Positions 1-64,000 of a stretch of 64,000 bases of DNA are shown here, piece by piece. The stretch is from Acidobacteriota bacterium (GTDB lineage Bacteria; Acidobacteriota; Thermoanaerobaculia; Multivoradales; JAGPDF01): NCBI GenBank assembly GCA_014584695.1, contig JACTMI010000042.1, positions 62,001 to 126,000 on the forward strand, written 5' to 3'. The stretch's first letter is position 1, and each line of letters begins with the position of its first letter. Made by a program: the position numbers and the translations under genes. A model generated the notes under the pieces. It was not told the origin of the DNA. It made no database searches and saw only the letters and a program-made list of their open reading frames with translations.

Positions 1-132
1 CGCAGCGAGGGCCCCCGCGATGCTCCATCTCATCTCTCGATCCTCCGCGAAACGAACCTGGATCGACCCGCACGGCGCGCGTGCCGCGCGGGGAAATCAC
101 TCGAACGACGCGCACCTCGCGTGCGCGCGCCC

Positions 133-906
133 TCATTCGTTGCGGCGGGCGGTGAGCAGCAGGATCGAGAGCGTCCGTCGGGCCGCCGGGGCGGCCCGCT
201 CGGTGGCGACCTCCCGGGCCGGCGCTGCCGCGCCGGTGGCGGGAGCCGGCAGGGCCACGGTGCGCTCGCCGCCGGCGGCCGCGAGCGCGAAGAGGGGGGC
301 TCCGGGGCGGGTCGTCGGCCCCATCTCGACCTGGCGAGGCAGCGCCGAGGCGCGCTCGATCCAGCGGCCCCCCTGCCGATCGCCCTCGCTCCAGAGGAAA
401 GTCGGTTTCGAGCCGGCGCGGGCCGCTTCGCCGAACCGCCAGGCCAGCCGGCGATCGATCCCTGGCGACGGACGCCGCGCCGGAACGATCTCGAGCTCGA
501 CCCGGGTCGCCACCTCGTGCTCGACCACCTCGTCACCGACGCGCAACATCAACTGCGCGCGCGGTGAAGCGATCTCCGGCACGCGGACCCGGACCTGGCG
601 GCGGGCGAAGTCGAGGTGCGGCGTCAACCGCACGGTGAAGGTCGCCCCGCCGTCGAAGGAGAGGAAGGCCTCCCATTCTTCGATGTGGGTCAGAGCTTCG
701 AAGCCGCCCGCCGGCTCCCAGGCGAGCAGCGCCGCCTCGCCCGCCGTCCAGCGCGCACCGGCGGCTGGCTCGACCCAGCGCGCCTCGAGGCGCGCGGCAC
801 CGTCAGCGCGTCCGGGCCCGGGGCGCGCGGCGACACCCGGCGGCGCGAGCACGACGCTCATCGCCGCCCAGGTCAGCCACGCGGAAAGGGCCCGGCGCCG
901 GAGCAC
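133..906 (-). CDS. Secreted protein with a Kre9/KNH-like beta domain, function unknown
   Basis: 257 residues from a GTG start. An N-terminal signal peptide is clear: three arginines, then a hydrophobic stretch ending near an AxA site at about residue 27. Residues about 45-125 fit the pattern of the Kre9/KNH-like beta domain found on bacterial exoproteins: W-x-A-G near the start, FLSFDGGATF in the middle and R-V-R-V-P-E toward the end. The remaining half is low-complexity Ala/Arg/Pro-rich and shows no motif. Probably exported and surface associated; no catalytic residues are recognisable. It is the last gene of the leftmost minus-strand group, 79 bases beyond the stop of pruA on the upstream side. 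The first 132 bases of the window show no gene. Confidence 0.65.
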   Translation of the reverse strand: MLRRRALSAWLTWAAMSVVLAPPGVAARPGPGRADGAARLEARWVEPAAGARWTAGEAALLAWEPAGGFEALTHIEEWEAFLSFDGGATFTVRLTPHLDFARRQVRVRVPEIASPRAQLMLRVGDEVVEHEVATRVELEIVPARRPSPGIDRRLAWRFGEAARAGSKPTFLWSEGDRQGGRWIERASALPRQVEMGPTTRPGAPLFALAAAGGERTVALPAPATGAAAPAREVATERAAPAARRTLSILLLTARRNE

Positions 907-985
907 AGGGCCCTATTCTCTGCCATCGGCGCCGCGGGGGGGAAAAGCGCCGTCCCGCACCGGGGACGGCCCGCCCCCGGTAGGC

Positions 986-2617
986 TCACTCTTGCGCCTG
1001 GTGCGGGTACGCCACGGCGGTCGGCGGCACGAAGGTCTCCTTGATCGTGCGCAGGGAGATCCAGCGCGTCAGGTTCGCCGCCGAGCCCGCCTTGTCGTTG
1101 GTGCCGGAGGCGCGGGCACCGCCGAACGGCTGCTGGCCGACGACCGCGCCGGTCGGCTTGTCGTTGACGTAGAAGTTGCCCGCCGCGTGGCGCAGCGCGC
1201 GCTTCATCTTCAGGATCGCGCCGCGGTCGCGGGCGAAGATCGCGCCCGTCAGAGCGTAGGGGCTCGTCGTGTCGCACAGCTCGAGCGCTTCGTCGAGCCG
1301 CGCGTCCTGGTAGACGTGGAGCGTCAGCACCGGCGCGAAGATCTCCTCCTGCATCAGCTTGTGGCGCGGATTCGACGCCACCACCACCGTCGGCTCGACG
1401 TAGTAGCCGACCGCGGCGTCGCCCTTGCCGCCGACCAGGATTTCGGCGTCCGCGGAGGCGCGGGCGTGCTCGATGTAGCCCAGCGTGTTGTCGAACGAGG
1501 CCTGGTCGATCACGGCGCAGACGAAGTTGCGGAAGTCGAGCGGCGTGCCCATTGGCAGCGCCTGGATCTCGGCCACCAGCCGGTCGCGCACCTCGGGCCA
1601 GAGCGACGCCGGCACGTAAGCCCGTGAGGCGGCCGAGCACTTCTGCCCCTGGTACTCGAAAGCGCCGCGCACCAGCGCCACCACCAGCGCCTGAGCATCG
1701 GCCGAGGGGTGGGCGAAGACGAAATCCTTGCCGCCGGTCTCCCCGACGATGCGGGGATAGGACTTGTACTGGCCGAGATTGCCGGCGATGGTCTGCCACA
1801 TGCCCTGGAAGGTCTCGGTCGAGCCGGTGAAGTGGAGTCCAGCCAGCTCGGGGCTGGCGAACACCGGCGGGCCGATGGCCGAACCGCGCGCGGCGACGAA
1901 GTTGATCACCCCGGGCGGCAGACCGGCCGCCTCGAGCAGCTTCATCAGGTACCAGTTCGACAGCATCGACGTCGATGCCGGTTTCCAGAGCACGGTGTTG
2001 CCCATCAGCGCGGGCGCGGTCGGCAGGTTGGCGGCGATCGAGGTGAAGTTGAACGGCGTCACCGCGAAGACGAAGCCCTCGAGCGGCCGGTACTCGACCT
2101 GGTTCCACACCCCCGGCGAGGAGATCGGCTGATCGGCGTACATGAGGCGCAGGAAGTGGGCGTTGAAGCGCCAGAAGTCGATCACCTCGCACGCCGAATC
2201 GATCTCGGCCTGGAAGGCGTTCTTCGACTGCCCGAGCATGGTCGCCGCGTTGACGGTGTCGCGCCAGGGTCCGGCCAACAGGTCGGCAGCCTTGAGCAGC
2301 ACCGCGGCGCGCTCCTCCCAGGGCGTCTCGGACCAGCTCCGCCACGCCTCGCGCGCCGCTGCGATCGCGCGCTCGACCTCCACCGGACCGGCCTGGTGGA
2401 AGCGCGCCAGGACGTGCTGGTGATCGTGCGGGCAGACGGCCGTGCCGAGCTTGCCAGTGCGCACCTCCTCGCCGCCGATGACCAGCGGAATCTCGATCTC
2501 CTCCTGCATCATGGCCGCCAACCGGGCCTTGAGCGACGCGCGCTCCGGGGACCCCGGAGCGTAGGACTTCACCGGCTCGTTGACCGGGTGCGGGACGCGG
2601 ACGATGCCGTTCGACAT
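986..2617 (-). CDS. pruA: L-glutamate gamma-semialdehyde (1-pyrroline-5-carboxylate) dehydrogenase
   Basis: 543 residues, the normal length for stand-alone P5C dehydrogenase of the RocA/PruA type, which oxidises glutamate semialdehyde from proline or arginine breakdown to glutamate with NAD+. The aldehyde dehydrogenase hallmarks are in place: general base Glu293 in VGETGGKD and nucleophile Cys327 in GQKCSA. TPFNFTSIAANLP and LHFTGSTETF are typical of this subfamily. The ATG at 2617 follows a purine-rich Shine-Dalgarno stretch (AAGGAGAGGTG). No proline dehydrogenase (putA N-part) is nearby, so the enzyme's substrate supply is encoded elsewhere. The glutamate it makes could feed the glutamate dehydrogenase at 18.7 kb, which is inference. 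Confidence 0.95.
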   Translation of the reverse strand: MSNGIVRVPHPVNEPVKSYAPGSPERASLKARLAAMMQEEIEIPLVIGGEEVRTGKLGTAVCPHDHQHVLARFHQAGPVEVERAIAAAREAWRSWSETPWEERAAVLLKAADLLAGPWRDTVNAATMLGQSKNAFQAEIDSACEVIDFWRFNAHFLRLMYADQPISSPGVWNQVEYRPLEGFVFAVTPFNFTSIAANLPTAPALMGNTVLWKPASTSMLSNWYLMKLLEAAGLPPGVINFVAARGSAIGPPVFASPELAGLHFTGSTETFQGMWQTIAGNLGQYKSYPRIVGETGGKDFVFAHPSADAQALVVALVRGAFEYQGQKCSAASRAYVPASLWPEVRDRLVAEIQALPMGTPLDFRNFVCAVIDQASFDNTLGYIEHARASADAEILVGGKGDAAVGYYVEPTVVVASNPRHKLMQEEIFAPVLTLHVYQDARLDEALELCDTTSPYALTGAIFARDRGAILKMKRALRHAAGNFYVNDKPTGAVVGQQPFGGARASGTNDKAGSAANLTRWISLRTIKETFVPPTAVAYPHQAQE

Positions 2618-2642
2618 GGGTCACCTCTCCTTCGCGAGTGAT

Positions 2643-3014
2643 TCAGCCATCCGGCCGCGCTCCGAAGGCGGCCGCGATGGCGATCCAGAGGAAGCCGGCG
2701 ATCAGCGCTACGCCGCCGACCGGGGTGACGGCGCCGAGGACTCTCGGCCCCCCCAGCGCCAGCGCGGCCACCGTGCCGGCGAAGAGCAGCCCGCCGGCGA
2801 GGACCAGCGCGATGCCGCCCGCTGGCGCCGTCGAGCGCCCGGCCGCGGCGGCCGCGAGGGCGCCGAGGCCGGCGTACATCAGATAGCGCGCCGCCGTCTC
2901 CCAGAGCTCGAGGCCGCGCGGGTCGAGCCGCCCGGCCAGGGCGTGGGCGCCGAAAGCGCCCAGCGCCACGGCCAGGGCGCACTCGAGCGCGCCCGCCGCG
3001 AGCAGCCAGCGCAC
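2643..3014 (-). CDS. DUF423 family small membrane protein
   Basis: 123 residues from a GTG at 3014, which follows GGAGG with a 9-base spacer and lies 4 bases past the stop of the preceding gene. Four hydrophobic segments fill most of the chain, with the family pattern G-A-F-G-A-H-A-L near residue 20 and V-x-P-x-G-G near the third helix. DUF423 proteins (YgdD type) are inner-membrane proteins of unknown function. A longer reading frame extends upstream to 3110, but that part overlaps the preceding gene and lacks membrane character, so the GTG is preferred. The stop is 25 bases before pruA, so the two are probably co-transcribed. Confidence 0.8.
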   Translation of the reverse strand: MRWLLAAGALECALAVALGAFGAHALAGRLDPRGLELWETAARYLMYAGLGALAAAAAGRSTAPAGGIALVLAGGLLFAGTVAALALGGPRVLGAVTPVGGVALIAGFLWIAIAAAFGARPDG

Positions 3015-3018
3015 GGCC

Positions 3019-3291
3019 TCAGACCTCCGCCAACCGGCGGACGGAAGTGACCCGCTCCGCGGGCACGACGACCCGCCGCTGGCGCGGCCAGACGCCGACC
3101 CGGCGCGCACGCTCGAGCCACTCCGCGCGCGCCGGCGCCCCCGCCTCCTGCCGGTGGACGTCGGCGTCGTGGAGGGTCACCCCGGCGGCGTTCCAGTCGT
3201 GGCAGCGCCCGATCCAGAGCTCCGCGGCGTCGGTCTCGACGACCACGGTGATGCCGTGCAGCTCGTGCGTGTTCTGATGGAACGTCCCCAT
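3019..3291 (-). CDS. Small conserved-looking protein, function unknown
   Basis: 90 residues from ATG 3291 to a stop only 4 bases before the DUF423 start. The reading frame is open for much longer upstream, but that part lies antisense-in-frame across the bacilliredoxin gene, and the ATG has the natural spacing of a small operon member. The chain mixes a beta-rich first half (G-I-T-V-V-V-E-T) with a basic C-terminus (R-R-V-G-V-W-P-R-Q-R-R-V-V-V-P). It has no signal peptide and no membrane segment, and I recognise no family. Its position between a bacilliredoxin and DUF423 suggests one transcript for all three. Confidence 0.65.
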   Translation of the reverse strand: MGTFHQNTHELHGITVVVETDAAELWIGRCHDWNAAGVTLHDADVHRQEAGAPARAEWLERARRVGVWPRQRRVVVPAERVTSVRRLAEV

Positions 3292-3311
3292 CGCGAGCGC
3301 CCTCGGCCCTC

Positions 3312-3746
3312 TCAGGCCACGGCGACCGGCGCGCAGTGGTGGGCGAACGCGGCGCGCAAGTCGGCGGCGACGTCCAACGCGTCTCGCCCCTCGATCCGGT
3401 GACGGGGGAGGAACCAGACCAGCTCGCCCCCCTTGAACAGCGCCATCGAGGGTGAGGAGGGGGGGATGTCCGGAAAATAACCGCGAGCCCGCGCCGTCGC
3501 CTCGAGGTCCTGCCCCGCGAAGACGGTGCCCAGCCGGTCCGGCCGGGGACCGCTCTGCAGCGCCAGCCGGACGCCCGGGCGTGCCATGCCGGCGGCGCAG
3601 CCGCAGACCGAGTTGACCACCAAGAGCGCGGTGCCGGTCGCGTCGCCGAGAAAACGCTCGACGTCGGACGGCTGCGACAGCTCTTCGAAGCCGACCGCGA
3701 CCAGCTCTTCGCGCATCGGACGGACCATCAACGGGGGATACGGCAT
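3312..3746 (-). CDS. Bacilliredoxin (BrxA/BrxB family)
   Basis: 144 residues, matching the roughly 140-residue BrxA/BrxB (YphP/YqiW, DUF1094) family. These thioredoxin-fold proteins remove bacillithiol or other low-molecular-weight thiols from protein cysteines. The active-site motif is N-S-V-C-G-C, with Cys48-Gly49-Cys50, and is preceded by the beta strand ALLVVNSV. A conserved GYFPDIPPSSPSMALF segment near residue 88 agrees with the family. The stop is 20 bases upstream of the next small gene, so the minus-strand genes 3746 to 986 could form one operon. Whether this organism makes bacillithiol cannot be told from the window. Confidence 0.9.
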   Translation of the reverse strand: MPYPPLMVRPMREELVAVGFEELSQPSDVERFLGDATGTALLVVNSVCGCAAGMARPGVRLALQSGPRPDRLGTVFAGQDLEATARARGYFPDIPPSSPSMALFKGGELVWFLPRHRIEGRDALDVAADLRAAFAHHCAPVAVA

Positions 3747-3861
3747 CGAGCTCTCCTCTGGGAGTTCCCGGCACCGCGCCGGGAAGGGCCCTGCGACCCG
3801 TGGATTCTAACGAATCCCGGGGGCCGGACCTTCCCGCCCGCGCGGGCGGGGCGCCCGCCGG

Positions 3862-4653
3862 CTACTTGCGCAGCTCGGCGAGGACCGGCGCCAGCTGCGC
3901 CTTCACCCGATCCGGTTCGAGGAACTGGACCCCCATGCCGGAGAGGAGGTTGCGGCCCTTCCCCACCACCGCGTCGGGCTCGAAGCGGTGCACGACTCGC
4001 GCTTCGAACCGCAGCGGCTCGACGTTGGCGAGCGGCGGGGTGAGCTCGATGATCACGACCTCCTGCAGCGCCGCCGGGCTCGGGGTCGAGATGAACAGCC
4101 CACCGGTCGAGAGGTCGCGGTGATAGACGGCGAGAAAGCTCGTCCGGTCGACGAAATCGACCGGGACGACGCGCAGCGGCCGGGGCGACGGGCTCAGCTC
4201 GCCATTCGGCGCGGCGACGGCCGCCGGGGCGACCTCCTGGACCGGCCCCTCTGCGGCGACTTCGCGGCTCACCTCCGCTTCGACTTCGCGCTGAGGCCCG
4301 CGCACGCGCTCGCGGGAGGCGATCGTCGTCGCCGCGCGTGCCGCCGGCAGCAGGTCCGAAAGGAGCTCGTCCGGCATCAGGAACCGGACCCCGATCCCCG
4401 GCTGGTCGACATGGCGCAGCGCCACCGAGACGCGGTGCGAGCGCACGATCCGCCCTTCGGCGATGAAGCCGTTCTCCGCGTCGAGGACCTCGACTCGGAC
4501 CCGCTCGCCGGGCGCCAGCATGTGGGTGGTGCCGAGGAAGGCCCCGGACCTCGAGATGTTGGTGGTGAAGCCCGAATGGGCTTCGGACTGTCCCTGCCGC
4601 CAGAACCGGACTTCGAACCGGCGCGGATAGCGGGTATGCGCGCGGCGCTCCAT
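3862..4653 (-). CDS. Protein with two PilZ domains (c-di-GMP receptor type)
   Basis: 263 residues. The first PilZ domain covers about residues 2-115: it opens with RRAHTRYPRRFEVRF and has NISRSGAFL, the standard RxxxR and (D/N)xSxxG c-di-GMP contacts. A second, more diverged PilZ-like domain covers about 150-262. It has DLSTGGLFI and a closing MGVQFLE but lacks a clean RxxxR. A low-complexity acidic/Ala linker joins them. The likely role is a cytoplasmic effector that senses c-di-GMP or tunes a surface process. A PAS-GGDEF cyclase sits 16 kb away, which is not evidence of partnership. The start at ATG 4653 is the only sensible one, since the PilZ consensus begins at residue 3. Confidence 0.85.
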   Translation of the reverse strand: MERRAHTRYPRRFEVRFWRQGQSEAHSGFTTNISRSGAFLGTTHMLAPGERVRVEVLDAENGFIAEGRIVRSHRVSVALRHVDQPGIGVRFLMPDELLSDLLPAARAATTIASRERVRGPQREVEAEVSREVAAEGPVQEVAPAAVAAPNGELSPSPRPLRVVPVDFVDRTSFLAVYHRDLSTGGLFISTPSPAALQEVVIIELTPPLANVEPLRFEARVVHRFEPDAVVGKGRNLLSGMGVQFLEPDRVKAQLAPVLAELRK

Positions 4654-4704
4654 GGTGGACCCCTCCGTGATTATAACGACGGACGCTCTCGGCTTTTCAC
4701 CCGC

Positions 4705-5733
4705 TCAGCGCAGAAAGGCGGGCAGGAGCGCCGGCGCTTCCGCGGCGCTCCCCGCTGGCGGGGCCGGGCCGGAGACCGGCAGATCGAGCGCGTGGGCGAA
4801 GGGGTCGACCGCGCGCCAGGCTCCGCCCTCGAGCCGCCGGATCTCGTAGTGGAGGTGCGGCGCCGTGGTCCAGCCGCTCTCGCCGACGGTGGCGATCGGC
4901 TCTCCGGCCGCGACTCGCTGCCCCTCGCGGACGAGGATCCGGTCGCAGTGGCCATAGAGGGTCAGGTAGCTCTCGCCGTGCCGCAGCACGACCATCCGCC
5001 CCATGCGCCACCAGTCGGAACGGCGATCGGCCTCGACCGGTCCAGCGTGCGTTACCCGGCCCGCCGCCGGCGCGAGGATCTGCGTACCCAGGGGCGCGGC
5101 GAGGTCGAGGCCGGCGTGCATCTCCAGCTCGCGGGTGAAGGGGCTGCGGCGGTTCCCGAAGCCGCTGGTGCGCACGAACTCCTCCCCGCGCAAGGGCAGC
5201 CTGGCCGGCACCTCTCGCGGCCGCTCCGGATGGACGACCTCGAAGGCGACGATCCGGTCCAGCCGCGCCCGGATCAGCCGGAGCTCCTCGGCCAGCTCGC
5301 CTTCCACCCGGTTGCCGTGGGCGATGGTCGACGCGAAGATGGTCTCCGGCACCTCCCGGCCGAGCCCCTCCACCCGCCCGGCGACCCCGAGGCCGTCGTC
5401 GAGCCCGTAGATCCCCTGGATGCGGTCGAGGCGCCGGGCCAGCTCGTCGCCCCGGCGCTCCAGACCCGCCAGCTGCTCGACCAGCGCCTGGAGTCGCTCG
5501 CCGAGCTGCAAGCGGCGGGACATCTCGACCTGGTACTGCTGCTGGCGGCGCCAGCTGCCGATCACCGACGGCGCCGCGAGCGCGCCGGTGACCAGGATGA
5601 CCAGCGCCAGCGCCGCCGCGCCGAGCAGGACGCGCTGTCGGCGGACCGTCAGCCGCAGGGAGCGCCCACGGCCCCGCCCGTCGTGCGGGTGGATCCGGAT
5701 CTCGAGCGGTTCCAGGGGTCCGAAGCGCGCCAT
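4705..5733 (-). CDS. Membrane-anchored M23 family peptidoglycan endopeptidase
   Basis: 342 residues from ATG 5733, preceded by GGGGAGAGG; the frame continues upstream but into coding sequence of the next gene. A cytoplasmic basic N-terminus is followed by one transmembrane segment at about residues 34-56, a coiled coil at about 65-110 and a C-terminal LytM/M23 domain. The zinc ligands are visible: H-A-G-L-D-L with an upstream FGNRRSPF, and the H-L-H-Y-E motif near residue 295. The domain order matches divisome- or envelope-linked M23 proteins (EnvC/NlpD/YebA style), which either cut peptide cross-links or activate amidases. It lies 55 bases after the phosphatase gene on the same strand. Confidence 0.85.
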   Translation of the reverse strand: MARFGPLEPLEIRIHPHDGRGRGRSLRLTVRRQRVLLGAAALALVILVTGALAAPSVIGSWRRQQQYQVEMSRRLQLGERLQALVEQLAGLERRGDELARRLDRIQGIYGLDDGLGVAGRVEGLGREVPETIFASTIAHGNRVEGELAEELRLIRARLDRIVAFEVVHPERPREVPARLPLRGEEFVRTSGFGNRRSPFTRELEMHAGLDLAAPLGTQILAPAAGRVTHAGPVEADRRSDWWRMGRMVVLRHGESYLTLYGHCDRILVREGQRVAAGEPIATVGESGWTTAPHLHYEIRRLEGGAWRAVDPFAHALDLPVSGPAPPAGSAAEAPALLPAFLR

Positions 5734-5788
5734 CAGATTCCTCTCCCCGGCAGCATGCCACGGGCCAGGGCCAGGGCCCCGTTCTCGC

Positions 5789-6634
5789 TCAGCGGGGCAC
5801 GAGGCGGTCGACCGCGGCCTCGCTCGCGGTCGCGCGGGCCGCGGCGAGCAGGCCGGAGTGCACACCCGGGGCCCCAGCCAGGACATTGCCGCCCGCGAGC
5901 CAGCCGCCGCCGCCGTCGAGATCGGTCAACCGGCCGCCGGCCTCCTCGATCAGCAAGGCGCCGGCCGCGATGTCCCACGGCGACAACCGGAACTCGAAGA
6001 AGCCGTCGTAGACCCCCGCCGCGGTGTAGGCGAGGTCGAGCGCCGCGGCGCCGCAGCGCCGGATCGCGCGCGCCTGGCGAAAGACCGCGCGGAAGAGCTC
6101 GAGATAGACGTCGAGCGCGGCGTGCGCGCGGAACGGATAGCCGGTCGAGAGAAAGGCTCCTTCGAGCCCCGGGCGCGCCGAGACTCGCATCGCCCGGCCG
6201 TTCCAGCGCGCGCCGCCGCCGCGGCAGGCGACGAAGCGATTGCCGCCCGGGGGATCGAGCACTACTCCCGCCAGCAGCTCGCCACCCCGGCGGCAGGCCA
6301 CCGAGACCGCCCACACCGGCAGCCCCTGGAGGAAGTTGGTGGTGCCGTCCAGCGGGTCGATCACCCACTCCAGGTCGGAGGTCGCACCGGCGTGGACCGT
6401 CCCCTCCTCGGCCAGGATCCGGTGGTCGGGGAAGCGCCGGAGCAGCTCCGCGACCAGCGCCTGCTCGCTCTCGCGGTCGGCCTGGGTGACGAAGTCGTTG
6501 GCGGCTTTGACCGAGACTTCGAGACGACCGCTCCGGAACCACCGCTCCAACACGGCCGCGCCGGCGTCCGCCGCCGACTCCGCCGCGGCCAGCAGGGCGG
6601 ACGGCTCGACCGCGGCGCGCGCTCGCGAGGCCAC
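5789..6634 (-). CDS. Inositol monophosphatase family phosphatase (SuhB/CysQ-like)
   Basis: 281 residues from a GTG at 6634 that follows AAGGGGATC. The start lies 8 bases past the pyrC stop, and a longer frame upstream would overlap pyrC. The family's metal-binding motifs are complete: E77-G-T in LAEEGT, the D-P-L-D-G-T-T-N-F block at residues 93-101, and S-P-W-D-I-A-A-G near residue 220. Members hydrolyse inositol-1-phosphate, histidinol phosphate, fructose-1,6-bisphosphate or 3'-phosphoadenosine-5'-phosphate with Mg2+. The substrate cannot be assigned from the motifs. The tight spacing behind pyrC puts it on the pyrimidine transcript, but no pathway link is known to me. Confidence 0.85.
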   Translation of the reverse strand: MASRARAAVEPSALLAAAESAADAGAAVLERWFRSGRLEVSVKAANDFVTQADRESEQALVAELLRRFPDHRILAEEGTVHAGATSDLEWVIDPLDGTTNFLQGLPVWAVSVACRRGGELLAGVVLDPPGGNRFVACRGGGARWNGRAMRVSARPGLEGAFLSTGYPFRAHAALDVYLELFRAVFRQARAIRRCGAAALDLAYTAAGVYDGFFEFRLSPWDIAAGALLIEEAGGRLTDLDGGGGWLAGGNVLAGAPGVHSGLLAAARATASEAAVDRLVPR

Positions 6635-6642
6635 GATCCCCT

Positions 6643-7929
6643 TCAGTCGGCCCGGTAGACGATCCGTCCACCGACGATCGTCGCGACCGCCGCGCCGCGC
6701 AGCTTCCAGCCGTCGAAGGGAGTATTGCGGGATTTCGAGCGAAAGCGCGCGGCCACCACCTCGAGTTCCCGCTCCGGATCGATCAGCGTCACGTCCGCGA
6801 GCGCTCCCGGCCGGAGCGTGCCTCCGGGCAGGCCGAGCACCCGCGCCGGGCCCGTCGAGAGCAGCTCGATCAAACGGGACAGGGAGATCCGACCCGGCCG
6901 CACGAGGCGGTCCAGGCAGAGCGCGAGGGTCGTCTCGAGACCGACGATGCCGAACGGCGCGGTCTGGAACTCGAGCACCTTCTCGTCGGCGGTGTGCGGC
7001 GCGTGGTCGGAGGCGATGGCGTCGATCGAGCCGTCGGCGAGCCCGGCCACTAGGCCCTCGACGTCGCGCTGGTCGCGCAGCGGCGGATTCATCTTCCAGT
7101 GGGCGTGGAATCCGGCGTCGATCACCGCCCGGTCGGCGAGCAGCAGGTGATGGGGCGTCACCTCGCAAGTCACCTGCAGGCTGCGGGCGCGCGCCTCGCG
7201 CACCAAGCGCAAGCTGCGCGCGGTCGACAGGTGGGCCACGTGGTAGCGCCCGCCGGTCTCCTCGGCCAGCAGGAGGTCGCGTGCGATCATGACCTCCTCC
7301 GCCAGCCCCGGGATGCCCGGCATCCCGCAGCAGGCGGACGAGGTCCCCTCGTGCATCACCCCGTCGCCGGTCAAGTCGAGATCCTGGGCATGCTGGACGA
7401 TCGGCCGGTCGAAGTGACGCGAGTATTCGAGCGCGCGGCGCATCAACTCGGTGTTGAACACCGGCCGGCCATCGTCCGAGAAGGCGACGCAGCCGGCGGC
7501 GGCGAGCTGCCCGAAGGAGGCCATCTCGTCGCCTTCGAGCTTCTTGCTGACCGCCCCGATCGGGTAGACGCGCGCCAGGCCGGCGCGCTCGGCCGAGCGC
7601 AGGATGGTCTCGGTCACCAGCCGCGAGTCGTTGACCGGCGAAGTATTCGCCATGCAGGCGACGGCCGTGAAGCCGCCGGCCACCGCGGCCGCGACGCCGC
7701 TGGCGACCGTCTCCTTGCTCTCCTGCCCTGGCTCGCGCAAGTGCACGTGGATATCGATCAGGCCCGGAGCGACCACCAGCCCGCGCGCTTCGAGCACCTC
7801 GCCGTGCGCGGGCACCGCGATCGAGGGCTCGACCCGCACGACCGCGCCGTGCTCGATCAGCACGTCCGCCGGCTGGTCCAGGCCCTGGCTCGGGTCGACC
7901 ACCCGCCCGCCGCGCACCAGCAGCTTCAT
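6643..7929 (-). CDS. pyrC: Dihydroorotase (class I)
   Basis: 428 residues, the usual size of class I (Gram-positive-type) dihydroorotase, which closes carbamoyl-aspartate to dihydroorotate in UMP synthesis. The binuclear-zinc motif [10 protein letters not shown] has His61 and His63. The carboxylated-lysine and histidine regions (Q-H-A-Q-D-L, V-A-H-L-S-T) and the catalytic aspartate in A-S-D-H-A-P-H-T follow in order. The ATG at 7929 overlaps the pyrB stop as ATGA, so translation is coupled. All metal and catalytic positions look intact, so it is likely active rather than the inactive PyrC-like partner known in some bacteria. Confidence 0.95.
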
Positions 7930-8867
7930 CGGCCCCCTCCGCGCGCGCCCGCCAGCAGGTAGAGGGCCGCCATCCGCACCGCGACGCCTTGGCCGACCTG
8001 ATCGAGGATGACCGAGCGCGGACCGTCGGCGACCGCGCTCGAAATCTCGACTCCCCGGTTCATCGGTCCCGGATGGAGGACGATCGCGTCGGGCTTGGCG
8101 CGCTCCAGCCGCCTCTCGTTCAGCCCGAACAGCTGGGCGTACTCGCCCAGGCTGGGAAACAGGAAGCGGCTCTGCCGCTCGAGCTGCAGTCGCAGCATCA
8201 TGACCACGTCGGCGTCGCGGATCGCCTCCTCGAGCGTCCACACCACCTCGACCCCGAGGGCGCCGATCTCGGCCGGCACCATGGTGCGGGGTCCCGCCAC
8301 CCGCACGTGCGCACCCAGGCGGGTCAGCAGGTGGATGTTCGAGCGCGCCACGCGGCTGTGGGCGATGTCACCGACCATGGCGACCGTCAGCCCCTCGATC
8401 CGCCCCTTGTGGCGCCGGATGGTGAGGGCGTCGAGCAGCGCCTGGGTGGGGTGCTCGTGCGAGCCGTCGCCAGCGTTGACGACGCCCGCCGCGAGCTCGC
8501 GCGCCAGCATCGCCGGCACGCCGACGTGGCGGTGCCGGACGACCACGAAGTCGGGGAACATCGAGGCGATGTTCTTGGCGGTGTCGAAGAGCGTCTCGCC
8601 TTTCGACTGCGAAGAGCCCTCGGTCGAGAAGTTCACGATATCGGCCGAGAGACGTTGCGCCGCGATCTCGAACGACACCCGGGTGCGGGTCGAGGGCTCG
8701 AAGAAGAGGTTGACGACCGTCTTGCCGCGCAGCGTCGGGACCTTCTTGACCGGACGTTCCGCGACCTCGGCGAACGACTCCGCGGTGGCGAGCAACAGCT
8801 CGATCTCGGCGGTCGAGAGCTCGGAGATTCCGAGCAGGTCCTTCTTGGTCCAGATCGCTTCGGTCAT
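7926..8867 (-). CDS. pyrB: Aspartate carbamoyltransferase catalytic subunit
   Basis: 313 residues. It joins carbamoyl phosphate and aspartate, the first committed step of pyrimidine synthesis. The carbamoyl-phosphate loop F-E-P-S-T-R-T-R is at residues 57-63, H-P-T-Q-A-L-L-D near 140, and the aspartate-binding region ML-R-x-Q near 230. ATG 8867 overlaps the pyrR stop by 4 bases. No pyrI regulatory chain is encoded next to it; with PyrR upstream and dihydroorotase downstream this is the Bacillus-like arrangement, in which PyrB works as a trimer or with PyrC. Confidence 0.95.
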
Positions 8868-9418
8868 GCGCCGGCCGGCCGGTCGAGGATCTGCACCTGG
8901 GTGCCGTCGTCGGTGGCGGCGAAGGCGACCTTGATCACCTCGGAAGCGGAGGTCGGGACCTTGCGGCCGACGAAGTCGGCCTGGATCGGCAGCTCGCGCC
9001 AACCGCGATCGACCAGCACCGCCAGCCGGACCGCTCGCGGTCGCCCGAAGTCGAGCAGCGCGTCGAGCGCCGCCCGGACCGTGCGACCGGTGAACAGGAC
9101 GTCGTCGCACAGCACCACCACGCGATCCTGGATCGGCTCCGGGAAGTGGCTCTCCTTGACCACCGGCTTGGGCGCCACCAGCGACAGGTCGTCGCGGTAG
9201 AGCGTGATGTCCAGCGTGCCGAGTGGCGGCCGGAAACCCTCGAGCCGGTCGAGCTCGTCGGCGATCGCCTCCGCCAGCGGCACGCCGCGGGTCCGGATGC
9301 CGACCAGCATGACGTTCTCGAGGCCGCGATGGGCCTCGGCGATCTCGCCGGCCATGCGGCGGACGATGCGGCCGATCTGATCGGCGTCGAGGATGGTGGC
9401 CTTCGGGTGGAGGTTCAA
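8864..9418 (-). CDS. pyrR: PyrR bifunctional pyrimidine regulator / uracil phosphoribosyltransferase
   Basis: 184 residues of the phosphoribosyltransferase fold. The PRPP motif [13 protein letters not shown] lies near residue 105, and the family's G-x-x-T-R-G opening ([11 protein letters not shown]) near 40. PyrR binds pyr mRNA in response to UMP/UTP and has weak uracil phosphoribosyltransferase activity. The start is a TTG at 9418 with GGAG six bases upstream. The distance from the predicted transcription start to this TTG is only about 15 nt, too short for a classic PyrR attenuator. Any PyrR control here would have to act near the ribosome-binding site or on an internal site. First gene of pyrR-pyrB-pyrC. 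Confidence 0.95.
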
Positions 9419-9439
9419 GCGAGCTCCGCGGGCGGCGGC

Positions 9440-9468
9440 ATCGTATGGGGCGGCCCGCGGCCTGTCAA
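9440..9468 (-). promoter_or_regulatory. Sigma-70-type promoter of the pyrR-pyrB-pyrC operon
   Basis: On the minus strand a perfect -35 box TTGACA (9463-9468) is separated by exactly 17 bases from a -10 box TACGAT (9440-9445). Transcription should begin near 9433, leaving about 15 nt before the TTG start of pyrR, with a GGAG at 9424-9427. This is the closest match to consensus found in the window. It faces away from the exosortase gene. Confidence 0.8.
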
Positions 9469-9572
9469 TCGGCGGCGCGCGAGCATGCCTCGCCGTCGCG
9501 GCCGACGAGCGGCGCTTGTTCTGGAGCGGCGCTTTGTCCTAAGCTCCGGCGCTCGCACGATGCGATCCGATC

Positions 9573-10145
9573 ATGACTGAACCGACCCCTCAGCCCGCCA
9601 CGGGCTCGTTCTTCCGCCGCTACCGCCAGGAGCTCGGCTTTCTCGTCATCTTCGTCGTCCTGCTGGGCGGCGGCTTCACGCTGATCGCGTGGAACCCGGT
9701 CAACGACCGGGTCATCGAGCCCTTCACCGGCGGGGTGGCCAAGGCGTCCGGCTGGGTGCTGGCCACGATCGGTCAGGGCACGACGATGGACGGCAGCATC
9801 ATCCGCAGCCCCCGCTTCGCGGTCAACATCAAGAACGGCTGCAACGGCGTCGAGGCGATGATCATCTACTTCGCCGCCGTGCTGGCCTTTCCGGCCCCCT
9901 GGAAGTCCAAGCTGCTCGGCCTCGGCCTAGGCTTCGTGGCGATCCAGATCGTCAACCTGATCCGGGTGGTCGCGCTGTTCCTCACCGGCGTCTATTTCCC
10001 GAAGCTGTTCGACAGCTCGCACACCGTGATCTGGCAGACCGTGGTGATCCTGGCGGGAGTGCTGTTCTGGATCATCTGGGCGAATCGCTTCGTCCCTGCC
10101 CCGGGCGGCGGCTCGGCGGCCGAGTCGGCGGCCGGGAAGAGCTGA
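9573..10145 (+). CDS. xrtH: Exosortase H (XrtH-type transpeptidase-like membrane protein)
   Basis: 190 residues with about five membrane segments, short as expected for the XrtH/archaeosortase-like group. The catalytic triad of exosortases is present: Cys90 in K-N-G-C-N-G-V-E-A, Arg131 in N-L-I-R-V-V, and His150 in S-S-H-T-V-I-W-Q. Exosortases cut C-terminal sorting signals of exported proteins; XrtH is paired with the IPTLxxWG-CTERM type. No protein in the window carries that signal. The next gene, 22 bases on, is the family's usual partner membrane protein, which supports the XrtH subtype. No polysaccharide export genes are adjacent. Confidence 0.88.
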   Translation: MTEPTPQPATGSFFRRYRQELGFLVIFVVLLGGGFTLIAWNPVNDRVIEPFTGGVAKASGWVLATIGQGTTMDGSIIRSPRFAVNIKNGCNGVEAMIIYFAAVLAFPAPWKSKLLGLGLGFVAIQIVNLIRVVALFLTGVYFPKLFDSSHTVIWQTVVILAGVLFWIIWANRFVPAPGGGSAAESAAGKS

Positions 10146-10167
10146 GCCCGCGGCCGAGGAGACGATC

Positions 10168-10788
10168 GTGGCCAGGGCGCGAGCCAAGCCGGAGCGACGA
10201 GCCCGCGGGGCGCCTCCGGCGACCGGCCGTACCTGGGCCGGGCGGCTGATCCGCAACGTCTTGCTGCTGGTGATCCCGGTCACGATCGTCTGGCTCCTGC
10301 TGGTCCCCGTCTACAACCCGTTCCTGACCGCGGCCACCGAGCGGCTGCTCCACCTGGGCGAGCGGCCGGATGTCACGCGCCTGCACTATCTCGACCACTT
10401 CGCGCAGGTGACCCGCCTCGACTACGGCGCCGAGCGCGGCTACCTGCACCGGATCCGGGTCACCGACCTCCACTTCCACCTGATCCTGACCGGCGCGCTG
10501 CTGCTCGCCGTGCCCGGAGTCCCCTGGCGGCGGCGCTGGGAGAACCTGGGCTGGGCGCTGCTCGTCTCCGCCTTCTTCCACCTCCTGCTCTTCTTCTTCT
10601 TCGTCAAGTTCGTCTACGCCACCCAGCTCGGCGCCTGGAGCGCGGCGAACTACGGCACCTTCGGCCAGAACTTCTGGGGCCTGGGCAAGCACCTGCTCGA
10701 CTTGCCGTTCAAGTTCGCCCTGCCCTTCATCCTCTGGGCGGCCTTCTACTTCCGCGACCTGCTCGAGCACCTGCGCCCCCGCCCCTGA
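10168..10788 (+). CDS. Exosortase H-associated membrane protein
   Basis: 206 residues from a GTG that follows GAGGAG. A basic N-terminus (residues 1-25) is followed by one hydrophobic segment (29-50), an extracytoplasmic stretch of about 55 residues, then two or three more membrane segments. The second is unusually rich in Leu and Phe, and the last lies near the C-terminus. Proteins of this layout are known as constant neighbours of exosortase H; their role is not established. The 22-base spacing behind xrtH indicates one transcript. I assign it from position and topology, with no catalytic motif to test. Confidence 0.75.
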   Translation: MARARAKPERRARGAPPATGRTWAGRLIRNVLLLVIPVTIVWLLLVPVYNPFLTAATERLLHLGERPDVTRLHYLDHFAQVTRLDYGAERGYLHRIRVTDLHFHLILTGALLLAVPGVPWRRRWENLGWALLVSAFFHLLLFFFFVKFVYATQLGAWSAANYGTFGQNFWGLGKHLLDLPFKFALPFILWAAFYFRDLLEHLRPRP

Positions 10789-11142
10789 CTCCGGGCTCCC
10801 GAGGCGCATCCGGGCCAACCACGGCACCGAACGACGATCTTTCGACGTCAGGGTTACCGGCTCCCCTCCCCCGGCTGGCCTCGTCGCTGATCCGTTCGGC
10901 CCCCCGGCGCAGGACCGGCCTCGAGCTCGCTGGCTGCGCCCCGCCGGATCGGACCCCTCCCATCGTTGAAACTTCTTGCTCCGCCCGGACCACGGGGGCG
11001 CAACCCGCGCGCCAGCTCCCCACCCCCTTGGTCGGACGGGGCTAGATCGAGGAGTTGTGGCTGTCGAGCCCCGAGACCCCAACATCTTGTGCCCCGAGGG
11101 GGCTCTCTGCTACCTTCCCCTCCTCGCCTTCGAGGAGCCCCG
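10789..11142 (+). other. Intergenic region upstream of smc
   Basis: 354 bases without a convincing gene on either strand. It carries several C-rich tracts. A weak promoter candidate is noted separately just upstream of smc. No terminator with a T-tract was found after the exosortase partner gene. Confidence 0.5.
11087..11116 (+). promoter_or_regulatory. Possible promoter of smc
   Basis: TTGTGC (11087-11092), an 18-base gap and TACCTT (11111-11116) make a weak sigma-70-like pair, with three of six matches in each box. Transcription would start about 20 bases upstream of the smc ATG, leaving room for the GAGGAG ribosome site. Suggestive only. Confidence 0.25.
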
Positions 11143-14100
11143 ATGCTGAGACTCGACCGCCTGGAGCTGTCCGGATTCAAGTCGTTCGTCGACCCCGTGG
11201 AGCTGCGCTTCGCCGGGGGTGTGACCGGCATCGTCGGGCCCAACGGCTGCGGCAAGTCGAACCTGGCCGACGCCATCACCTGGGTGCTCGGCGAGCAGAG
11301 TGCCAAGTCGATGCGCGGCGAGACGATGGAGGACGTGATCTTCAGCGGCTCCGAGAAGCGCAAGCCGCTCGGCCTGGGCGAGGTCACCTTGAGCTTCCTC
11401 GCCGACCCGGGGACCGCGGGCAGCGACGACGGTCGCCTGACTATCTCCCGCCGCGTCTTCCGCTCCGGCGAGAGCAACTACCGGATCAACGGCAAGACCG
11501 TCCGGCTGAAGGAGATCAAGGATCTCCTGATGGACACCGGGTTGGGCATCCGCGCTTACTCGGTGATCGAGCAGGGCAAGATCGGCATGATCCTCTCCGG
11601 CAAGCCCCAGGAGCGCCGTCGCCTGATCGAGGAGGCGGCCGGCATCACCCGCTACAAGGCGCGCAAGCGAGTCGCCGAGGTGAAGCTCGAGGAGGCGTCG
11701 GCGAACCTGCTCCGGATCGACGACATCCTGGCCGAAGTCGAGCGCAACCTGCGCTCGCTCAAGCGGCAGGCGGGCGCGGCGCGGCGCTGGCTGGAGCGCA
11801 AGGCCGAGCTCGACGAGCTGCAGCGCACGGTGCTGCTCGGCCGCTGGGCCCGCCTCGCCGGCGAGCTCGCTGAACGGCGGGCGGCGCTCGGCGACGCGCA
11901 GACCCACGAGGCCGGGCGCAGCGCGGAAGTGGCGCGCGAGGAGGCGGCGCTCGCCGAGCGGCGCGAAGCGCTCGAACGGCTGGCCGAGGCGCTGGCCGAA
12001 CGGGTCCGGCGCCAGGCCGAGCTGGGCGCGACGATCGAGGGACGGCAACAGTTCCTCTCCGGCGCCCGCCGGACGGTGGTGGAGATCGAGGCTCGGCTCG
12101 AAGCCGGCGCGGCGACGGCGGAGCGGCGGGCCGCCGAGGCCGCCCAGCGCGAGGGCGCGCTCGCCGACCTCGAGGCGCAGCGCGCCGAACTGGTGGGAGA
12201 CCACGATCGCGCGGCGGCGGAGGTCGAAGCCGATGGCGCGCGCCTGCGCGAGGTCGAGGCCGCGGCCGCCGACGGCGAAACGCGGCTCGAGACGGCGCGC
12301 CGCGACCTGCTCGCCTCCCTGGGCGAGCTCGACGCCTTGAGGAATCGCATCCACCGCGAACAGATCGAGAGCGAGAAGGGGGCCTTCCGCCAGCGTCACC
12401 TGTTCGAGGAGCTGCAGCTGCGCGGCCAAGAGCTCGAGGAAGCCGCCCGCGAGGTGGCCGCCGCCGAAGGGCGCCTCGCGGACCTCGAATCCGGCATCGC
12501 CGGGCGCGCCGGTGCGCTCGACGCGGCGCGCGCCGGCCTCGACGAGCTGCTGGCCCGCGAGGCGGCCGCCACCGCGAGGCTGCGCGAGGCCGAGAGTCAC
12601 CGCGCCGGGCGTCGCGAGCGCCAGCGTTTTCTCGCCGAACTGGCCGCGGGCGACGGCGACCGGACCGCCGAGACCGCCGCGCGCCTGGCGGCCGCCGGCC
12701 TGCCCGACCCGGTTCGCCTGGGCGGCCAGGTGCGCGCGCTGCGGGGCTGGGAGGCGGCCCTCGACCTCTATCTCGGCGAGTTGGTCGAAGCCGTCATCGT
12801 GCCGTCCCAGCACTCGGCGCGCGCGCTCGCCGCCCGGCTGGCGGAGAGCGGCCGCGCCGCCGCCGCCCTGCTCTCCCCGCTCGACCCGCCGGCGACCGGG
12901 TCCGGGCTCCCCGAGGATCCGGCGATCGTCGCCTCCCTGGGCGAGGCGCTGGGCTTGGCGCCGCAACTCGCCGCCGCCTTGCGGCCAGCATTCCTGGTCG
13001 ACGGCGCGGAGGCGGCGGAGCGGCTGGCGCGCGCCTGGCCGGGAACGGCCTTCCTGACCCGCGACCGGATCTGGTTCGAGGGTGGGATCGTCCACCTCCA
13101 GGGCGTCGAGGCCCAGCCGGGATTTCTCGCGCGGACGAGCGAGCTGGCCGATCTCGATCAGGAGCTGCCCCGCCTGGAGCGCGACATCGCCGCGGCGAGG
13201 GCCGAGATCGACACCCTGGTCGAGGCGCGGGCCGAGGCAGCGAAGTCGATCCACCGCGCGCAAGACGAGTTGGCCGGGTGGCGGCAGGAGCGCGCGGCGG
13301 TCAACGCCCGCCGCGACGAGCTGATGGCGCGTCACCGGCGCCTGGCCGCCAACGAAGCCTCCCTCGTCCGAGAGCGCCACGAGCTCGGCGCCGAGATCGA
13401 GCGCCTGGTCCATCTGCAGCAAGCCTCCGGCGAAGAGCTGGGACGCCTGGAGCGTCTCCACGCCGAGCGGGAAGCGGCCTTCGACCAGCTGCGCGCCGGG
13501 ATCGAGGAGCTGCGGCGGGAGCGCGAGACGGTGCGTGCGATCGGCGCCGGCCGACGCGGCCAGCTCGACGTGCTGACGGAGCGCCTGCGCTCGCTCGAGC
13601 AGCAGCGCTCACGTGTCGAGCGCGAGCTCGAGGCGGCTCGCAGAGAGAGCGCCGCCTGGGAGATCGACGCGCGCGAGCTCGCCGCGCGCCGGGTCTCTCT
13701 GCTCGAGGGGATCGACGCCGCCGAGCGGGAGCTCGCCGCGGCGCTGGCCCTCGCCGCCGGCGGCGGCGACGCCGTGCGCGCCGAGGAGGGGCGCCTCGAA
13801 GAGGAGCGTCAACAGGTCCGTCAGCGCGACGAGACGCTCTCGTCCCTGCGGCTCACCCTCGACGCCGCCCGCGCTCGAGTGGGCGAGGAGCGAGTGGCGC
13901 TGGCGGGGCTCGACCACGACGCCGCGCATCTGGCCGAGCAGCTGCGCGAGCGCTGCCAGCTCGAGCCGCCGGAACTGCCTGGAGAGGCTCCGGCCGCGCT
14001 CGCCGAGCTGGAGGCCGACCTCCTCCGCCTGCGCGAGCAGGTCGAGTCTTTCGGCCCCGTCAACGTCCTGGCGGCCGAGGAGCTGACCGCCGAGGAGGAG

Positions 14101-14679
14101 CGGCGGGCGACCATGTCCGCCCAGCGCGCCGACATCGCCCGATCGATCGAGTCGCTGCGCCAGACCATCCGCGAGATCAACCAGACTTCGAGCGCGCGCT
14201 TCCAGGAGACCTTCGCCCAGGTCAACGAGCAGTTCTCGCGCACTTTCGTCGAGCTGTTCCGCGGCGGCGAGGCCGAGATGCGGCTCATGGACGAGGAGGA
14301 CCTGCTCGAGAGCGGCATCGAGATCGTCGCCCGCCCGCCGGGCAAGCGCCTGCAGAACCTGATGCTGCTGTCGGGCGGCGAGAAAGCCCTCACCGCCATC
14401 GCGCTGCTGTTCGCCCTCTTCCGGATCAAGCCCTCGCCCTTCTGCATTCTCGACGAGGTCGACGCGCCGCTCGACGACGTCAACACCCTGCGCTACGTCC
14501 ACATGCTGCGCCAGCTCGCGCGCGAGACCCAGTGCATCGTCATCACCCACAACAAGCTGACGATGGAGGTCTGCGGCACGCTCTACGGCGTCACCATGGA
14601 AGAGCGCGGCGTCTCGAAGCTGGTGGCGGTGGCGCTCGAAGAGGTGCAGCCCGAAGAAGCCGCCGCGGCGACGGCCTGA
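11143..14679 (+). CDS. smc: Chromosome segregation protein SMC
   Basis: 1178 residues, the standard SMC length. The N-terminal ATPase half has Walker A G-P-N-G-C-G-K-S-N at residues 32-40. Two long coiled coils, rich in Glu, Arg, Ala and Leu, flank a hinge at about residues 515-660. The C-terminal half has the ABC signature L-S-G-G-E-K-A-L near 1077 and Walker B C-I-L-D-E-V-D-A-P-L near 1100. The protein dimerises through the hinge and, with ScpA and ScpB, compacts and resolves chromosomes. The start is ATG 11143, preceded by GAGGAG; an in-frame extension upstream is not SMC-like. scpA/scpB are not adjacent. Confidence 0.97.
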   Translation: MLRLDRLELSGFKSFVDPVELRFAGGVTGIVGPNGCGKSNLADAITWVLGEQSAKSMRGETMEDVIFSGSEKRKPLGLGEVTLSFLADPGTAGSDDGRLTISRRVFRSGESNYRINGKTVRLKEIKDLLMDTGLGIRAYSVIEQGKIGMILSGKPQERRRLIEEAAGITRYKARKRVAEVKLEEASANLLRIDDILAEVERNLRSLKRQAGAARRWLERKAELDELQRTVLLGRWARLAGELAERRAALGDAQTHEAGRSAEVAREEAALAERREALERLAEALAERVRRQAELGATIEGRQQFLSGARRTVVEIEARLEAGAATAERRAAEAAQREGALADLEAQRAELVGDHDRAAAEVEADGARLREVEAAAADGETRLETARRDLLASLGELDALRNRIHREQIESEKGAFRQRHLFEELQLRGQELEEAAREVAAAEGRLADLESGIAGRAGALDAARAGLDELLAREAAATARLREAESHRAGRRERQRFLAELAAGDGDRTAETAARLAAAGLPDPVRLGGQVRALRGWEAALDLYLGELVEAVIVPSQHSARALAARLAESGRAAAALLSPLDPPATGSGLPEDPAIVASLGEALGLAPQLAAALRPAFLVDGAEAAERLARAWPGTAFLTRDRIWFEGGIVHLQGVEAQPGFLARTSELADLDQELPRLERDIAAARAEIDTLVEARAEAAKSIHRAQDELAGWRQERAAVNARRDELMARHRRLAANEASLVRERHELGAEIERLVHLQQASGEELGRLERLHAEREAAFDQLRAGIEELRRERETVRAIGAGRRGQLDVLTERLRSLEQQRSRVERELEAARRESAAWEIDARELAARRVSLLEGIDAAERELAAALALAAGGGDAVRAEEGRLEEERQQVRQRDETLSSLRLTLDAARARVGEERVALAGLDHDAAHLAEQLRERCQLEPPELPGEAPAALAELEADLLRLREQVESFGPVNVLAAEELTAEEERRATMSAQRADIARSIESLRQTIREINQTSSARFQETFAQVNEQFSRTFVELFRGGEAEMRLMDEEDLLESGIEIVARPPGKRLQNLMLLSGGEKALTAIALLFALFRIKPSPFCILDEVDAPLDDVNTLRYVHMLRQLARETQCIVITHNKLTMEVCGTLYGVTMEERGVSKLVAVALEEVQPEEAAAATA

Positions 14680-14697
14680 GACGGCGCCTTCAGGCGG

Positions 14698-15384
14698 TCA
14701 GCCGACCCGGCCGCGCGCCGGCACCAGCGCCAGGAAGAGGGTGTGCCGTTCGGCGCGGCCGCCCGGCCGCGCGCGCACCGTCTCGGCGCGCGCGAGAAAC
14801 CCCGCCGCCCCGAGCCGCCGCACGAACTCGGCGTCGGGCGCGGCCGACCAGATCGCGAGCTGGCCTCCCGGCGACAGGGCGCCACGGAGCCGCCGCAGCC
14901 CCGCGGCGTCGTAGAGTTGTCGATTCGCCCGGTGGGTGTGCGCCCGTGGTCCGTCGTCGGTATCGAGCAGGATGGCGTCGTAGCGCGCCGGCGGCACCAG
15001 TGCCTCGGCAACATCGCCGGCGAAGATGGTCGTCCTCGGGTCTTCGAGCGGCCGGCCCGCCAGCTCCGCCAGCTCGCCGCGCACCGCCGCGACCACCATC
15101 GCCGACAGCTCGGCCACCACCACTTCCGCATGCTCCGGCAGCCGGTCGAGCGCCGCGCGGAGAGTGAAACCGAGGCCGAGACCGCCGATCAGCACGCGCG
15201 GCCGGCGGCGCCCCGCCACGCCGGCCAGACCCCGCTCGGCGAGGGCCCGCTCGGAGCCCGGCGCGCGACTCGACATCAGCTCCATGCCGGAGAGAAAGAG
15301 CGTCACCACGCCGTCGCGCCGGGTGAGCACGAGCTCTTCGCCATCGGCGGTCGGCTCCCGACCCAGGATCTCGATCGGCTTCAT
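14698..15384 (-). CDS. Spermidine-synthase-fold protein (Rossmann methyltransferase-like)
   Basis: 228 residues. The nucleotide/decarboxy-SAM-binding glycine motif is V-L-I-G-G-L-G-L-G-F-T near residue 63, followed by an acidic strand end, V-V-V-A-E-L-S. A I-L-L-D-T-D-D-G-P motif near 145 holds the position of the catalytic aspartates of the spermidine/spermine synthase family. It is shorter than true SpeE, which has an N-terminal beta domain of its own, so an aminopropyltransferase activity is not certain. It could equally be a methyltransferase-fold protein without that reaction. It faces smc tail to tail with 18 bases between stops, and is downstream of the PEP/pyruvate-binding protein by 79 bases. 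Confidence 0.75.
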   Translation of the reverse strand: MKPIEILGREPTADGEELVLTRRDGVVTLFLSGMELMSSRAPGSERALAERGLAGVAGRRRPRVLIGGLGLGFTLRAALDRLPEHAEVVVAELSAMVVAAVRGELAELAGRPLEDPRTTIFAGDVAEALVPPARYDAILLDTDDGPRAHTHRANRQLYDAAGLRRLRGALSPGGQLAIWSAAPDAEFVRRLGAAGFLARAETVRARPGGRAERHTLFLALVPARGRVG

Positions 15385-15463
15385 CTTCCGCTCCTCGGTC
15401 CCTCCCCGCTCCGCGCCGTGCGAGCTCCGCCCCCAGCCCCGGTCCGCACCCCTGGTGTCGGGC

Positions 15464-18400
15464 TCACTCCAGCGAGTGGAGTCGCGCCGGGGGCACGCCC
15501 AACGCGCGGGCCAGCTCGCCGCGCGCTTCGCCGCCGCCGACCCGGACGAACCGGAAGACGCAGGGCATCGCGCCGGGGTCGCGGCCGGTCCGCTGTCGCT
15601 CGGCCGCGGCCATCGAGGCGACGAAGCCCTCGAGCCAGAGCCGCGCCTCCGCTTCTTGCGCGCCAGCTCGCATCCCGACCACCAGCTCGAGCGGCGACGG
15701 GGAGGCGTCCGTGCTCTCCCGGAGCGGCTCCAGCCTGGCGAGCGCGGCGACGCCGAGGCGCTCGCGGTCGAGTGCGGCCGCCAGCGCCTCGGCCATCCGG
15801 AGCCGGAAGCGGCGAGCTTCCTGCTGGGGATCGAGCGCGGCCACCGCACCGACTCCGCGGGCCTCGACCGGAGCAGCGAGCACGCCCACCGCGGTCTCGC
15901 GCTCGGCATTCATCAGCACCCGCAGCACCGAGCCGCCGCTCGCGCGCGGCACGTCGATCACCCGCAGGACCCCGGCGAGCGCCGCGTCCCCGGGCGACAG
16001 CTCGGCCAGCGAGTTGGCGGCGTCGAGAAAGAACGCCTCGCGAAAGACCACGCCCGGCTCGTCGGGGTAGAGCGGCAGGTAGCGGATCGAGGACTCGACC
16101 AGGTCCTGGAAGAAGTGGGTGCCGAAAGAGAGGTCGGGCACGTATCCCCCCTTCTGGCGGGCGATCTCGATCAGGACCGCCGTCCCCGACAGGTCCGCGT
16201 AGGTCACCGGCACGCCGAGCCGGACGTCGCCCCGGCTCCCCCAGCGCCCCGGCCCCATCAGGACGAAGCTCTTCTTCGGCAGCATCCGGTTCAGGCGGCC
16301 GACCGCCCGTCCGACCTCGACCATCGACTCCGGCGAGAGCCGGCCGTACGCGTCGGGGTCGACGTAGATCACCCAGCGCACGTCGTCGACCAGGCCATTC
16401 GAGACGAAGCGGTGGGCGGAGAAGAGGACCCGCTCGCGCGGCAGGTCGGCTGGGATCTCCGCCGCCACCGCTCCGGGGGTCGCCTGCTGCGGCCGGCACT
16501 GCAGCAGGTAGACGTCCTCGCCGTCGCAGGCGAACTCGAGGTCCACCGGGGTGCCCAGCCGCTGGTGGAGGATGGTGAGCAGGGAGCGCATGCGGGGCAG
16601 GAAGGTACCGTCCGCGAGCAGGCCCTCGAAGGTGACCAGCAGCGGGTCCTGGGCGAAGTCGATCAGGCCGCGCGGGCGGCGCAGCCGGTCGTGGTCGACC
16701 AGCGAGACGAGCTGGCGCGCCAACGGCAGCCGCTCACCGTGCTCGGCGAGGAAGGCGCGCACGTCGATGGTCGCGAACGATCTCGATTCGAGATCGATGA
16801 CGTCCATCTTCTTCGGCGAGTAGCGCAACGCCTCGTCGGCCGTCTGGGTCACCCGCAGCCCCGGCTGCCCCGGCGCGACGAGCACCGGGTAGTCGTCGGC
16901 CAGGCGATCGACGGCACGCGTGCCGAGACCGGGGACCAACCGCAGCAGGCCGTCCTCGCGCCGGATGCGCGGCGACCAGCGGAATTCGTTGTGCGAGAAG
17001 CCGACGCCCGAGAAGGCCGGCAGCCAGTAGCGGCCGAGCCGCCGGCCGACGACCTCCTGGATCAGGATCCCCATCTCCTCGTGCAGATCGAGGAAGCCCC
17101 GACGCGCGCGGTACTCGATCGGATCGGGCGAGAAGATCGAAGCGTAGACCTCGGCGATGGCGTCGGCGAGCGAGGCCAGCCGCTCGCGCTTGGTGCCGAC
17201 GTTGGCGAGGAAGAGGCTCTTGTACTTGCCCGAGAACGCCGAGCCCAGCCGGTCCTCGAGCAGCGACGAGCTGCGCACGATGACCGGCCGCCCTTCCAGG
17301 TCGTCGAGCACCGAGGAGAGGCCGCGCAGGACGTCGGGCGAGAGAATCGAGCTCTTGAACAGCTGCACCACGTGTGGGTACTCGCGGCGGACGCGGTCGA
17401 CGTCGTCGTACTTGCGGCTGTGCACCTCGCCGAGATCGTTGTGTTGGATGAAATCGAGGATGCCGTCCGAGGGCAGGTACCAGCTGCGCGGCGTCCGGAT
17501 CCCCTCGGGCAGGGCGCCTCGCTGCCCCTCCCGCTCCAGCACGCGGGTGGCGAGGAACAGCCCCGCCGACTTGCCGCCGATGCGGCCGTGGCTGCGCGGC
17601 GGGTAGACCAGGCGCCGGCCGAGGTCGACGAAGTCGTCCACCCGCAGGTACCTCTTGGCGTTGTCGACGAACTCGAGCTGATCGGTGAGGAATCGGCGCG
17701 CCAGCGAGGCGCGCAGCCCGAGCTGGGTCGCGGGCGTCAGGTCCGCCTCGTCGACGCCGCCTTCGCGAAAGCGCTCCAGCGCGCCGAGCAGCTCCTCGAT
17801 CGGCGTGTCGATGCGCTCGACGGCGTGCTTGAGAAAGGCGCTCTTCTCCTCCTTGATCCAGCCCTGGACCAGCTCGATCAGCTGCGGGTCCTCGAGGTGA
17901 TGGGCGGCCAGGCGGAAGGCCGCCTCCGCGGTCGCGGCGTCGGTGGCGAGCGGTGCCACGGGCAGGGGCCGGTTGTCGTCGCCGCCGTCGCCGCCCAGCT
18001 TCGGCGTCACCCGCCGCAGCAGGACACCCGCCTCCTCCACTCCGCTCCAAGCCAGGTGATTCAGCAGCTTGCGGCCGAGGCGACCGAGCATCGCGCGGTC
18101 GGTCTGACGCAGGAACTCGAGGATCACTCGCCAGCCCGGCATCTCTTCGCCGCGCTCGGCTTCGCCGTTCATCGCCTTGCGCAAGCGGCGGCGCGCCAGC
18201 ACCGAAGCGAGATGCTCGGCGATGGTCTCGAGCAGTCGGCGCTCCTCGTCGAGGAAGGGACCCTCGTCGAGCTGCGGCCGGGCTTCGCGGTAGTAGACCT
18301 CGATCCTGCCGGTCGTCTCCCCCTGGACGACCAGGGGGACGGCGAGACGCCAGGGTGTGGCCGCGAAGCCCGCGGGCTCGAACACCCGGTCCCGGAGCAG

Positions 18401-18592
18401 GGCGCGCGCAATGCAGAGCTCGGAGTGCTCGAAGCCCTCGGGAATGGCGGCCAGGACGCCGCGCACGAGCTCCTCGGTGGAGATCTCCCGGCGGACCAGG
18501 AGCTCGTCGACCCGGTAGAGGCAGCGCAGCGCGCGTGCCCGCACGTCGAGGCTCCGCGCCGCGGTCTCCGGCCCGCCTTCGCTCTCCTTCAT
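15464..18592 (-). CDS. GAF plus PEP/pyruvate-binding domain protein without swivelling or TIM-barrel domains
   Basis: 1042 residues. Residues about 20-155 resemble a GAF sensor domain. A helical region follows, then a PPDK_N-type ATP-grasp domain at about 355-725 with IGGKSAGLF, RPVIVRSSSLLEDRLGSAFSG and the closing LEFACDGEDVYLLQCRPQQ. After it come about 300 residues with V-M-G-P-G-R-W-G-S-R-G-D and S-F-G-T-H-F-F-Q-D-L-V-E-S. These I know only from other long proteins of this type in Deltaproteobacteria and Acidobacteria. The phosphohistidine swivel domain and PEP-binding barrel of PEP synthase or PPDK are missing, so it cannot run the full dikinase cycle alone. It lies 73 bases after glutamate dehydrogenase on the same strand. 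Function unknown. Confidence 0.8.
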   Translation of the reverse strand: MKESEGGPETAARSLDVRARALRCLYRVDELLVRREISTEELVRGVLAAIPEGFEHSELCIARALLRDRVFEPAGFAATPWRLAVPLVVQGETTGRIEVYYREARPQLDEGPFLDEERRLLETIAEHLASVLARRRLRKAMNGEAERGEEMPGWRVILEFLRQTDRAMLGRLGRKLLNHLAWSGVEEAGVLLRRVTPKLGGDGGDDNRPLPVAPLATDAATAEAAFRLAAHHLEDPQLIELVQGWIKEEKSAFLKHAVERIDTPIEELLGALERFREGGVDEADLTPATQLGLRASLARRFLTDQLEFVDNAKRYLRVDDFVDLGRRLVYPPRSHGRIGGKSAGLFLATRVLEREGQRGALPEGIRTPRSWYLPSDGILDFIQHNDLGEVHSRKYDDVDRVRREYPHVVQLFKSSILSPDVLRGLSSVLDDLEGRPVIVRSSSLLEDRLGSAFSGKYKSLFLANVGTKRERLASLADAIAEVYASIFSPDPIEYRARRGFLDLHEEMGILIQEVVGRRLGRYWLPAFSGVGFSHNEFRWSPRIRREDGLLRLVPGLGTRAVDRLADDYPVLVAPGQPGLRVTQTADEALRYSPKKMDVIDLESRSFATIDVRAFLAEHGERLPLARQLVSLVDHDRLRRPRGLIDFAQDPLLVTFEGLLADGTFLPRMRSLLTILHQRLGTPVDLEFACDGEDVYLLQCRPQQATPGAVAAEIPADLPRERVLFSAHRFVSNGLVDDVRWVIYVDPDAYGRLSPESMVEVGRAVGRLNRMLPKKSFVLMGPGRWGSRGDVRLGVPVTYADLSGTAVLIEIARQKGGYVPDLSFGTHFFQDLVESSIRYLPLYPDEPGVVFREAFFLDAANSLAELSPGDAALAGVLRVIDVPRASGGSVLRVLMNAERETAVGVLAAPVEARGVGAVAALDPQQEARRFRLRMAEALAAALDRERLGVAALARLEPLRESTDASPSPLELVVGMRAGAQEAEARLWLEGFVASMAAAERQRTGRDPGAMPCVFRFVRVGGGEARGELARALGVPPARLHSLE

Positions 18593-18665
18593 GCGCCCTC
18601 CCCGCGGCCGGCCCTCGCCCCGCCCGCCGGGTGCGGGCGGAGCGGGCCGTCCGGTGGCCCGAAGG

Positions 18666-19952
18666 CTACACCCAGCCGCGGTCGTGGCAGGCCTGCGCCA
18701 CGCGGCCGATCGAGATCACGTACGCCGCGTCGCGCATGTAGAGCTTCTGCTTCTCGGCCAGATCGGCGACGGCGCGGAAGGCGACGGTCATCGCCTGATC
18801 GAGGGCTCCCAACACCTGGTCCTTCGGCCAGTACTGGTTGGTGTTGCTCTGCACCTGCTCGAAGTAGCTGCAGGTGACCCCGCCGGCGTTGGCCAGGAAG
18901 TCGGGAATGACGTAGATGCCGCGCTCGTGCAGGACCGCGTCGGCTTCCGGCGTGGTCGGGCCGTTGGCGCCCTCGGCGATCAGACGCACGGTCGGCTGGA
19001 CGCGCGCGACGTTGTCGCCCCGCACCTGGTTCTCGATCGCGGCCGGAATCAGGATCTCGACCGGCTGCTCGAGCCATGCCTCGGCGGGCAGCACTTCGTA
19101 GCCCAGCTCCCGCGCCTTCTCCTTGTCGATGCCCCCGAAGCGGTCGGAGATGGCGACGAGCTGATCCGGATCGATGCCGCTCTCCTTGCGATAGGTGTAG
19201 GAGCACTGGTCCTTCTGATCCCAGCAGGAGACGCAGGTGACGGTGCCGCCGAGCTGCCGGTAGAGCCGCACCGCGTACTGGGCGACGTTGCCGAATCCCT
19301 GGACGCTCGCGCGGGTGTCCGACAGCCGCAGGCCGAGCCGGGCCGCGGCTTCGCGGATGGTGTAGACGACGCCGTAACCGGTCGCCTCGGTCCGCCCCTG
19401 CGATCCGCCCATGCCGACCGGCTTGCCGGTGATGAAGCCCGGGAAATGGCCGCCGTGGATGGCCTCGTACTCGTCGAGCATCCAGAGCATGTGCTGTCCC
19501 GAGGTCATCACGTCGGGCGCGGGAACGTCCTGGAGCGGCCCGACGTTGCGCGCCAGCTGCCGGACCCAGCCGCGGCAGATCTGCTCCTGCTCCCGCTGCG
19601 ACAGGTGGTGCGGGTCGCAGATCACGCCGCCCTTGCCGCCGCCGAGCGGGATGTCGACGACCGCGCACTTCCAGGTCATCCAGGTCGCCAGCGCCCGCAC
19701 GGTGTCGAGCGTCTCCTGCGGGTGAAAGCGGATGCCACCCTTCGAGGGGCCGCGCGCGTCGTTGTGCTGGACCCGGAAGCCGCGGAAGATCTGCGTCCGG
19801 CCATCGTCCATCTTGACCGGGATCGCGAAGCTGTACTCGCGCAGCGGCCAGCGCAACAGCTCGCGGGTCGCGGCGTCGAGGTCGAGCTGCGCCGCGACGC
19901 GGTCGAACTGTGCCTGCGCCATCTCGAATGGGTTCACACCCTGGATCGCCAT
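18666..19952 (-). CDS. gdhA: Glutamate dehydrogenase (Glu/Leu/Phe/Val dehydrogenase family)
   Basis: 428 residues, typical of hexameric bacterial/archaeal GDH that interconverts glutamate and 2-oxoglutarate plus ammonia. The substrate region has K-M-D-D-G-R and K-G-G-I-R-F, and the catalytic lysine block reads P-L-G-G-G-K-G-G. The nucleotide fold shows Q-G-F-G-N-V-A near residue 235. ATG 19952 follows AAGGAG with ideal spacing, and the frame upstream of it is not GDH-like. An acidic residue for NAD or a basic one for NADP after the glycine motif could not be judged with confidence. Downstream on the same strand is the PEP/pyruvate-binding protein. Confidence 0.95.
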   Translation of the reverse strand: MAIQGVNPFEMAQAQFDRVAAQLDLDAATRELLRWPLREYSFAIPVKMDDGRTQIFRGFRVQHNDARGPSKGGIRFHPQETLDTVRALATWMTWKCAVVDIPLGGGKGGVICDPHHLSQREQEQICRGWVRQLARNVGPLQDVPAPDVMTSGQHMLWMLDEYEAIHGGHFPGFITGKPVGMGGSQGRTEATGYGVVYTIREAAARLGLRLSDTRASVQGFGNVAQYAVRLYRQLGGTVTCVSCWDQKDQCSYTYRKESGIDPDQLVAISDRFGGIDKEKARELGYEVLPAEAWLEQPVEILIPAAIENQVRGDNVARVQPTVRLIAEGANGPTTPEADAVLHERGIYVIPDFLANAGGVTCSYFEQVQSNTNQYWPKDQVLGALDQAMTVAFRAVADLAEKQKLYMRDAAYVISIGRVAQACHDRGWV

Positions 19953-20221
19953 GTTCTCTCCTTTGGACCTCCGGCAGGAGGCCGGCGGCGCGGCCCGGCA
20001 AGCCGGACCCGGGATCGGACCGGCGGGGCCGCCGGAGGAGAGCATGCCGGAGTCCGGAGGGGTACCGCCACCTCCGTTGGGGTGGGGTCCGGCCGGCAGC
20101 CGCCTGCGCGGCCGCCGCCAGCGGGCCGTTCGCGCCCACCCGGCAACGTGCCCGCCCCACGCCTCGGGGCGGCGCGGCCTCGGAGTCTCCGCTCTAGGGT
20201 CCCCGCACGGGAGGACCGACC

Positions 20222-21208
20222 ATGAGCGAGGATCGGGCGTTCCTGCGGGCCGCGATCGAGCACGCCTCGGAAGCGGTCTACTTCGTCGATCGTGAGCGGC
20301 GGATCACCTACTGGAACGCTGCGGCCGCCGCGCTGACTGGCTTCTCGGCGGCCGAGGTAGTCGGGCATCGCTGCCTCGAGGGCCTGCTGCGCCACGTCGA
20401 TGCCGAAGGGCACCAACTCTGCCACTCCCTCTGCCCCCTCCAGGCCACGATGACCGACGGTCGCACCCGCGATTGCCGCGTCTTCTTCCACCACGCGGAT
20501 GGCCATCGTCATCCAGTCTGGGTCACGGCGGCACCGGTCCGCAACGACGCGGGGGAGATCATCGGCGCGGTCGAGCTCTTTCGTGATGCCAGGCCAGGGG
20601 GGCTGGCGACCACGACCGTCGACCGCGACCGCCTCGACGAGCTGGAGCGGCAGACGGTCAGTGACCCGCTCACGGGCGTTGGCAACCGTCGTTTCGCCGA
20701 GCTCCACCTACGGGCCCGGCACGAAGAGCTCCTCCGCCTCGGACGGGGCTTCGGCGTCCTCTTCGTGGACATCGATCACTTCAAGGACTTCAACGATCGT
20801 CACGGCCATGCGACGGGCGACGAAGTCCTTCGCGCGGTGGCGCGCACTCTGGCGGCGAGCGTTCGGGACGGCGACGTGGTGGGCCGCTGGGGGGGCGAGG
20901 AGTTTCTGGTGGTCATGGGCGCCGTCTCCGCGCAAGCCGTGGCGGCGGCGGCCGAACGACTGCGCAGCCTGGTCGACGCCTCCTCGTTGCGCCGCCCGGG
21001 GGGCCAGGAGCTCAGAATTACCGTTTCGATCGGCGCCACCTGCGCCCGCGCGGGCGAATCGCTGACGGATCTGCTGGAACGAGCCGACCGGTTTCTCTAC
21101 CAGAGCAAGGCCAGCGGCCGTGACCGCGTGACCGCGGATCCTTCCCCCGGTCATCGCCGGGAGGGCGCCTTGCTCCCCTGGCCTCAGCCCCGCTCGGCGG
21201 CGGGATAG
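20222..21208 (+). CDS. PAS-GGDEF diguanylate cyclase
   Basis: 328 residues, cytoplasmic. A PAS domain spans about residues 5-125 and contains the cluster C67-H-S-L-C71, which resembles PAS domains that bind a cofactor or sense redox, though this is not proven. The GGDEF domain spans about 145-305, with D-P-L-T-G-x-x-N-R-R, the Mg-binding V-D-I-D-H-F-K and the active-site G-G-E-E-F at 224-228. An inhibitory RxxD site is present at 215-218, the correct five residues upstream, so product feedback inhibition is likely. The 3' end overlaps the convergent pheA gene by 25 bases. It should make c-di-GMP. Confidence 0.92.
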   Translation: MSEDRAFLRAAIEHASEAVYFVDRERRITYWNAAAAALTGFSAAEVVGHRCLEGLLRHVDAEGHQLCHSLCPLQATMTDGRTRDCRVFFHHADGHRHPVWVTAAPVRNDAGEIIGAVELFRDARPGGLATTTVDRDRLDELERQTVSDPLTGVGNRRFAELHLRARHEELLRLGRGFGVLFVDIDHFKDFNDRHGHATGDEVLRAVARTLAASVRDGDVVGRWGGEEFLVVMGAVSAQAVAAAAERLRSLVDASSLRRPGGQELRITVSIGATCARAGESLTDLLERADRFLYQSKASGRDRVTADPSPGHRREGALLPWPQPRSAAG

Positions 21209-22323
21209 CTCCCCAGGACTCTGAGCTCGCTGGTCAGCGGCTCGATCGCGGCGAGGGCCGCCAGAAACGGCGCGGTGGATGCTCGGCCGGTCACGTCGAG
21301 ATAGAAACGATAGCGCCAGGAGTCTCCCGGGATCGGGCGCGACTCGAGCTTGCTCAGGTTGAGTCCACGGCGGGAGAACTCGACCAGCAGCTCGCCCAGC
21401 GCCCCTGGGCGATCGGCGAGCACGAGCAGGAGGGATGTCTTCGCCGGCGCCTCGGGCGGCAGGCGGACCGGATGCAGCGCCACTTCGACGAAGCGCGTCG
21501 CGTTGCCCGCCAGAGTCTGGATACCCGCGGCGAGCACTTCGAGCCCGTAGGTCGCCGCGGCCGAGGCCGAGGCCACCGCAGCCAGCGACCGATCGCCCGT
21601 TTCGCGGACCTTGCGCGCGGCCCCGGCGGTGTCGTACTCGGCCTGCGGCCGAATCCATGGGTGATCGCGGAAGAAGCCCTCGCACTGGCGCAGCGCCTGC
21701 GGGTGCGACAGCGCGGCGCGGATCTGCTCGAGCGTCGCTCCGGGCAGGGCGAGCAGGCAGTGCTCGATGGCGGAGATCTCCTCGCCGGTGATCTCGAGCC
21801 GGCCCTCGGCGAGCAGGTCGTAGGTCTCGTTGATCGACCCCGCGGTGGTGTTCTCGATCGGCAGCAGGGCCAGGTCGGCGGCGCCCGAGGCGACCCGCTC
21901 CGCCGCCTCGCGAAAGCTGTCGCAGCCCGACAGCACCACCCCGCCCGGCCGGCCGGCGTACCGCCGCTGTGCCGCCAGGTGACTGTAGCTGCCCTCGGCA
22001 CCCTGGTAGGCGACCCGCAGCGGCACCGTTTCGAGGCCCCGAACGTGGCTCTGCTGGTGCGCCACCGACATGTCGAGGATGACGCGGTAGAGCCGCTCCA
22101 CTTCGTGCGGATCGAGCCCCTGCTCGAGCGCGACTTGCCGGAGGTGCACCAGCAGCCGGTCCTCCCGCCCCTGGTCGCGGAACGGCCAGGCGGCCTCGAG
22201 CTTGGCCCGCGCCACCCGTTCGACCAGCGCCATCCTCTCGGCGAGGATCCGGAGCAACCGGCGATCGAGCGCTTCGATCGCCTCGCGCAGCTCCTGCAGG
22301 TCCGGATGCTCTGCGGCGGCCAT
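21184..22323 (-). CDS. pheA: Bifunctional chorismate mutase / prephenate dehydratase
   Basis: 379 residues. An AroQ-type chorismate mutase helix bundle covers residues 5-95, with L-R-x-x-I-x-x-L-D and R-x-x-L-x-x-x-R-x-x-L. The prephenate dehydratase domain follows from about 103 (YQGAEGSYSH ... NATRFVEV), and a C-terminal ACT domain has the phenylalanine-binding E-S-R-P motif. The enzyme turns chorismate into phenylpyruvate in phenylalanine synthesis, with feedback inhibition through the ACT domain. ATG 22323 lies 11 bases after the molybdopterin-pentapeptide gene. The stop lies inside the 3' end of the opposite cyclase gene. Confidence 0.95.
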   Translation of the reverse strand: MAAAEHPDLQELREAIEALDRRLLRILAERMALVERVARAKLEAAWPFRDQGREDRLLVHLRQVALEQGLDPHEVERLYRVILDMSVAHQQSHVRGLETVPLRVAYQGAEGSYSHLAAQRRYAGRPGGVVLSGCDSFREAAERVASGAADLALLPIENTTAGSINETYDLLAEGRLEITGEEISAIEHCLLALPGATLEQIRAALSHPQALRQCEGFFRDHPWIRPQAEYDTAGAARKVRETGDRSLAAVASASAAATYGLEVLAAGIQTLAGNATRFVEVALHPVRLPPEAPAKTSLLLVLADRPGALGELLVEFSRRGLNLSKLESRPIPGDSWRYRFYLDVTGRASTAPFLAALAAIEPLTSELRVLGSYPAAERG

Positions 22324-22334
22324 GGCGCGAGACT

Positions 22335-23390
22335 CTACTCGCGTTCGCGCGCGCCGGTCGCCGCGCGCAGAAAGTCCTCCTGGTCCTCGAGCAAACCGGT
22401 GGCGTCCGTCCAGCGCAGGCCGGCGACTCGCGCCTCGTGAGGTGGCGCGCCGGGCACTGCGGTGACGAAACGGGTCGCCGTCAGGGCGCAGCCGGTCAAG
22501 TTCGCGCCGGTCAGGTCGGCGCCCGAGAAATCGGCGCCTTCGAGGTCGGCGCCGCTCAAGTCGGCGCCAGCAAGCGAGGCTCCGCGCAGGTCGGAGAGGG
22601 ACAGGTTGGCGCCCCGCAGGTCGCAACCGGCCAGATCCGCCGCCCGGAGATCGCAGCGCTTGAGCTGGAGGGCGGAGAGATCGCGCGCCAACGGCCGCCA
22701 ACCCGAGAGGTCGACGCCGAGCAGCACCTTGCGCGGACCGCGCCACGGCGCGAACGAAGTCGCGGCACGGAGGCGCTCGACCACCCCGGGCTCCAGCGAG
22801 CCCGAGGTGAAGCGCTGGTCCCCCGGCCAGGGGTCGCCGGCGTTGTGATAGCTCGACTCCCGCTCCCAATAGCCCGGGCGGTCACCCGCCAGGAGCTCGA
22901 TTCGCCGGACCCACTTCAGGCTCTTGTAGAAGTACCGCCCGGGCGTGACCGTCCGCAGCGGGAAGCCGTGCTCGACCGGGAGCGGCGCGCCGTCGGCGGC
23001 GTGGACGAGCCAGGTGTCGGCGCGCGCGAGGTCGAGCGGCAACGAAGTGTCGTGACCTCGCGCGGAATAAGCCTCGAAACGGACGAACCGGGCCGCCGGC
23101 AAGGGGCCCGCTCGCTCGAGCAGCAGCGCCAGGGGCACCCCTTCGAGCCGCGTCGCCGCGCGGCTCCAGCCGGTGACGCAATGGAGATCGGAAATCCGCT
23201 CACGGCTCGGAAGCTCGCGATACTGCGGCCAGGAGAGGGTCACTGGGCGCTCGACCAGGCCGCCGAGCTCGAGCCGCCAGCCGTCGAGATCGAGCGCCTC
23301 CGGGGGCGGCTGGCGCTCGCCGACGACCGGGAACTTCCGCGTCCAGGCCTGTCCGGGCGGCAGGCGGGAATCGACACCGGCGTTCGGCAC
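22335..23390 (-). CDS. Molybdopterin oxidoreductase (sulfite-oxidase fold) fused to pentapeptide repeats
   Basis: 351 residues from a GTG. Residues about 10-170 form a compact sulfite-oxidase/MsrP-type molybdopterin domain. It starts with L-P-P-G-Q-x-W-T-R-K-F-P-V and carries the Mo-ligand Cys71 in L-H-C-V-T-G-W-S, followed by G-R-Y-F-Y-K-S-L-K-W. Residues about 215-310 are at least twelve consecutive pentapeptides of the A(D/N)LxG kind (GADLSGADLEGADFSGADLT), which fold as a right-handed beta helix. No Tat signal peptide precedes the molybdopterin domain, so it is probably cytoplasmic. The fusion is unusual; the helix may bind a partner. The ribosome site is weak, but the family consensus begins near this start. 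Confidence 0.85.
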   Translation of the reverse strand: MPNAGVDSRLPPGQAWTRKFPVVGERQPPPEALDLDGWRLELGGLVERPVTLSWPQYRELPSRERISDLHCVTGWSRAATRLEGVPLALLLERAGPLPAARFVRFEAYSARGHDTSLPLDLARADTWLVHAADGAPLPVEHGFPLRTVTPGRYFYKSLKWVRRIELLAGDRPGYWERESSYHNAGDPWPGDQRFTSGSLEPGVVERLRAATSFAPWRGPRKVLLGVDLSGWRPLARDLSALQLKRCDLRAADLAGCDLRGANLSLSDLRGASLAGADLSGADLEGADFSGADLTGANLTGCALTATRFVTAVPGAPPHEARVAGLRWTDATGLLEDQEDFLRAATGARERE

Positions 23391-23465
23391 CCGGAGACTC
23401 TACCGGAGGGCCGCCATGGCGGAAGGGGGGCCCTTCGCGCTAGTCTGCGGCCCAGAGGAGCTCGC

Positions 23466-24149
23466 ATGCCCGCAACGATCCGCAGGTCGAGACTCGGGTC
23501 GCTCCGCTTGCCCGCCTATTCGCTGGGAGAAGAGATCGCGCACTCGGTCTCGCACGGCGTCGGCATCGTGCTCTCCATCACCGGTCTCGCGGTTCTGGTC
23601 GCGATCGCGACGCTGCACGGCTCCGCCCGCCACGTGGTCACTTCGGCCATCTTCGGCGTGTCGCTGATCCTCGCCTACGTCGCCTCGACGCTCTATCACG
23701 CCATCCCCCTGCCGCGCGCCAAGCGGGTGCTGCGGATCCTCGACCACGCCTCGATCTACCTGCTGATCGCCGGCACCTACACGCCGTTCACGCTGCTCGT
23801 CCTGCCGCGGCCCTGGAGCTGGGGCCTCTTCGTCGGCATCTGGGTGGCCGCGGTCGGCGGCATCCTGTTCAAGGTCTTCGCGCTCGGCCGGGCCCCCATT
23901 CTGTCGGCGCTCTTCTACCTCGCCATGGGCTGGAGCGTGGTGGTCGCCTTCGAGCCGCTGGTCACCCACCTGGCGCCCGGCGGGCTCAAGCTGGTGATCG
24001 CCGGCGGTCTCTGCTACACGGTCGGGCTGCTCTTCTTCGCCTGGCAGCGCCTGCCCTACCACCACTTCGTCTGGCACCTCTGGGTGCTCGCCGGCAGCAC
24101 GCTGCACTTCTTCGCCGTCCTCCTCTACGTCCTCCCCCGTGGCGGCTGA
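23466..24149 (+). CDS. Hemolysin III family membrane protein (YqfA/PAQR-like)
   Basis: 227 residues with seven hydrophobic segments, the layout of bacterial HlyIII/PAQR proteins. Conserved family features are E-E-I-A-H-S-V-S-H-G near the start, S-x-x-Y-H in T-L-Y-H-A-I, and a C-terminal H-x-x-W-H-L-W-V-L-A-G-S-x-x-H-F. The His/Asp residues probably bind a metal in the membrane, as in the adiponectin-receptor relatives. ATG 23466 follows GAGGAG. A TAGTCT at 23441-23446 could be its -10 box. It diverges from the molybdopterin gene with 75 bases between starts. True haemolytic activity should not be assumed from the name. Confidence 0.9.
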   Translation: MPATIRRSRLGSLRLPAYSLGEEIAHSVSHGVGIVLSITGLAVLVAIATLHGSARHVVTSAIFGVSLILAYVASTLYHAIPLPRAKRVLRILDHASIYLLIAGTYTPFTLLVLPRPWSWGLFVGIWVAAVGGILFKVFALGRAPILSALFYLAMGWSVVVAFEPLVTHLAPGGLKLVIAGGLCYTVGLLFFAWQRLPYHHFVWHLWVLAGSTLHFFAVLLYVLPRGG

Positions 24150-24171
24150 TCGCCCCGGTCCCTGCGACCGG

Positions 24172-24201
24172 TGGACGCCGCCCCCGTGGCTCGAATAGAC
24201 T
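24172..24201 (+). promoter_or_regulatory. Probable promoter of tRNA-Thr
   Basis: TGGACG (24172-24177), 18 bases, TAGACT (24196-24201), four of six matches in each box. Its -10 box ends 23 bases before the mature tRNA 5' end, a normal distance for a tRNA precursor leader. Confidence 0.5.
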
Positions 24202-24224
24202 TCGCCTCCTCGCCGCGCGATCGC

Positions 24225-24299
<75 letters not shown>

Positions 24300-24329
24300 C
24301 GGCCTTCCTCTGTGGCTGGCAGTCCAGGA

Positions 24330-24349
24330 CTCCGGGCTCGGACCCGGAG
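24330..24349 (+). terminator. Hairpin downstream of tRNA-Thr, possible terminator
   Basis: A perfect 7-base stem CTCCGGG/CCCGGAG with loop CTCGGA lies 31 bases after the tRNA. There is no T-tract, so it may be a processing or weak termination element. Confidence 0.3.
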
Positions 24350-24411
24350 GCGGGACGGTTCCCGGGTCGAGTCGTCTGTCACTGGGTTTCGCGGCATGCA
24401 CGGGAGCTCCG

Positions 24412-24918
24412 ATGTCGGACTGGGAGTGGATCGATCGACAGGTCGGGGAGCTGGCGACGCTGATCGAGGGCGGGCCCGAGTTGCTCGCCGCGCGGGCGGA
24501 GCGCGTCTCGGACTGGGCGGTCGGGCAGCAGCTCGAGCACATCCTCCTGGTCGGTGCGGCGGTGCCGGCGCGACTCACCGATCCGGAGGCGCGGGTGAGT
24601 CGCGGCATCAACGGCATCGGCCGGCTGCTGCTCGCGCTCGGCTGGCTGCCGCGCGGGGTGGGCAAGGCTCCGGCGGGGGTCCGGCCCGGGGATCCGACGC
24701 GCGAATCGCTGCGCGCGGCGCTCGACGGTTTCCGCCGCGCCCTCGCGGCGCTCCGCGCCGACCCAGCCCTCCTCGCTCACCGCCGCCCGGTGTTTCCGCA
24801 CCCCTACTTCGGCGGGCTCGACCCGGCGCGCACGCTGCGCTTCCTCGCCGTGCACACCCACCACCACCTGAAGATCGTCCGCGACATTCGTCGCGCCGCC
24901 CGCACGCCCTCGCCCTAG
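24412..24918 (+). CDS. DinB-like / DUF1569 family protein
   Basis: 168 residues forming a helical bundle. The features that suggest DUF1569/DinB_2 are an early W-A-V-G-Q-Q-L-E-H-I-L, H-P-Y-F-G-G-L near residue 127, and the closing H-T-H-H-H-L-K-I near 148, whose histidines together with an earlier one could bind a metal. DinB-fold enzymes include thiol-dependent transferases, but no substrate can be named. The start at ATG 24412 follows GGGAGCTCCG. It lies 112 bases after the tRNA and 106 bases before glgC, with no sign of shared function. Confidence 0.65.
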   Translation: MSDWEWIDRQVGELATLIEGGPELLAARAERVSDWAVGQQLEHILLVGAAVPARLTDPEARVSRGINGIGRLLLALGWLPRGVGKAPAGVRPGDPTRESLRAALDGFRRALAALRADPALLAHRRPVFPHPYFGGLDPARTLRFLAVHTHHHLKIVRDIRRAARTPSP

Positions 24919-24943
24919 CGGCGCCGGCTTCCGGGCACCGCCG

Positions 24944-24971
24944 CTGGAACTCCACGCCCGGGCGCTACAAT
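24944..24971 (+). promoter_or_regulatory. Probable promoter of glgC-glgA
   Basis: A strong -10 box TACAAT (24966-24971, five of six matches) with a weak -35 CTGGAA (24944-24949) 16 bases upstream. Transcription would begin near 24978, about 47 bases before the glgC ATG. Confidence 0.5.
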
Positions 24972-25024
24972 CGGCGGTCGGCGAGCGGCCTCGAATCCTC
25001 GGCGGGCGGCGAACGGGAGGGGCG

Positions 25025-26296
25025 ATGAAGAGAGTCGTGACGGCCATCCTGGGGGGCGGACAAGGAACTCGACTGTCACCGCTGACCCGCTACCGCGCCA
25101 AGCCCGCGGTGCCGATCGGAGGCAAGTTCCGGCTGATCGACATCCCCATCTCGAACTCGCTCCACGCCGGCATCGAGCGCGTCTACGTCATCACCCAGTA
25201 CGCCAGCGAGAGCCTGCACCGGCACATCGCCCAGACCTACAGGTTCGACGTCTTCCGCGGCGGTTTCGTCAACATCCTGGCCGCGGAGCAGAACGTCGCC
25301 AGCCGCGAGTGGTACCAAGGCACCGCCGACGCGGTGCGCCAGAACCTGACCCGCCTGATCGACGACAACCGGCCCGCCGAAGTCCTGATCCTCTCCGGCG
25401 ACCAGCTCTACATGATGGACATGCGCTCCTTCGTGCTCACGCACCGCGAGCGCAAGGCCGACCTCACGATCGCGGTCAAGCCGGTGTCGCGCGAGGAGGC
25501 GAAGGGGTTCGGCATCCTGCGGCTCGACCGCTCGGGCCGCGTCGTCGAGTTCGTCGAAAAGCCCTCCACCGACGCCACGCTCGACGCCCTCGCGCTCGAC
25601 GAGTCGACGCGCGACGCGCTCGGCTTCCCGGCGCCGCCGGGGGCGCTGCTCGCCAGCATGGGCATCTACGTCTTCCGGCCAGAGGTCCTGCGCGAGCTGC
25701 TGATCGGCTCGGATCACACCGACTTCGGCAAGGAGGTGATCCCCTCCGCGCTGGCTCGTTCGCGCGTCTTCGCCTTCCCCTACAACGGCTACTGGACCGA
25801 CATCGGCACCATCCCGAGCTTTCACCAAGCGAACCTCGACTTGACGCTGCCGCTGCCACCGCTCGATCTCTACGATCCCGACTACCGGATCTACACCCAC
25901 GCGCGCTTCCTTCCCGGCACCAAGATCAACCAGTGCGCGGTGATCAGCTCGATCTTGTGCGAGGGCTCGATCATCACCGGCGCCCGGATCGTCGACTCGA
26001 TCGTCGGCATCCGCGCCGTGGTCAGGACCGGCACCACGATCGAACGCAGCATCGTCATGGGCGCCAACCACTTCGAGCGCATCGACGAATCGCAGCCGCA
26101 CGGGCAGATGATCGGCATCGGCCGCGACTGCCGGATCCGCAACGCCATCATCGACTTCAACGCCCGGATCGGCGACGGCTGCGTGCTGACCAACGAGGGC
26201 GGCGTCGCCGAGGCCGACACCGAGAGCTACTCCATCCGCGGCGGCATCATCGTGGTGCCGAAGAACGCGGTGGTGGCGCCGGGGACGGTGGTCTGA
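25025..26296 (+). CDS. glgC: Glucose-1-phosphate adenylyltransferase
   Basis: 423 residues, full length for bacterial ADP-glucose pyrophosphorylase, which makes the glucosyl donor for glycogen. The N-terminal nucleotidyltransferase domain opens with L-G-G-G-Q-G-T-R-L-S-P-L-T and has the substrate loops F-R-L-I-D-I-P-I-S-N-S and F-V-E-K-P. The C-terminal third is a left-handed beta helix (C-A-V-I-S-S, I-V-D-S-I-V-G hexapeptides). ATG 25025 follows a GGGAGGGGCG ribosome site. Its stop overlaps the start of glgA by one base (TGATG), so translation is coupled. Confidence 0.96.
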   Translation: MKRVVTAILGGGQGTRLSPLTRYRAKPAVPIGGKFRLIDIPISNSLHAGIERVYVITQYASESLHRHIAQTYRFDVFRGGFVNILAAEQNVASREWYQGTADAVRQNLTRLIDDNRPAEVLILSGDQLYMMDMRSFVLTHRERKADLTIAVKPVSREEAKGFGILRLDRSGRVVEFVEKPSTDATLDALALDESTRDALGFPAPPGALLASMGIYVFRPEVLRELLIGSDHTDFGKEVIPSALARSRVFAFPYNGYWTDIGTIPSFHQANLDLTLPLPPLDLYDPDYRIYTHARFLPGTKINQCAVISSILCEGSIITGARIVDSIVGIRAVVRTGTTIERSIVMGANHFERIDESQPHGQMIGIGRDCRIRNAIIDFNARIGDGCVLTNEGGVAEADTESYSIRGGIIVVPKNAVVAPGTVV

Positions 26297-27753
26297 TGCC
26301 GTCGCGGATCTGCCAGATCGCCGCCGAGACGACGCCGTTCGCCAAGACCGGCGGCCTCGGTGACGTCGTGGCCGGCCTGTCCCGGGCGCTCGCCCTCGGC
26401 GGCCACGACGTCCGGGTCTTCCTGCCCTTCTACCAGCGCATCGCCAGACTCGACTTCCCCTTCGTCTGGGTCGACTTCCTGCGCGATTTCGAGATCGCGT
26501 TGGGCGCCCGCCGTTTCCAGGTCTCCGTGCTGACCACGCGCCTGCCGGCGAGCGGCGTCGACGTCTACCTCGTCCACTGCCCGGCGCTCTATCACCACGA
26601 GTCGATCTACAGCGGCGACTGGGACGAGTACCTCCGTTTCGCTCTCCTCACCCGGGCCGCGATCGAGAGCTGCCAGCGCATGGGTTGGGCGCCGGAGATC
26701 GTGCACGTCCACGATTGGCACGCGGCGCTGGCGCCTATCTACCTCAAGACGATCTACGCCTGGGACCGGCTGTTCGCGGGCACCCGGACGGTGCTCACCC
26801 TGCACAATCTCGGCTATCAGGGGGCCTTTGGCGCCCAGGTCCTGGGCGACCTCGGGCTCGACGGCCACTCCCATCTGCTCCATCAGGAGGATCTCGCCGC
26901 CGGCCGGATCAGCTTCCTCAAGACCGGCCTGCTCTACGCCGATCTGCTCACCACCGTCTCGCGAACCTACGCCCGCGAGATCCAGACTCCCGAGTACGGC
27001 TTCGGCCTCGACCCGCTGCTGCGCGCGCGCGCCGACAGCCTGGTGGGGATCGTCAACGGCGTCGACTACGGCGAATGGAATCCGGCCGAGGATCCGCACC
27101 TGCCGCACCGCTACTCCGCCGGCGACCTGTCGGGCAAGGCGCGGATGAAGCAGGCGTTGCTCGAGAAGATCGGCCTTCCCCACCGCGTCGAGGCGCCGGT
27201 GCTCGGCATCGTCACCCGGCTGACCGCCCAGAAGGGGCTCGATCTGCTGTTCGACACGCTGCCGGAGTTCCTCTACCACCGGGACCTCCGCTTCGTGGCG
27301 CTCGGCAGCGGCGAGGAGCGCTACGAGTCGTTCCTGTCCTGGCTGCAGGTGTCGTTCCCGGGCAAGGCCTGGTACTTCCGCGGCCACAACGAGGAGCTCG
27401 CGCACTGGATCGAGGCCGGAGCCGACATCTTCCTGATGCCCTCGCGTTACGAGCCCTGCGGCCTCAATCAGATGTACAGCCTGCGCTACGGGACGCCCCC
27501 GGTGGTCCGCCGGACCGGCGGACTGGCCGATACCGTCGAGCCCTGGAATCCCGTGGCCCGGCAGGGCACCGGCTTCCTCTTCGACCACTTCACTCCGGAG
27601 GGCCTGCGCTGGGGGATCGACGCCGCGCTGCGGGCCTTCAGCGACGCCGACAGCTGGCGCCAGCTGATCGCCAACGGCATGGCGAAGGATTTCTCGTGGG
27701 GGCGCCAGGTCGGAGCCTACGAAGCGGCCTTCCGGAAGCTCCTGAGCGCTTGA
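26296..27753 (+). CDS. glgA: Glycogen synthase (GT5 family, ADP-glucose)
   Basis: 485 residues, normal for GlgA. The donor-binding K-T-G-G-L-G-D-V motif is at residues 16-23. The C-terminal GT-B half contains L-T-A-Q-K-G-L near 312 and the signature P-S-R-Y-E-P-C-G-L-N-Q-M-Y-S-L-R-Y-G-T near 385, which includes the catalytic acidic residue. The product elongates alpha-1,4-glucan from ADP-glucose. It is coupled to glgC upstream, and its stop overlaps a possible TTG start of the downstream membrane protein. glgX lies 10 kb away; no branching enzyme (glgB) is in the window. Confidence 0.96.
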   Translation: MPSRICQIAAETTPFAKTGGLGDVVAGLSRALALGGHDVRVFLPFYQRIARLDFPFVWVDFLRDFEIALGARRFQVSVLTTRLPASGVDVYLVHCPALYHHESIYSGDWDEYLRFALLTRAAIESCQRMGWAPEIVHVHDWHAALAPIYLKTIYAWDRLFAGTRTVLTLHNLGYQGAFGAQVLGDLGLDGHSHLLHQEDLAAGRISFLKTGLLYADLLTTVSRTYAREIQTPEYGFGLDPLLRARADSLVGIVNGVDYGEWNPAEDPHLPHRYSAGDLSGKARMKQALLEKIGLPHRVEAPVLGIVTRLTAQKGLDLLFDTLPEFLYHRDLRFVALGSGEERYESFLSWLQVSFPGKAWYFRGHNEELAHWIEAGADIFLMPSRYEPCGLNQMYSLRYGTPPVVRRTGGLADTVEPWNPVARQGTGFLFDHFTPEGLRWGIDAALRAFSDADSWRQLIANGMAKDFSWGRQVGAYEAAFRKLLSA

Positions 27754-29564
27754 GCGCCGAGGCGGCGGTGGCCCGCCCGGGGCGCGAGGCGGCGCCGCCC
27801 GCGCCGCAGCGCTCCGATTGGCTCTGGCCGCTTGCCGCCACGATCCTCGGCGTCGTCTCCGTTTTCCACGAGCAGCTGCGATCGGGTTTCGACCGCCTCC
27901 AGGTCTACCCGCAGGATCCGCTGTTCCAGAACTGGACCCTCGAGCACGTCTGGTCCTGGCTGCGCGGCACGCCGCTCGCCGCTGATCTCTGGACGCCGCC
28001 CTTCTTCCACCCCACCCCGGGCGCCCTCGCGCTCTCCGATCCGCAGTTCGGCCTGCAGATCTTCTACGGACCCGCGCGCCTGCTCGGCGCCGCGCCACAT
28101 CTCGCCTACACCTTGGCGGCCATGGCGGCGCTGGCCACCACCTTCGTCGCTTTCCATTGGCTGCTCCGAGGCGTCCTCGCGCTACCGATGCGCGGCGCGA
28201 CCATCGGCGCCTACCTGATCGCCTTCGGCTCGCCGCGCGCCGTGACCCTGAACCACCCGCACCAGTTCGTGCAGTTCCCCTCGGCGCTGGCGCTCGGGGC
28301 GGCGCTACTCGCCTTGGACGAGCGCCGGGCCCCGCGAACCCGCCAGCTGGCCGCCGCCACCGTGGCGCCCGCGGTCGCTCTGCAACTGGTCGCCAACGTC
28401 TACCTCGGCCCGCTGGTCGGCATGCTGCTAGTCGCCTTCGCCGTCATCCTCGGCTGCAGCCGGGAGGGTCGCCGCCGGATCGCGACGCTCGGCGCCCGCG
28501 GCGCGCTCGCCGTGACGACCGGAGCGCTGGTGGCGACGCTGATCGTGGCGCCGCTGGCGGCGCCCTTCGCCGCGGCGAACCAGGCAACGGGCGGCCCGAC
28601 GGCCGCCGAGATCGCGCTCTACGAACCTCGTCCGGCCTCGTGGCTGAACCCCGGCGCCGAGCACCTCGTCTCCCCCTGGCTGGAGCGAGCCCTGGGTCTC
28701 GAGCGCGTCGCGCCGGTGCAGTGGGCCCACCGGCTGGGCGTTGGGCTGTTCACCACCGCGCTCGTCCTGGCCGGGGCGGTGCTCTCGTGGCGGGAGCCTC
28801 GCCTGCGTTGGTTGGGTGGCGCCACGATCTGTCTCGCGCTGGCCACCTTGCGCATCGACGGCTGGGGCTCGCTCTGGTCGATCGGAGCGCAGGAGCTCGA
28901 TCCCTTGCGCGCGCTGCGGGTGATCTCGCGGGTCGGCTTGGCCGCGCTCCCCAGCGCTGGAATCGCCCTGGCGTTGGCTTGGCAGCACCTCGAAAGGCGC
29001 AGCTCCCGCGCCGTGCTCGCCCTGGCGACCGTGGCTGTTCTCGCCGAGCAGGTGCAGATTCAACCGAGCTTCGAGCTCGAGCCGCGGCGGCAGCGCGCGC
29101 GCCAGATCGCGGCGGCGATCCCGGCGGACTGCGATTCCTTCTACTACAGCCCCGTTCGCCTGGACCTCCCGGCTCGCCGGCCCGGTGCCCGGCGCGATTC
29201 CGCCGACCACCAGGTCGACGCCATGTGGGCGGCACTCGCCGCTGGCCGGCCCACTCTCAACGGCTACTCGAGCCATCCGCCGGCCGACTGGCCGCTCTAT
29301 CCGCCGGTGATCCTCCGGCCCGAAGACGTCGATGACCTCCGGTTCCGGCTGGGCCTCTGGATCGACCGGCGAGGCTTGGGCGACGAAACCGTCTGCTGGA
29401 TCCGCGCACGGATCCTCCGGCGGCGGGTCCAGGAGGTCGAGGTCGAGCGGCTGGGAGCGTTCGACGAGCCGCGCGAGAACCCCGCGCGACAGGTCAACGG
29501 ACCAGGGAGAGACGCCGGGGTAGCTGCGGATTCCTCGGTTGGTCCCGACGCAGCCCCGCCGTAG
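27750..29564 (+). CDS. Polytopic membrane protein, possibly GT-C-like, function unknown
   Basis: 604 residues if translation starts at the TTG that overlaps the glgA stop; a GTG at 27768 is an equally reasonable start. About ten hydrophobic segments occupy residues 20-440. A hydrophilic extracytoplasmic domain of about 150 residues follows, with a cluster reading N-G-Y-S-S-H-P-P-A-D-W-P-L-Y-P. An early loop, Y-P-Q-D-P-L-F-Q-N-W, resembles the acidic first loop of GT-C glycosyltransferases, and F-F-H-P-T-P follows it. That similarity is slight. Coupling to glgCA hints at a carbohydrate-related role. The C-terminal 25 residues look like read-through into non-conserved sequence. Confidence 0.7.
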   Translation: MSAEAAVARPGREAAPPAPQRSDWLWPLAATILGVVSVFHEQLRSGFDRLQVYPQDPLFQNWTLEHVWSWLRGTPLAADLWTPPFFHPTPGALALSDPQFGLQIFYGPARLLGAAPHLAYTLAAMAALATTFVAFHWLLRGVLALPMRGATIGAYLIAFGSPRAVTLNHPHQFVQFPSALALGAALLALDERRAPRTRQLAAATVAPAVALQLVANVYLGPLVGMLLVAFAVILGCSREGRRRIATLGARGALAVTTGALVATLIVAPLAAPFAAANQATGGPTAAEIALYEPRPASWLNPGAEHLVSPWLERALGLERVAPVQWAHRLGVGLFTTALVLAGAVLSWREPRLRWLGGATICLALATLRIDGWGSLWSIGAQELDPLRALRVISRVGLAALPSAGIALALAWQHLERRSSRAVLALATVAVLAEQVQIQPSFELEPRRQRARQIAAAIPADCDSFYYSPVRLDLPARRPGARRDSADHQVDAMWAALAAGRPTLNGYSSHPPADWPLYPPVILRPEDVDDLRFRLGLWIDRRGLGDETVCWIRARILRRRVQEVEVERLGAFDEPRENPARQVNGPGRDAGVAADSSVGPDAAPP

Positions 29565-29921
29565 CACGCCGGCGCAAATGGCTGCCACACCACCGCTCGC
29601 CCTGCATGGATGGCGTGGGGCGATGGGCTCCCCGCCGCCGGGACCACCAAGCCACATTGCTAGCCGCGCTCGGAGCTGAACGGCCTGCCGAGAGAGTTTT
29701 CGGCAAGGGCGCGGGCGCGAGCCCGCGCGGAGGCCTCGCGCCGGTTCCGGTCCAGCTTCGGCAGCACCGCAACTGCGCAACCCGTCCTCGGCCCGGGCGA
29801 ATCGGCGGCCCCGCGACCGCCCGGGCACGGTCCTCTGGCTCTCCCGAAGGGTGGTCCACCGCTCTCTGGGGTGCCAGTAACCTGCTCCCAGCGGTGGAGA
29901 GAGCCCGCTGGGGAGCGCGAC
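29565..29921 (+). other. Intergenic region with a series of stem-loops, candidate structured RNA or long 5' leader
   Basis: 357 bases without a gene. The plus strand can form hairpins at 29686-29705 (6-base stem TGCCGA/TCGGCA), at 29709-29728 (8-base perfect stem closed by a GCGA tetraloop), at 29791-29826 (9-base perfect stem GCCCGGGCG/CGCCCGGGC) and at 29856-29897 (8-base stem CCACCGCT/AGCGGTGG). The tetraloop is of the stable GNRA kind only on the plus strand. No match to RNase P, tmRNA, 4.5S RNA or a riboswitch known to me. Confidence 0.4.
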
Positions 29922-30302
29922 ATGACGACGAAGCCGAGGACCGACTCCGATTTCGCTCCGGGAAACCTGGTCGCCCTGCGCAGCGCGACGTTTCGAACTC
30001 GCGCGGAGACCCCCGGAATCTGCGTCCGGATCGACGAGCGGCAGGCCACCAAGATGCTCGAGGTCCTGTTCGCGAGCGGAACGCTCGAGCGCTTCTCGCT
30101 GCGCGAGGCCGACTGGTATCTCGATCCACTCGGAGCTACCGTGTCCCCGCCGGAGTCATGCCTGGACGCGGATCGGACGACACTCATGCTGGCGTACCTG
30201 GAGGGCAGGTTCGACCCGCAGTTCGAATCGGCTCGCCGGCTCCGTGCCGAGCGGATCTCGTTCGCCTACGAGCTCGAAGCGGTGCTGGCCGCCTCGGGCT
30301 GA
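29922..30302 (+). CDS. Small protein of unknown function
   Basis: 126 residues from ATG 29922, which follows GGGGAG at a good distance; an upstream ATG at 29871 has no ribosome site. The chain has a beta-rich first half (N-L-V-A-L-R-S-A-T, G-I-C-V-R-I-D, M-L-E-V-L-F) and a helical second half, with W-Y-L-D-P-L-G in between. No signal peptide, membrane segment or known motif was recognised. It stands alone on the plus strand, converging with the thioesterase gene 13 bases away, and has an unusually structured upstream region. Confidence 0.6.
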   Translation: MTTKPRTDSDFAPGNLVALRSATFRTRAETPGICVRIDERQATKMLEVLFASGTLERFSLREADWYLDPLGATVSPPESCLDADRTTLMLAYLEGRFDPQFESARRLRAERISFAYELEAVLAASG

Positions 30303-30315
30303 GCGGCCCCGACCT

Positions 30316-30807
30316 TCAGCCTCGCCGCTCGAGCGCGCCGACCGCCCGGAGCAGCTCCGCGGGCAGCGCGCACTTGAGGCCGGCGCGGTAGTCGTAGGCC
30401 ACCACGATGCCCCAGCCCTCGGCCGCCGAGGCACCGCCGCGCAGCTCGCTCTCGATTCGGTAGCGCATGGTGAAGCGGTCGGCCGCGAGCTCGGAGACAC
30501 CGGCTCGCACTACCAATCGGTCGGGCCACGCCAGGGGCGCCCGGAAGCGGGCCTGGGTCGAATGGAGGATGGGCCCGATCCCGGTGACCGCCTCAATCGC
30601 CGGCCAGCCGATGCGCTCGAAGTAGGCCATGCGGGCGCTCTCGAACCAGCGGAAGTAGACGGCGTTGTTGACGTGCCGGTAAGCGTCCATCTCGCCCCAC
30701 TGCACGGCGAGCTCGAGCGCGACCGGGAAGCTCGTCCCCGCCCCGCCGCCACTCTCCGCGCCAGCTCGTTCAGAGCTCGGCGCGCCGCCCGTCGGTTGCG
30801 CGCTCAT
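30316..30807 (-). CDS. Acyl-CoA thioesterase, 4HBT hot-dog fold (YbgC/FadM-like)
   Basis: 163 residues. After a Gly/Ser/Ala-rich 25-residue lead, the single hot-dog domain shows V-Q-W-G-E-M-D-A-Y-R-H-V-N-N-A-V-Y-F. This is the family's catalytic helix region, with Asp41 and the H-V-N-N motif. Members hydrolyse short- or medium-chain acyl-CoA or hydroxybenzoyl-CoA. The ATG lies 38 bases inside the 3' end of the preceding esterase gene, so it is translated from the same message as the ATP-grasp/esterase pair, although a chance overlap cannot be excluded. It is the last gene of that minus-strand group. Confidence 0.85.
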   Translation of the reverse strand: MSAQPTGGAPSSERAGAESGGGAGTSFPVALELAVQWGEMDAYRHVNNAVYFRWFESARMAYFERIGWPAIEAVTGIGPILHSTQARFRAPLAWPDRLVVRAGVSELAADRFTMRYRIESELRGGASAAEGWGIVVAYDYRAGLKCALPAELLRAVGALERRG

Positions 30808-31546
30808 CCCGCGCGATCTCCTCGAGGTAGACCGGCAGCGTCGACCGCCAGGATTGCCAGTCGTGATGCCAATCGGAGCCCCAGACGTCGACCCGGTTCG
30901 GTACCCCGCGCCGCCCGAGGACGCTCGCCACCCGGTAGGCGTAGTCCGGCCGCTCCGCGCGCCCCCGGCCGCAGACCAGCCGGACGAACCGTCGCCGCAG
31001 CAGCTCGAAGTGCCCGGCGTCCTCGAGCCACGGCAGAAAGTGCAGCGGTGAGGTGTAGTGAAAGTCGAGCGGCGGCGGCGCCGCCTCGAAGCAGTCCGCG
31101 AGGTCGTATTTGCCCGACAGGCAAACCGCGTCCCGGAAGGCGTCCGGGTGGCGGCAGACCGAGACCAGCGCGAACAGGGCGCCCAGCGAAGCGCCGGCCG
31201 CCACGACTTCGCCGGCGGGCTCGCCGGTCTGCCAGCGGATCCAGGGCACCAGCTCGTGGTAGACGAAGACGTCGAAGCGGTGCATCAGCTCGGCGAAGCG
31301 CTCGGGAGTCGGATCCTCGGTGAGCAGCGCTCGACCGGGCACGCTGTCGCAGGAGAAGAGGCGGACCCGCCCGCTCTCGACCAGCGGCTCGAGGGCTCCA
31401 GTGAGGCCGAACCGCTCGACTTCGCGCGCGTCGCCGCCCGCGGTCGGAAAGAGCAACACCGGCACGCCGCCGCGCCCCCACGCCGCCACCCCGACTTCGC
31501 GCCCGAGCGGCTCCGAGCGCCAGACCTCGACCTGGACGGGGCTCAC
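30770..31546 (-). CDS. Alpha/beta-hydrolase esterase (esterase-D-like)
   Basis: 258 residues from a GTG that overlaps the ATP-grasp stop as GTGA. The nucleophile elbow is G118-A-S120-L-G, in V-V-A-A-G-A-S-L-G-A-L-F-A, and the likely catalytic histidine lies in W-G-S-D-W-H-H-D-W near residue 235. An aspartate before L-S-G-K-Y-D completes the region. The fold matches putative esterases of the PF00756 type (esterase D, enterochelin esterase, mycolyltransferase). No signal peptide is present, so it acts in the cytoplasm. Translation is coupled to the ATP-grasp ligase, which suggests it acts on that enzyme's product or substrate. Confidence 0.8.
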   Translation of the reverse strand: MSPVQVEVWRSEPLGREVGVAAWGRGGVPVLLFPTAGGDAREVERFGLTGALEPLVESGRVRLFSCDSVPGRALLTEDPTPERFAELMHRFDVFVYHELVPWIRWQTGEPAGEVVAAGASLGALFALVSVCRHPDAFRDAVCLSGKYDLADCFEAAPPPLDFHYTSPLHFLPWLEDAGHFELLRRRFVRLVCGRGRAERPDYAYRVASVLGRRGVPNRVDVWGSDWHHDWQSWRSTLPVYLEEIARDERATDGRRAEL

Positions 31547-32811
31547 TCCCGCGGACGCTCCCGCGAGGCCTTGAGGTACTCCGCTTCGGTCCGCCGCCAG
31601 AACTGGATCAGACCCCAGAAGTGCTCGGTGAACTGCTCGACCTCGTGAGCCGGGAACAGCGCCTCGACCTTCCTGCGGACCGCCTCCTTCGCCGCCGAGG
31701 TGCCGAAGAACTCCCAGGTCACCTCGTCGATGTGGGCCAAGTGCGTGGCGCAGAACTCGACGAACCGGTCGCTCTCGAAACGCTGGTGCGCGATGCGCGC
31801 GTAGCGGGAGAGCTTCTCCGCGAACGGCGCGTCGGTGGCGGCGATCTCGCAGAACGGTTCCCAATCGAGGTTCTTGCGCATCTTCCGCTTCGTGGCGGCG
31901 ACGAACAACGCCCACTTGAGCTTGGCCTTGACCAACCACGGGAAGTGGTAGTGCAGCGAGGTGACCTGCGAGTCCGGGCAGGCGTTGGCGAAGTCGATCG
32001 GGAAGAAGACGCCGTTTTGCCGCAGCGCCTCGCAGGAATTGAAATCCCAACCGAAGAAGGCGTTGATGGTCAGGCACATGTTGGCCATCGTCTGCCACTC
32101 TTCGGCGTCGACGAAGTCGAAGGCGACCTTGTAGCGGTCGTGCAGAGGCGCCGCCGGGTCGTACTTCATCAGGTGGACCTGGGGCCCGACGCCGACCGCG
32201 CGCACGAACAGGTCGAACGGATCGACCGCCTTCTGCAGGTGCATGATCCGCTTGCCGGAACCGTCGTAGGCCTCGAGGAGCTCCTTCTGGTTCGAGATCT
32301 TCGAGACACCGACCCAGGCGCCGCCGTCGAAAGGCTTGATGAACTGGGGATACCCCACCGCGGCACCGACGTCGGCCAGGTCGAACAGCTTCGCGTAGCG
32401 GTCGAGCGTGACCTGCAGGTCGGCGGTCGGCTCGTACTCCTTGGGCGGCAGCAGCCAGGTGTCGGGCACCGGCAGGCCGAGCCGCATCATCGCCGCGTAG
32501 CTGGTGTGCTTCTCGTTGGCCTGGATCGACCAGGGGTTGTTCAGCACGTAGAGGTCGTCCATCACGACCGCTTTCTTGATCCACTCGCGGCTGGTGTGGT
32601 ACCAGTGCGTCAAGCGGTCGAGAACGACGTCGTAGCGCACCGGCTGCCGCAGGTCGAAGGGCTCGATGGTGACCCGCTCGACCTCGAAGCGGAGCGTGTC
32701 CCCCGCGAAGGGGATCGCGAGGTTCAGGCGTTTCAGGATCTCCTCGAAACAGATCGGCCAACAGAGGTCGGCCCCCAGCGACAGCCCGATCCTCCTCGTC
32801 ACCTCGGCCAT
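31543..32811 (-). CDS. ATP-grasp ligase-like protein, substrate unknown
   Basis: 422 residues. The ATP-grasp core runs from about 110 to 310. It has Y-P-Q-F-I-K-P-F-D-G-G-A-W-V-G-V near 178, where the lysine and glycine loop contact ATP, H-L-Q-K-A-V near 217, and the metal-binding V-F-F-P-I-D-F-A-N-A near 285. It is RimK/D-Ala-ligase-like in layout but carries an extra C-terminal helical region of about 110 residues. Such enzymes join a carboxylate to an amine or thiol via an acyl-phosphate. ATG 32811 follows GGAGGGGG. It heads the pair with the downstream esterase. Substrates cannot be inferred. Confidence 0.8.
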   Translation of the reverse strand: MAEVTRRIGLSLGADLCWPICFEEILKRLNLAIPFAGDTLRFEVERVTIEPFDLRQPVRYDVVLDRLTHWYHTSREWIKKAVVMDDLYVLNNPWSIQANEKHTSYAAMMRLGLPVPDTWLLPPKEYEPTADLQVTLDRYAKLFDLADVGAAVGYPQFIKPFDGGAWVGVSKISNQKELLEAYDGSGKRIMHLQKAVDPFDLFVRAVGVGPQVHLMKYDPAAPLHDRYKVAFDFVDAEEWQTMANMCLTINAFFGWDFNSCEALRQNGVFFPIDFANACPDSQVTSLHYHFPWLVKAKLKWALFVAATKRKMRKNLDWEPFCEIAATDAPFAEKLSRYARIAHQRFESDRFVEFCATHLAHIDEVTWEFFGTSAAKEAVRRKVEALFPAHEVEQFTEHFWGLIQFWRRTEAEYLKASRERPRE

Positions 32812-33025
32812 CTTCGCCCCCTCCGCTCTCGGGTTCCAGCCGTCTCAATCTAGCTCAAGCCGGCGGCGAATTCACCCGGCAACCCCCCGGGGACCGCGCG
32901 CACCCCCCGTCCCCCGACGGGCGTCCGCCGCGAGCCCGGCTCCGCCCGGGTTCGCCGGGTGCTGGAACCGCCCCGGTGAAGGGGTCGGCGACGGGGGCGT
33001 CGGTGACCACCGGCGGCCGGACGCG

Positions 33026-34162
33026 CTACTCGTAGATCATCCAGAGCGGCCCCGGGAACAGGAAGGAGAGGCCTTCGCGCAGGCGGTCGCGCCAGTTTTC
33101 CCAGTTGTGGCCGTCGTGCGCTTCGACGTAGCGGACGTCCATGCCGGTCTTCTGGAGCAGCGGAACCAGCGAGCGATTCTCGTAGATCAGGGACTCGTAG
33201 ACGCCGCAGCTGACGAAGACGCGCTCGGCGACGCGGACGGGGCTCTCGCGATAGTCGTTCACCATCTCGACGATCGGCTCGAATAGCGGGCCCCGGCGCG
33301 ACGGCCCGATGTCGGTGAAGGCGAACGAGCCCGACTGCAGCAGCAGACGGCCGAAGCGCTCGGGGTACCTGAGGGCGGCCGCGAAGGAGGCGACGGCGCC
33401 GAAGCTCGCCCCCGCCAGGGCCCGGTTCTCCGGCCCCCTGCCCAGGGGGTAGCGGGCCTCGAGCACGGCGGGGAGCTCCTCGCCGACGAACTGGCTGTGC
33501 CGAGGATCGGTGGCGTACTCGCGCAGCCGGTCCCGCGACTGCGTGAGCGCCACCACCAGCGGCGCCACCTCGTCGCGGAAGATCAGGTTGTCGAGCACCG
33601 TCTGGAGCGACGAGAAGCGCAGGTAGTCACGGCCGTCGTGGACGATCAGCAGCGGATAGCGCCGCCGCGTCCGGAACCGCGCCGGCAGGTAGACCAGCAC
33701 CTCCTCGTCACGGCCCAGCGCCGCCGAAGGGACGCGGATCGACTCGACCTTCCCCTGCCGCGCCTGCGGATCGCGCTCCGCCCACTCGGGGGCGCGGTAC
33801 TCGGCGCCGTGGCAGACCGAGTTGGCGCCGAACGGATCGTGAGCCAGCGACGGGTTGAGCGGGTCCCGAATCAGGCGATTGGTGTCCCCGCGCTGCACCT
33901 CGAGCTTGTACTCGACGCGGGAGCGGAGAGGAATGTCCTGGATCAGGTACCAGAGGTCGGTCCCCTCGACGCGCAGGAAGGGCTGCGCCGACGGCAGGCC
34001 GAAGATCCAGTGCTGCAGGTAGACGGCGTCCGCCTCACCGCGGTAGACAAAGGTGACGTTGCGACCCTCGACGATCGGCACCTCGCGGCCGGCCAGGAAC
34101 TCGTCGACCGCCGCGTCGTCCGGTTCCTCCAGCTCGAGCAGACGCCGGATGGCGATCGTCAC
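33026..34162 (-). CDS. Enterochelin-esterase-like hydrolase with N-terminal beta-sandwich domain
   Basis: 378 residues from a GTG overlapping the previous stop as GTGA. Residues about 30-125 look like an early-set/CBM48-like beta sandwich (V-T-F-V-Y-R-G-E-A-D). Residues about 140-370 are the PF00756-type esterase, with the elbow A-G-A-S253-F-G-A, an acidic residue near Y-E-S-L-I-Y and catalytic histidine in A-H-D-G-H-N-W. The arrangement is that of the siderophore esterase Fes, but there are no siderophore genes nearby. Pairing with the S51-like gene by overlap and with a second esterase/ATP-grasp pair downstream argues for a different substrate. Confidence 0.82.
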   Translation of the reverse strand: MTIAIRRLLELEEPDDAAVDEFLAGREVPIVEGRNVTFVYRGEADAVYLQHWIFGLPSAQPFLRVEGTDLWYLIQDIPLRSRVEYKLEVQRGDTNRLIRDPLNPSLAHDPFGANSVCHGAEYRAPEWAERDPQARQGKVESIRVPSAALGRDEEVLVYLPARFRTRRRYPLLIVHDGRDYLRFSSLQTVLDNLIFRDEVAPLVVALTQSRDRLREYATDPRHSQFVGEELPAVLEARYPLGRGPENRALAGASFGAVASFAAALRYPERFGRLLLQSGSFAFTDIGPSRRGPLFEPIVEMVNDYRESPVRVAERVFVSCGVYESLIYENRSLVPLLQKTGMDVRYVEAHDGHNWENWRDRLREGLSFLFPGPLWMIYE

Positions 34163-35088
34163 GCGAGCTCCATCGGCGTCAGCCCGCCGTCCGGCAGGAG
34201 CCGTCGCATCCCCGGCCCGCCCACCCAGCGCTCGCCGTCCCGGACCAGCCAGGCGCCGTCGGTCATGGCGACGCAGGTGGCAGGAGCGAAACGGCGGGCG
34301 AGCAGACCGATCCGTCGGCGGTCGCCGAGGTCGAGCCGGCGCTCAGCGTGGGGAAAGGGGACGATGCCGGGAGCCAAGCCGAGGCCGTTCTCCAGCACCT
34401 CCGTATTGCCGTACCCCTGGGGCGGCGAGTGATGGAAGAGCACCACCCTCTCGGCAATTGCCATCGCTCCGGCCGACCAGGCGAAGACGGTCCGACCCGC
34501 GAGCGCCCGGTCGAGGCCGAAGAGACGGAGCCGGTTCAGCAGCACCGCCACGTGGCCGCCGGCGATGGCGATCGCCTCGACGCCGTCGAGCACCTGGGCG
34601 ACCTGCCGGCGCGAGCGCGCAAGCGCCGGGCGCTCGCCCGGCCGCCAGCGGCGCTCGAACTCGGCGTGGACGGAGGCGACGCGTTCCAAGTGCTCACGAT
34701 CGAGCGCGCGGATGGCCGCCAGCGCCGAATCTCGAGCCGCGTCGAGAGCCTCCAGATTCCCCGTCCGCTGGGCGAGCTCCCGCAGCGCCGCCTGGGCGTG
34801 GGCCAGCCGGACACGGTAGGTCTCCTGCAGGGCGCGCAGCAGCTCCTGGCGCTCCCGATAGCCGCTCGCCAGCTCGGCATCGCGCTCGAACAACTCCTCG
34901 CCGCGGGCGTAGAGCCGCAGGTTCACGGTCCGCTCTCCCAGATGCTCGTGGAGGTCGAGATCCTCCGTCTCGCGCTCTTGCCAGCCGGCGGTGACGGAGG
35001 CGAGCTTGCCGCCCACGCCGAGGCGGTCGACCACTTCGCCGAGCGTCGGCGTGAAGCGCTGGGGACCGAGCAGAACGACGCGAGGCAC
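34159..35088 (-). CDS. S51/cyanophycinase-like (type 1 glutamine amidotransferase-like) protein
   Basis: 309 residues from a GTG. The C-terminal half has the peptidase S51 signature A-W-S205-A-G-A-M, where Ser205 would be the nucleophile, and an F-P-H247-A-E-R-R-L that could supply the histidine, as in peptidase E and cyanophycinase. The first 150 residues, partly coiled coil rich in Arg, Glu and Leu, are not part of the usual S51 core. S51 enzymes cut alpha-aspartyl peptides or cyanophycin. Together with two ATP-grasp ligases nearby this suggests metabolism of a non-ribosomal amide-linked compound, which is inference. It diverges from the second ATP-grasp gene with 125 bases between. Confidence 0.75.
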   Translation of the reverse strand: MPRVVLLGPQRFTPTLGEVVDRLGVGGKLASVTAGWQERETEDLDLHEHLGERTVNLRLYARGEELFERDAELASGYRERQELLRALQETYRVRLAHAQAALRELAQRTGNLEALDAARDSALAAIRALDREHLERVASVHAEFERRWRPGERPALARSRRQVAQVLDGVEAIAIAGGHVAVLLNRLRLFGLDRALAGRTVFAWSAGAMAIAERVVLFHHSPPQGYGNTEVLENGLGLAPGIVPFPHAERRLDLGDRRRIGLLARRFAPATCVAMTDGAWLVRDGERWVGGPGMRRLLPDGGLTPMELA

Positions 35089-35213
35089 GGCGGAGCATCC
35101 TATCGCTTCGCCGCGTCCGCGACGGCGGCCACCGCCGGCTCCCCCGGCGGTAGAATGGCGCGGCGGGAGTGGGCGGGTCGCGGTCGGCCGGCCAGCGAGC
35201 GAGGGGAGGCGCC

Positions 35214-36434
35214 ATGCACGTACTGTTCGTCGAGCCGAAGTTCCCCTTCAACCAGCGGCAGTTCGTCCGCGCGCTGCACGCGGTCGGGGCGCGCGTCACC
35301 GGCATCGGCGAGGCGCCGATCGAAGCGCTCGACGGCGAGCTCAAGAGCTGGCTGCGCGGCTACGAGCAGGTGCGCACCGTGGTCGACGAGGGGGCGCTGT
35401 TCGAGGCGGTGCGGAGGGTGCAGCACCGGGAGTGGGTGGATCGGCTGGAGGCGACGGTCGAGGCGCACATTCTCCCCGCCGCGAAAGTGCGCGAGGCCGC
35501 CGCCATCCCGGGCACTTCGGTGCGGACCGCGTTCCTGTGCCGGGACAAGCCGGCGATGAAGGACGCCCTGCGCGAGGCGGGCGTTCCCTGCGCCCAGTCC
35601 CGGGCCGTCGCTTCCGGCCAGGAGCTGCGGATGTTCGCCGCCGAAGTGGGTTTTCCGATCATCCTCAAGCCGCGCGCCGCGGCCGGCGCGGCGGGCACGC
35701 AGCGAGTCGACAACGACCGCGAGCTCGAGAGCGCGATCGTCGCCCAGGGCCTCGACCAGGGGCTCTCGGTGGCGGCCGAGGAGTTCATCGAGGGGCACGA
35801 GGGGTTCTACGACACGGTCGCGATCGGCGGCCGCGTCGTCCACGAATTCGTCTCCCACTACTACCCCAACGTGCTGGAAGCGATGCGGACGCGCTGGATC
35901 TCGCCCCAGATCGTGACCACGAATCGCGTCGACGCGCCCGGCTACAGCGAAGTCCGCCACCTCGGGCAGCGCGTCATCCAGGCGCTCGACATCGGCACCT
36001 CGGCCACCCACATGGAGTGGTTCTTCGGCCCCAAGGGGCTGAAATTCTCCGAGATCGGCTGCCGGCCGCCGGGCGTGGGGGTCTGGGACCTCTACGCCGC
36101 CGCCAACGACTTCGACCTCTACCGCGAATGGGCGATGGCGATCGTCCACGGCCACCCGGGCCAGGCGCCGTCCCGCCGCTATTCCGCCGGCATGATCAAC
36201 CTCCGCCCGAGCCGGGACGGCCGGGTCGCCGGCTACGAGGGCATCGACCAGATCGAGCGCATGTTCGGCGAGTGGATCATCGACAGCCACCTGCCGCCGC
36301 CCGGCTCCCCCACCGCCGGTGTCGAGGGGGGGTACATGGTCAACGCCTGGATCCGGATGAAGCACCCGGACTACGACCAGCTGCGCCGGATGCTCGATAC
36401 CGTCGGCCGCACGGTCAAGGTGCTGGCGGCCTAG
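35214..36434 (+). CDS. ATP-grasp ligase-like protein (carbamoyl-phosphate-synthase/PurK-like core)
   Basis: 406 residues from ATG 35214, preceded by GAGGGGAGG. The preATP-grasp region is residues 1-100 (M-H-V-L-F-V-E-P-K-F-P-F), and the ATP-grasp core about 105-300. The core has V-G-F-P-I-I-L-K-P-R-A-A-A-G-A-A-G-T near 145, V-A-A-E-E-F-I-E-G near 188 and the metal-binding F-S-E-I-G-C-R-P-P-G near 280. It is from a different ATP-grasp branch than the protein at 31543-32811, so the two are not recent duplicates. Its 3' end overlaps the convergent TetR gene by 20 bases. Substrate unknown. Confidence 0.8.
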   Translation: MHVLFVEPKFPFNQRQFVRALHAVGARVTGIGEAPIEALDGELKSWLRGYEQVRTVVDEGALFEAVRRVQHREWVDRLEATVEAHILPAAKVREAAAIPGTSVRTAFLCRDKPAMKDALREAGVPCAQSRAVASGQELRMFAAEVGFPIILKPRAAAGAAGTQRVDNDRELESAIVAQGLDQGLSVAAEEFIEGHEGFYDTVAIGGRVVHEFVSHYYPNVLEAMRTRWISPQIVTTNRVDAPGYSEVRHLGQRVIQALDIGTSATHMEWFFGPKGLKFSEIGCRPPGVGVWDLYAAANDFDLYREWAMAIVHGHPGQAPSRRYSAGMINLRPSRDGRVAGYEGIDQIERMFGEWIIDSHLPPPGSPTAGVEGGYMVNAWIRMKHPDYDQLRRMLDTVGRTVKVLAA

Positions 36435-37116
36435 ACCCGGATTCTCCGCGGCCGAGCTCGGCCCGCACCCACGCCTCCAGGCCGCGCGCGACCTCGTCGG
36501 TGAAGTTCCGCCCGGCCGCCGGCGAACGGGCCGGCTCGGCCCGCTCGGGCTCTCCGCTCGGCGCCCCGGCGAGCAGGTCCGCGCAGCCCGCCGCGAGCGC
36601 CTGCGCGGCGAGCAGCAGGCGGAGGCCGCCGCCGGGCGCGAGCGGTGCGACCGCCGTTTCCAGCCGCGCGCCGAGCTCTTCGAGCTGTTCCTGCCGGCGG
36701 CGTTCGAAGCGCTCCGTGCTCTCTCGATCGAGCCCCGCCGTCAATACCGGGTGGCGCAACGCCAGCAGCGCCACGAGGCGGGGCCGTTGCGCCAACGTTT
36801 CGGCAAGCGCCAGTGCCAGCGCACTCGCGTCCCGATCCGAAGCGGCCCGCCCCGCGCTTCGGAGCAAACCGTTCGAGCGCTCCTCGAGCGCTCGAATCCA
36901 CTCCTCCTGGTCGTCGAGCAGCAGCTCCGAGAAGAGGGCCTCCTTGGAGCGGAAATAGAGGTAGGTCGTGCCCTTGGCGAGGCCGGCGGCGGCGGCAACG
37001 CCGGACATCGTCGTCGCCGCGTAGCCGGAGCTGTCGAGGCAGCTCGCGGCGGCGGCCAGGAGCTGGCGGCGACGGCCGAGCCGGGCGCGGGCGTCACGGG
37101 CACGCTGGGCGGGCAT
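36415..37116 (-). CDS. TetR/AcrR family transcriptional regulator
   Basis: 233 residues. The N-terminal DNA-binding domain at residues 15-62 has the TetR consensus: G-Y-A-A-T-T-M-S-G-V-A-A-A-A-G-L-A-K-G-T-T-Y-L-Y-F, written across the turn and recognition helices. The rest is a variable, Ala/Leu-rich ligand domain. A TAGACT at 37126-37131 (minus strand) could be its -10 box. It is divergent from the iron-sulfur repair gene with 135 bases between and convergent with an ATP-grasp gene, so either neighbour could be its target; the divergent gene is the more usual choice. Confidence 0.88.
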   Translation of the reverse strand: MPAQRARDARARLGRRRQLLAAAASCLDSSGYAATTMSGVAAAAGLAKGTTYLYFRSKEALFSELLLDDQEEWIRALEERSNGLLRSAGRAASDRDASALALALAETLAQRPRLVALLALRHPVLTAGLDRESTERFERRRQEQLEELGARLETAVAPLAPGGGLRLLLAAQALAAGCADLLAGAPSGEPERAEPARSPAAGRNFTDEVARGLEAWVRAELGRGESGSRPPAP

Positions 37117-37251
37117 CGAAGCGCGAGTCTAGCCTCGGCCGGGGCGTGCCGGATCTCCTCCTTGCGCCACGGCAACGATCCCGGCGGCGATTCCTTCTAC
37201 TTTTCTGCCGTCGCTGCGGAAGCTCCGGAGCGATCTCGACAGGAGGCTCTC

Positions 37252-37986
37252 TTGAAGATCGACCCCACCCTGCATGTCGCCGATCTGGTGACCCGCTATC
37301 CCGCGACGCTGCGCGTTTTCCAGCGCCACGGCATCGAGTTCTGCTGCGGCGGCCGCAAGCCGCTGGAGCTCGTCTGCACGGCCCACGGCCTCGAGCTCGA
37401 CGAGCTGCTGGCCGAGCTCGAGGCTTCACTCGCCGAACCGGCGCCGGAGCTCGACTGGCGCGCCCGGCCGCTCTCGGAGCTGGTCGATCACATCGTCGAG
37501 CGCTATCACCGCCCCCTGCCCGAGGAGCTCGAGCGGATCCGCCGGATGGCGGATCGGGTCCTCGAGCGCCATGGCGCCAGCGACCCGGAGCGGCTCCATC
37601 GGCTGGCCGAGGTCGTGCGCGAGCTTTCGGCCGAGCTGGAGAGGCACCTGTTCCAGGAGGAGCGAGCGCTCTTCCCCGCCATCAAGGCGCTCGAAGCCGA
37701 GAGCCTGGGCAGCGAGGCGGTGCCCGCGCGACCTCTGGCACTGGAGACCTTCGAGCAGGAGCACGACGAGGCCGGGCGAGCGCTGGCCGAGATTCGCGCG
37801 CTGACCGCGAACTTCCGCCCCCCCGCCGACGCCTGCAACACCTACCGCGGCCTCTACGACGCGCTCGCGCGGCTCGAGCAGGAGATGCATCTCCACGTCC
37901 ATCTCGAGAATCACGTCCTGTTTCCGAGGGCCGCGCAGATCGGCACGGAGCGGTCACCGGCGGGCGCCGCTCCTCCGAGGGCCTGA
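37252..37986 (+). CDS. ric: Iron-sulfur cluster repair di-iron protein (ScdA/YtfE/RIC)
   Basis: 244 residues. Translation from a TTG at 37252 is strongly supported by a perfect AGGAGG at 37241-37246 and by the family N-terminus starting there. The DUF542 domain (residues 1-55) ends with F-C31-C32-G-G. The hemerythrin-like domain (about 80-235) supplies the di-iron histidines and glutamates in V-D-H-I-V-E-R-Y-H, R-H-L-F-Q-E-E, E-Q-E-H-D-E and H-V-H-L-E-N-H. RIC proteins restore clusters damaged by nitric oxide or oxidants. The divergent TetR gene may control it. Confidence 0.92.
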   Translation: MKIDPTLHVADLVTRYPATLRVFQRHGIEFCCGGRKPLELVCTAHGLELDELLAELEASLAEPAPELDWRARPLSELVDHIVERYHRPLPEELERIRRMADRVLERHGASDPERLHRLAEVVRELSAELERHLFQEERALFPAIKALEAESLGSEAVPARPLALETFEQEHDEAGRALAEIRALTANFRPPADACNTYRGLYDALARLEQEMHLHVHLENHVLFPRAAQIGTERSPAGAAPPRA

Positions 37987-37993
37987 AGCGCGC

Positions 37994-40075
37994 TCAGCGC
38001 GCCACCAGCACGCGCACCGAGCGCGCGGCGACGCGCAACTCGGAGGTGCGCGGCGCGAGCCGCGGCCGCGCTCCCGGGGGCGGGTTCCCCGCCCCCCACG
38101 CCACCGCGGTATCGACGGCGAGGCTCCAGCCGAGCCCATCGGGCGCCGTCGGCAGCGGGAAGGTCAGTTCGGCGGGGGTCGGATTGACCGCGATCAGCGC
38201 CGCTGCGACGCCCGTCGCGCCCGCGCCCGCCGAGGCCTGGACGGGGTTGCGGTAGAGCACGAGCGCGCCCGCGGCGGGCTCTCCGGGTGCCGCGAAGGGC
38301 GCCGAGATCGCCATCGGATCCCGCGCCAGATCCGCCAGCTCCCGCCGCAGCGCCAGCAGGCGGCGTGTCCAGCCGACGCTTTCCGGCTCCTCCGTCCCCC
38401 AGTCGAGCCAGCCGATCTCGTTGTCCTGGCACCAGGCGTTGTTGTTGCCGCGCTGCGTGCGGCCCCGTTCGTCGCCAGCCAGCAGGAGAACGTTGCCGGC
38501 GCCCGACAACCCGGTGAGCGCGAGCAGATTCCTCACCTGCCGCGGGCGCAGCGCCGCCACTGCGGCATCCTCGGTGGGACCCTCGACGCCGCAATTCCAG
38601 CTCAGGTCGGCTCCCGCGCCGTCGCGGTTGCCCTCGCCGTTGGCCTGATTGTGCTTGCGGTCGTAGGCCACCAGGTCGGCAACCGGGAAGCCGTCGTGGC
38701 AGGCGACGAAATCGACCGCGTGCAGGCGCGATCGGCTCCCGGAGAAGCGATCCGGACTGCCGGCGAGACGCAGGGCGACGAGCTCGCTCGACAGCCGGTC
38801 GCCGCGCACCAGACGCCGCATGTCGTCGCGGAACGGACCGTTCCATTCCCGCCAGGGCGCGGGGAACCCGCCGCGCGGCGTGAAGCCGACGACGTCCCAC
38901 GGCTCCGCGATCAGGAGCCGGCCGTCGAGCTCCGGCAGGGCCGCGATCTCGTCGAGGAGCGGCGGCCGCTCCACCACTTCGCCCCGACCATCCCGGTAGA
39001 GGAAAGCCGCGAGGTCGAAGCGGAAGCCGTCGACGTAGTAGCTCTCGACCCAGTGCCGGAGCGAGTCGAGGATGAGCCGGCGGGCCACCGGGTGCTGGGC
39101 GTCGACGGTGTTGCCGCAGCCGGTGAAGTCGAGCGGACGCCCCGTCTCTGGATCTCTCAGGTAGTAGCCCTCGCCGTCGAGACCCCGCCAGGAGTGGAGC
39201 GGGTCGCCCGCGCCGCCCGCCCCTTCCGCGGTGTGGTTGTAGACGACGTCGACAACGACCTCGAGCCCCGCCCGGTGCAGCTCGTCGACCAGCTGCCGCA
39301 GCTCACCGACCGCCGCTCCGGGAGTCGGGTCGGCGGCGTAGCCGGCCTTGGGCGCGAAGAAAGAGATCGGGCTGTAGCCCCAGAAGTTGAGCAATCGCTC
39401 CCCGGTCTCGGGGCTCCGCCGCGGGTTCTCGGTCTCGTCGAACTCGAACACCGGCAGGAGCTCGACCGTAGTCACGCCGAGGGAAACCAAGTAGGGGATC
39501 TTCTCCACCAGGCCGGCATAGGTTCCGGGCCGGGCGACGCCGGAAGAGGGGTGCCGCGTGAAGCCGCGCACGTGCAGCTCGTAGATCACCCGCGCCCGCT
39601 CGTCGACCCGTGGCTGCGGGGGTCGCGCCGCAGTGAGACCGGGCGCCGCTCGGCCTGGCCGGCCGCCCAGCTCCCGCCCGAACAGCCCTCGATGGCGACG
39701 CCCGACGCCCGGGCCGAGGAGGTCGTCGCTCCGCCCCCAGACCTCACCGCCGGTGAGGCAGGGCGCGTAGGGATCGACCAGCGGCGGCCCGCCCCCCACG
39801 CGCACGACGTACTCGAACCGCTCGAGCGCCGCCGGCCACTCCCCGCGCCAGATCGAGAACGGCTCGGCGACCGCGGCGTCGCGCTCGAGCGGCACGCGCG
39901 CGGCCACGCGGTCGCCGCCGCCCACCTCGAAGATCTCGACCTCGACGCGCGGCTCGATCCCTCGACCCGGTCGGGCGTGGACCGAGAAGGCCACCCGCTC
40001 GCGCGGCCCCGAGACCCACCTCGGACCCAGCGCAGCAAGACCCTCCGACGGAGAAGGCGAGGTCATGCCGGACAT
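37994..40075 (-). CDS. glgX: Glycogen debranching enzyme GlgX (isoamylase family, GH13)
   Basis: 693 residues from ATG 40075; an ATG three codons later is also possible, and a longer in-frame extension lacks family similarity. An N-terminal CBM48 domain (residues 10-150) precedes the GH13 barrel. Its motifs are D-V-V-Y-N-H-T (region I), G-F-R-F-D-L-A (region II, nucleophile Asp), I-A-E-P-W-D-V (acid/base Glu region) and V-A-C-H-D-G-F (region IV). It removes alpha-1,6 branches during glycogen breakdown, complementing glgC/glgA at 25-27.8 kb. Its stop is 7 bases from the convergent ric gene. Confidence 0.93.
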   Translation of the reverse strand: MSGMTSPSPSEGLAALGPRWVSGPRERVAFSVHARPGRGIEPRVEVEIFEVGGGDRVAARVPLERDAAVAEPFSIWRGEWPAALERFEYVVRVGGGPPLVDPYAPCLTGGEVWGRSDDLLGPGVGRRHRGLFGRELGGRPGRAAPGLTAARPPQPRVDERARVIYELHVRGFTRHPSSGVARPGTYAGLVEKIPYLVSLGVTTVELLPVFEFDETENPRRSPETGERLLNFWGYSPISFFAPKAGYAADPTPGAAVGELRQLVDELHRAGLEVVVDVVYNHTAEGAGGAGDPLHSWRGLDGEGYYLRDPETGRPLDFTGCGNTVDAQHPVARRLILDSLRHWVESYYVDGFRFDLAAFLYRDGRGEVVERPPLLDEIAALPELDGRLLIAEPWDVVGFTPRGGFPAPWREWNGPFRDDMRRLVRGDRLSSELVALRLAGSPDRFSGSRSRLHAVDFVACHDGFPVADLVAYDRKHNQANGEGNRDGAGADLSWNCGVEGPTEDAAVAALRPRQVRNLLALTGLSGAGNVLLLAGDERGRTQRGNNNAWCQDNEIGWLDWGTEEPESVGWTRRLLALRRELADLARDPMAISAPFAAPGEPAAGALVLYRNPVQASAGAGATGVAAALIAVNPTPAELTFPLPTAPDGLGWSLAVDTAVAWGAGNPPPGARPRLAPRTSELRVAARSVRVLVAR

Positions 40076-40450
40076 CGCCTCGAAAGCGAGAAACCCACCG
40101 GGAAGGAGAACCTCGGTCGCTGCCACCGTGACCGCGACCTCGACGCGAGCCGAGATCGCCGCGGAGAAGCTCCGCGCGGGAGACGGCCGGGCGGGGCCCG
40201 ATGGCATGCAACGCGCGTGATCGGAGGCGCTCCACCGGGTCTCTCGGAATCCCGGCTCTCGCAACCAGCTCCCCCCTCACCAACCCCTTCAAAAGAAAGT
40301 CTTTTCAGCGCAGCGGACGCCACGCCGGCGACGCCCTCGCCACCAGCGTCACCAGCCAAGCCGGGAAACGGAGTCTTCTCCGGGCGTCCCGAGCACACTC
40401 CAGGCCGCAACCGCTCCGGGGCTGCGCGGCGGCCCGGACCCATCCGCGGC
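40076..40450 (-). other. Intergenic region between korB and glgX
   Basis: 375 bases with no credible gene. It holds an A/T-richer patch around 40290-40320 (AAAAGAAAGTCTTTT), unlike the surroundings and possibly promoter-related. I could not pair it with clear -35/-10 boxes, and no T-tract terminator follows korB. Confidence 0.4.
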
Positions 40451-41482
40451 TCAGGCGATGGATCCGTCCGGGCGGACGGTCCAGAGGTCGCCCGAGTGGA
40501 GCAGCTTGTCCAAACTGCCCACCCCTTTGCGGCCGATCTCCTGCTCGGTCTGAGCGGCGACTCCCGACTCGAAGGTGGGCATCTCCACCCGTCGCAGCAC
40601 GCCGATCGGCACCGGGAACCTGGGCGGCTCCATCTGCGCCACCATGAAGGCGATGGCCGGATTCGACCGGGTCTCGTCCCAGACCAGACAGTCGTCGGGG
40701 CCGAAGCCGTCGGCGAATCGCACCACTTCGAGCTCCGTGCCGTTCAGCCGGACGCCGCGGTCCTTGGCCTTGCCGAAGACCAGCGGCCGGCCGTGCTGGA
40801 GGTAGACCAGCGCGTCGTCGCGGACCTCCTTCTCGGTCAAGTGCGCGAACGCCTTGTCGTTGAAGATGTTGCAGTTCTGGTAGATCTCCACGAAGGCGGT
40901 GCCGTGGTGGGCGGCGGCCGCCTTGAGCGTCTCCTTCAAGTGGGCCTGGAAGACGTCGATCGATCGGGCCACGAACGTGGCGCCAGTGCCGATCGCGACC
41001 GAGAGAGCGTTGAACGGATAGTCGATCGAGCCGTAAGGAGTCGACTTGGTCCGCTTCCCGACCTCGGAAGTCGGCGAGTACTGGCCCTTGGTCAGACCGT
41101 AGATCCGGTTGTTGAAGAGCAGGATCTTGACGCCGACGTTGCGGCGCAGCGTATGGATGAGGTGATTGCCGCCGATCGACAGCGCGTCGCCGTCGCCGGT
41201 CGCGATCCAGACCTCGAGCTCCGGCCGCGCCAGCTTCAACCCGGTGGCCACCGCCGGGGCGCGGCCGTGGATGGTGTGGAAGCCGTAGGTGTTCATGTAG
41301 TAAGGAAAGCGCGACGAGCAACCGATGCCCGAGACGATGACGAACTTCTCGCGCGGAATGCCGAGCTCCGGGAACACCGCCTGCACCGCCGAGAGGATCG
41401 CGTAGTCACCGCAGCCGGGGCACCAGCGAACCTCTTGATCGGTCTGGAAGTCCTTCTTGGTCAATGTCGCCGGCGCGCTCAT
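40451..41482 (-). CDS. korB: 2-oxoacid:ferredoxin oxidoreductase, beta (TPP) subunit
   Basis: 343 residues. The beta subunit carries thiamine diphosphate and a 4Fe-4S cluster. W-C-P-G-C-G-D-Y begins near residue 20, a further cysteine follows in G-I-G-C-S-S-R, and the TPP motif G-D-G-D-A-L-S-I-G-G-N-H is near 97. ATG 41482 overlaps the alpha-subunit stop as ATGA. The pair decarboxylates a 2-oxoacid to acyl-CoA with reduced ferredoxin. The two-subunit form with fused gamma-alpha is typical of 2-oxoglutarate or branched 2-oxoacid enzymes; substrate preference is not decided by the sequence. Confidence 0.93.
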   Translation of the reverse strand: MSAPATLTKKDFQTDQEVRWCPGCGDYAILSAVQAVFPELGIPREKFVIVSGIGCSSRFPYYMNTYGFHTIHGRAPAVATGLKLARPELEVWIATGDGDALSIGGNHLIHTLRRNVGVKILLFNNRIYGLTKGQYSPTSEVGKRTKSTPYGSIDYPFNALSVAIGTGATFVARSIDVFQAHLKETLKAAAAHHGTAFVEIYQNCNIFNDKAFAHLTEKEVRDDALVYLQHGRPLVFGKAKDRGVRLNGTELEVVRFADGFGPDDCLVWDETRSNPAIAFMVAQMEPPRFPVPIGVLRRVEMPTFESGVAAQTEQEIGRKGVGSLDKLLHSGDLWTVRPDGSIA

Positions 41483-43362
41483 CGGGATCCCCCCCCGAGG
41501 AGCTCGCGGATCTTCGCCAGGACCTCGTTGCGGAAGAACGGCTTGCCCTGCACTTTCGGAAACGAGACGACCCGCTTCGGATACCGCGCCTGGACGAGCA
41601 GCGCGAGCTGACCCAGGTTGAGCTCCGGGATCAGCACCTGGTCGAACCGGTCGAGCACCGCGCCCAGATTCGCCGGGAACGGATTCAGATGATGAAGGTG
41701 CGCGCGCGAGACCGGCAGCCCTTCGCGGCGAGCCAGGTTGACGGCGCCGGTGATCGCGCCCGCGGTCGAGCCCCAGCCGAGCACCAGCAGAGGCCCGCCT
41801 TCGGGCTCGCCGTGCACTTCGAGTGGCGGCAGCTCGCGCGCTACGCGCGCCACCTTCTCCGCGCGGGTGTGCACCATGCGCTCGTGGTTGGCGGCGTCGT
41901 AGGAAACGTTGCCGCTGCCGTCCTGCTTCTCGAGGCCGCCGATCCGGTGCTCGAGGCCCGGCGTGCCGGGGATCGCCCACGGCCGGGCGAGCGACTCCGG
42001 GTCGCGCCGGAACGGCGCGAAGCCCTCCGGGTCGGACCAGAACTCGACCGGCAGGTCGGCGAGAGCGCCGAGATCCGGCAACCGCCAGGGCTCCGAGCCG
42101 TTGGCGAGGTAGCCGTCCGAGAGCAGGACCACCGGGGTCATGTGGCGGACCGCGATCCGGCAGGCCTCGTAGGCGCGCTCGAAGCAGTCGGCCGGCGAAG
42201 AGGCGGCGATCACCGGCATCGGCGCCTCGCTGTTGCGGCCGAAGATCGCCTGCAGCAGGTCGGCCTGCTCGGTCTTGGTCGGCAGCCCCGTGGACGGGCC
42301 GCCGCGCTGGATGTCGACCACCACCAACGGCAGCTCGGTCATCACCGCCAGCCCCATCGCCTCGCCCTTGAGCGCCATGCCCGGTCCCGAGGTCGAAGTG
42401 ATCGCGAGCGCGCCGCCGAAGGCGGCGCCGATCGCCGCGCAGATCGCCGCGATCTCGTCCTCGGCCTGGAAGGTGGTGACGCCGAAGTGCCGGAACTGAG
42501 CGAGCTCGTGGAGCAGGTCGGAGGCCGGCGTGATCGGGTAGGCGCCCTGGAAGAGCGGCAGCCCGGACTTGCGGGAAGCGGCGATGAAACCGAGCGCCAG
42601 CGCGGCGTTGCCGGTGATGTTGCGGTAGACCCCGGGCGCGAGCCGCGCTGGCTCCACCTCGTAGCGGGTGTGGAAGGCCTCGGTGATGTCGCAGTAGTTC
42701 CAGCCCGCGCGCATCACCACGGCGTTGGCATCGGCCAGCTGCGGCCTGGCACCGAACTTCTTGTCGAGATAGCGCAGCGTCGGCTCGAGCGGCCGCGAGA
42801 AGAGCCAGTAGGCCATGCCGAGGGCGAAGAAGTTCTTGCACCGTTCGATCGACTTGGCGTCGAGCTCGCTCCCCTCGAGCGCCCGCCGCGTGAGGGTCGC
42901 GAGCGGCACCTGGAAGACCCGGTAGGACTCCAGGCTCCGGTCCTCGAGCGGATTGGCGGCGTAACCCGCCTTTTTGAGATTGCGCTCCTCGAACTCGTCG
43001 GTGTTGACGATCAGGATGCCGTTCGGCTTGAGGTCCTGCAGGTTGACCGCGAGCGCCGCCGGGTTCATCGCCACCAGCACGTCGGGTTGATCGCCCGGCG
43101 TGTGGATGTCGTAGTCGGCGATCCGCACCTGGAAGGCCGAGACCCCCGGCAACGTCCCCGCGGGCGCGCGGATCTCGGCCGGGAAGTCGGGGAAAGTCGC
43201 GAGATCGTTGCCGTGCAGCGCCGAGGTGTTGGTGAACTGCGATCCGGTCACCTGCATGCCGTCGCCGGAGTCGCCGGCGAAGCGGATGACCACGTCGTCG
43301 AGCCGCTCGTGCTCGACCTCGCGTGATAGGCGGTTGTCGGATTCGACCGTGGGCAGAGTCAT
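41479..43362 (-). CDS. korA: 2-oxoacid:ferredoxin oxidoreductase, fused gamma-alpha subunit
   Basis: 627 residues. The gamma domain (residues 20-200) opens with V-V-I-R-F-A-G-D-S-G-D-G-M. The alpha domain (about 220-600) contains G-A-Y-P-I-T-P-A-S-D, the conserved pyrimidine-binding contact region, and T-S-T-S-G-P-G-M-A-L. ATG 43362 is chosen as start; a GTG four codons upstream and an ATG at 43467 are alternatives, but the region before 43362 contains a promoter-like sequence. It is the first gene of korAB and presumably feeds reduced ferredoxin to respiration or biosynthesis. The three NuoB-CD-I genes nearby lack the NADH-oxidising arm, so a link is possible but only inferred. Confidence 0.93.
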   Translation of the reverse strand: MTLPTVESDNRLSREVEHERLDDVVIRFAGDSGDGMQVTGSQFTNTSALHGNDLATFPDFPAEIRAPAGTLPGVSAFQVRIADYDIHTPGDQPDVLVAMNPAALAVNLQDLKPNGILIVNTDEFEERNLKKAGYAANPLEDRSLESYRVFQVPLATLTRRALEGSELDAKSIERCKNFFALGMAYWLFSRPLEPTLRYLDKKFGARPQLADANAVVMRAGWNYCDITEAFHTRYEVEPARLAPGVYRNITGNAALALGFIAASRKSGLPLFQGAYPITPASDLLHELAQFRHFGVTTFQAEDEIAAICAAIGAAFGGALAITSTSGPGMALKGEAMGLAVMTELPLVVVDIQRGGPSTGLPTKTEQADLLQAIFGRNSEAPMPVIAASSPADCFERAYEACRIAVRHMTPVVLLSDGYLANGSEPWRLPDLGALADLPVEFWSDPEGFAPFRRDPESLARPWAIPGTPGLEHRIGGLEKQDGSGNVSYDAANHERMVHTRAEKVARVARELPPLEVHGEPEGGPLLVLGWGSTAGAITGAVNLARREGLPVSRAHLHHLNPFPANLGAVLDRFDQVLIPELNLGQLALLVQARYPKRVVSFPKVQGKPFFRNEVLAKIRELLGGGSR

Positions 43363-43763
43363 GTCGGAGCTCACACTTGGCGTCTCGTTTCGAAGCGCGA
43401 ATGCTAGCAGACGGGTGGCCGCAGGGTCACGCCGGGCCAGCTCTCCAAAGAGCTGAAAAGGCTCCATTTAAGGGGGGCCGGAGAGAACCTCGAGCGACCT
43501 CGCCCAGCGGCTGGGGGATTGGCTCGCACCACCCCGCCCGCCAGAGCCGAGGCTCGGATCGAGCGCGGGCCGAGACGCACGCCGCCGCGCGTCCGGCCGA
43601 CACGCAGTCACCGAAGGCGCGCTCCACGAGTCCGTGGGAGGCTATGGCCAGCACGCGACCCAACCGGCTCATTCCCTTCATTCCATGGGCATCTTCCTGC
43701 CCTCCCACGCCCTCGCGAACGTCGCGTGTCAGCTCGCGACGCGGCGCCGCCGCGAGGGGCGAC
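43363..43763 (-). other. Intergenic region upstream of korA
   Basis: 401 bases without a gene. It holds the korA promoter candidate and, 9 bases upstream of its -35 box, a perfect hairpin or operator-like palindrome AGCTCT-CCAA-AGAGCT (43439-43454). The half nearer the ACT gene shows nothing clear. Confidence 0.5.
43401..43430 (-). promoter_or_regulatory. Possible promoter of korAB
   Basis: Minus strand: GTGACC (43425-43430), 18 bases, TAGCAT (43401-43406; four of six -10 matches). Transcription would start near 43394, about 32 bases before the korA ATG. The palindrome at 43439-43454 is placed where an activator or repressor could act. Confidence 0.4.
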
Positions 43764-44261
43764 CTAGTCGCCGGCGCCGCTGCGCCGGGCGGCATCCGAC
43801 AGGCGGTCCAGCGTGGCCAGGGCGCGCTCGCGCTCCTCCCAGGGGACGAAGAGGTGGTCGTGGTTGCAGGCGGCGACGACGTTGGCCGGGATGCCCTCGG
43901 CGGCCAGGGCCGCGGTGACCGCGGCGGTCAGACCGATCGCGGCGAGGTCGGAGCGGACGGTGAGCTCGATCCGCGCCCAGTCCGCACCCTCGGGGACGGC
44001 GGGGCCCCGCGCGTCCGTGCGCGCGGCCGCGGTCTCCCCCAAGCTGCGCTCGATCCGGGTCCACCCCTCGCGCTCGCGCACGAGGGCGAACGTGCTCGCG
44101 AACAGCGCATCCGGCGAAGGCGCCGAGCCGAGCTGCGCGAAACGGTACGGCAGGCGATCGAGTGCCGGCGCGAGCGCCGCCAGCAAGCGGTCGAGCCGCT
44201 GCGCGGATCTCCGACCGCGATCGCCCTCGCTCACGGTCGGGGAATCGAGATCTCTCGTCAT
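43764..44261 (-). CDS. ACT-domain protein (DUF2241/ACT_3-like)
   Basis: 165 residues. Two ACT-like halves are visible. The first is R-F-A-Q-L-G-S-A-P-S-P-D-A-L-F-A with A-L-V-R-E-R-E-G-W-T, and the second is R-I-E-L-T-V-R-S-D-L-A-A-I-G-L-T, closing with A-C-N-H-D-H-L-F-V-P near residue 135, the family's hallmark. ACT domains usually bind amino acids and regulate enzymes of their metabolism. It follows the aminotransferase by 44 bases on the same strand and is last of the kamA transcript, which fits an amino-acid-sensing role. Its ligand cannot be assigned. Confidence 0.8.
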   Translation of the reverse strand: MTRDLDSPTVSEGDRGRRSAQRLDRLLAALAPALDRLPYRFAQLGSAPSPDALFASTFALVREREGWTRIERSLGETAAARTDARGPAVPEGADWARIELTVRSDLAAIGLTAAVTAALAAEGIPANVVAACNHDHLFVPWEERERALATLDRLSDAARRSGAGD

Positions 44262-44305
44262 GCCACCGAGGCTATCCGACCCGATGCCATCCGGGGGCGG
44301 TCGGC

Positions 44306-45511
44306 TCAGCTCAGGGACGCGAAGGCCGCGGCGGCGGCGTCGAGCCCCCCCTCGAGCTCCTCCTCCGGCACGGAGAAAGAGATCCGCAGGAAGCCGTCCT
44401 GGTCGAAAGCTCGCCCCGAGGCGGTGACCACGCCATGGTCGCGGATCAACCAGGACGCGACGTCGTCCGAGCTCGCGAGCCGCTCGCCGGCGGGGGTCCG
44501 GGCGCCCAGAGCGGCGCGCACGTCCCAGAACGAGTAGAAGGTGGCGGGCGTGGGCCACACCTCGACTCGGGCCAGCCGCGGGGCGCGGCGGGCGATCAGG
44601 TCGCGCTTGCGCTCGAGGTCCTCGCGCAGCTCGCCCTGGTACGGGCGCGAGATCGCCGCCAGCGCGGCGTGCTGCGCCGGGGTCGACGGACCCGACGTGT
44701 AGTGGCTCTGCAGGTTGGCCATCGCGCGCGCGACGTCCGTCGGCGCCACGCACCAGCCGATGCGCAGCCCGCCGGCGCGCCGGAAGTTCTTCGACATGCC
44801 GTCGACCTGGATCAGCCACCGCCGCGTCTCGTCGTCGACCCGCGGCTCCGGATAGCTCCGGCCGTCGAACACCAGCCGCCAGTAGAGCCGGTCGAGGACG
44901 AAGAAGACCCGCCGCTCGACGCAGACCCGCAGCAGTTCCTCGACCTCGCCCCCGTCGTAGAGCTGGCCGGTCGGGTTGCAGGGATTGTTGAGCAGGAAGA
45001 GCTTCGCGTGCGGGCGCAAGTCGAGATTGCGGCGCAGGTCCTCGGCGGTGACCTTCAGGTAGCGGCTCTCCGGCGAAGTTGGCAGCACCATCACCGGAAA
45101 GGCGTACGCGGCGGTCGCGAGCGGCTGGTACGAGACCCAGGGCGCGGCCTCGAAGAGGACGCAGTCGGCGGGGTTGCACAGCGTCAGGAAGATGTTGAAC
45201 AGGCTCTGCTTGGCGCCGTTGGTGACCACCACGTTCTCGACGCCGTAACCGCGCAGGCCGAGCCAGCCGAGCACCGCTGCGCGCAACTCCGGCAGCCCCG
45301 CGGGATCGCCGTACATCGTCTGCTCGCTCGCCACCGCATGCAGGAAGCCCTCGCGCACGTGCGGAGCCAGGCTCCCCTTCGTCTCGCCGAGGCCGAAATC
45401 GTAGACCGGCAGCCCGGCACGGCGGCGCTCCGCCACCAGGACCTTGAGCTCGAGCGTCGACGAGGTCCGGAACTTCGCGAGCTTGGAGGAGATCCGCTCC
45501 GCGTCGAGCAA
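44306..45511 (-). CDS. Class I/II PLP-dependent aminotransferase
   Basis: 401 residues from a TTG that follows GGAG and sits just 1 base past the kamA stop. The fold-type I signatures are present: N-N-P-C-N-P-T-G-Q near 177, a D-R-L-Y-W region where PLP is held, the Schiff-base lysine in D-G-M-S-K-N-F near 243, and R-I-G-W after it, with the substrate carboxylate arginine in F-L-R-I-S-F near the end. It is aspartate-aminotransferase-like; substrate unknown. Being wedged between a KamA-type aminomutase and an ACT protein, it may act on a beta-amino acid or its precursor. Confidence 0.9.
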   Translation of the reverse strand: MLDAERISSKLAKFRTSSTLELKVLVAERRRAGLPVYDFGLGETKGSLAPHVREGFLHAVASEQTMYGDPAGLPELRAAVLGWLGLRGYGVENVVVTNGAKQSLFNIFLTLCNPADCVLFEAAPWVSYQPLATAAYAFPVMVLPTSPESRYLKVTAEDLRRNLDLRPHAKLFLLNNPCNPTGQLYDGGEVEELLRVCVERRVFFVLDRLYWRLVFDGRSYPEPRVDDETRRWLIQVDGMSKNFRRAGGLRIGWCVAPTDVARAMANLQSHYTSGPSTPAQHAALAAISRPYQGELREDLERKRDLIARRAPRLARVEVWPTPATFYSFWDVRAALGARTPAGERLASSDDVASWLIRDHGVVTASGRAFDQDGFLRISFSVPEEELEGGLDAAAAAFASLS

Positions 45512-45512
45512 G

Positions 45513-46862
45513 TCAGGCGGCTCCGCTGGCCGCGTCGTCCGCGGCGTCCTGGTCGGGCGCCGACCAGTGCGGGAAGAACCCGGCGTCGTCCGCGAACGCC
45601 GGTTCGAGCTGATCGAACCAGACCGCGCGCGGGTCGAAGCGGGCGAAGAAGGGCCGCCGAACCCACTCCGGGTTGCGCGCTTGGAGCAGCTCCAGGACGA
45701 AGACGCGCTGGCCGAGCGCTCGGGTGGTGCCGACGATCCGCACTTTGCCCGGGAACGCCGACATCGACGGCCCGCGCACCGTGCGCGCCAGTCCGGAGAC
45801 CTGTTGGTAGGCGTCGCGGTAGATCTGGTGCGCCCGCGCCAGCGGCACCTCGAAGTAGTTCCGCGGCCCGGTGTCCCGCTCGACGAACATGTAGTACGGC
45901 ACCATGCCGAGCTGGACCCCCTGCCGCCACATCCGCGCCCAGGCGGAGGCGTCGTCGTTGACGTGCCGAACCACCGGCGCCTGCATGCGGATCTGCGCGC
46001 CGGTGGCGCGGACCCGCCGGATCGCCTCGCGGGTCACCTCCGGCTCCAGCTCGATCGGGTGGCTCCAGTGCGCCATCACCGCCAAGTGCCGGCCCGCGGC
46101 GACGATGCGCTCGAAGAAGCGCAGCAGCTCGTCGGCGTCATCGTCGGTGACGAAGCGCTGCGGCCAGTAGGCGAGCGACTTGGTTCCGATCCGCAGGTTC
46201 CGGACCCGCTCGAACTCCGGATCGAGCAACGGCTCGAGGTAACGGCGCAGCGCCTTGGTCTTCATGATCATCGGGTCGCCGCCGGTGACCAGCACGTCCG
46301 AGACCTCGGGGTGGGCCGAGAGGTAGGCCAGCAAGTCCTCCGATTCCCGCGCCTCGAACTTCACCTCCGGCATGCCGACGAACTGCGCCCAACGGAAGCA
46401 GTACGTGCAGTAGGCGTGGCAGGTCTGGCCCTGACCCGGGAAGAAGAGGACGGTCTCGCGGTACTTGTGCTGCAGCCCGGCCAGCCGCCGCCCGTTCAGG
46501 CTCGGCACGTTGTGCGTCAGCTGACCCGCCGGGTGCGGGTTGAGCTCCAGCCGGATTCGATTCGCCTCGGCGGCGAGCCGCTCGCGCGCGTCGCCGCGAT
46601 CCAGCAGCGCGGCGATGCGCCCGAAGTGGTCCGGGCGCAGCATGCCGCGTTGCGGGAAGGTGAGCTGGAACATGGGGTCGTCGGGAACCCGCCGCCAGTC
46701 GACGAGATTCTCCAGCACGTGCTGATTGGTGCGGAACGGCAGGACCCTGCCCACCACCTCGACGGCTCGGCGCAGATCCGGGTCGAGCGCTTGCCACTCC
46801 GGCCGCTGCCCGATGTTGTGGAGCCCGAAGGCGCGAAAGCGGTCCGTCTGGACCTCGGAGAT
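45513..46862 (-). CDS. KamA family radical SAM aminomutase
   Basis: 449 residues if started at ATC 46862. The radical SAM cluster motif C148-H-A-Y-C152-T-Y-C155 and the PLP-holding F-P-G-K-V-R-I-V-G near residue 380 identify the lysine 2,3-aminomutase/glutamate 2,3-aminomutase/EpmB family. E-V-V-G-R-V-L-P-F-R-T-N and F-P-Q-R-G-M-L match the KamA subgroup with this N-terminus. Start choice: a perfect AGGAGG (46869-46874) ends exactly six bases before ATC. No ATG, GTG or TTG lies in-frame near it; the closest upstream candidate, a TTG at about 46964, sits before a terminator hairpin. It heads the operon with the aminotransferase and ACT protein. Confidence 0.88.
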   Translation of the reverse strand: MSEVQTDRFRAFGLHNIGQRPEWQALDPDLRRAVEVVGRVLPFRTNQHVLENLVDWRRVPDDPMFQLTFPQRGMLRPDHFGRIAALLDRGDARERLAAEANRIRLELNPHPAGQLTHNVPSLNGRRLAGLQHKYRETVLFFPGQGQTCHAYCTYCFRWAQFVGMPEVKFEARESEDLLAYLSAHPEVSDVLVTGGDPMIMKTKALRRYLEPLLDPEFERVRNLRIGTKSLAYWPQRFVTDDDADELLRFFERIVAAGRHLAVMAHWSHPIELEPEVTREAIRRVRATGAQIRMQAPVVRHVNDDASAWARMWRQGVQLGMVPYYMFVERDTGPRNYFEVPLARAHQIYRDAYQQVSGLARTVRGPSMSAFPGKVRIVGTTRALGQRVFVLELLQARNPEWVRRPFFARFDPRAVWFDQLEPAFADDAGFFPHWSAPDQDAADDAASGAA

Positions 46863-46868
46863 GAGCGG

Positions 46869-46874
46869 CCTCCT
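46869..46874 (-). promoter_or_regulatory. Ribosome-binding site that fixes the kamA start at ATC
   Basis: Minus strand AGGAGG, a perfect anti-16S match, followed by CCGCTC and then ATC at 46862-46860. The spacing of six bases is ideal. It lies 33 bases downstream of the T-tract of the leader terminator. Confidence 0.75.
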
Positions 46875-46907
46875 TTCGGTGACGGCGGGCGCGGGCGCCG
46901 CGCCGGG

Positions 46908-46949
46908 AAAAAACTGGGGTGAGCCCGGCCCGGACGGCCGGGCCCACCC
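46908..46949 (-). terminator. Intrinsic terminator (attenuator) in the kamA leader
   Basis: In minus-strand RNA, 46949-46936 pairs with 46930-46917 as a 14-base stem, with one G-U wobble that would be an A-C mismatch in plus-strand RNA. It has a 5-base loop and is followed after CAG by six U residues (46913-46908). It lies between the kamA promoter and its ribosome site, so it can stop transcription before the gene. Confidence 0.75.
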
Positions 46950-46967
46950 GGAGGAGTAGACCAACCC

Positions 46968-46996
46968 AGGATACCGGCCCGCACCGGGTCGTGCAA
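46968..46996 (-). promoter_or_regulatory. Probable promoter of the kamA-aminotransferase-ACT operon
   Basis: Minus strand TTGCAC (46991-46996), 17 bases, TATCCT (46968-46973). Transcription should start near 46961, about 12 bases before the terminator stem. Its -35 box is only 6 bases from the -35 box of the oppositely oriented toxin-antitoxin promoter. Confidence 0.55.
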
Positions 46997-47002
46997 GTGG
47001 TA

Positions 47003-47031
47003 TTGACTCGGTACGACCATAGTCATACCAT
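47003..47031 (+). promoter_or_regulatory. Promoter of the RHH antitoxin-MazF toxin pair
   Basis: TTGACT (47003-47008), exactly 17 bases, TACCAT (47026-47031). The expected transcription start coincides with the A of the antitoxin ATG (47038), and there is no Shine-Dalgarno sequence, so the message is probably leaderless. Confidence 0.7.
47010..47029. promoter_or_regulatory. Operator-like inverted repeat in the antitoxin promoter
   Basis: GGTACGAC-CATA-GTCATACC, arms matching at seven of eight positions, fills the spacer between the -35 and -10 boxes. Ribbon-helix-helix antitoxins typically bind such repeats to repress their own operon. Confidence 0.55.
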
Positions 47032-47037
47032 CGTCGT

Positions 47038-47295
47038 ATGCCTCGCGTCGCCAAGATCTCGATCAGCCTGCCCCTGGCCCTGCTCAAACGCGTCGACCGC
47101 TACTGCCGCATCACGGGCGAGACCCGCAGCGAGTTCCTGCGCCGTGCCGCGATCGCCTCGCTGGAGGCCGAGGAGCACCGCGAGGCGGTTCGTCGCTACC
47201 TCGACAGCTACGCCGCCGAGCCCGAGTCTCCCCACGAGATCGACGCCATCGGCCGCGCCGGCCGTGACGCCATCGTCACGGAGAGCTGGGAGTGA
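47038..47295 (+). CDS. Ribbon-helix-helix antitoxin of a MazF-type pair
   Basis: 85 residues. Residues 4-45 fit a ribbon-helix-helix DNA-binding domain (K-I-S-I-S-L-P-L-A-L-L-K-R-V-D then T-R-S-E-F-L-R-R-A). The acidic tail (residues 60-85, S-P-H-E-I-D-A-I ... T-E-S-W-E) would wrap and neutralise the toxin. The stop overlaps the toxin start as GTGA. The expected function is to block the RNase and to repress the operon through the inverted repeat in its promoter. Confidence 0.88.
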   Translation: MPRVAKISISLPLALLKRVDRYCRITGETRSEFLRRAAIASLEAEEHREAVRRYLDSYAAEPESPHEIDAIGRAGRDAIVTESWE

Positions 47296-47606
47296 GGCGC
47301 GGCGAGATCTGGTGGGCCCAGTTTCCGGACGGCGCCAGGCGCCCGGTGCTGCTGCTCTCCCGTGACGAGGCCTATCTCGTGCGTAGAATGGTGACTGTCG
47401 CGCCCGTGACGACGCGCATCCGGGGCATCCGCGTCGAGGTGCCGCTGGGGGTCGAGCACGGCGTGCCGCAGCCTTGTGTCGTCAATCTCGATCGGGTGAC
47501 GACCCTCGCCAAGGACCTGCTGCTGGAACGCCTCGGCAAGCTCCCGGTCGATCGGATGGAGGCCGTCGGCGCCGCGCTCCGTTTCGCCCTCGCCCTCGAC
47601 CGCTGA
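47292..47606 (+). CDS. mazF: MazF/PemK family endoribonuclease toxin
   Basis: 104 residues from a GTG overlapping the antitoxin stop. The MazF fold markers are G-E-I-W-W-A at the start, R17-R-P-V-L-L-L-S and the strand V-A-P-V-T-T41-R, where the arginine and threonine contribute to catalysis, then C-V-V-N-L-D-R-V. MazF toxins cleave single-stranded mRNA at short motifs; the specificity of this one is unknown. The gene order and coupling are those of a type II module. Confidence 0.93.
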   Translation: MRRGEIWWAQFPDGARRPVLLLSRDEAYLVRRMVTVAPVTTRIRGIRVEVPLGVEHGVPQPCVVNLDRVTTLAKDLLLERLGKLPVDRMEAVGAALRFALALDR

Positions 47607-47703
47607 AGGCTACGGCCGCGCCCGCGCCCCGTCCATTGGGGCGGCGGCGGCGCTCCGCGGGCCGGTATAGGCTGGCCGCGCCGTTGCGAGGAGGTACTTC
47701 CCA

Positions 47704-49020
47704 ATGCCCCGCCGTCGAGTCGTCATCCTGGGAGCCGCCGGCCGCGACTTCCACAACTTCAACGTCCTGTTTCGCGACGATCCCGCGGTCGAGGTCGTCG
47801 CCTTTACCGCCACCCAGATCCCGGATATCGAGGGGCGGACTTATCCGGCGGTCCTGGCTGGCCCCCACTACCCGGAGGGGATTCCGATCCACCCCGAGGA
47901 GGAGCTCGAGAGCCTGCTCCGCACCCGCGACATCGACGAGGCCTGGTTCTCCTACTCCGACGTCGCCTTCTCCTACGTCATGGACAAGGCGGCCCACGTC
48001 AACGCCTGGGGAGCGAGCTTCGTGCTGGCCTCGGCCACCCGCACCATGCTGCCGTCGATCAAGCCGGTGATCTCGATCACGGCGGTTCGCACCGGAGTCG
48101 GCAAATCGCAGACCACCCGCTTCGTCTCCGGCATCCTGAAGGAGATGGGCAAGAAGGTGGTCGCGATCCGCCATCCGATGCCCTATGGCGACCTCGCCCA
48201 GCAGGTCTGCCAGCGCTTCGCCACCTACGAGGACCTCGACCGTCACCGCTGCACCATCGAGGAGCGCGAGGAGTACGAGCCGCACATCGACCACGGCTTC
48301 GTCGTCTACGCCGGCGTCGACTACGAGAAGATCCTGCACGAGGCGGAGCGGGAGGCCGACGTCATCCTCTGGGACGGCGGCAACAACGACACCCCGTTCT
48401 ACCGGCCGAACCTCAGCTTGGTGCTGGTCGACCCGCACCGGCCGGGACACGAGGCCAGCTACTACCCGGGCGAGACCAACCTGCTGATGGCCGACCTCGT
48501 CCTGGTCAACAAGGTGAACACCGCCGACCGCGGCCAGATCGAGGCGGTCGAGGCCAACTGCCGGCGGCTCAATCCACGGGCCCGGCTGCTGCGCTGCGCT
48601 TCCACCATCCGCGTCTCCGACCCGGAGGCGATCCGGGGCCGGCGGGTGCTGGTGGTCGAAGACGGTCCGACCCTCACCCACGGCGGCATGAGCGTCGGCG
48701 CCGGCTGGTTCGCCGCCCGCGACGCCGGCGCCGCGGAGATCGTCGATCCCCGCCCCTACGCGGTCGGATCGCTGGTCGAGACCTACGCCAAGTACCCGAA
48801 CGCCGCGGGCATCCTGCCGGCCATGGGGTACGGCGAGGAGCAGATCCGCGATCTCGAGGCCACGATCCGCGCCACGCCGGCCGACGTCGTGGTCGAGGGG
48901 ACGCCGATCGAGCTGACGCGGGTCTTGCAGTCGGACAAACCGATCGTCAACGTCACCTACGAGCTCGCCGAGCTCGAACCGGGCGTGATCGAAGCGGAGA
49001 TCCGGCGGCTGCTGGCCTGA
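47704..49020 (+). CDS. Cyclic 2,3-diphosphoglycerate synthetase-like GTPase (COG2403 type)
   Basis: 438 residues. An N-terminal Rossmann-like region (R-R-V-V-I-L-G-A-A-G-R-D-F-H) is followed by a P-loop, T-A-V-R-T-G-V-G-K-S-Q-T-T near residue 135, and by I-L-W-D-G-G-N-N-D-T near 222. This is the family of archaeal cyclic 2,3-diphosphoglycerate synthetase, which makes a thermoprotectant in methanogens; bacterial members are common but uncharacterised. ATG 47704 follows GAGGAGG. Standing alone on the plus strand between the toxin pair and nuoI. The bacterial product is not known to be cyclic DPG. Confidence 0.82.
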   Translation: MPRRRVVILGAAGRDFHNFNVLFRDDPAVEVVAFTATQIPDIEGRTYPAVLAGPHYPEGIPIHPEEELESLLRTRDIDEAWFSYSDVAFSYVMDKAAHVNAWGASFVLASATRTMLPSIKPVISITAVRTGVGKSQTTRFVSGILKEMGKKVVAIRHPMPYGDLAQQVCQRFATYEDLDRHRCTIEEREEYEPHIDHGFVVYAGVDYEKILHEAEREADVILWDGGNNDTPFYRPNLSLVLVDPHRPGHEASYYPGETNLLMADLVLVNKVNTADRGQIEAVEANCRRLNPRARLLRCASTIRVSDPEAIRGRRVLVVEDGPTLTHGGMSVGAGWFAARDAGAAEIVDPRPYAVGSLVETYAKYPNAAGILPAMGYGEEQIRDLEATIRATPADVVVEGTPIELTRVLQSDKPIVNVTYELAELEPGVIEAEIRRLLA

Positions 49021-49050
49021 GGGGCCCGCCGGCGGGAGGAGGACAGCCGC

Positions 49051-49731
49051 TCAGCCGCCGGCGACCGCGCGGTCTCCGGCGGCTTTCGCTTTCGCGGCGG
49101 CGACCAGATCGACCGCCTGGCGGCGCATCGCGGCGTGCTGGGCGTCTTCCTCCGGGTAGTAGGGGCGGTAGCCGAGCTTGGCCGGATCGAAGGTGAAAGG
49201 CTTCATCAGGTCGGCCTTGCCGACGATCGACTGCGAGCGGCTGAAGAAGGCCATGTCGTAGTTGTTCGACATGATGATCGCCTCTTCCGGGCAGGCGTCC
49301 ACGCAGTAGCCGCAGAAGACGCAGCGCAGCATGTCGATCTCGTAGACGACCGGGTACTTCTCGATGTTGACGTCCGGGTGCTCCGCGGCCTCGATGTGGA
49401 TGCACTCGGCCGGGCAGTTGGTGGCGCACAGGAAGCAGGCGACGCACCGCACCGAGCCGTCGGGCCGGGTGGTCAGGATGTGGTGTCCACGATACCGGTG
49501 CGAGTAGCTGCGCCGCTCCTCCGGATACTGGATGGTGACCCGCGGCCGGATCCGGAAGATATTGAGAAAGAAATGCTTGATCGTCACCATCAGGCCGGAG
49601 AGCAGCGGCAGGTAGAGCCGCTCGGCGAAGGTCATGCGGCGCGGCATCAGCTCCTTCGGATGCTGCTGGACGCCCGGCAGCGCGAGGGCCGCGCGGTTCA
49701 CGTTGGCAGCGAGATCGTGGCTGACGCTCAT
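49051..49731 (-). CDS. nuoI: NADH-quinone oxidoreductase subunit I (NuoI-type 2x[4Fe-4S] protein)
   Basis: 226 residues, longer than the usual 160-180 owing to a 35-residue N-terminal and an Ala/Lys-rich C-terminal extension. Two ferredoxin motifs are intact: C96-V-A-C99-F-L-C102 ... C106-P and C137-V-F-C140-G-Y-C143 ... C147-P. These carry clusters N6a and N6b, which pass electrons toward NuoB. An amphipathic helix near 40-60 would anchor it. It is last of nuoB-nuoCD-nuoI, 13 bases after nuoCD. Confidence 0.95.
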   Translation of the reverse strand: MSVSHDLAANVNRAALALPGVQQHPKELMPRRMTFAERLYLPLLSGLMVTIKHFFLNIFRIRPRVTIQYPEERRSYSHRYRGHHILTTRPDGSVRCVACFLCATNCPAECIHIEAAEHPDVNIEKYPVVYEIDMLRCVFCGYCVDACPEEAIIMSNNYDMAFFSRSQSIVGKADLMKPFTFDPAKLGYRPYYPEEDAQHAAMRRQAVDLVAAAKAKAAGDRAVAGG

Positions 49732-49744
49732 GATGCCTCCCCGC

Positions 49745-51442
49745 TCAGCGCTCGAGCTCGCCGGCGATCACGTTCAAGCCGCCGAGCGTCGCGATGGCAT
49801 CCGACACCGAGTGGCCGCGCATCAGGGTCGGAAAAGTCGAGAAGATCGGTAGGCAAGGCGCGCGCACGTGCAGCCGGTAGGGCTTGCCCGAGCCGTCCGA
49901 GACGACGTAGAAGCCGAGCTCGCCGTTGGCGCCCTCGGTCATCAGATAGGTCTCGCCGGCCGGCACCCGGATGCCGTCCATGATCAGCTTGAAGTGGTAG
50001 ATCATCGACTCCATCTGGTTGTAGCAGGCGTCCTTGGGCGGCAGCGCGACGTGGGGATCGTCGACCACGAACGGCCCCGCCGGCACGCCCCGCTCGATCA
50101 GCTGGCGGATGATCCGCAGCGACTGGCGGATCTCCAGCATGCGGAGGCGGAAACGGTCGTAGACGTCGCCGCCGTGGAGCACCGGCACCTCCCAGTCGAC
50201 CGTGTCGTAGAGGTCGTAGGGATGCGCCCGCCGAACGTCGTAAGCGACGCCCGACGCGCGCAGGCAGGGCCCGGTCCAGCTCCAGTTGACCGCCTCCTCG
50301 CCCGAGATCGCGGCGATGCCGACGGAGCGATCCATCCAGATGCGGTTCTTGTCGACCAGCTTCTCGACGTCGTCGATCAGCGGCGGGATGAACTCGAGCA
50401 GCCGCTCGCAGCGCTGAACGAAGTCGGGGGGCAGGTCGGCCAGCAGGCCGCCGATCCGGCAGGCCGAAACGGTCAGGCGAGCGCCGCACACCGCCTCGAG
50501 CAGGCCGTAGATCTCTTCGCGCGGCTGGAAGAAGTACCAGAAGTTGGTCAGCGCGCCGGTGTCGACCAGGGTCGAGCCGTTGGCGACGCAGTGGTCCATG
50601 ATGCGCGAGAACTCGGACAGGATCGTCCGCGCCCACACCGCCCGGGGCGGCGCTTCGATCCCCAGCAGCTTCTCCACCGTCCGGCAGTAGGCGACGTTGT
50701 TGAGGAACGACGAGCAGTAGTTCAGCCGGTCGGTGTAGGGGATCACCTGCTGCCAGGTGTGCGTCTCCGACATCTTCTCCATGCAGCGATGGAGGTAGCC
50801 GATCTCGACCTCGGAAGCGACGATCTCCTCGCCGTCGACCATGGCCACGAAGCGGAACGTGCCGTGCATCGCCGGGTGCGAGGGGCCGATGTTGATCGTC
50901 ATCCGCTCGAACATCGACTCGGGGCGGTCCGCCGGAGCGCGCAAGACGGGCCGGTAGATCTTGTCCTCGGTCAGGATCCAGCGCCGGGCCGGGTCGTAGT
51001 CCTTGCGCAGCGGATGGCCCTGAAAGCCCTCGTGGGTGAGCAGGCGGCGCAGGTTCGGGTGGCCCTCGAACACGAACCCGTACATGTCGTAGGCCTCGCG
51101 TTCGAACCAGTCGGCGCCCTTCCAGACCGAGATCACCGACGGCAGCTTCGGATCGCTTTCCGTCAGCGGCACTTTCAGCCGCAGCCGGTTCGCCGTCGGC
51201 ACCGAGTAGAGGTGATAGACGGCCTCGAAGCGCTCGTCGCGGTCGGGATAGTCCGCCCCGCAGACGTCGAGGAGCAGGTCGTAACGGCCCTGGGGATCGT
51301 CGCGCAGCGCCCGACAGAGGTCGAGCAGGACCTCCCGCCGGACCACCCAGGTGGGCTGGTCGGCGGGCGCGTCGGGTCCCTCCTGCGGGACCACGCTGCC
51401 GGCGGGGAACCTGGCGAGCAGGGCGGGCTCCTCAAGCAGCAT
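49745..51442 (-). CDS. nuoCD: NADH-quinone oxidoreductase fused subunit C/D
   Basis: 565 residues. The NuoC part (residues 1-165) has the family motif [14 protein letters not shown] and H-P-L-R-K-D-Y. The NuoD part (about 180-565) has [13 protein letters not shown], with quinone-site histidine, G-Y-L-H-R-C-M-E-K and D-V-R-R-A-H-P-Y. The fusion is the kind seen in Enterobacteria and some other phyla. ATG 51442 lies 11 bases inside the nuoB 3' end. Together with NuoB and NuoI it forms the quinone-reducing connecting module. Confidence 0.96.
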
Positions 51443-51941
51443 CGCGGCCCTTGCCTTTCGCCTTCTTCGCCCGCTCGCGCAGCGCCTTGCGGTCGCGCGC
51501 GATCTTCTCCTTGATCTGGAGAATGCCGTACATCAACCCCTCGGGCGACGGCGGGCAACCGGGAACGTAGACGTCGACCGGGATGATCTCGTCGATGCCC
51601 TGCATGACGTGGTAGGCGCGATAGAAGCCGCCCGAACAGGCGCAGGCGCCCATCGACACCACCCACTTCGGATCCGGCATCTGATCGTAGATCCGCTTGA
51701 GCACGGGGGCCATCTTGTCGGTGATCGTGCCGGCCACGATCATCAAGTCGCTCTGGCGGGGGGAAAAGCGGACCACCTCGTAGCCGAAGCGCGACATGTC
51801 GTAGTGGGAGGACACGGTGCCCATGAACTCGATGGCGCAGCAAGCCGTTCCGAACGGCAGCGGCCAGAACGAGTTCGACCGCGACCAGTCCGCGAACTTG
51901 TCGAGCCGCGTGGTGAGCCAGGATTCGCCTTGGAGCTCCAT
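51432..51941 (-). CDS. nuoB: NADH-quinone oxidoreductase subunit B
   Basis: 169 residues from ATG 51941, which has GGAGGTG five bases upstream; the extension to 51986 has no ribosome site. The N2 cluster ligands are Cys34-Cys35 (G-T-A-C-C-A-I-E), Cys100 or Cys102 (G-A-C-A-C-S-G-G) and Cys129 (V-P-G-C-P-P). NuoB hands electrons to quinone next to NuoD. The C-terminus is a lysine/arginine-rich helix. It is first of a three-gene set lacking E, F, G and all membrane subunits. Confidence 0.96.
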
Positions 51942-52087
51942 CGCACCTCCGGTGCGCGCGCCGGAGCGCGCCGCAACGCCCGTCATCCTACTGAATGTCC
52001 TGCGGGGTCACAAGGTTGCGCGGAGCGACCGAGCCCCCTACCGGGGCCCGTTCGAGCACGGCGACGGCGCCGCCGGAGAGGGCCGCG

Positions 52088-52486
52088 TCAGCTCGCCAGA
52101 TCGCCCTGGGAGCGGGTCAGCGCATCGAGCAGCGACTCGAGTCGCGCGAGGTGCTCCTTCTGCTTCTGCGCGACGGAACCGAACACCGCCGCCGTCTCCT
52201 CGTCGACCTCTCGGCTCATGCGCGGGTAGAGCGAGTCGTTCTCGTAGCGCTCCTCGGCGAGCGCCGCCGCGAGGTCCTCGCCGCCGCCGCGCACCTGGCC
52301 GGCGGCCTCGAGCTGCCGGATGGCCAGAGCGTCCTTCTCGGCCGCCAGCTCGAGCCAGGACCGCGCGAGGTTGGGGCGTCCGTCGGCCGTCGCGCGCGCG
52401 GCGGCGGCGCGGTAGCGCGCGGCGCTGGCGGCTTCGGCGTTGAACCCGGTCTTCAGGTACTCTTGCGAGCGTGGCAGTCGGGACAC
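52088..52486 (-). CDS. Rubrerythrin/ferritin-like four-helix protein with incomplete metal site
   Basis: 132 residues from GTG 52486, which follows GAGAGGGG at a 7-base spacing; a GTG two codons upstream is an alternative. The pattern Y-L-K-T-G-F-N-A-E18-A-A-S-A-A-R-Y in helix 1 and E-E-R-Y-E-N-D-S-L-Y in helix 3 resembles rubrerythrin. The two expected E-x-x-H pairs are degenerate (E50-K-D-A and Q109-K-E-H), so a normal di-iron site is doubtful. No rubredoxin domain is present. Stands alone downstream of nothing obvious, upstream of nuo on the same strand but transcribed separately. Confidence 0.65.
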   Translation of the reverse strand: MSRLPRSQEYLKTGFNAEAASAARYRAAAARATADGRPNLARSWLELAAEKDALAIRQLEAAGQVRGGGEDLAAALAEERYENDSLYPRMSREVDEETAAVFGSVAQKQKEHLARLESLLDALTRSQGDLAS

Positions 52487-52629
52487 GAGCACTCCCCTCT
52501 CGGAATCACTGGCACGGAGGCTGCCGGCGCACCGTGCCGGAGCGTCCGAATCCTAGCCGATTTCTCGCCCCTCGCCGCTCGCGCCGGACGGCGCGGAACT
52601 TCACCCGCCTTCGCGCGTAGTGGACGGGG

Positions 52630-54651
52630 GTGTCCCCGGTGCCGACCTCCTCCCCGCCGCATCGATCCCGCCTGGCCAAGCTGTTCGTCGTCGGCGCGGT
52701 GGTCTTCGCCGCCGCGACGGCGCTCCAGGCGCTGGTTCCCCACCCGGCGCTCCGTACCCTCGCCCACCTCGCCTTCGCTTGCTTCCTGCTGCTCGGGCTG
52801 GCCTGGCTCTTCCGGGTGCTCTGGGTCCGCTTCTTCTGGAGCGTCGGCAGGCGCCTCGCCGTCTCCTACCTGCTGCTCGGGCTGCTGCCGATCGGCCTGA
52901 TGGCCCTCCTGGCGGCGGTCTCGGCCTACATGCTCGGCGGCTTCCTGCTCGGCCACCACTACCGCGACGGCGTCGACTCGACGCTCGGAGACCTCGAGAC
53001 GGCCGCCCACCAGCGCCTGGCGCTCGACCCCCGGAGCGACTCGCCCGGGAGCGCCGCCGCGGGGGCGGAGCTCCGGTTCGCCGACTACCGGCGCGGCAGG
53101 CGGGTCGGCGGCGCCCTGGAGGCGCCAGAGACCTGGCCGGAGTGGCTCCAAGCCGCCCAGCAGCAGCGGCATTCCGAGGCCGGTGACGAGCTGCGTCAGC
53201 CGTTCGTCGCGCTCGCCGACGGGCGGATCTCTTTGGCCGCCGTGGCCGCCAGCGGCGAGCGCGCGACGCTGGTCTGGATCGAGGGCGGCCTGGAGCCGGC
53301 GTTGCGCGCGCGGACCCGCACCTGGCTCCAGCTCTTCCGCTCCGACGACCCGCGCGAGCGCCAGACGACCCGGATCCAGCTCGGAACCCGCCAGCTGGTC
53401 TTTCGCGGCCTCTGGGTTGCTCGCAAGCCCGAGGAGCTCGCCGCCTTCTACCAGGTCAGCCCGCCACCGCAGGAGCCGCCCGGCCTCTGGGACCGGCCTT
53501 CGATCCTCTGGGTCGAGCCCGCCCGCTCGCTGCGCGCGCTCGCCGATGGCGTGGAGACGCCCGAGACGGTCACCGCCTCGATCGCCGCCAGCCCGCGCGG
53601 CCTCGTGCAGAAGCTGCTGTCCAGCTCGGAGCAGGCGGACTCGACCGCCTGGCTGGCGCTCGCGGGCATCGCGGTCGTCCTGCTCGAGATCTACGCCGCC
53701 GCCGCCGCGCTGGCGGTGTTCATGATCGTCGGTCTCTCCCGCGCCGTGAACCGCCTCTCGCGGGCGACCGAGGCGGTCGGCCGCGGTGATTTCTCGGTCC
53801 GCATCCCGGTGCGGCGCCGCGACCAGCTCGGCGCCGTACAGTCCTCGTTCAACGCCATGACCGAGCACCTGCAGGAGCTGGTGCAGACGGCGGTGCAGAA
53901 GGAGGCGCTCGACAAGGAGCTGGAGCTGGCCCGCCAGGTGCAGCAGAGCCTGCTGCCGGAAGCGATCGAGCGCCGCGAGGGGGTCGAGATCGCCACCCAC
54001 TTCGAGCCCAGCGCGGCGATCGGCGGCGACTACTACGACGTTCTCGCCCGCCCCGACCGGGGTTTCGCCGTCGTGGTCGCCGACGTCGCCGGGCACGGCC
54101 TCGCGGCGGGCCTCCGGATGGCGGTCATCCAGTCGGCCCTCGCCCTGCTGGTCGAGGACGGCGCGCCCCCCGAGCGCATCTTCGCCCGCCTCCACCGGCT
54201 GCTGCGCAGCCGTCCGGGCGAGCGCAGCTTCGTCACCGCCACCCTCGCGATGTTCGATCCGGCGACCGGGGCGCTCGAGATCACCAACGCGGGGCATCCC
54301 CCGACCTATCTCGTCCGCGCCGGCGGCGAGGTCGAAGAGCTGGCGGTTCCAGGGACCCCCCTCGGCTCGCTGCCGGGCCCGCCCGGGCGGCTCGCGGCGG
54401 TGCTGCGCGACGGCGACGCCGCGGTCTGGCTCTCCGACGGGCTGATCGAAGCGCGCTCGCCCACCGGCGAGCTGTTCGGCTACGACCGGGTGCGACGCTG
54501 TCTGGCCGGTCCGCCGCTCCACGCCTACGGCGTGCGCGATCGGCTGATCGCGGCGGTGCGCGCCCACACCGGCAGCGCGCCAGCCGAAGACGACCGCACC
54601 GTCGTCGCCCTGCTCTATCAGCCGCCGGCGGCGAGCCCGAGGAAGCCGTAG
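52630..54651 (+). CDS. Membrane-bound HAMP-SpoIIE serine phosphatase
   Basis: 673 residues from a GTG; another GTG lies three codons on. Two or three membrane segments fall in residues 12-115, then a roughly 225-residue extracytoplasmic sensor, a further membrane segment at about 345-370, a HAMP domain at 370-425 (A-V-G-R-G-D-F-S-V-R-I-P-V), a coiled stretch, and a PP2C/SpoIIE domain from about 440. Its metal motifs are I-G-G-D-Y-Y-D, V-V-A-D-V-A-G-H-G and I-T-N-A-G-H-P-P. Such RsbU-like phosphatases usually act on anti-sigma-factor antagonists. No such partner is next to it. The 3' end overlaps the transglycosylase gene. Confidence 0.9.
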   Translation: MSPVPTSSPPHRSRLAKLFVVGAVVFAAATALQALVPHPALRTLAHLAFACFLLLGLAWLFRVLWVRFFWSVGRRLAVSYLLLGLLPIGLMALLAAVSAYMLGGFLLGHHYRDGVDSTLGDLETAAHQRLALDPRSDSPGSAAAGAELRFADYRRGRRVGGALEAPETWPEWLQAAQQQRHSEAGDELRQPFVALADGRISLAAVAASGERATLVWIEGGLEPALRARTRTWLQLFRSDDPRERQTTRIQLGTRQLVFRGLWVARKPEELAAFYQVSPPPQEPPGLWDRPSILWVEPARSLRALADGVETPETVTASIAASPRGLVQKLLSSSEQADSTAWLALAGIAVVLLEIYAAAAALAVFMIVGLSRAVNRLSRATEAVGRGDFSVRIPVRRRDQLGAVQSSFNAMTEHLQELVQTAVQKEALDKELELARQVQQSLLPEAIERREGVEIATHFEPSAAIGGDYYDVLARPDRGFAVVVADVAGHGLAAGLRMAVIQSALALLVEDGAPPERIFARLHRLLRSRPGERSFVTATLAMFDPATGALEITNAGHPPTYLVRAGGEVEELAVPGTPLGSLPGPPGRLAAVLRDGDAAVWLSDGLIEARSPTGELFGYDRVRRCLAGPPLHAYGVRDRLIAAVRAHTGSAPAEDDRTVVALLYQPPAASPRKP

Positions 54652-55310
54652 ATCCGGCGGATGTAGGCGCGGGTCTCGCGGTAGGGCGGCACGCCACCGT
54701 GGCGCTCGACGGCTCCCTCGCCGGCGTTGTATCCGGCCAGGATCTTGGCCAGATCGTCACCGAAGCGGTCGGCCAGGAAGCGCAGGTAGCGGACACCGGC
54801 GTCGATGTTCTTGGCCGGGTCGTAGAGCTCGACCGTGCGCAGACCGAAGCGCTGGCCGGTCGCCGGCATGAGCTGCATCAGCCCGCGCGCCCCCTTGTTC
54901 GACACCGCCCGCGGGTCGAAGGCCGATTCGGCGCGGATCACCGCCGCCACCAGCGTCGGGTTGATCCGGTGGCGCCGGGCGGCGGCGTGGATCAGGTCGC
55001 CGTAAGCGGTGTCCGGCCGTGCGTGCTGCTCCTCGAATCGCACTGGAAAGGGGGGCGGAGCCGTCGGCTCGCCGGCCACCGCGGCGGGCTCGGGGACCAC
55101 TTCGTCGTCGATCACCCGCTCCACCCGCAGCAGCGGCAATACCAACCGGCCGCCGGACTCGAGCGTCAACCGCGCCCGGTCGCCGCTCACCTCGAACGCC
55201 GCCACCTTGAAGAACGAACCGTCGGTGAGCACCACCAGCTCGGCGCTCGCCGGAGCGGCGACGGCCGCCAGCACGAATCCCAGCGCGCGGCAGGTGGGAA
55301 AGGGCCTCAC
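54618..55310 (-). CDS. Lytic transglycosylase, SLT/LT type
   Basis: 230 residues from a GTG. A signal peptide (residues 1-23) is followed by a small beta domain (24-70) like the DUF4124/SH3-type leads of exported lysins, a Pro-rich linker, and the SLT domain from about 100. The catalytic glutamate is E128 in I-R-A-E-S-A-F, with the usual G-A-R-G-L-M-Q-L-M-P and A-G-Y-N-A-G-E. It cleaves peptidoglycan glycan strands in the periplasm, leaving 1,6-anhydro ends. Tail overlap of 34 bases with the phosphatase on the opposite strand. Confidence 0.92.
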   Translation of the reverse strand: MRPFPTCRALGFVLAAVAAPASAELVVLTDGSFFKVAAFEVSGDRARLTLESGGRLVLPLLRVERVIDDEVVPEPAAVAGEPTAPPPFPVRFEEQHARPDTAYGDLIHAAARRHRINPTLVAAVIRAESAFDPRAVSNKGARGLMQLMPATGQRFGLRTVELYDPAKNIDAGVRYLRFLADRFGDDLAKILAGYNAGEGAVERHGGVPPYRETRAYIRRIYGFLGLAAGG

Positions 55311-55319
55311 GCTGATCTC

Positions 55320-56267
55320 TTACGCGCGCGGGTGAAATCGGTCATAGATGCCGCGCAGCCGTTCACGGTGGACGTGGGTGTAGATCTCGGTGGTCGAGAT
55401 GTCGGCGTGGCCGAGCAGGCTCTGCACGGCGCGCAGGTCGGCGCCATGCTCCAGCAGGTGGGTCGCGAAGCTGTGACGCAGCACGTGGGGCGACAGGGAG
55501 CGCGTCACGCCGGCGGCGCGGCCGTAGGCCTTGAGCAGCTTCCAGAAGCCCTGGCGGGTCAGCGCGCCACCGCGCCGGCTGACGAAGACCGCGTCGTGGC
55601 GGCCGCGCGCCCAGGCCGGACGGACCTCGCGCAGATAGCGACCGAGCCAGCGCTCCGCGGCCTCCCCCACCGGCACCACGCGCTCCTTGGAGCCCTTGCC
55701 GAAGGCGATCAGGTAGCCGCCGCGGAGCTCGAGCTGGGCGATCCGCAGGCCGACCAGCTCCGAGACCCGGAGCCCGGTGGCGTAGAGCAGCTCGAGCATC
55801 GCCTTGTCGCGCACGCCTCGGGGCTCGGAAGTGTCCGGCGCTTCCAGGAGGCGGACGACCTCCAGCTCGTCGAGCACCTTGGGCAGCCGCAGCGACCGGC
55901 GGGGCGCCGCGAGATGCTCGGTGGGATCGCCCGCCCGCTCCCCTTCCTCCACCAGCGCCCGGAAGTAGCCGCGCATGGCGGCCAGCGCGCGCGCCGCCGA
56001 ACGGGGCGAGATCTCGCGGCGGTGGAGCCAGCGCAAGTGCTCGGCCAGGGCGCGGCCATCGGCTCGCTCGAGCTGCAGACCGCGCTCGCTCTCCAGCCAC
56101 TGACCCAGGCGCACCAAGTCGCTCCGGTAGGCGTCGACCGTGCGGGGCGAGAGTCCGCGCTCGACGGCGAGCGCCTCCAGCCAGAGCTCGAGCCGCCGGC
56201 GCCAGGGTGCCACCGGCGCCGACCTATCCGGCGGCGCCGGCGCCGCGGGGCCGGCCTCGTTCGTCAT
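55320..56267 (-). CDS. xerD: Tyrosine recombinase XerC/XerD type
   Basis: 315 residues, standard for chromosome-dimer resolvases. A SAM-like N-terminal core-binding domain (20-115) is followed by the catalytic domain with all active residues: R167 (G-L-R-V-S-E-L), K191 (G-K-G-S-K-E-R), H261-x-x-R264 (H-V-L-R-H-S-F), H287 (L-G-H-A-D) and nucleophile Y296 (T-E-I-Y-T-H-V). I cannot tell XerC from XerD by eye; the symbol follows the HVLRHSFATHLL form usual for XerD. It is 9 bases upstream of the transglycosylase on the same strand. No phage genes surround it, so it is a housekeeping resolvase. Confidence 0.9.
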   Translation of the reverse strand: MTNEAGPAAPAPPDRSAPVAPWRRRLELWLEALAVERGLSPRTVDAYRSDLVRLGQWLESERGLQLERADGRALAEHLRWLHRREISPRSAARALAAMRGYFRALVEEGERAGDPTEHLAAPRRSLRLPKVLDELEVVRLLEAPDTSEPRGVRDKAMLELLYATGLRVSELVGLRIAQLELRGGYLIAFGKGSKERVVPVGEAAERWLGRYLREVRPAWARGRHDAVFVSRRGGALTRQGFWKLLKAYGRAAGVTRSLSPHVLRHSFATHLLEHGADLRAVQSLLGHADISTTEIYTHVHRERLRGIYDRFHPRA

Positions 56268-56300
56268 CGCCGAGAGTGTAGCCCGGTCACCAGCCGCCCA

Positions 56301-56945
56301 TCACCACGCCGAGAAGCGAGCGGCGGCGCCGACGAAGGGGTTGAGCTGCCGCTCTTCCTCGAGCGTCGTGGGCGGGCCGTGGCCCGGGTAGAGGCGCCAG
56401 TCGCCGTCGAGCGGGAAGAGCCGCTCCCGGATCGAGGCGACGAGCGTCGGGCCGTCGCCGCCGGGCAGATCGGTCCGGCCGACGCCGAAGCGGAAGATCG
56501 TGTCGCCGACCAGGATCTCGCGGCGGATGCGGTCGAGCAGACAGACGCCCCCCGGCGTGTGACCGGGGGTGTGGACCACCTCGAGGTCGAGACCGGCGAC
56601 TTCGAGCTGCACGCCGGGTTCGATCCAGCCGGTGGGCGGCGGACAGGGGCGCGCCCCCAGCAGGGCTTCGAGCTCGGGCCATTGCGGTCCTTCGAGGTAG
56701 GGCAGATCGGCGCGGTGGACCACCAGGCCGATTCCGTAGCGCGCCATCACGTGCGGCACGTGGGCGATGTGGTCGACGTGCCCGTGGGTGAGGACGACGA
56801 TCTCCGGCACCAGGCGGTGCCGCTCGATGGCGGCGAAGATCCGGTCGGACTCGGCACCCGGATCGACCACGGCGCAGCGGGGCGCTGCTCCGATCAGGTA
56901 GCAGTTCTCCTCCAGGGGCCCGACGGTCAGCGTTTCGAGAACCAT
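56301..56945 (-). CDS. Metallo-beta-lactamase fold hydrolase (glyoxalase II-like)
   Basis: 214 residues. The zinc motif is L-T-H-G-H-V-D-H near residue 53, with later ligands in T-P-G-H-T-P-G and G-D-T-I-F, and the closing P-G-H-G-P. The layout, opening with V-G-P-L-E-E-N-C-Y-L-I-G, is the YcbL/glyoxalase II-like group, which hydrolyses thioesters or related substrates. ATG 56945 is 29 bases past the stop of the dehydrogenase upstream, so the two could share a transcript, with no known functional link. Confidence 0.9.
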   Translation of the reverse strand: MVLETLTVGPLEENCYLIGAAPRCAVVDPGAESDRIFAAIERHRLVPEIVVLTHGHVDHIAHVPHVMARYGIGLVVHRADLPYLEGPQWPELEALLGARPCPPPTGWIEPGVQLEVAGLDLEVVHTPGHTPGGVCLLDRIRREILVGDTIFRFGVGRTDLPGGDGPTLVASIRERLFPLDGDWRLYPGHGPPTTLEEERQLNPFVGAAARFSAW

Positions 56946-56974
56946 CGTCGAACCGGCGGCGGCCGCTCGGCCGG

Positions 56975-58096
56975 TCAACGCGCGGAGAGCGCCACGCCGG
57001 CGACCGCGCGGGCGATCCGGTCGCCGACGGCCGAGGTCGACATCCCGCCGCCCAGGTCGGGGGTCGTCTCGCCGGCGCGCAGGGTGGCGATCGCCGCCCG
57101 CTCGATCTCGGCGGCCGCCTCCAGGTGGCCGAGGTCGCCGAGCATCAGCGCCGCCGACAGGATGGCGCCGACGGGGTTGGCGGTGCCGGTGCCGGCGATG
57201 TCCGGCGCGGAGCCGTGGACGGGCTCGTACATCGAGGTGCGGCCGGGGTGCCGGTTGGCGGAAGCGGCCACGCCCAGCCCGCCCTGGAGCGCCGCCCCCA
57301 GGTCGGTCAGGATGTCGCCGAACAGGTTGTTCGAGACGATGACGTCGAAGCTCTCGGGCGCGCGCACCAGCTGCAGGGCGACCGCGTCGACGTACATCGC
57401 GCGCGATCGGATCTCGGAAAACTCGCGCGCCACCTCGGCGAAGGTCCGCCGCCAGAGCCCGTGGCCATGCGGCATGGCGTTGGCCTTGTCGGCCATCACC
57501 ACCTCGCGGCGCCCCGCCGCGCGCGCGAACTCGAACGCGGCGCGCACGATCCGCTCGACCCCCTTGCGGGTGTTGACCTCCTCCTGGAGCGCCAGCTCGT
57601 CGGGGGTGCCGACCTTGAACGATCCGCCGATGCCGGCGTACATGCCTTCGGTGTTCTCGCGGAAGACCACGAAGTCGACGTCCTCTTCGCGCTTGTTCTT
57701 GAGCGGGCAGAGGCGCGCGTCGTAGAGCTTGCAGGGCCGGAAGTTGATGTAGAGGTCGAGCTGGAAGCGCAACCCGAGCAGGATGTCTGCGGCGTGGCGG
57801 TTGTCGGGGACGCGCGGATCGCCGAAGGCGCCGAGCAGGATCGCGGCGTAGTCGTCGCGGAAGGACTCCATCTGCCCGGGCGGCAGCGTCACGCCGGTCG
57901 CCAGGTAGTGCTCCGCGCCGTAGGGGTGCTCGACCAGCTCGAGCGGCAGCGACCAGCGCGCCGCCGCGGCTTCGATCACCCGTGTCGCCTCGGCGATCAC
58001 CTCGCGGCCGACGCCGTCGCCGGGCAGCACCGCGATCCGCTGCGGGCGCCGCTCCCGCGGCTCGATCGGTTTCGTCACGGGCGGCGATCGTACCAT
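56975..58096 (-). CDS. Isocitrate/isopropylmalate dehydrogenase family enzyme
   Basis: 373 residues from ATG 58096, preceded by CGGAG; an internal GTG at 58078 lacks a ribosome site. It starts with I-A-V-L-P-G-D-G-V-G and has F-R-E-N-T-E-G-M-Y near residue 140, where most 3-isopropylmalate dehydrogenases have RENTGG. The metal motif is S-N-N-L-F-G-D-I-L-T-D. The ENTEG form is shared by tartrate, homoisocitrate and some isopropylmalate dehydrogenases. No leuA, leuC or leuD is adjacent, so the substrate is left open. NAD-dependent decarboxylating oxidation of a 2-hydroxyacid is the family reaction. Confidence 0.88.
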   Translation of the reverse strand: MVRSPPVTKPIEPRERRPQRIAVLPGDGVGREVIAEATRVIEAAAARWSLPLELVEHPYGAEHYLATGVTLPPGQMESFRDDYAAILLGAFGDPRVPDNRHAADILLGLRFQLDLYINFRPCKLYDARLCPLKNKREEDVDFVVFRENTEGMYAGIGGSFKVGTPDELALQEEVNTRKGVERIVRAAFEFARAAGRREVVMADKANAMPHGHGLWRRTFAEVAREFSEIRSRAMYVDAVALQLVRAPESFDVIVSNNLFGDILTDLGAALQGGLGVAASANRHPGRTSMYEPVHGSAPDIAGTGTANPVGAILSAALMLGDLGHLEAAAEIERAAIATLRAGETTPDLGGGMSTSAVGDRIARAVAGVALSAR

Positions 58097-58107
58097 GCGC
58101 TCCGCGC

Positions 58108-58851
58108 TCAGCCGGGCGCCGGAACGTGCGTCGCGAGCGCCGGCCGGCGCTCCCGCTCGGACTCGACGACGAGGCGGACCGAGGGCAGGATGAAGGCGCT
58201 GTGCGGCCGCGGCCAGCGCTGCCGCGAGACCTCGGGAAGCTGCGCGCGCAGCCAGTCCGCGCACTCGAGCTCGACCACGGCCGGCACCGCGTCGGCGCGC
58301 GAGCGCAGGGTCGCGAGCCGGCGCAGGCGCCCGCCGGAGCGGGCGTAGGCGCGACCGCGATCGCGCCAGAAAGCGACCGTCCGCTCGAGGTCGCCGAGCG
58401 GCGGCTCGCCGGCGAGCGGCGCCCCCGGCCCCGCCACGAGCGCGAGCCGCGTCCCGCCGGTGACCGACCAGCGGTGGCGCCCGCCGCCGACCTCGGCGCC
58501 GGCGGGCGGGAACTCGAGCAGACCCGCGGCGGCCGGCTGTCCGCCACCGAACCGCGCCAGCGGCACCACCCAGGCCGGTACCAGCTCCCGCAGCAGGAAC
58601 GCGGAAGCGACGGCGTCGGCGTCGAGCGCGCAGAGCCAGAGGTTGGCCTGCGGATAGGAGAGGCGGGCCCAGGGCAGCGCCGCGGCGTGCAGGCCACGTT
58701 GCCGGAACAGCACGAGGGTGACGAAGCCCACCTCGCCCCCGGGCGCGCCGCGGACGTCGTGGCGCAGCGGCGAAGGCAGCTCGGGCAGCTCGTCCACCGG
58801 CACCGCCCAGCCGATGAACAGCGCGCTCTCGAGCTCGGTGGTGAAGATCAC
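58108..58851 (-). CDS. DUF2071-like protein, function unknown
   Basis: 247 residues from a GTG at 58851; the frame continues to 58941, but the extra residues are low-complexity. The chain is predominantly beta: F-T-T-E-L-E-S-A-L-F-I-G-W near the start, G-F-V-T-L-V-L-F-R near 58, S-Y-P-Q-A-N-L-W-L near 80 and a second half with R-W-S-V-T-G-G-T-R. This gives a faint resemblance to DUF2071 (YqjF-like) acetoacetate-decarboxylase-fold proteins. No catalytic lysine can be assigned. Its stop lies 11 bases upstream of the dehydrogenase ATG, consistent with one operon of three genes. Confidence 0.55.
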   Translation of the reverse strand: MIFTTELESALFIGWAVPVDELPELPSPLRHDVRGAPGGEVGFVTLVLFRQRGLHAAALPWARLSYPQANLWLCALDADAVASAFLLRELVPAWVVPLARFGGGQPAAAGLLEFPPAGAEVGGGRHRWSVTGGTRLALVAGPGAPLAGEPPLGDLERTVAFWRDRGRAYARSGGRLRRLATLRSRADAVPAVVELECADWLRAQLPEVSRQRWPRPHSAFILPSVRLVVESERERRPALATHVPAPG

Positions 58852-58943
58852 GTCCGAGGACGCTAGCCGCTCCGCGCGCCCGGGGCAAGGGGACGACGGC
58901 GGGCGCGATACGATGCCGGCCGCAGAGCGAGAGGAGAGCATCG

Positions 58944-60644
58944 ATGCCGAGCGTGCGCAGTGTCCTGTCGGCCGTCCCGGCCCTGACCTTTCTCCTGGTC
59001 CCGGCTGCTTCCGGTGGCGCGCAGCCGGCCGGCGCGGAGCTGGTCGATGCCGGCGGCCTCGCCGCCCACGTCCGTTTCCTGGCCTCGGACCTGCTGGAGG
59101 GGCGCGCCCCCGGCAGCCGCGGCGACGAGCTCGCGCGCGCCTATCTCGCCAGCCAGCTCGAAGCCGCGGGCTTCGCGCCCGGTGCCGCGGATGGCACTTG
59201 GCAGCAGCGCTTCGAGATGGTCGGGCTGACCTCCCAGCTGCCGGCCAGCTGGCGCTTTCGCGCCGGCGACGCCGAGCTCGACCTCGCCGCGCGCTCGGAG
59301 TGGATCGCCGGTACGGGGGTGCAGGCCCCGGTGGCCGAGATCGCCGAGGCGGAGATCGTCTTCGCCGGCTACGGCATCCAGGCGCCCGAGCACGACTGGG
59401 ACGATTTCAAGGGCGCGGATCTTCGCGGCAAGGTGCTGCTGCTGCTCAACGACGATCCGGACTGGGATCCCGATCTGTTCGCAGGCAAGACGCGGCTCTA
59501 CTACGGGCGCTGGACCTACAAGTACGAGAGCGCCGCGCGGCAGGGGGCTGCCGCGGCGATCGTCATCCACACCACCCCCTCGGCGGGCTACCCCTGGCAG
59601 GTGGTCCGGACCTCCTGGGGGGGTGAGCAGTTCGAGCTGCCGGCGCGCGACGAGCCCCGGATCCAGATCGCCGCCTGGACCACCGAGGAGGCCTCGCGGC
59701 GGCTCGCCGCGCTGGGCGGGCACGATCTCGACCAGCTGATCGCGAGCGCGCGCTCCCGCGATTTCCGGCCGGTGCCGCTCGGCGTGACGACCTCGCTGCG
59801 CCTCGAGGTTCTGTCGCGCCGGGTCGAGACGGCCAACGTGCTCGGCCTGCTGCGCGGCTCGGACCCGCGGCTGGCCGAAGAGGTGGTCGTCCTGACCGCG
59901 CACCACGACCACCTCGGCGTCGGCGACGCGGACGCGCGCGGCGACGGCATCTACAACGGCGCGCTCGACAACGCCACGGGCTGCGCCCAGCTGCTGGAGA
60001 TCGCGCAGGCGCTCGGGGCGATCGCGCCGATCGCATCGAAACCGCGTCGCTCGGTGTTGATCGCCTTCGTCGCCGCCGAGGAACAGGGGCTGCTCGGCTC
60101 GGCCCACTATGCCGCGCATCCGACCTTTGCCGCCGGACGGATCGCCGCCAACCTCAACGTCGACTCGGCCAACATCTACGGCCGGACGCGCGACGTGACC
60201 TACATCGGCTACGGTCGCTCGAGCCTCGACCTAGTGGTCGAGCGCGCCGCGGCCGCGCAGGGGCGCATCGTCCAGGGGGACCAGGCGCCCGAGAAGGGCT
60301 CGTTCTATCGGTCGGACCAGTTCAACTTCGCGCGCATCGGCGTGCCCGCGGTCTACCTCGACCCGGGCACCGATTTCATCGGCCCGAACGCCGCCGGAGC
60401 GCGCCGCCGCCAGCAGGCCTATGAATCGACCTGCTACCACCAGCCCTGCGACGAGCTCGGCGACGACTGGGTCTGGGACGGCATGGTCGAGGACACGCAG
60501 CTCGCGCTGGCCGTGACGCTCGCGATCGCCGACGCCGACGAGCTCCCCGCCTGGCATCCCGGCGACGAGTTCCTGGCCGCTCGCACGGCGGCGCTGCGAG
60601 AGGTCGCGGCCGAGCCGGCGGCGGGTTCTCCGGCGGCGAAGTAA
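58944..60644 (+). CDS. Exported M28 family peptidase with PA insert domain
   Basis: 566 residues. A signal peptide is clear (residues 1-27, ending S-G-G-A-Q). A PA-type insert at about 120-220 (I-V-F-A-G-Y-G-I-Q) splits the peptidase. The zinc aminopeptidase part has T-A-H-H-D-H-L-G near 322, N-G-A-L-D-N-A-T-G near 342, A-A-E-E-Q-G-L near 376 and N-V-D-S-A-N near 400, all typical co-catalytic metal contacts. It is an aminopeptidase Y-like enzyme acting outside the cytoplasm. A TACGAT at 58909-58914 could be its -10 box. It diverges from the DUF2071-like gene. Confidence 0.92.
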   Translation: MPSVRSVLSAVPALTFLLVPAASGGAQPAGAELVDAGGLAAHVRFLASDLLEGRAPGSRGDELARAYLASQLEAAGFAPGAADGTWQQRFEMVGLTSQLPASWRFRAGDAELDLAARSEWIAGTGVQAPVAEIAEAEIVFAGYGIQAPEHDWDDFKGADLRGKVLLLLNDDPDWDPDLFAGKTRLYYGRWTYKYESAARQGAAAAIVIHTTPSAGYPWQVVRTSWGGEQFELPARDEPRIQIAAWTTEEASRRLAALGGHDLDQLIASARSRDFRPVPLGVTTSLRLEVLSRRVETANVLGLLRGSDPRLAEEVVVLTAHHDHLGVGDADARGDGIYNGALDNATGCAQLLEIAQALGAIAPIASKPRRSVLIAFVAAEEQGLLGSAHYAAHPTFAAGRIAANLNVDSANIYGRTRDVTYIGYGRSSLDLVVERAAAAQGRIVQGDQAPEKGSFYRSDQFNFARIGVPAVYLDPGTDFIGPNAAGARRRQQAYESTCYHQPCDELGDDWVWDGMVEDTQLALAVTLAIADADELPAWHPGDEFLAARTAALREVAAEPAAGSPAAK

Positions 60645-61102
60645 CGGCCCGGAGGGCCGCGAGAAGCTCGAGCCTCCATCGGGTGGTGCGGTTCGGCAGG
60701 GAGGAAGAGGCCCTAGAAGGGCGTGAACGCGCTCGTTCGGTGCGCTGACCCGACGGACGCCGTAGCGTCCTGGACCCTGTCGCACGGGTCCCGACCTGCG
60801 TCTGACACTTTCCCTTATCTGGTCTCTTCCCTTATGGCGCTTCACCGGTCGGAGTGGGTAGCGCCGTCGGCAGGTGGGGGCTCGAGAAGAAGACCAAAGA
60901 GGGGAAAAGACCTGCCAGACAAGGCCCTGGAGCGCACTGTGGCGACCGGTTCAGCGCCCGTACCAGGTGCGCACACTCCCATCTATGGTCTTCTTCTTCC
61001 GATTGACCCAAACCAACCGGCGAATCCGCTCTCTTATCTGGTCTTTTCCAGCGCCGAGGATGCGAATGCGCTACCCACTCCGCCCGCTGAGGCGTCGGGG
61101 AC
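60645..61102. other. Non-coding, comparatively A/T-rich region between two convergent M28 genes
   Basis: 458 bases with no credible gene on either strand. The sequence is visibly less G+C-rich than its surroundings and contains the repeat structure described separately. A motif TCTGACACTTTCCC at 60801-60814 resembles short sequences I associate with REP-type transposase remnants; no transposase gene is present. Confidence 0.6.
60814..61082. repeat. Nested inverted and direct repeats, possible MITE or REP-like element
   Basis: Outer arms: a 15-base perfect inverted repeat, CGGAGTGGGTAGCGC at 60850-60864 against 61068-61082. Inner inverted pairs: GAAGAAGACCA (60886-60896) with TGGTCTTCTTC (60986-60996), and GGAAAAGACC (60903-60912) with GGTCTTTTCC (61040-61049). 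A direct repeat CTTATCTGGTCT-T-TTCC occurs at 60814-60830 and 61033-61049, 16 of 17 positions identical. The outer arms enclose 203 bases. Confidence 0.6.
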
Positions 61103-62479
61103 TCAGGGCTCGCTCGCGGTCATGGTCCAGGCGCTGGAGTCGCCGCTCTCGAAGTCGTCCGCGAAGATCCCTGGTACCAGGTCGAGCGAGGCCTCGACCG
61201 CGAAGGCGACCGCCAGTCGCGCGAACTTCGCCGCGTGCGCCGCGCTGCCGCCGAGCGTCGCGACGGTGTCGTTCGCGCCGTGGATAGCGCCGTTGTGCTG
61301 CCCGAAGCGCGACTCGAAGGCGAAGGAGGCCCGGAAGCCCCTGGTGTTCCACGAGGCGTGGTCCGAGCAACCGTAGTTGCAAGCCGTCGTGGTCCAGAGC
61401 AGCTCGGGCTGGTAGGCCGACAAAAGACCTCCAGTGAAGGCGTTGAGCTCCGGGTCGGTGAAGTCGGAAATCAGCGCGATGTCCTCAGCAGAGCCCTTGT
61501 ACCCAGTCATGTCCTGCTGGAAGACGGCGACGACTTGGCTCCCGGCGTCGAGGTAGGCCTGCGCGATGGCGCCGGACCCGCGCAGTCCGACCTCTTCTGC
61601 CGCGTAGGCCATGAACTGGACAGTGCGCTGTGGCTGGAAGCTGGAATCGAGCACGACGCGGATCACTTCGGAGAGGGTCGCGATTCCGGAGGCATCGTCG
61701 TCGGCGCCGGGCGCGACGCAGGCGGGGTTGGTCGAGCACCCGGAGCGGGTGGAGTCCTGGTGTCCTCCGAGGATCACGACTTCATCAGGGAGGGTGGTCC
61801 CGGGAATGGTCAGGACGACGGAGGGTTGCGGCGTGACGGCGACTGGGTGCTCCCAAAGGGCGACGGTGACCTCCGGTCGCGCGGCGGCGTAGCCGGCCCA
61901 GAGGTCGCGGATCCAGTGCGCGGAGGCGGTGCCGGATGGATGGAGGTGGTAGCGATTGGTGAAGTTGGTCGACAGGGCGGTGATCGTCGCCAGGATCTGG
62001 CTCTCGTCGACCGCGGTGGCGAGCGGCACCACCCAGTCGGGGCGGTCGATGGCGAACGGCAGGGCCTCCGGCGCCCGCTCGGGCGCGGCGAGCCGCGCCA
62101 TCTCGGCGTCGGCCTCGGCGCGGCTCGCATGCACCACGAAGCCGCCGCAGCGCCGCAGTTCTTCGTGGATTCGCTCCGCCAGCAGGGGGATCGCCGCATT
62201 CGGCAGCCGGGTCAGCACCACTCCCCGCTCCTCCCCCACCCGCTCGAGCAGCGCGAAGGGCGGCACTTGCGCCACCACCCGCTCAGCGCTCGCGAAAGCG
62301 TCCTCGCCGAGCGTGATCCAGACCCATTCGTCGACCGCTGGAGTTGGACCTGCCGCTCCCGAAGTCGTTCCCGCAGACGATCCCGAGGTCGCTGCCGATA
62401 CCGCCGCCGGGAGCGCGACCAGAATCCCACCCACCAGTCCGACCAGGACCGCGACCCACCACCCCACTCTCGTTGGCAT
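61103..62479 (-). CDS. Exported M28 family aminopeptidase (bacterial leucyl-aminopeptidase-like)
   Basis: 458 residues from ATG 62479, chosen because the signal peptide begins there (V-G-W-W-V-A-V-L-V-G-L); an upstream ATG at 62521 is less apt. After a pro-region rich in acidic residues, the catalytic domain has G-G-H-Q-D-S near 228, G-A-D-D-D-A-S-G near 250, A-Y-A-A-E-E-V-G near 285 and D-M-T-G-Y, the zinc contacts of M28E enzymes. The C-terminus D-D-F-E-S-G-D-S-S-A-W-T is a short tail I have seen on other acidobacterial exoproteins and may be a truncated sorting or linker element. Confidence 0.9.
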   Translation of the reverse strand: MPTRVGWWVAVLVGLVGGILVALPAAVSAATSGSSAGTTSGAAGPTPAVDEWVWITLGEDAFASAERVVAQVPPFALLERVGEERGVVLTRLPNAAIPLLAERIHEELRRCGGFVVHASRAEADAEMARLAAPERAPEALPFAIDRPDWVVPLATAVDESQILATITALSTNFTNRYHLHPSGTASAHWIRDLWAGYAAARPEVTVALWEHPVAVTPQPSVVLTIPGTTLPDEVVILGGHQDSTRSGCSTNPACVAPGADDDASGIATLSEVIRVVLDSSFQPQRTVQFMAYAAEEVGLRGSGAIAQAYLDAGSQVVAVFQQDMTGYKGSAEDIALISDFTDPELNAFTGGLLSAYQPELLWTTTACNYGCSDHASWNTRGFRASFAFESRFGQHNGAIHGANDTVATLGGSAAHAAKFARLAVAFAVEASLDLVPGIFADDFESGDSSAWTMTASEP

Positions 62480-62739
62480 CGGCGGATCATAGGCGATCGC
62501 ACCTCGGGTGGCGCAAGCCATTTCTGCACAGCGCTGGTCCGGCCTCTGAAGCGAGCGGGTCCTCCCTACGGGCGCGTCGACGGCGTGCGAGAGGCTCGCG
62601 ATTCTCGGGCGCCTCCAAGTACGCCCGCGTCAGCAGAGCGCCACGCCATCGCCGGAGCGTGACCGGTCGCGCAGGTCGTCGCTCGCAGCGGCTGAGCCTG
62701 GATTCGAGACCTCGAGCTTCCTCCTCGGCGACGAACACG

Positions 62740-62768
62740 TTGACTGCTCATGATGAGTCTTTTAGACT
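62740..62768 (+). promoter_or_regulatory. Promoter of the PIN-toxin pair
   Basis: TTGACT (62740-62745), exactly 17 bases, TAGACT (62763-62768). The predicted transcription start coincides with the A of the antitoxin ATG at 62775, and no Shine-Dalgarno sequence precedes it, so the antitoxin message is probably leaderless. Confidence 0.75.
62747..62757. promoter_or_regulatory. Operator-like palindrome in the PIN-toxin promoter
   Basis: CTCAT-G-ATGAG, a perfect 11-base palindrome, lies in the spacer between the -35 and -10 boxes, where antitoxin binding would block RNA polymerase. Confidence 0.4.
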
Positions 62769-62774
62769 CCGATT

Positions 62775-63041
62775 ATGAGTAAGCGGCTCCAGGTGTTGCT
62801 CGAAGAAGAGGAGCTCGAAGCGATCGGAAGGGTGGCTCGGGCGCGGCGGATGACGGTCGCGGAGTGGGTTCGCGGGGCGTTGCGGGCGGCGCAGCGCGAG
62901 GAGCCCGCGACTTCGGCGGAACGCAAGCTCGCCGTGGTGCGGGCGGCGACCCGCCACGCGTTCCCGACCGCGGACATTGACCAGATGATCGCCGAGATCG
63001 AGCTCGGCTACGGCGCCGGCGAGGCCGGGGGCGAGAATTGA
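62775..63041 (+). CDS. VapB-type antitoxin with ribbon-helix-helix-like N-terminus
   Basis: 88 residues. Residues 2-42 fit a short beta strand and two helices of the CopG/ribbon-helix-helix kind ([11 protein letters not shown] then [11 protein letters not shown]). An acidic tail with [11 protein letters not shown] should contact the toxin. The stop TGA overlaps the toxin's TTG start. It would neutralise the PIN RNase and repress the operon. Confidence 0.85.
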
Positions 63042-63436
63042 TCTTCGTCGACTCGAACGTGCCGATGTACCTCGTCGGCGCGCCCCATCCCCACAAGATC
63101 GACGCGCAGCGCCTACTCGAGCGGGCCATCGCCGAGCGGGAGCGCCTGGTCACGGACGCCGAGGTGCTCCAGGAGATCTTGCACCGCAACACGGCGATCG
63201 GCCGCCGGGACGCCGTCCAGCCGGCCTTCGAGGCGCTCCTGGGCTTCGTCGACGAAGTCCTGCCGGTCGACCTCCGGACCCTCCTCCGTTCCAAGGACAT
63301 CCTGCTCGGCTACCCGCGCCTCTCCGCCCGCGACGCCCTCCACGTCGCCACCATGGAAGTGCACGGCATCCGCCGCGTCCTCACCTTCGACCGCTGCTTC
63401 GACAGCTACCCAGGGATCGAACGCATCGCCGTCTGA
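63038..63436 (+). CDS. vapC: VapC-type PIN-domain RNase toxin
   Basis: 132 residues from a TTG that overlaps the antitoxin stop. The PIN acidic residues are present in order: D5 (F-V-D-S-N), E46 (L-Q-E-I-L), D99 (A-R-D-A-L-H) and D118 or D122 (T-F-D-R-C-F-D). VapC toxins cleave tRNA or rRNA using Mg2+ or Mn2+. Together with the preceding gene it forms a type II toxin-antitoxin pair with no other members nearby. Confidence 0.92.
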
Positions 63437-63604
63437 ATCTCGTCGGGATCGCTGGCGCGCGAAGAGCGCCGAGGCCCTTCGGGCGTGGGTCTGGGAGAAC
63501 TGCGCCGCAGTCGGAGTGGCGGCAGGCCGGCGCGCTCGTCCCGAGCCGATCGTGGATCGCTGGCACGGGCCCCTTGCACGCCTCTTGCTTGCCGATTCGG
63601 TGTC

Positions 63605-64000
63605 GTGCGTGTGGTCTTCCTGACACTCCTGCTCGGCTTGGTCGCGGGTCCCCATACCCTCGAGCTCGCTGTCGAGGGCAGCCCCGCGGCGATAGAAATT
63701 CTCTTCGACGGCGTGCCCGTCTCCCGCCTGATCCGCCCGCCCTGGATCGCCCACGTCGACTTCGGCGAGGACCCCATGCCGCGTGAGGTCGTCGCCCGGG
63801 CGGTGGACGAGAACGGCCGCGAACTGGCCCGGGCCGTCCAGCGGGTCAACCTTCCGCACGACGACCCGTCCCTGGAGATCGTCGTCGAACGCGACGATCG
63901 GGGCACGGAAATCGCCGCGCGCCTGGTTTGGCAAAGCACGGACCTGAAGCAGCCACGCGCCTTCTCGCTGAAGCTCGACGGCAAGCCGCTGCCGCTGGTC
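63605..64000 (+). CDS. N-terminal part of a secreted protein, truncated by the window edge
   Basis: 132 codons are visible from GTG 63605 to the last base, and the frame is open at the edge. It begins with a short signal peptide (V-V-F-L-T-L-L-L-G-L-V-A-G), then a beta-rich segment, L-E-L-A-V-E-G-S-P-A-A-I-E-I-L-F-D-G-V-P-V, which looks like an immunoglobulin-type exoprotein lead. The GTG has no obvious Shine-Dalgarno sequence, so the start is uncertain. No family can be named from this part. It is 168 bases after the PIN toxin. Confidence 0.6.
   Translation, partial: MRVVFLTLLLGLVAGPHTLELAVEGSPAAIEILFDGVPVSRLIRPPWIAHVDFGEDPMPREVVARAVDENGRELARAVQRVNLPHDDPSLEIVVERDDRGTEIAARLVWQSTDLKQPRAFSLKLDGKPLPLV

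Follow-up and report, generated by a model that had tools for sequence, protein, structure and literature searches.

The window analysed here, a 64,000-nucleotide stretch of an Acidobacteriota contig, contains a divergent cluster of six genes at 30316-36434 in which two ATP-grasp ligases, two esterases and an S51-like hydrolase are encoded together with a thioesterase. The original prediction had described these six open reading frames with their strands and junctions, and all were confirmed on rereading the sequence. The alpha-glucan context of the cluster had been missed, although GlgC, GlgA and a GlgX-like gene flank it. The cluster and its principal neighbors are as follows.

25025-26296, plus strand: GlgC, glucose-1-phosphate adenylyltransferase (NF002772 above cut-off), overlapping glgA by 4 bases; near the system in a minority of loci
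26293-27753, plus strand: GlgA, ADP-glucose glycogen synthase (TIGR02095, 515 bits against a cut-off of 328), a member of the system-linked clade
30316-30807, minus strand: 4HBT thioesterase (Pfam 4HBT above cut-off)
30770-31546, minus strand, GTG start: EST2, single-domain PF00756 esterase (Pfam above cut-off), core gene
31543-32811, minus strand: GRASP1, atypical ATP-grasp ligase with a C-terminal helical extension (by predicted structure), core gene
33026-34162, minus strand, GTG start: EST1, two-domain esterase with an E-set (CBM48-type) domain and a PF00756 domain, core gene
34159-35088, minus strand, GTG start: S51-like serine hydrolase of the class I amidotransferase fold (Pfam S51), core gene
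35214-36434, plus strand, ATG start: GRASP2, ATP-grasp ligase of L-amino acid ligase type (PF02222 above cut-off), core gene
36415-37116, minus strand: TetR regulator, convergent with GRASP2 and overlapping its end by 20 bases; a genus-specific neighbor
37994-40264, minus strand: GlgX-like glycogen debranching enzyme (TIGR02100, 471 bits, under the cut-off of 641), a context gene

EST2 and GRASP1 overlap by four bases, as do EST1 and the S51-like gene, and the thioesterase and EST2 overlap by 38 bases; the divergent gap between the S51-like gene and GRASP2 is exactly the 125 bases originally given. A distance of 2.6 kb separates GlgC and GlgA from the thioesterase end of the cluster. A simple hydropathy test found no signal-peptide-like N-terminus in the six cluster proteins. 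On the plus strand, glgA is followed by a long reading frame (27762-29564) with no Pfam match and a membrane-like translation, and a gene for an iron-sulfur cluster repair di-iron protein (37195-37986; TIGR03652 above cut-off) lies between the cluster and the GlgX-like gene. The TetR gene was considered as a member of the system and rejected as a genus-specific bystander.

GRASP1 fell under every Pfam cut-off, and its assignment to the ATP-grasp enzymes therefore came from a structure model (pLDDT 88), which matched ArgX/LysX and D-Ala-D-Ala ligases and carried an added helical domain. Residues K159, E261, D273 and N276 were invariant in the GRASP1 alignment. Enzymes of the ATP-grasp superfamily form an acyl phosphate and transfer its acyl group to an acceptor amine or hydroxyl. 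The best PDB matches of GRASP2 and of two further ATP-grasp families of the system, GRASP3 and GRASP4, were L-amino acid ligases (E 1e-36 to 4e-23, with the GRASP2 profile matching ligase 4wd3 at 1e-36), a similarity that places all three with this family. GRASP2-4 also conserve the lysine and the acidic residues that an active ATP-grasp enzyme should have, so that they resemble L-amino acid ligases (BL00235 type, 4wd3; BacD) in both profile and conserved ligase residues. Judged by these matches, GRASP2-4 appear to be of the L-amino acid ligase type, with ligation activity predicted. The L-amino acid ligases known to us serve dipeptide or antibiotic synthesis, and we know of none described with a glycogen synthase and Fes-like esterases.

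Both esterases matched PF00756 above the Pfam cut-off, and the EST1 nucleophile S253 and H352, as well as EST2 S120 and H228, were invariant. The EST1 model (pLDDT 93) consists of an E-set N-terminal domain followed by an alpha/beta hydrolase. Over its full length, EST1 most closely matched the enterobactin esterase Fes (TM 0.72), with which (as Fes/IroD) it shares a two-domain layout and 22-24% identity. The context of EST1 is different from that of Fes, with no siderophore genes in the locus and ATP-grasp and alpha-glucan genes as neighbors, and assignment as a Fes-type enterochelin esterase was rejected on this ground and on a score of 103.6 bits against the NF007758 cut-off of 222. CBM48-CE1 feruloyl and acetyl xylan esterases have the same domain order, an E-set domain of carbohydrate-binding type and then a CE1-type esterase; these enzymes act on plant polysaccharides, whereas EST1 lacks a signal-peptide-like start, and the feruloyl esterases gave lower full-length TM values (0.57-0.60). 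By fold, the E-set domain of EST1 resembles CBM48 and is predicted to be of carbohydrate-binding type.

The S51-like protein scored barely above the Pfam S51 cut-off (25.9 against 23.9 bits) and was only weakly similar to solved structures. It carries an AWSAGA nucleophile elbow in which S205 is nearly invariant, and H219 is invariant, as expected of an S51 family member. One homologue (L148:5703-6632) has ACAGGAM in place of AWSAGAM and hence no nucleophile serine.

About 85,000 genomes, one per species, were scanned with the GRASP1 alignment, and the loci studied were the best 80 of 587 confirmed matches. The S51-like gene, EST1, GRASP1, EST2 and GRASP2 recurred jointly in Acidobacteriota, Planctomycetota, Myxococcota, Gemmatimonadota and Pseudomonadota. 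Near GRASP1, EST1 was found in 57 of these best 80 of 587 loci, S51 in 44 and GRASP2 in 39. The arrangement was also conserved within this best-80 sample: EST1 lay no more than 500 bases upstream of GRASP1 in 51/80 loci and EST2 no more than 500 bases downstream in 47/80, while S51 was directly upstream of EST1 in 45/80. As a control, the remaining window genes of more than 200 amino acids were sought in the same 80 loci (best 80 of 587), and none outside the glycogen genes occurred in more than one of them; the flanking GlgC gene was found in 7/80 and the GlgX-like gene in 2/80, and the window GlgA, which was not on the control list, was tested separately. The low control rate combined with the recurrence of EST1, S51 and GRASP2 near GRASP1 shows that the linkage is not due to chance.

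The gene-neighborhood comparison suggested by the original prediction thus found its families linked in many genomes. They were linked in Acidobacteriota, the scope first proposed, but are not specific to that phylum, occurring in four others and in reduced form in Actinobacteria. The divergent cluster was borne out as a conserved linked set except for the thioesterase, which here lies in the same transcription unit, yet is not conserved with the system; it was present in a single locus, from the same genus, among the best 80 of 587, and was rejected as a member. A unit of six genes also proved too narrow, since the system reaches GlgA (26293-27753) and ATP-grasp paralogues outside the window. 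In its complete form, the set comprises GRASP2, GlgA, GRASP3, GRASP4, S51, EST1, GRASP1 and EST2 inside about 15 kb, and all eight genes were present in 12/80 loci (best 80 of 587). The window cluster is one half of this conserved bacterial gene set, which is found in at least five phyla.

The reduced form in Actinobacteria includes an EST1-EST2-GRASP1 arrangement close to glycogen genes in Knoellia and Leekyejoonella, which we retain as weak evidence. At L174, these are genes for GlgB, maltokinase, an amylase-family protein and phosphoglucomutase; in Asanoa, by contrast, an elongation-factor-type gene adjoins the reduced set. Seven actinobacterial genomes that carry the reduced form were searched, and none had GlgA at the threshold used. 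Where the set occurs in Myxococcota and Planctomycetota, a GCS2-type amidoligase fused to CBS domains can adjoin EST2 (L130:11945-13918 and seven other loci). A further module in Acidobacteriota (L088-L100; e.g. L089:8987-12562) contains a short GRASP1 relative with about 30% identity, often with an EST2-like esterase. It carries a carboxylate-amine ligase and a circularly permuted ATP-grasp protein and has no glycogen genes, which suggests that GRASP1/EST2 chemistry need not require a glucan.

Unbiased clustering of all open reading frames around GRASP1 (best 80 of 587 loci) returned GRASP1, EST1, EST2, a GRASP2/3/4 group and S51, with GlgA, in 21 loci, as the most frequent family after this core. 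Further families in the same best 80 of 587 loci were GlgC-like proteins and GCS2-type amidoligases with CBS domains (eight loci each), and smaller ones included MalQ, alpha-glucan phosphorylase, and GlgX or maltokinase genes; the recurrent families beyond the core and GlgA were mostly alpha-glucan or amidoligase genes. GlgA was directly beside an ATP-grasp paralogue in 19/80 loci (best 80 of 587), and some alpha-glucan gene was present in 29 of the 56 loci from this sample that spanned at least 14 kb.

The window GlgA is the sole GlgA of its genome and carries the KTGGL motif (AKTGGLGD) expected of a glycogen synthase. On the same contig, about 26 kb before the window start and about 56 kb from the cluster, are three tandem GRASP2 paralogues (C41:32586-36245; L080:10587-14246) that adjoin a DHH-family gene, a GH57 branching enzyme and an alpha-glucan phosphorylase with DUF3417. 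Glycogen genes thus surround the two parts of the system, the cluster and the paralogue trio alike. One further GRASP2 paralogue (C40:40394-41602; L087) with 54% identity is beside genes for a BlaR1-type M56 peptidase, an OsmC-like protein and a flavoprotein, and no glycogen genes were found near it in the stretch read.

The association with GlgA extended to whole genomes. Among 59 related genomes, 35 carried three or more core families, in most cases adjacent to one another, and GlgA was present in 35/35 of these genomes with the system; neither was found in 17, so that the system was absent from 17/17 relatives without GlgA, and GlgA occurred alone in seven (7/42 genomes with GlgA). Of the 36 GlgA genes from genomes that hold any system gene, 28 were within 10 kb of a system gene and 25 were within 3 kb, even though many of the assemblies are fragmented. 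In 151 genomes of one Planctomycetota class, GlgA matches fell into two score groups, type I higher and type II lower, a division by score that was chosen after the data had been seen. Type I GlgA and GRASP1 occurred together in 68 genomes and were both absent from 73, with five genomes having GRASP1 only and five of the 73 with type I GlgA having no detected GRASP1 (Fisher p ~2e-30, a value that overstates certainty because related genomes are not independent). Type II GlgA showed no association with GRASP1 in the same 151 genomes (both 33, GRASP1 only 40, GlgA only 39, neither 39; p 0.63), a comparison that serves as an internal control for genome completeness and not for lineage. The type II GlgAs tested had VRRTSL, VRRTNL or VRRTPL instead of the KTGGL motif, so that their donor or activity may differ.

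In a tree of 60 GlgAs, the system-linked proteins from five phyla formed a single clade (support 100/99) that excluded E. coli GlgA and the second GlgAs that several of these genomes carry. This clade also took in GlgAs from some genomes in which no system was detected. We conclude that S51, EST1, GRASP1, EST2, GRASP2, GRASP3 and GRASP4, together with one GlgA clade, have been inherited together across phyla.

Several characterized systems share parts of this set. Cyanophycin synthetase and cyanophycinase likewise pair an ATP-grasp ligase with an S51 serine hydrolase, the one assembling an amide reserve and the other cleaving it; however, the cluster has no Mur-ligase domain, GRASP2 resembles L-amino acid ligases more closely, the similarity to S51 is weak, and the cyanophycin system has no counterpart to the esterases and GlgA. 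Membership in that system was rejected, as the match was restricted to the ATP-grasp region and reached 38 bits against a cyanophycin synthetase cut-off of 877. Operons of the glgBXCAP type contain GlgA, GlgC, a GlgX-like enzyme, branching enzyme and phosphorylase, which likewise surround the system. The 2009 survey of ATP-grasp amidoligases by Iyer and colleagues reportedly described several ATP-grasp and GCS2-type amidoligases co-located with peptidases, and we know of no glycogen-synthase-linked set in it. The superfamily of each enzyme and the existence of ATP-grasp/peptidase clusters are therefore known, and the GlgA-linked set is the apparently new element. The original prediction knew of no described system with this set of families, and our search of the open literature, whose coverage was incomplete, likewise found no description of a GlgA-linked ATP-grasp/esterase set under ATP-grasp, amidoligase, glycogen modification, esterase, CBM48 or L-amino acid ligase topics. 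Neither ATP-grasp enzymes nor esterases come up in the accessible part of a 2024 review on the alpha-glucan enzymes of prokaryotes (PMC11046441).

We consider it very likely that the set forms one functional system linked to alpha-glucan metabolism. The combination of amino-acid-ligase-like GRASP2-4, ArgX-like GRASP1, two esterases and an S51-like enzyme is most economically read as a cycle in which amide and ester bonds are formed and cleaved, and the system probably performs such ligase-and-hydrolase chemistry; this agrees with the original proposal of a pathway that builds and turns over an amide- or ester-linked compound. The tie to GlgA further points to an alpha-glucan as the acceptor, or to a product that itself serves GlgA as acceptor. 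Our preferred reading, to which we assign a probability of roughly 0.4 as a whole, is that the set is part of a dedicated cytoplasmic alpha-glucan-linked amide/ester pathway in which the ligases build a conjugate and the esterases and S51-like enzyme reverse the process. GRASP2-4 and GRASP1 (ArgX/Ddl-like fold) would activate carboxylates with ATP as acyl phosphates and couple amino acids or small acids to amine or hydroxyl groups, yielding a short peptide- or aminoacyl-type conjugate. This conjugate would be attached to the alpha-glucan of the dedicated GlgA or would serve as the acceptor that GlgA extends. EST1, with its E-set domain, and EST2 would remove or transfer the ester-linked group, and the S51-like enzyme would cut a peptide or isopeptide bond, allowing the components to be recovered. 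Covalent coupling of a group to the glucan is possible, with the odds leaning somewhat against it; a role of EST1 on glucan is opposed by its greater full-length similarity to Fes, which does not act on sugars. The likely use of such a pathway would be as a combined carbon and nitrogen reserve or as a tag controlling the solubility or turnover of glycogen particles, a storage role in itself being unlikely.

The system could instead make a separate soluble peptide-like compound, an osmolyte or nitrogen reserve. The S51-like enzyme and the esterases would turn this compound over, and its link to glycogen would be one of co-regulation only, never of attachment. L-amino acid ligases, which GRASP2-4 match, normally make free dipeptides, and the GRASP1/EST2 module occurs with other amidoligases away from glycogen genes, the main reason why we retain this explanation. 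The system nevertheless tracks one GlgA type and not the other of the same phylum, which is tighter than co-regulation of storage predicts, and EST1 has a domain of carbohydrate-binding type. We regard a soluble compound as a serious candidate with a real, if less than even, chance of being correct. In a second alternative, GlgA would act on a small acceptor to give a soluble glucoside or maltooligosaccharide conjugate, such as a primer or compatible solute. The existence of a dedicated GlgA clade distinct from the second GlgA, and of amide/ester ligases and a Fes-like esterase in one locus, is consistent with this; in the window genome, though, this clade is represented by the only GlgA, a gene with ordinary glycogen genes around it, which makes a small conjugate improbable.

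ATP-grasp ligases and alpha/beta hydrolases also recur in the loci of graspetides, ribosomal peptides cross-linked by ATP-grasp enzymes (PMC8939145), a source in which glycogen goes unmentioned. No ATG-started reading frame of at least 20 amino acids was found in either intergenic gap of the window cluster, and the gaps in other loci are mostly about 60-70 bases and leave no conserved room for a precursor; we therefore rejected the graspetide reading, which is strongly disfavored. Finally, although every family is common on its own, the view that these are unrelated housekeeping neighbors, each in its own known pathway, is refuted by the conservation of order and strand in many phyla, the near absence of the control genes from the best 80 of 587 loci and the co-occurrence of GRASP1 with type I GlgA.

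Bacterial glycogen is regarded as a simple polymer of glucose, with only a few enzymes responsible for its synthesis and breakdown. That a conserved eight-gene set tracks one GlgA clade indicates that a substantial part of alpha-glucan biology is undescribed; roughly half of the genomes sampled from one Planctomycetota class carry the marker gene of the set, which also occurs in several other phyla. These results give testable functions to families now named putative esterase, hypothetical ATP-grasp protein or S51-like peptidase, and they predict that two GlgA types in one genome do different jobs. The most far-reaching version of the alpha-glucan-linked pathway, which we consider rather unlikely, is that many bacteria make a modified glycogen in which the alpha-glucan of the dedicated GlgA clade is loaded with amino-acid, peptide or acyl groups by four ATP-grasp ligases and unloaded by two esterases and the S51-like hydrolase. 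If true, the groups would turn glycogen into a reserve of both carbon and nitrogen through their covalent attachment, or would mark it with a regulatory tag.
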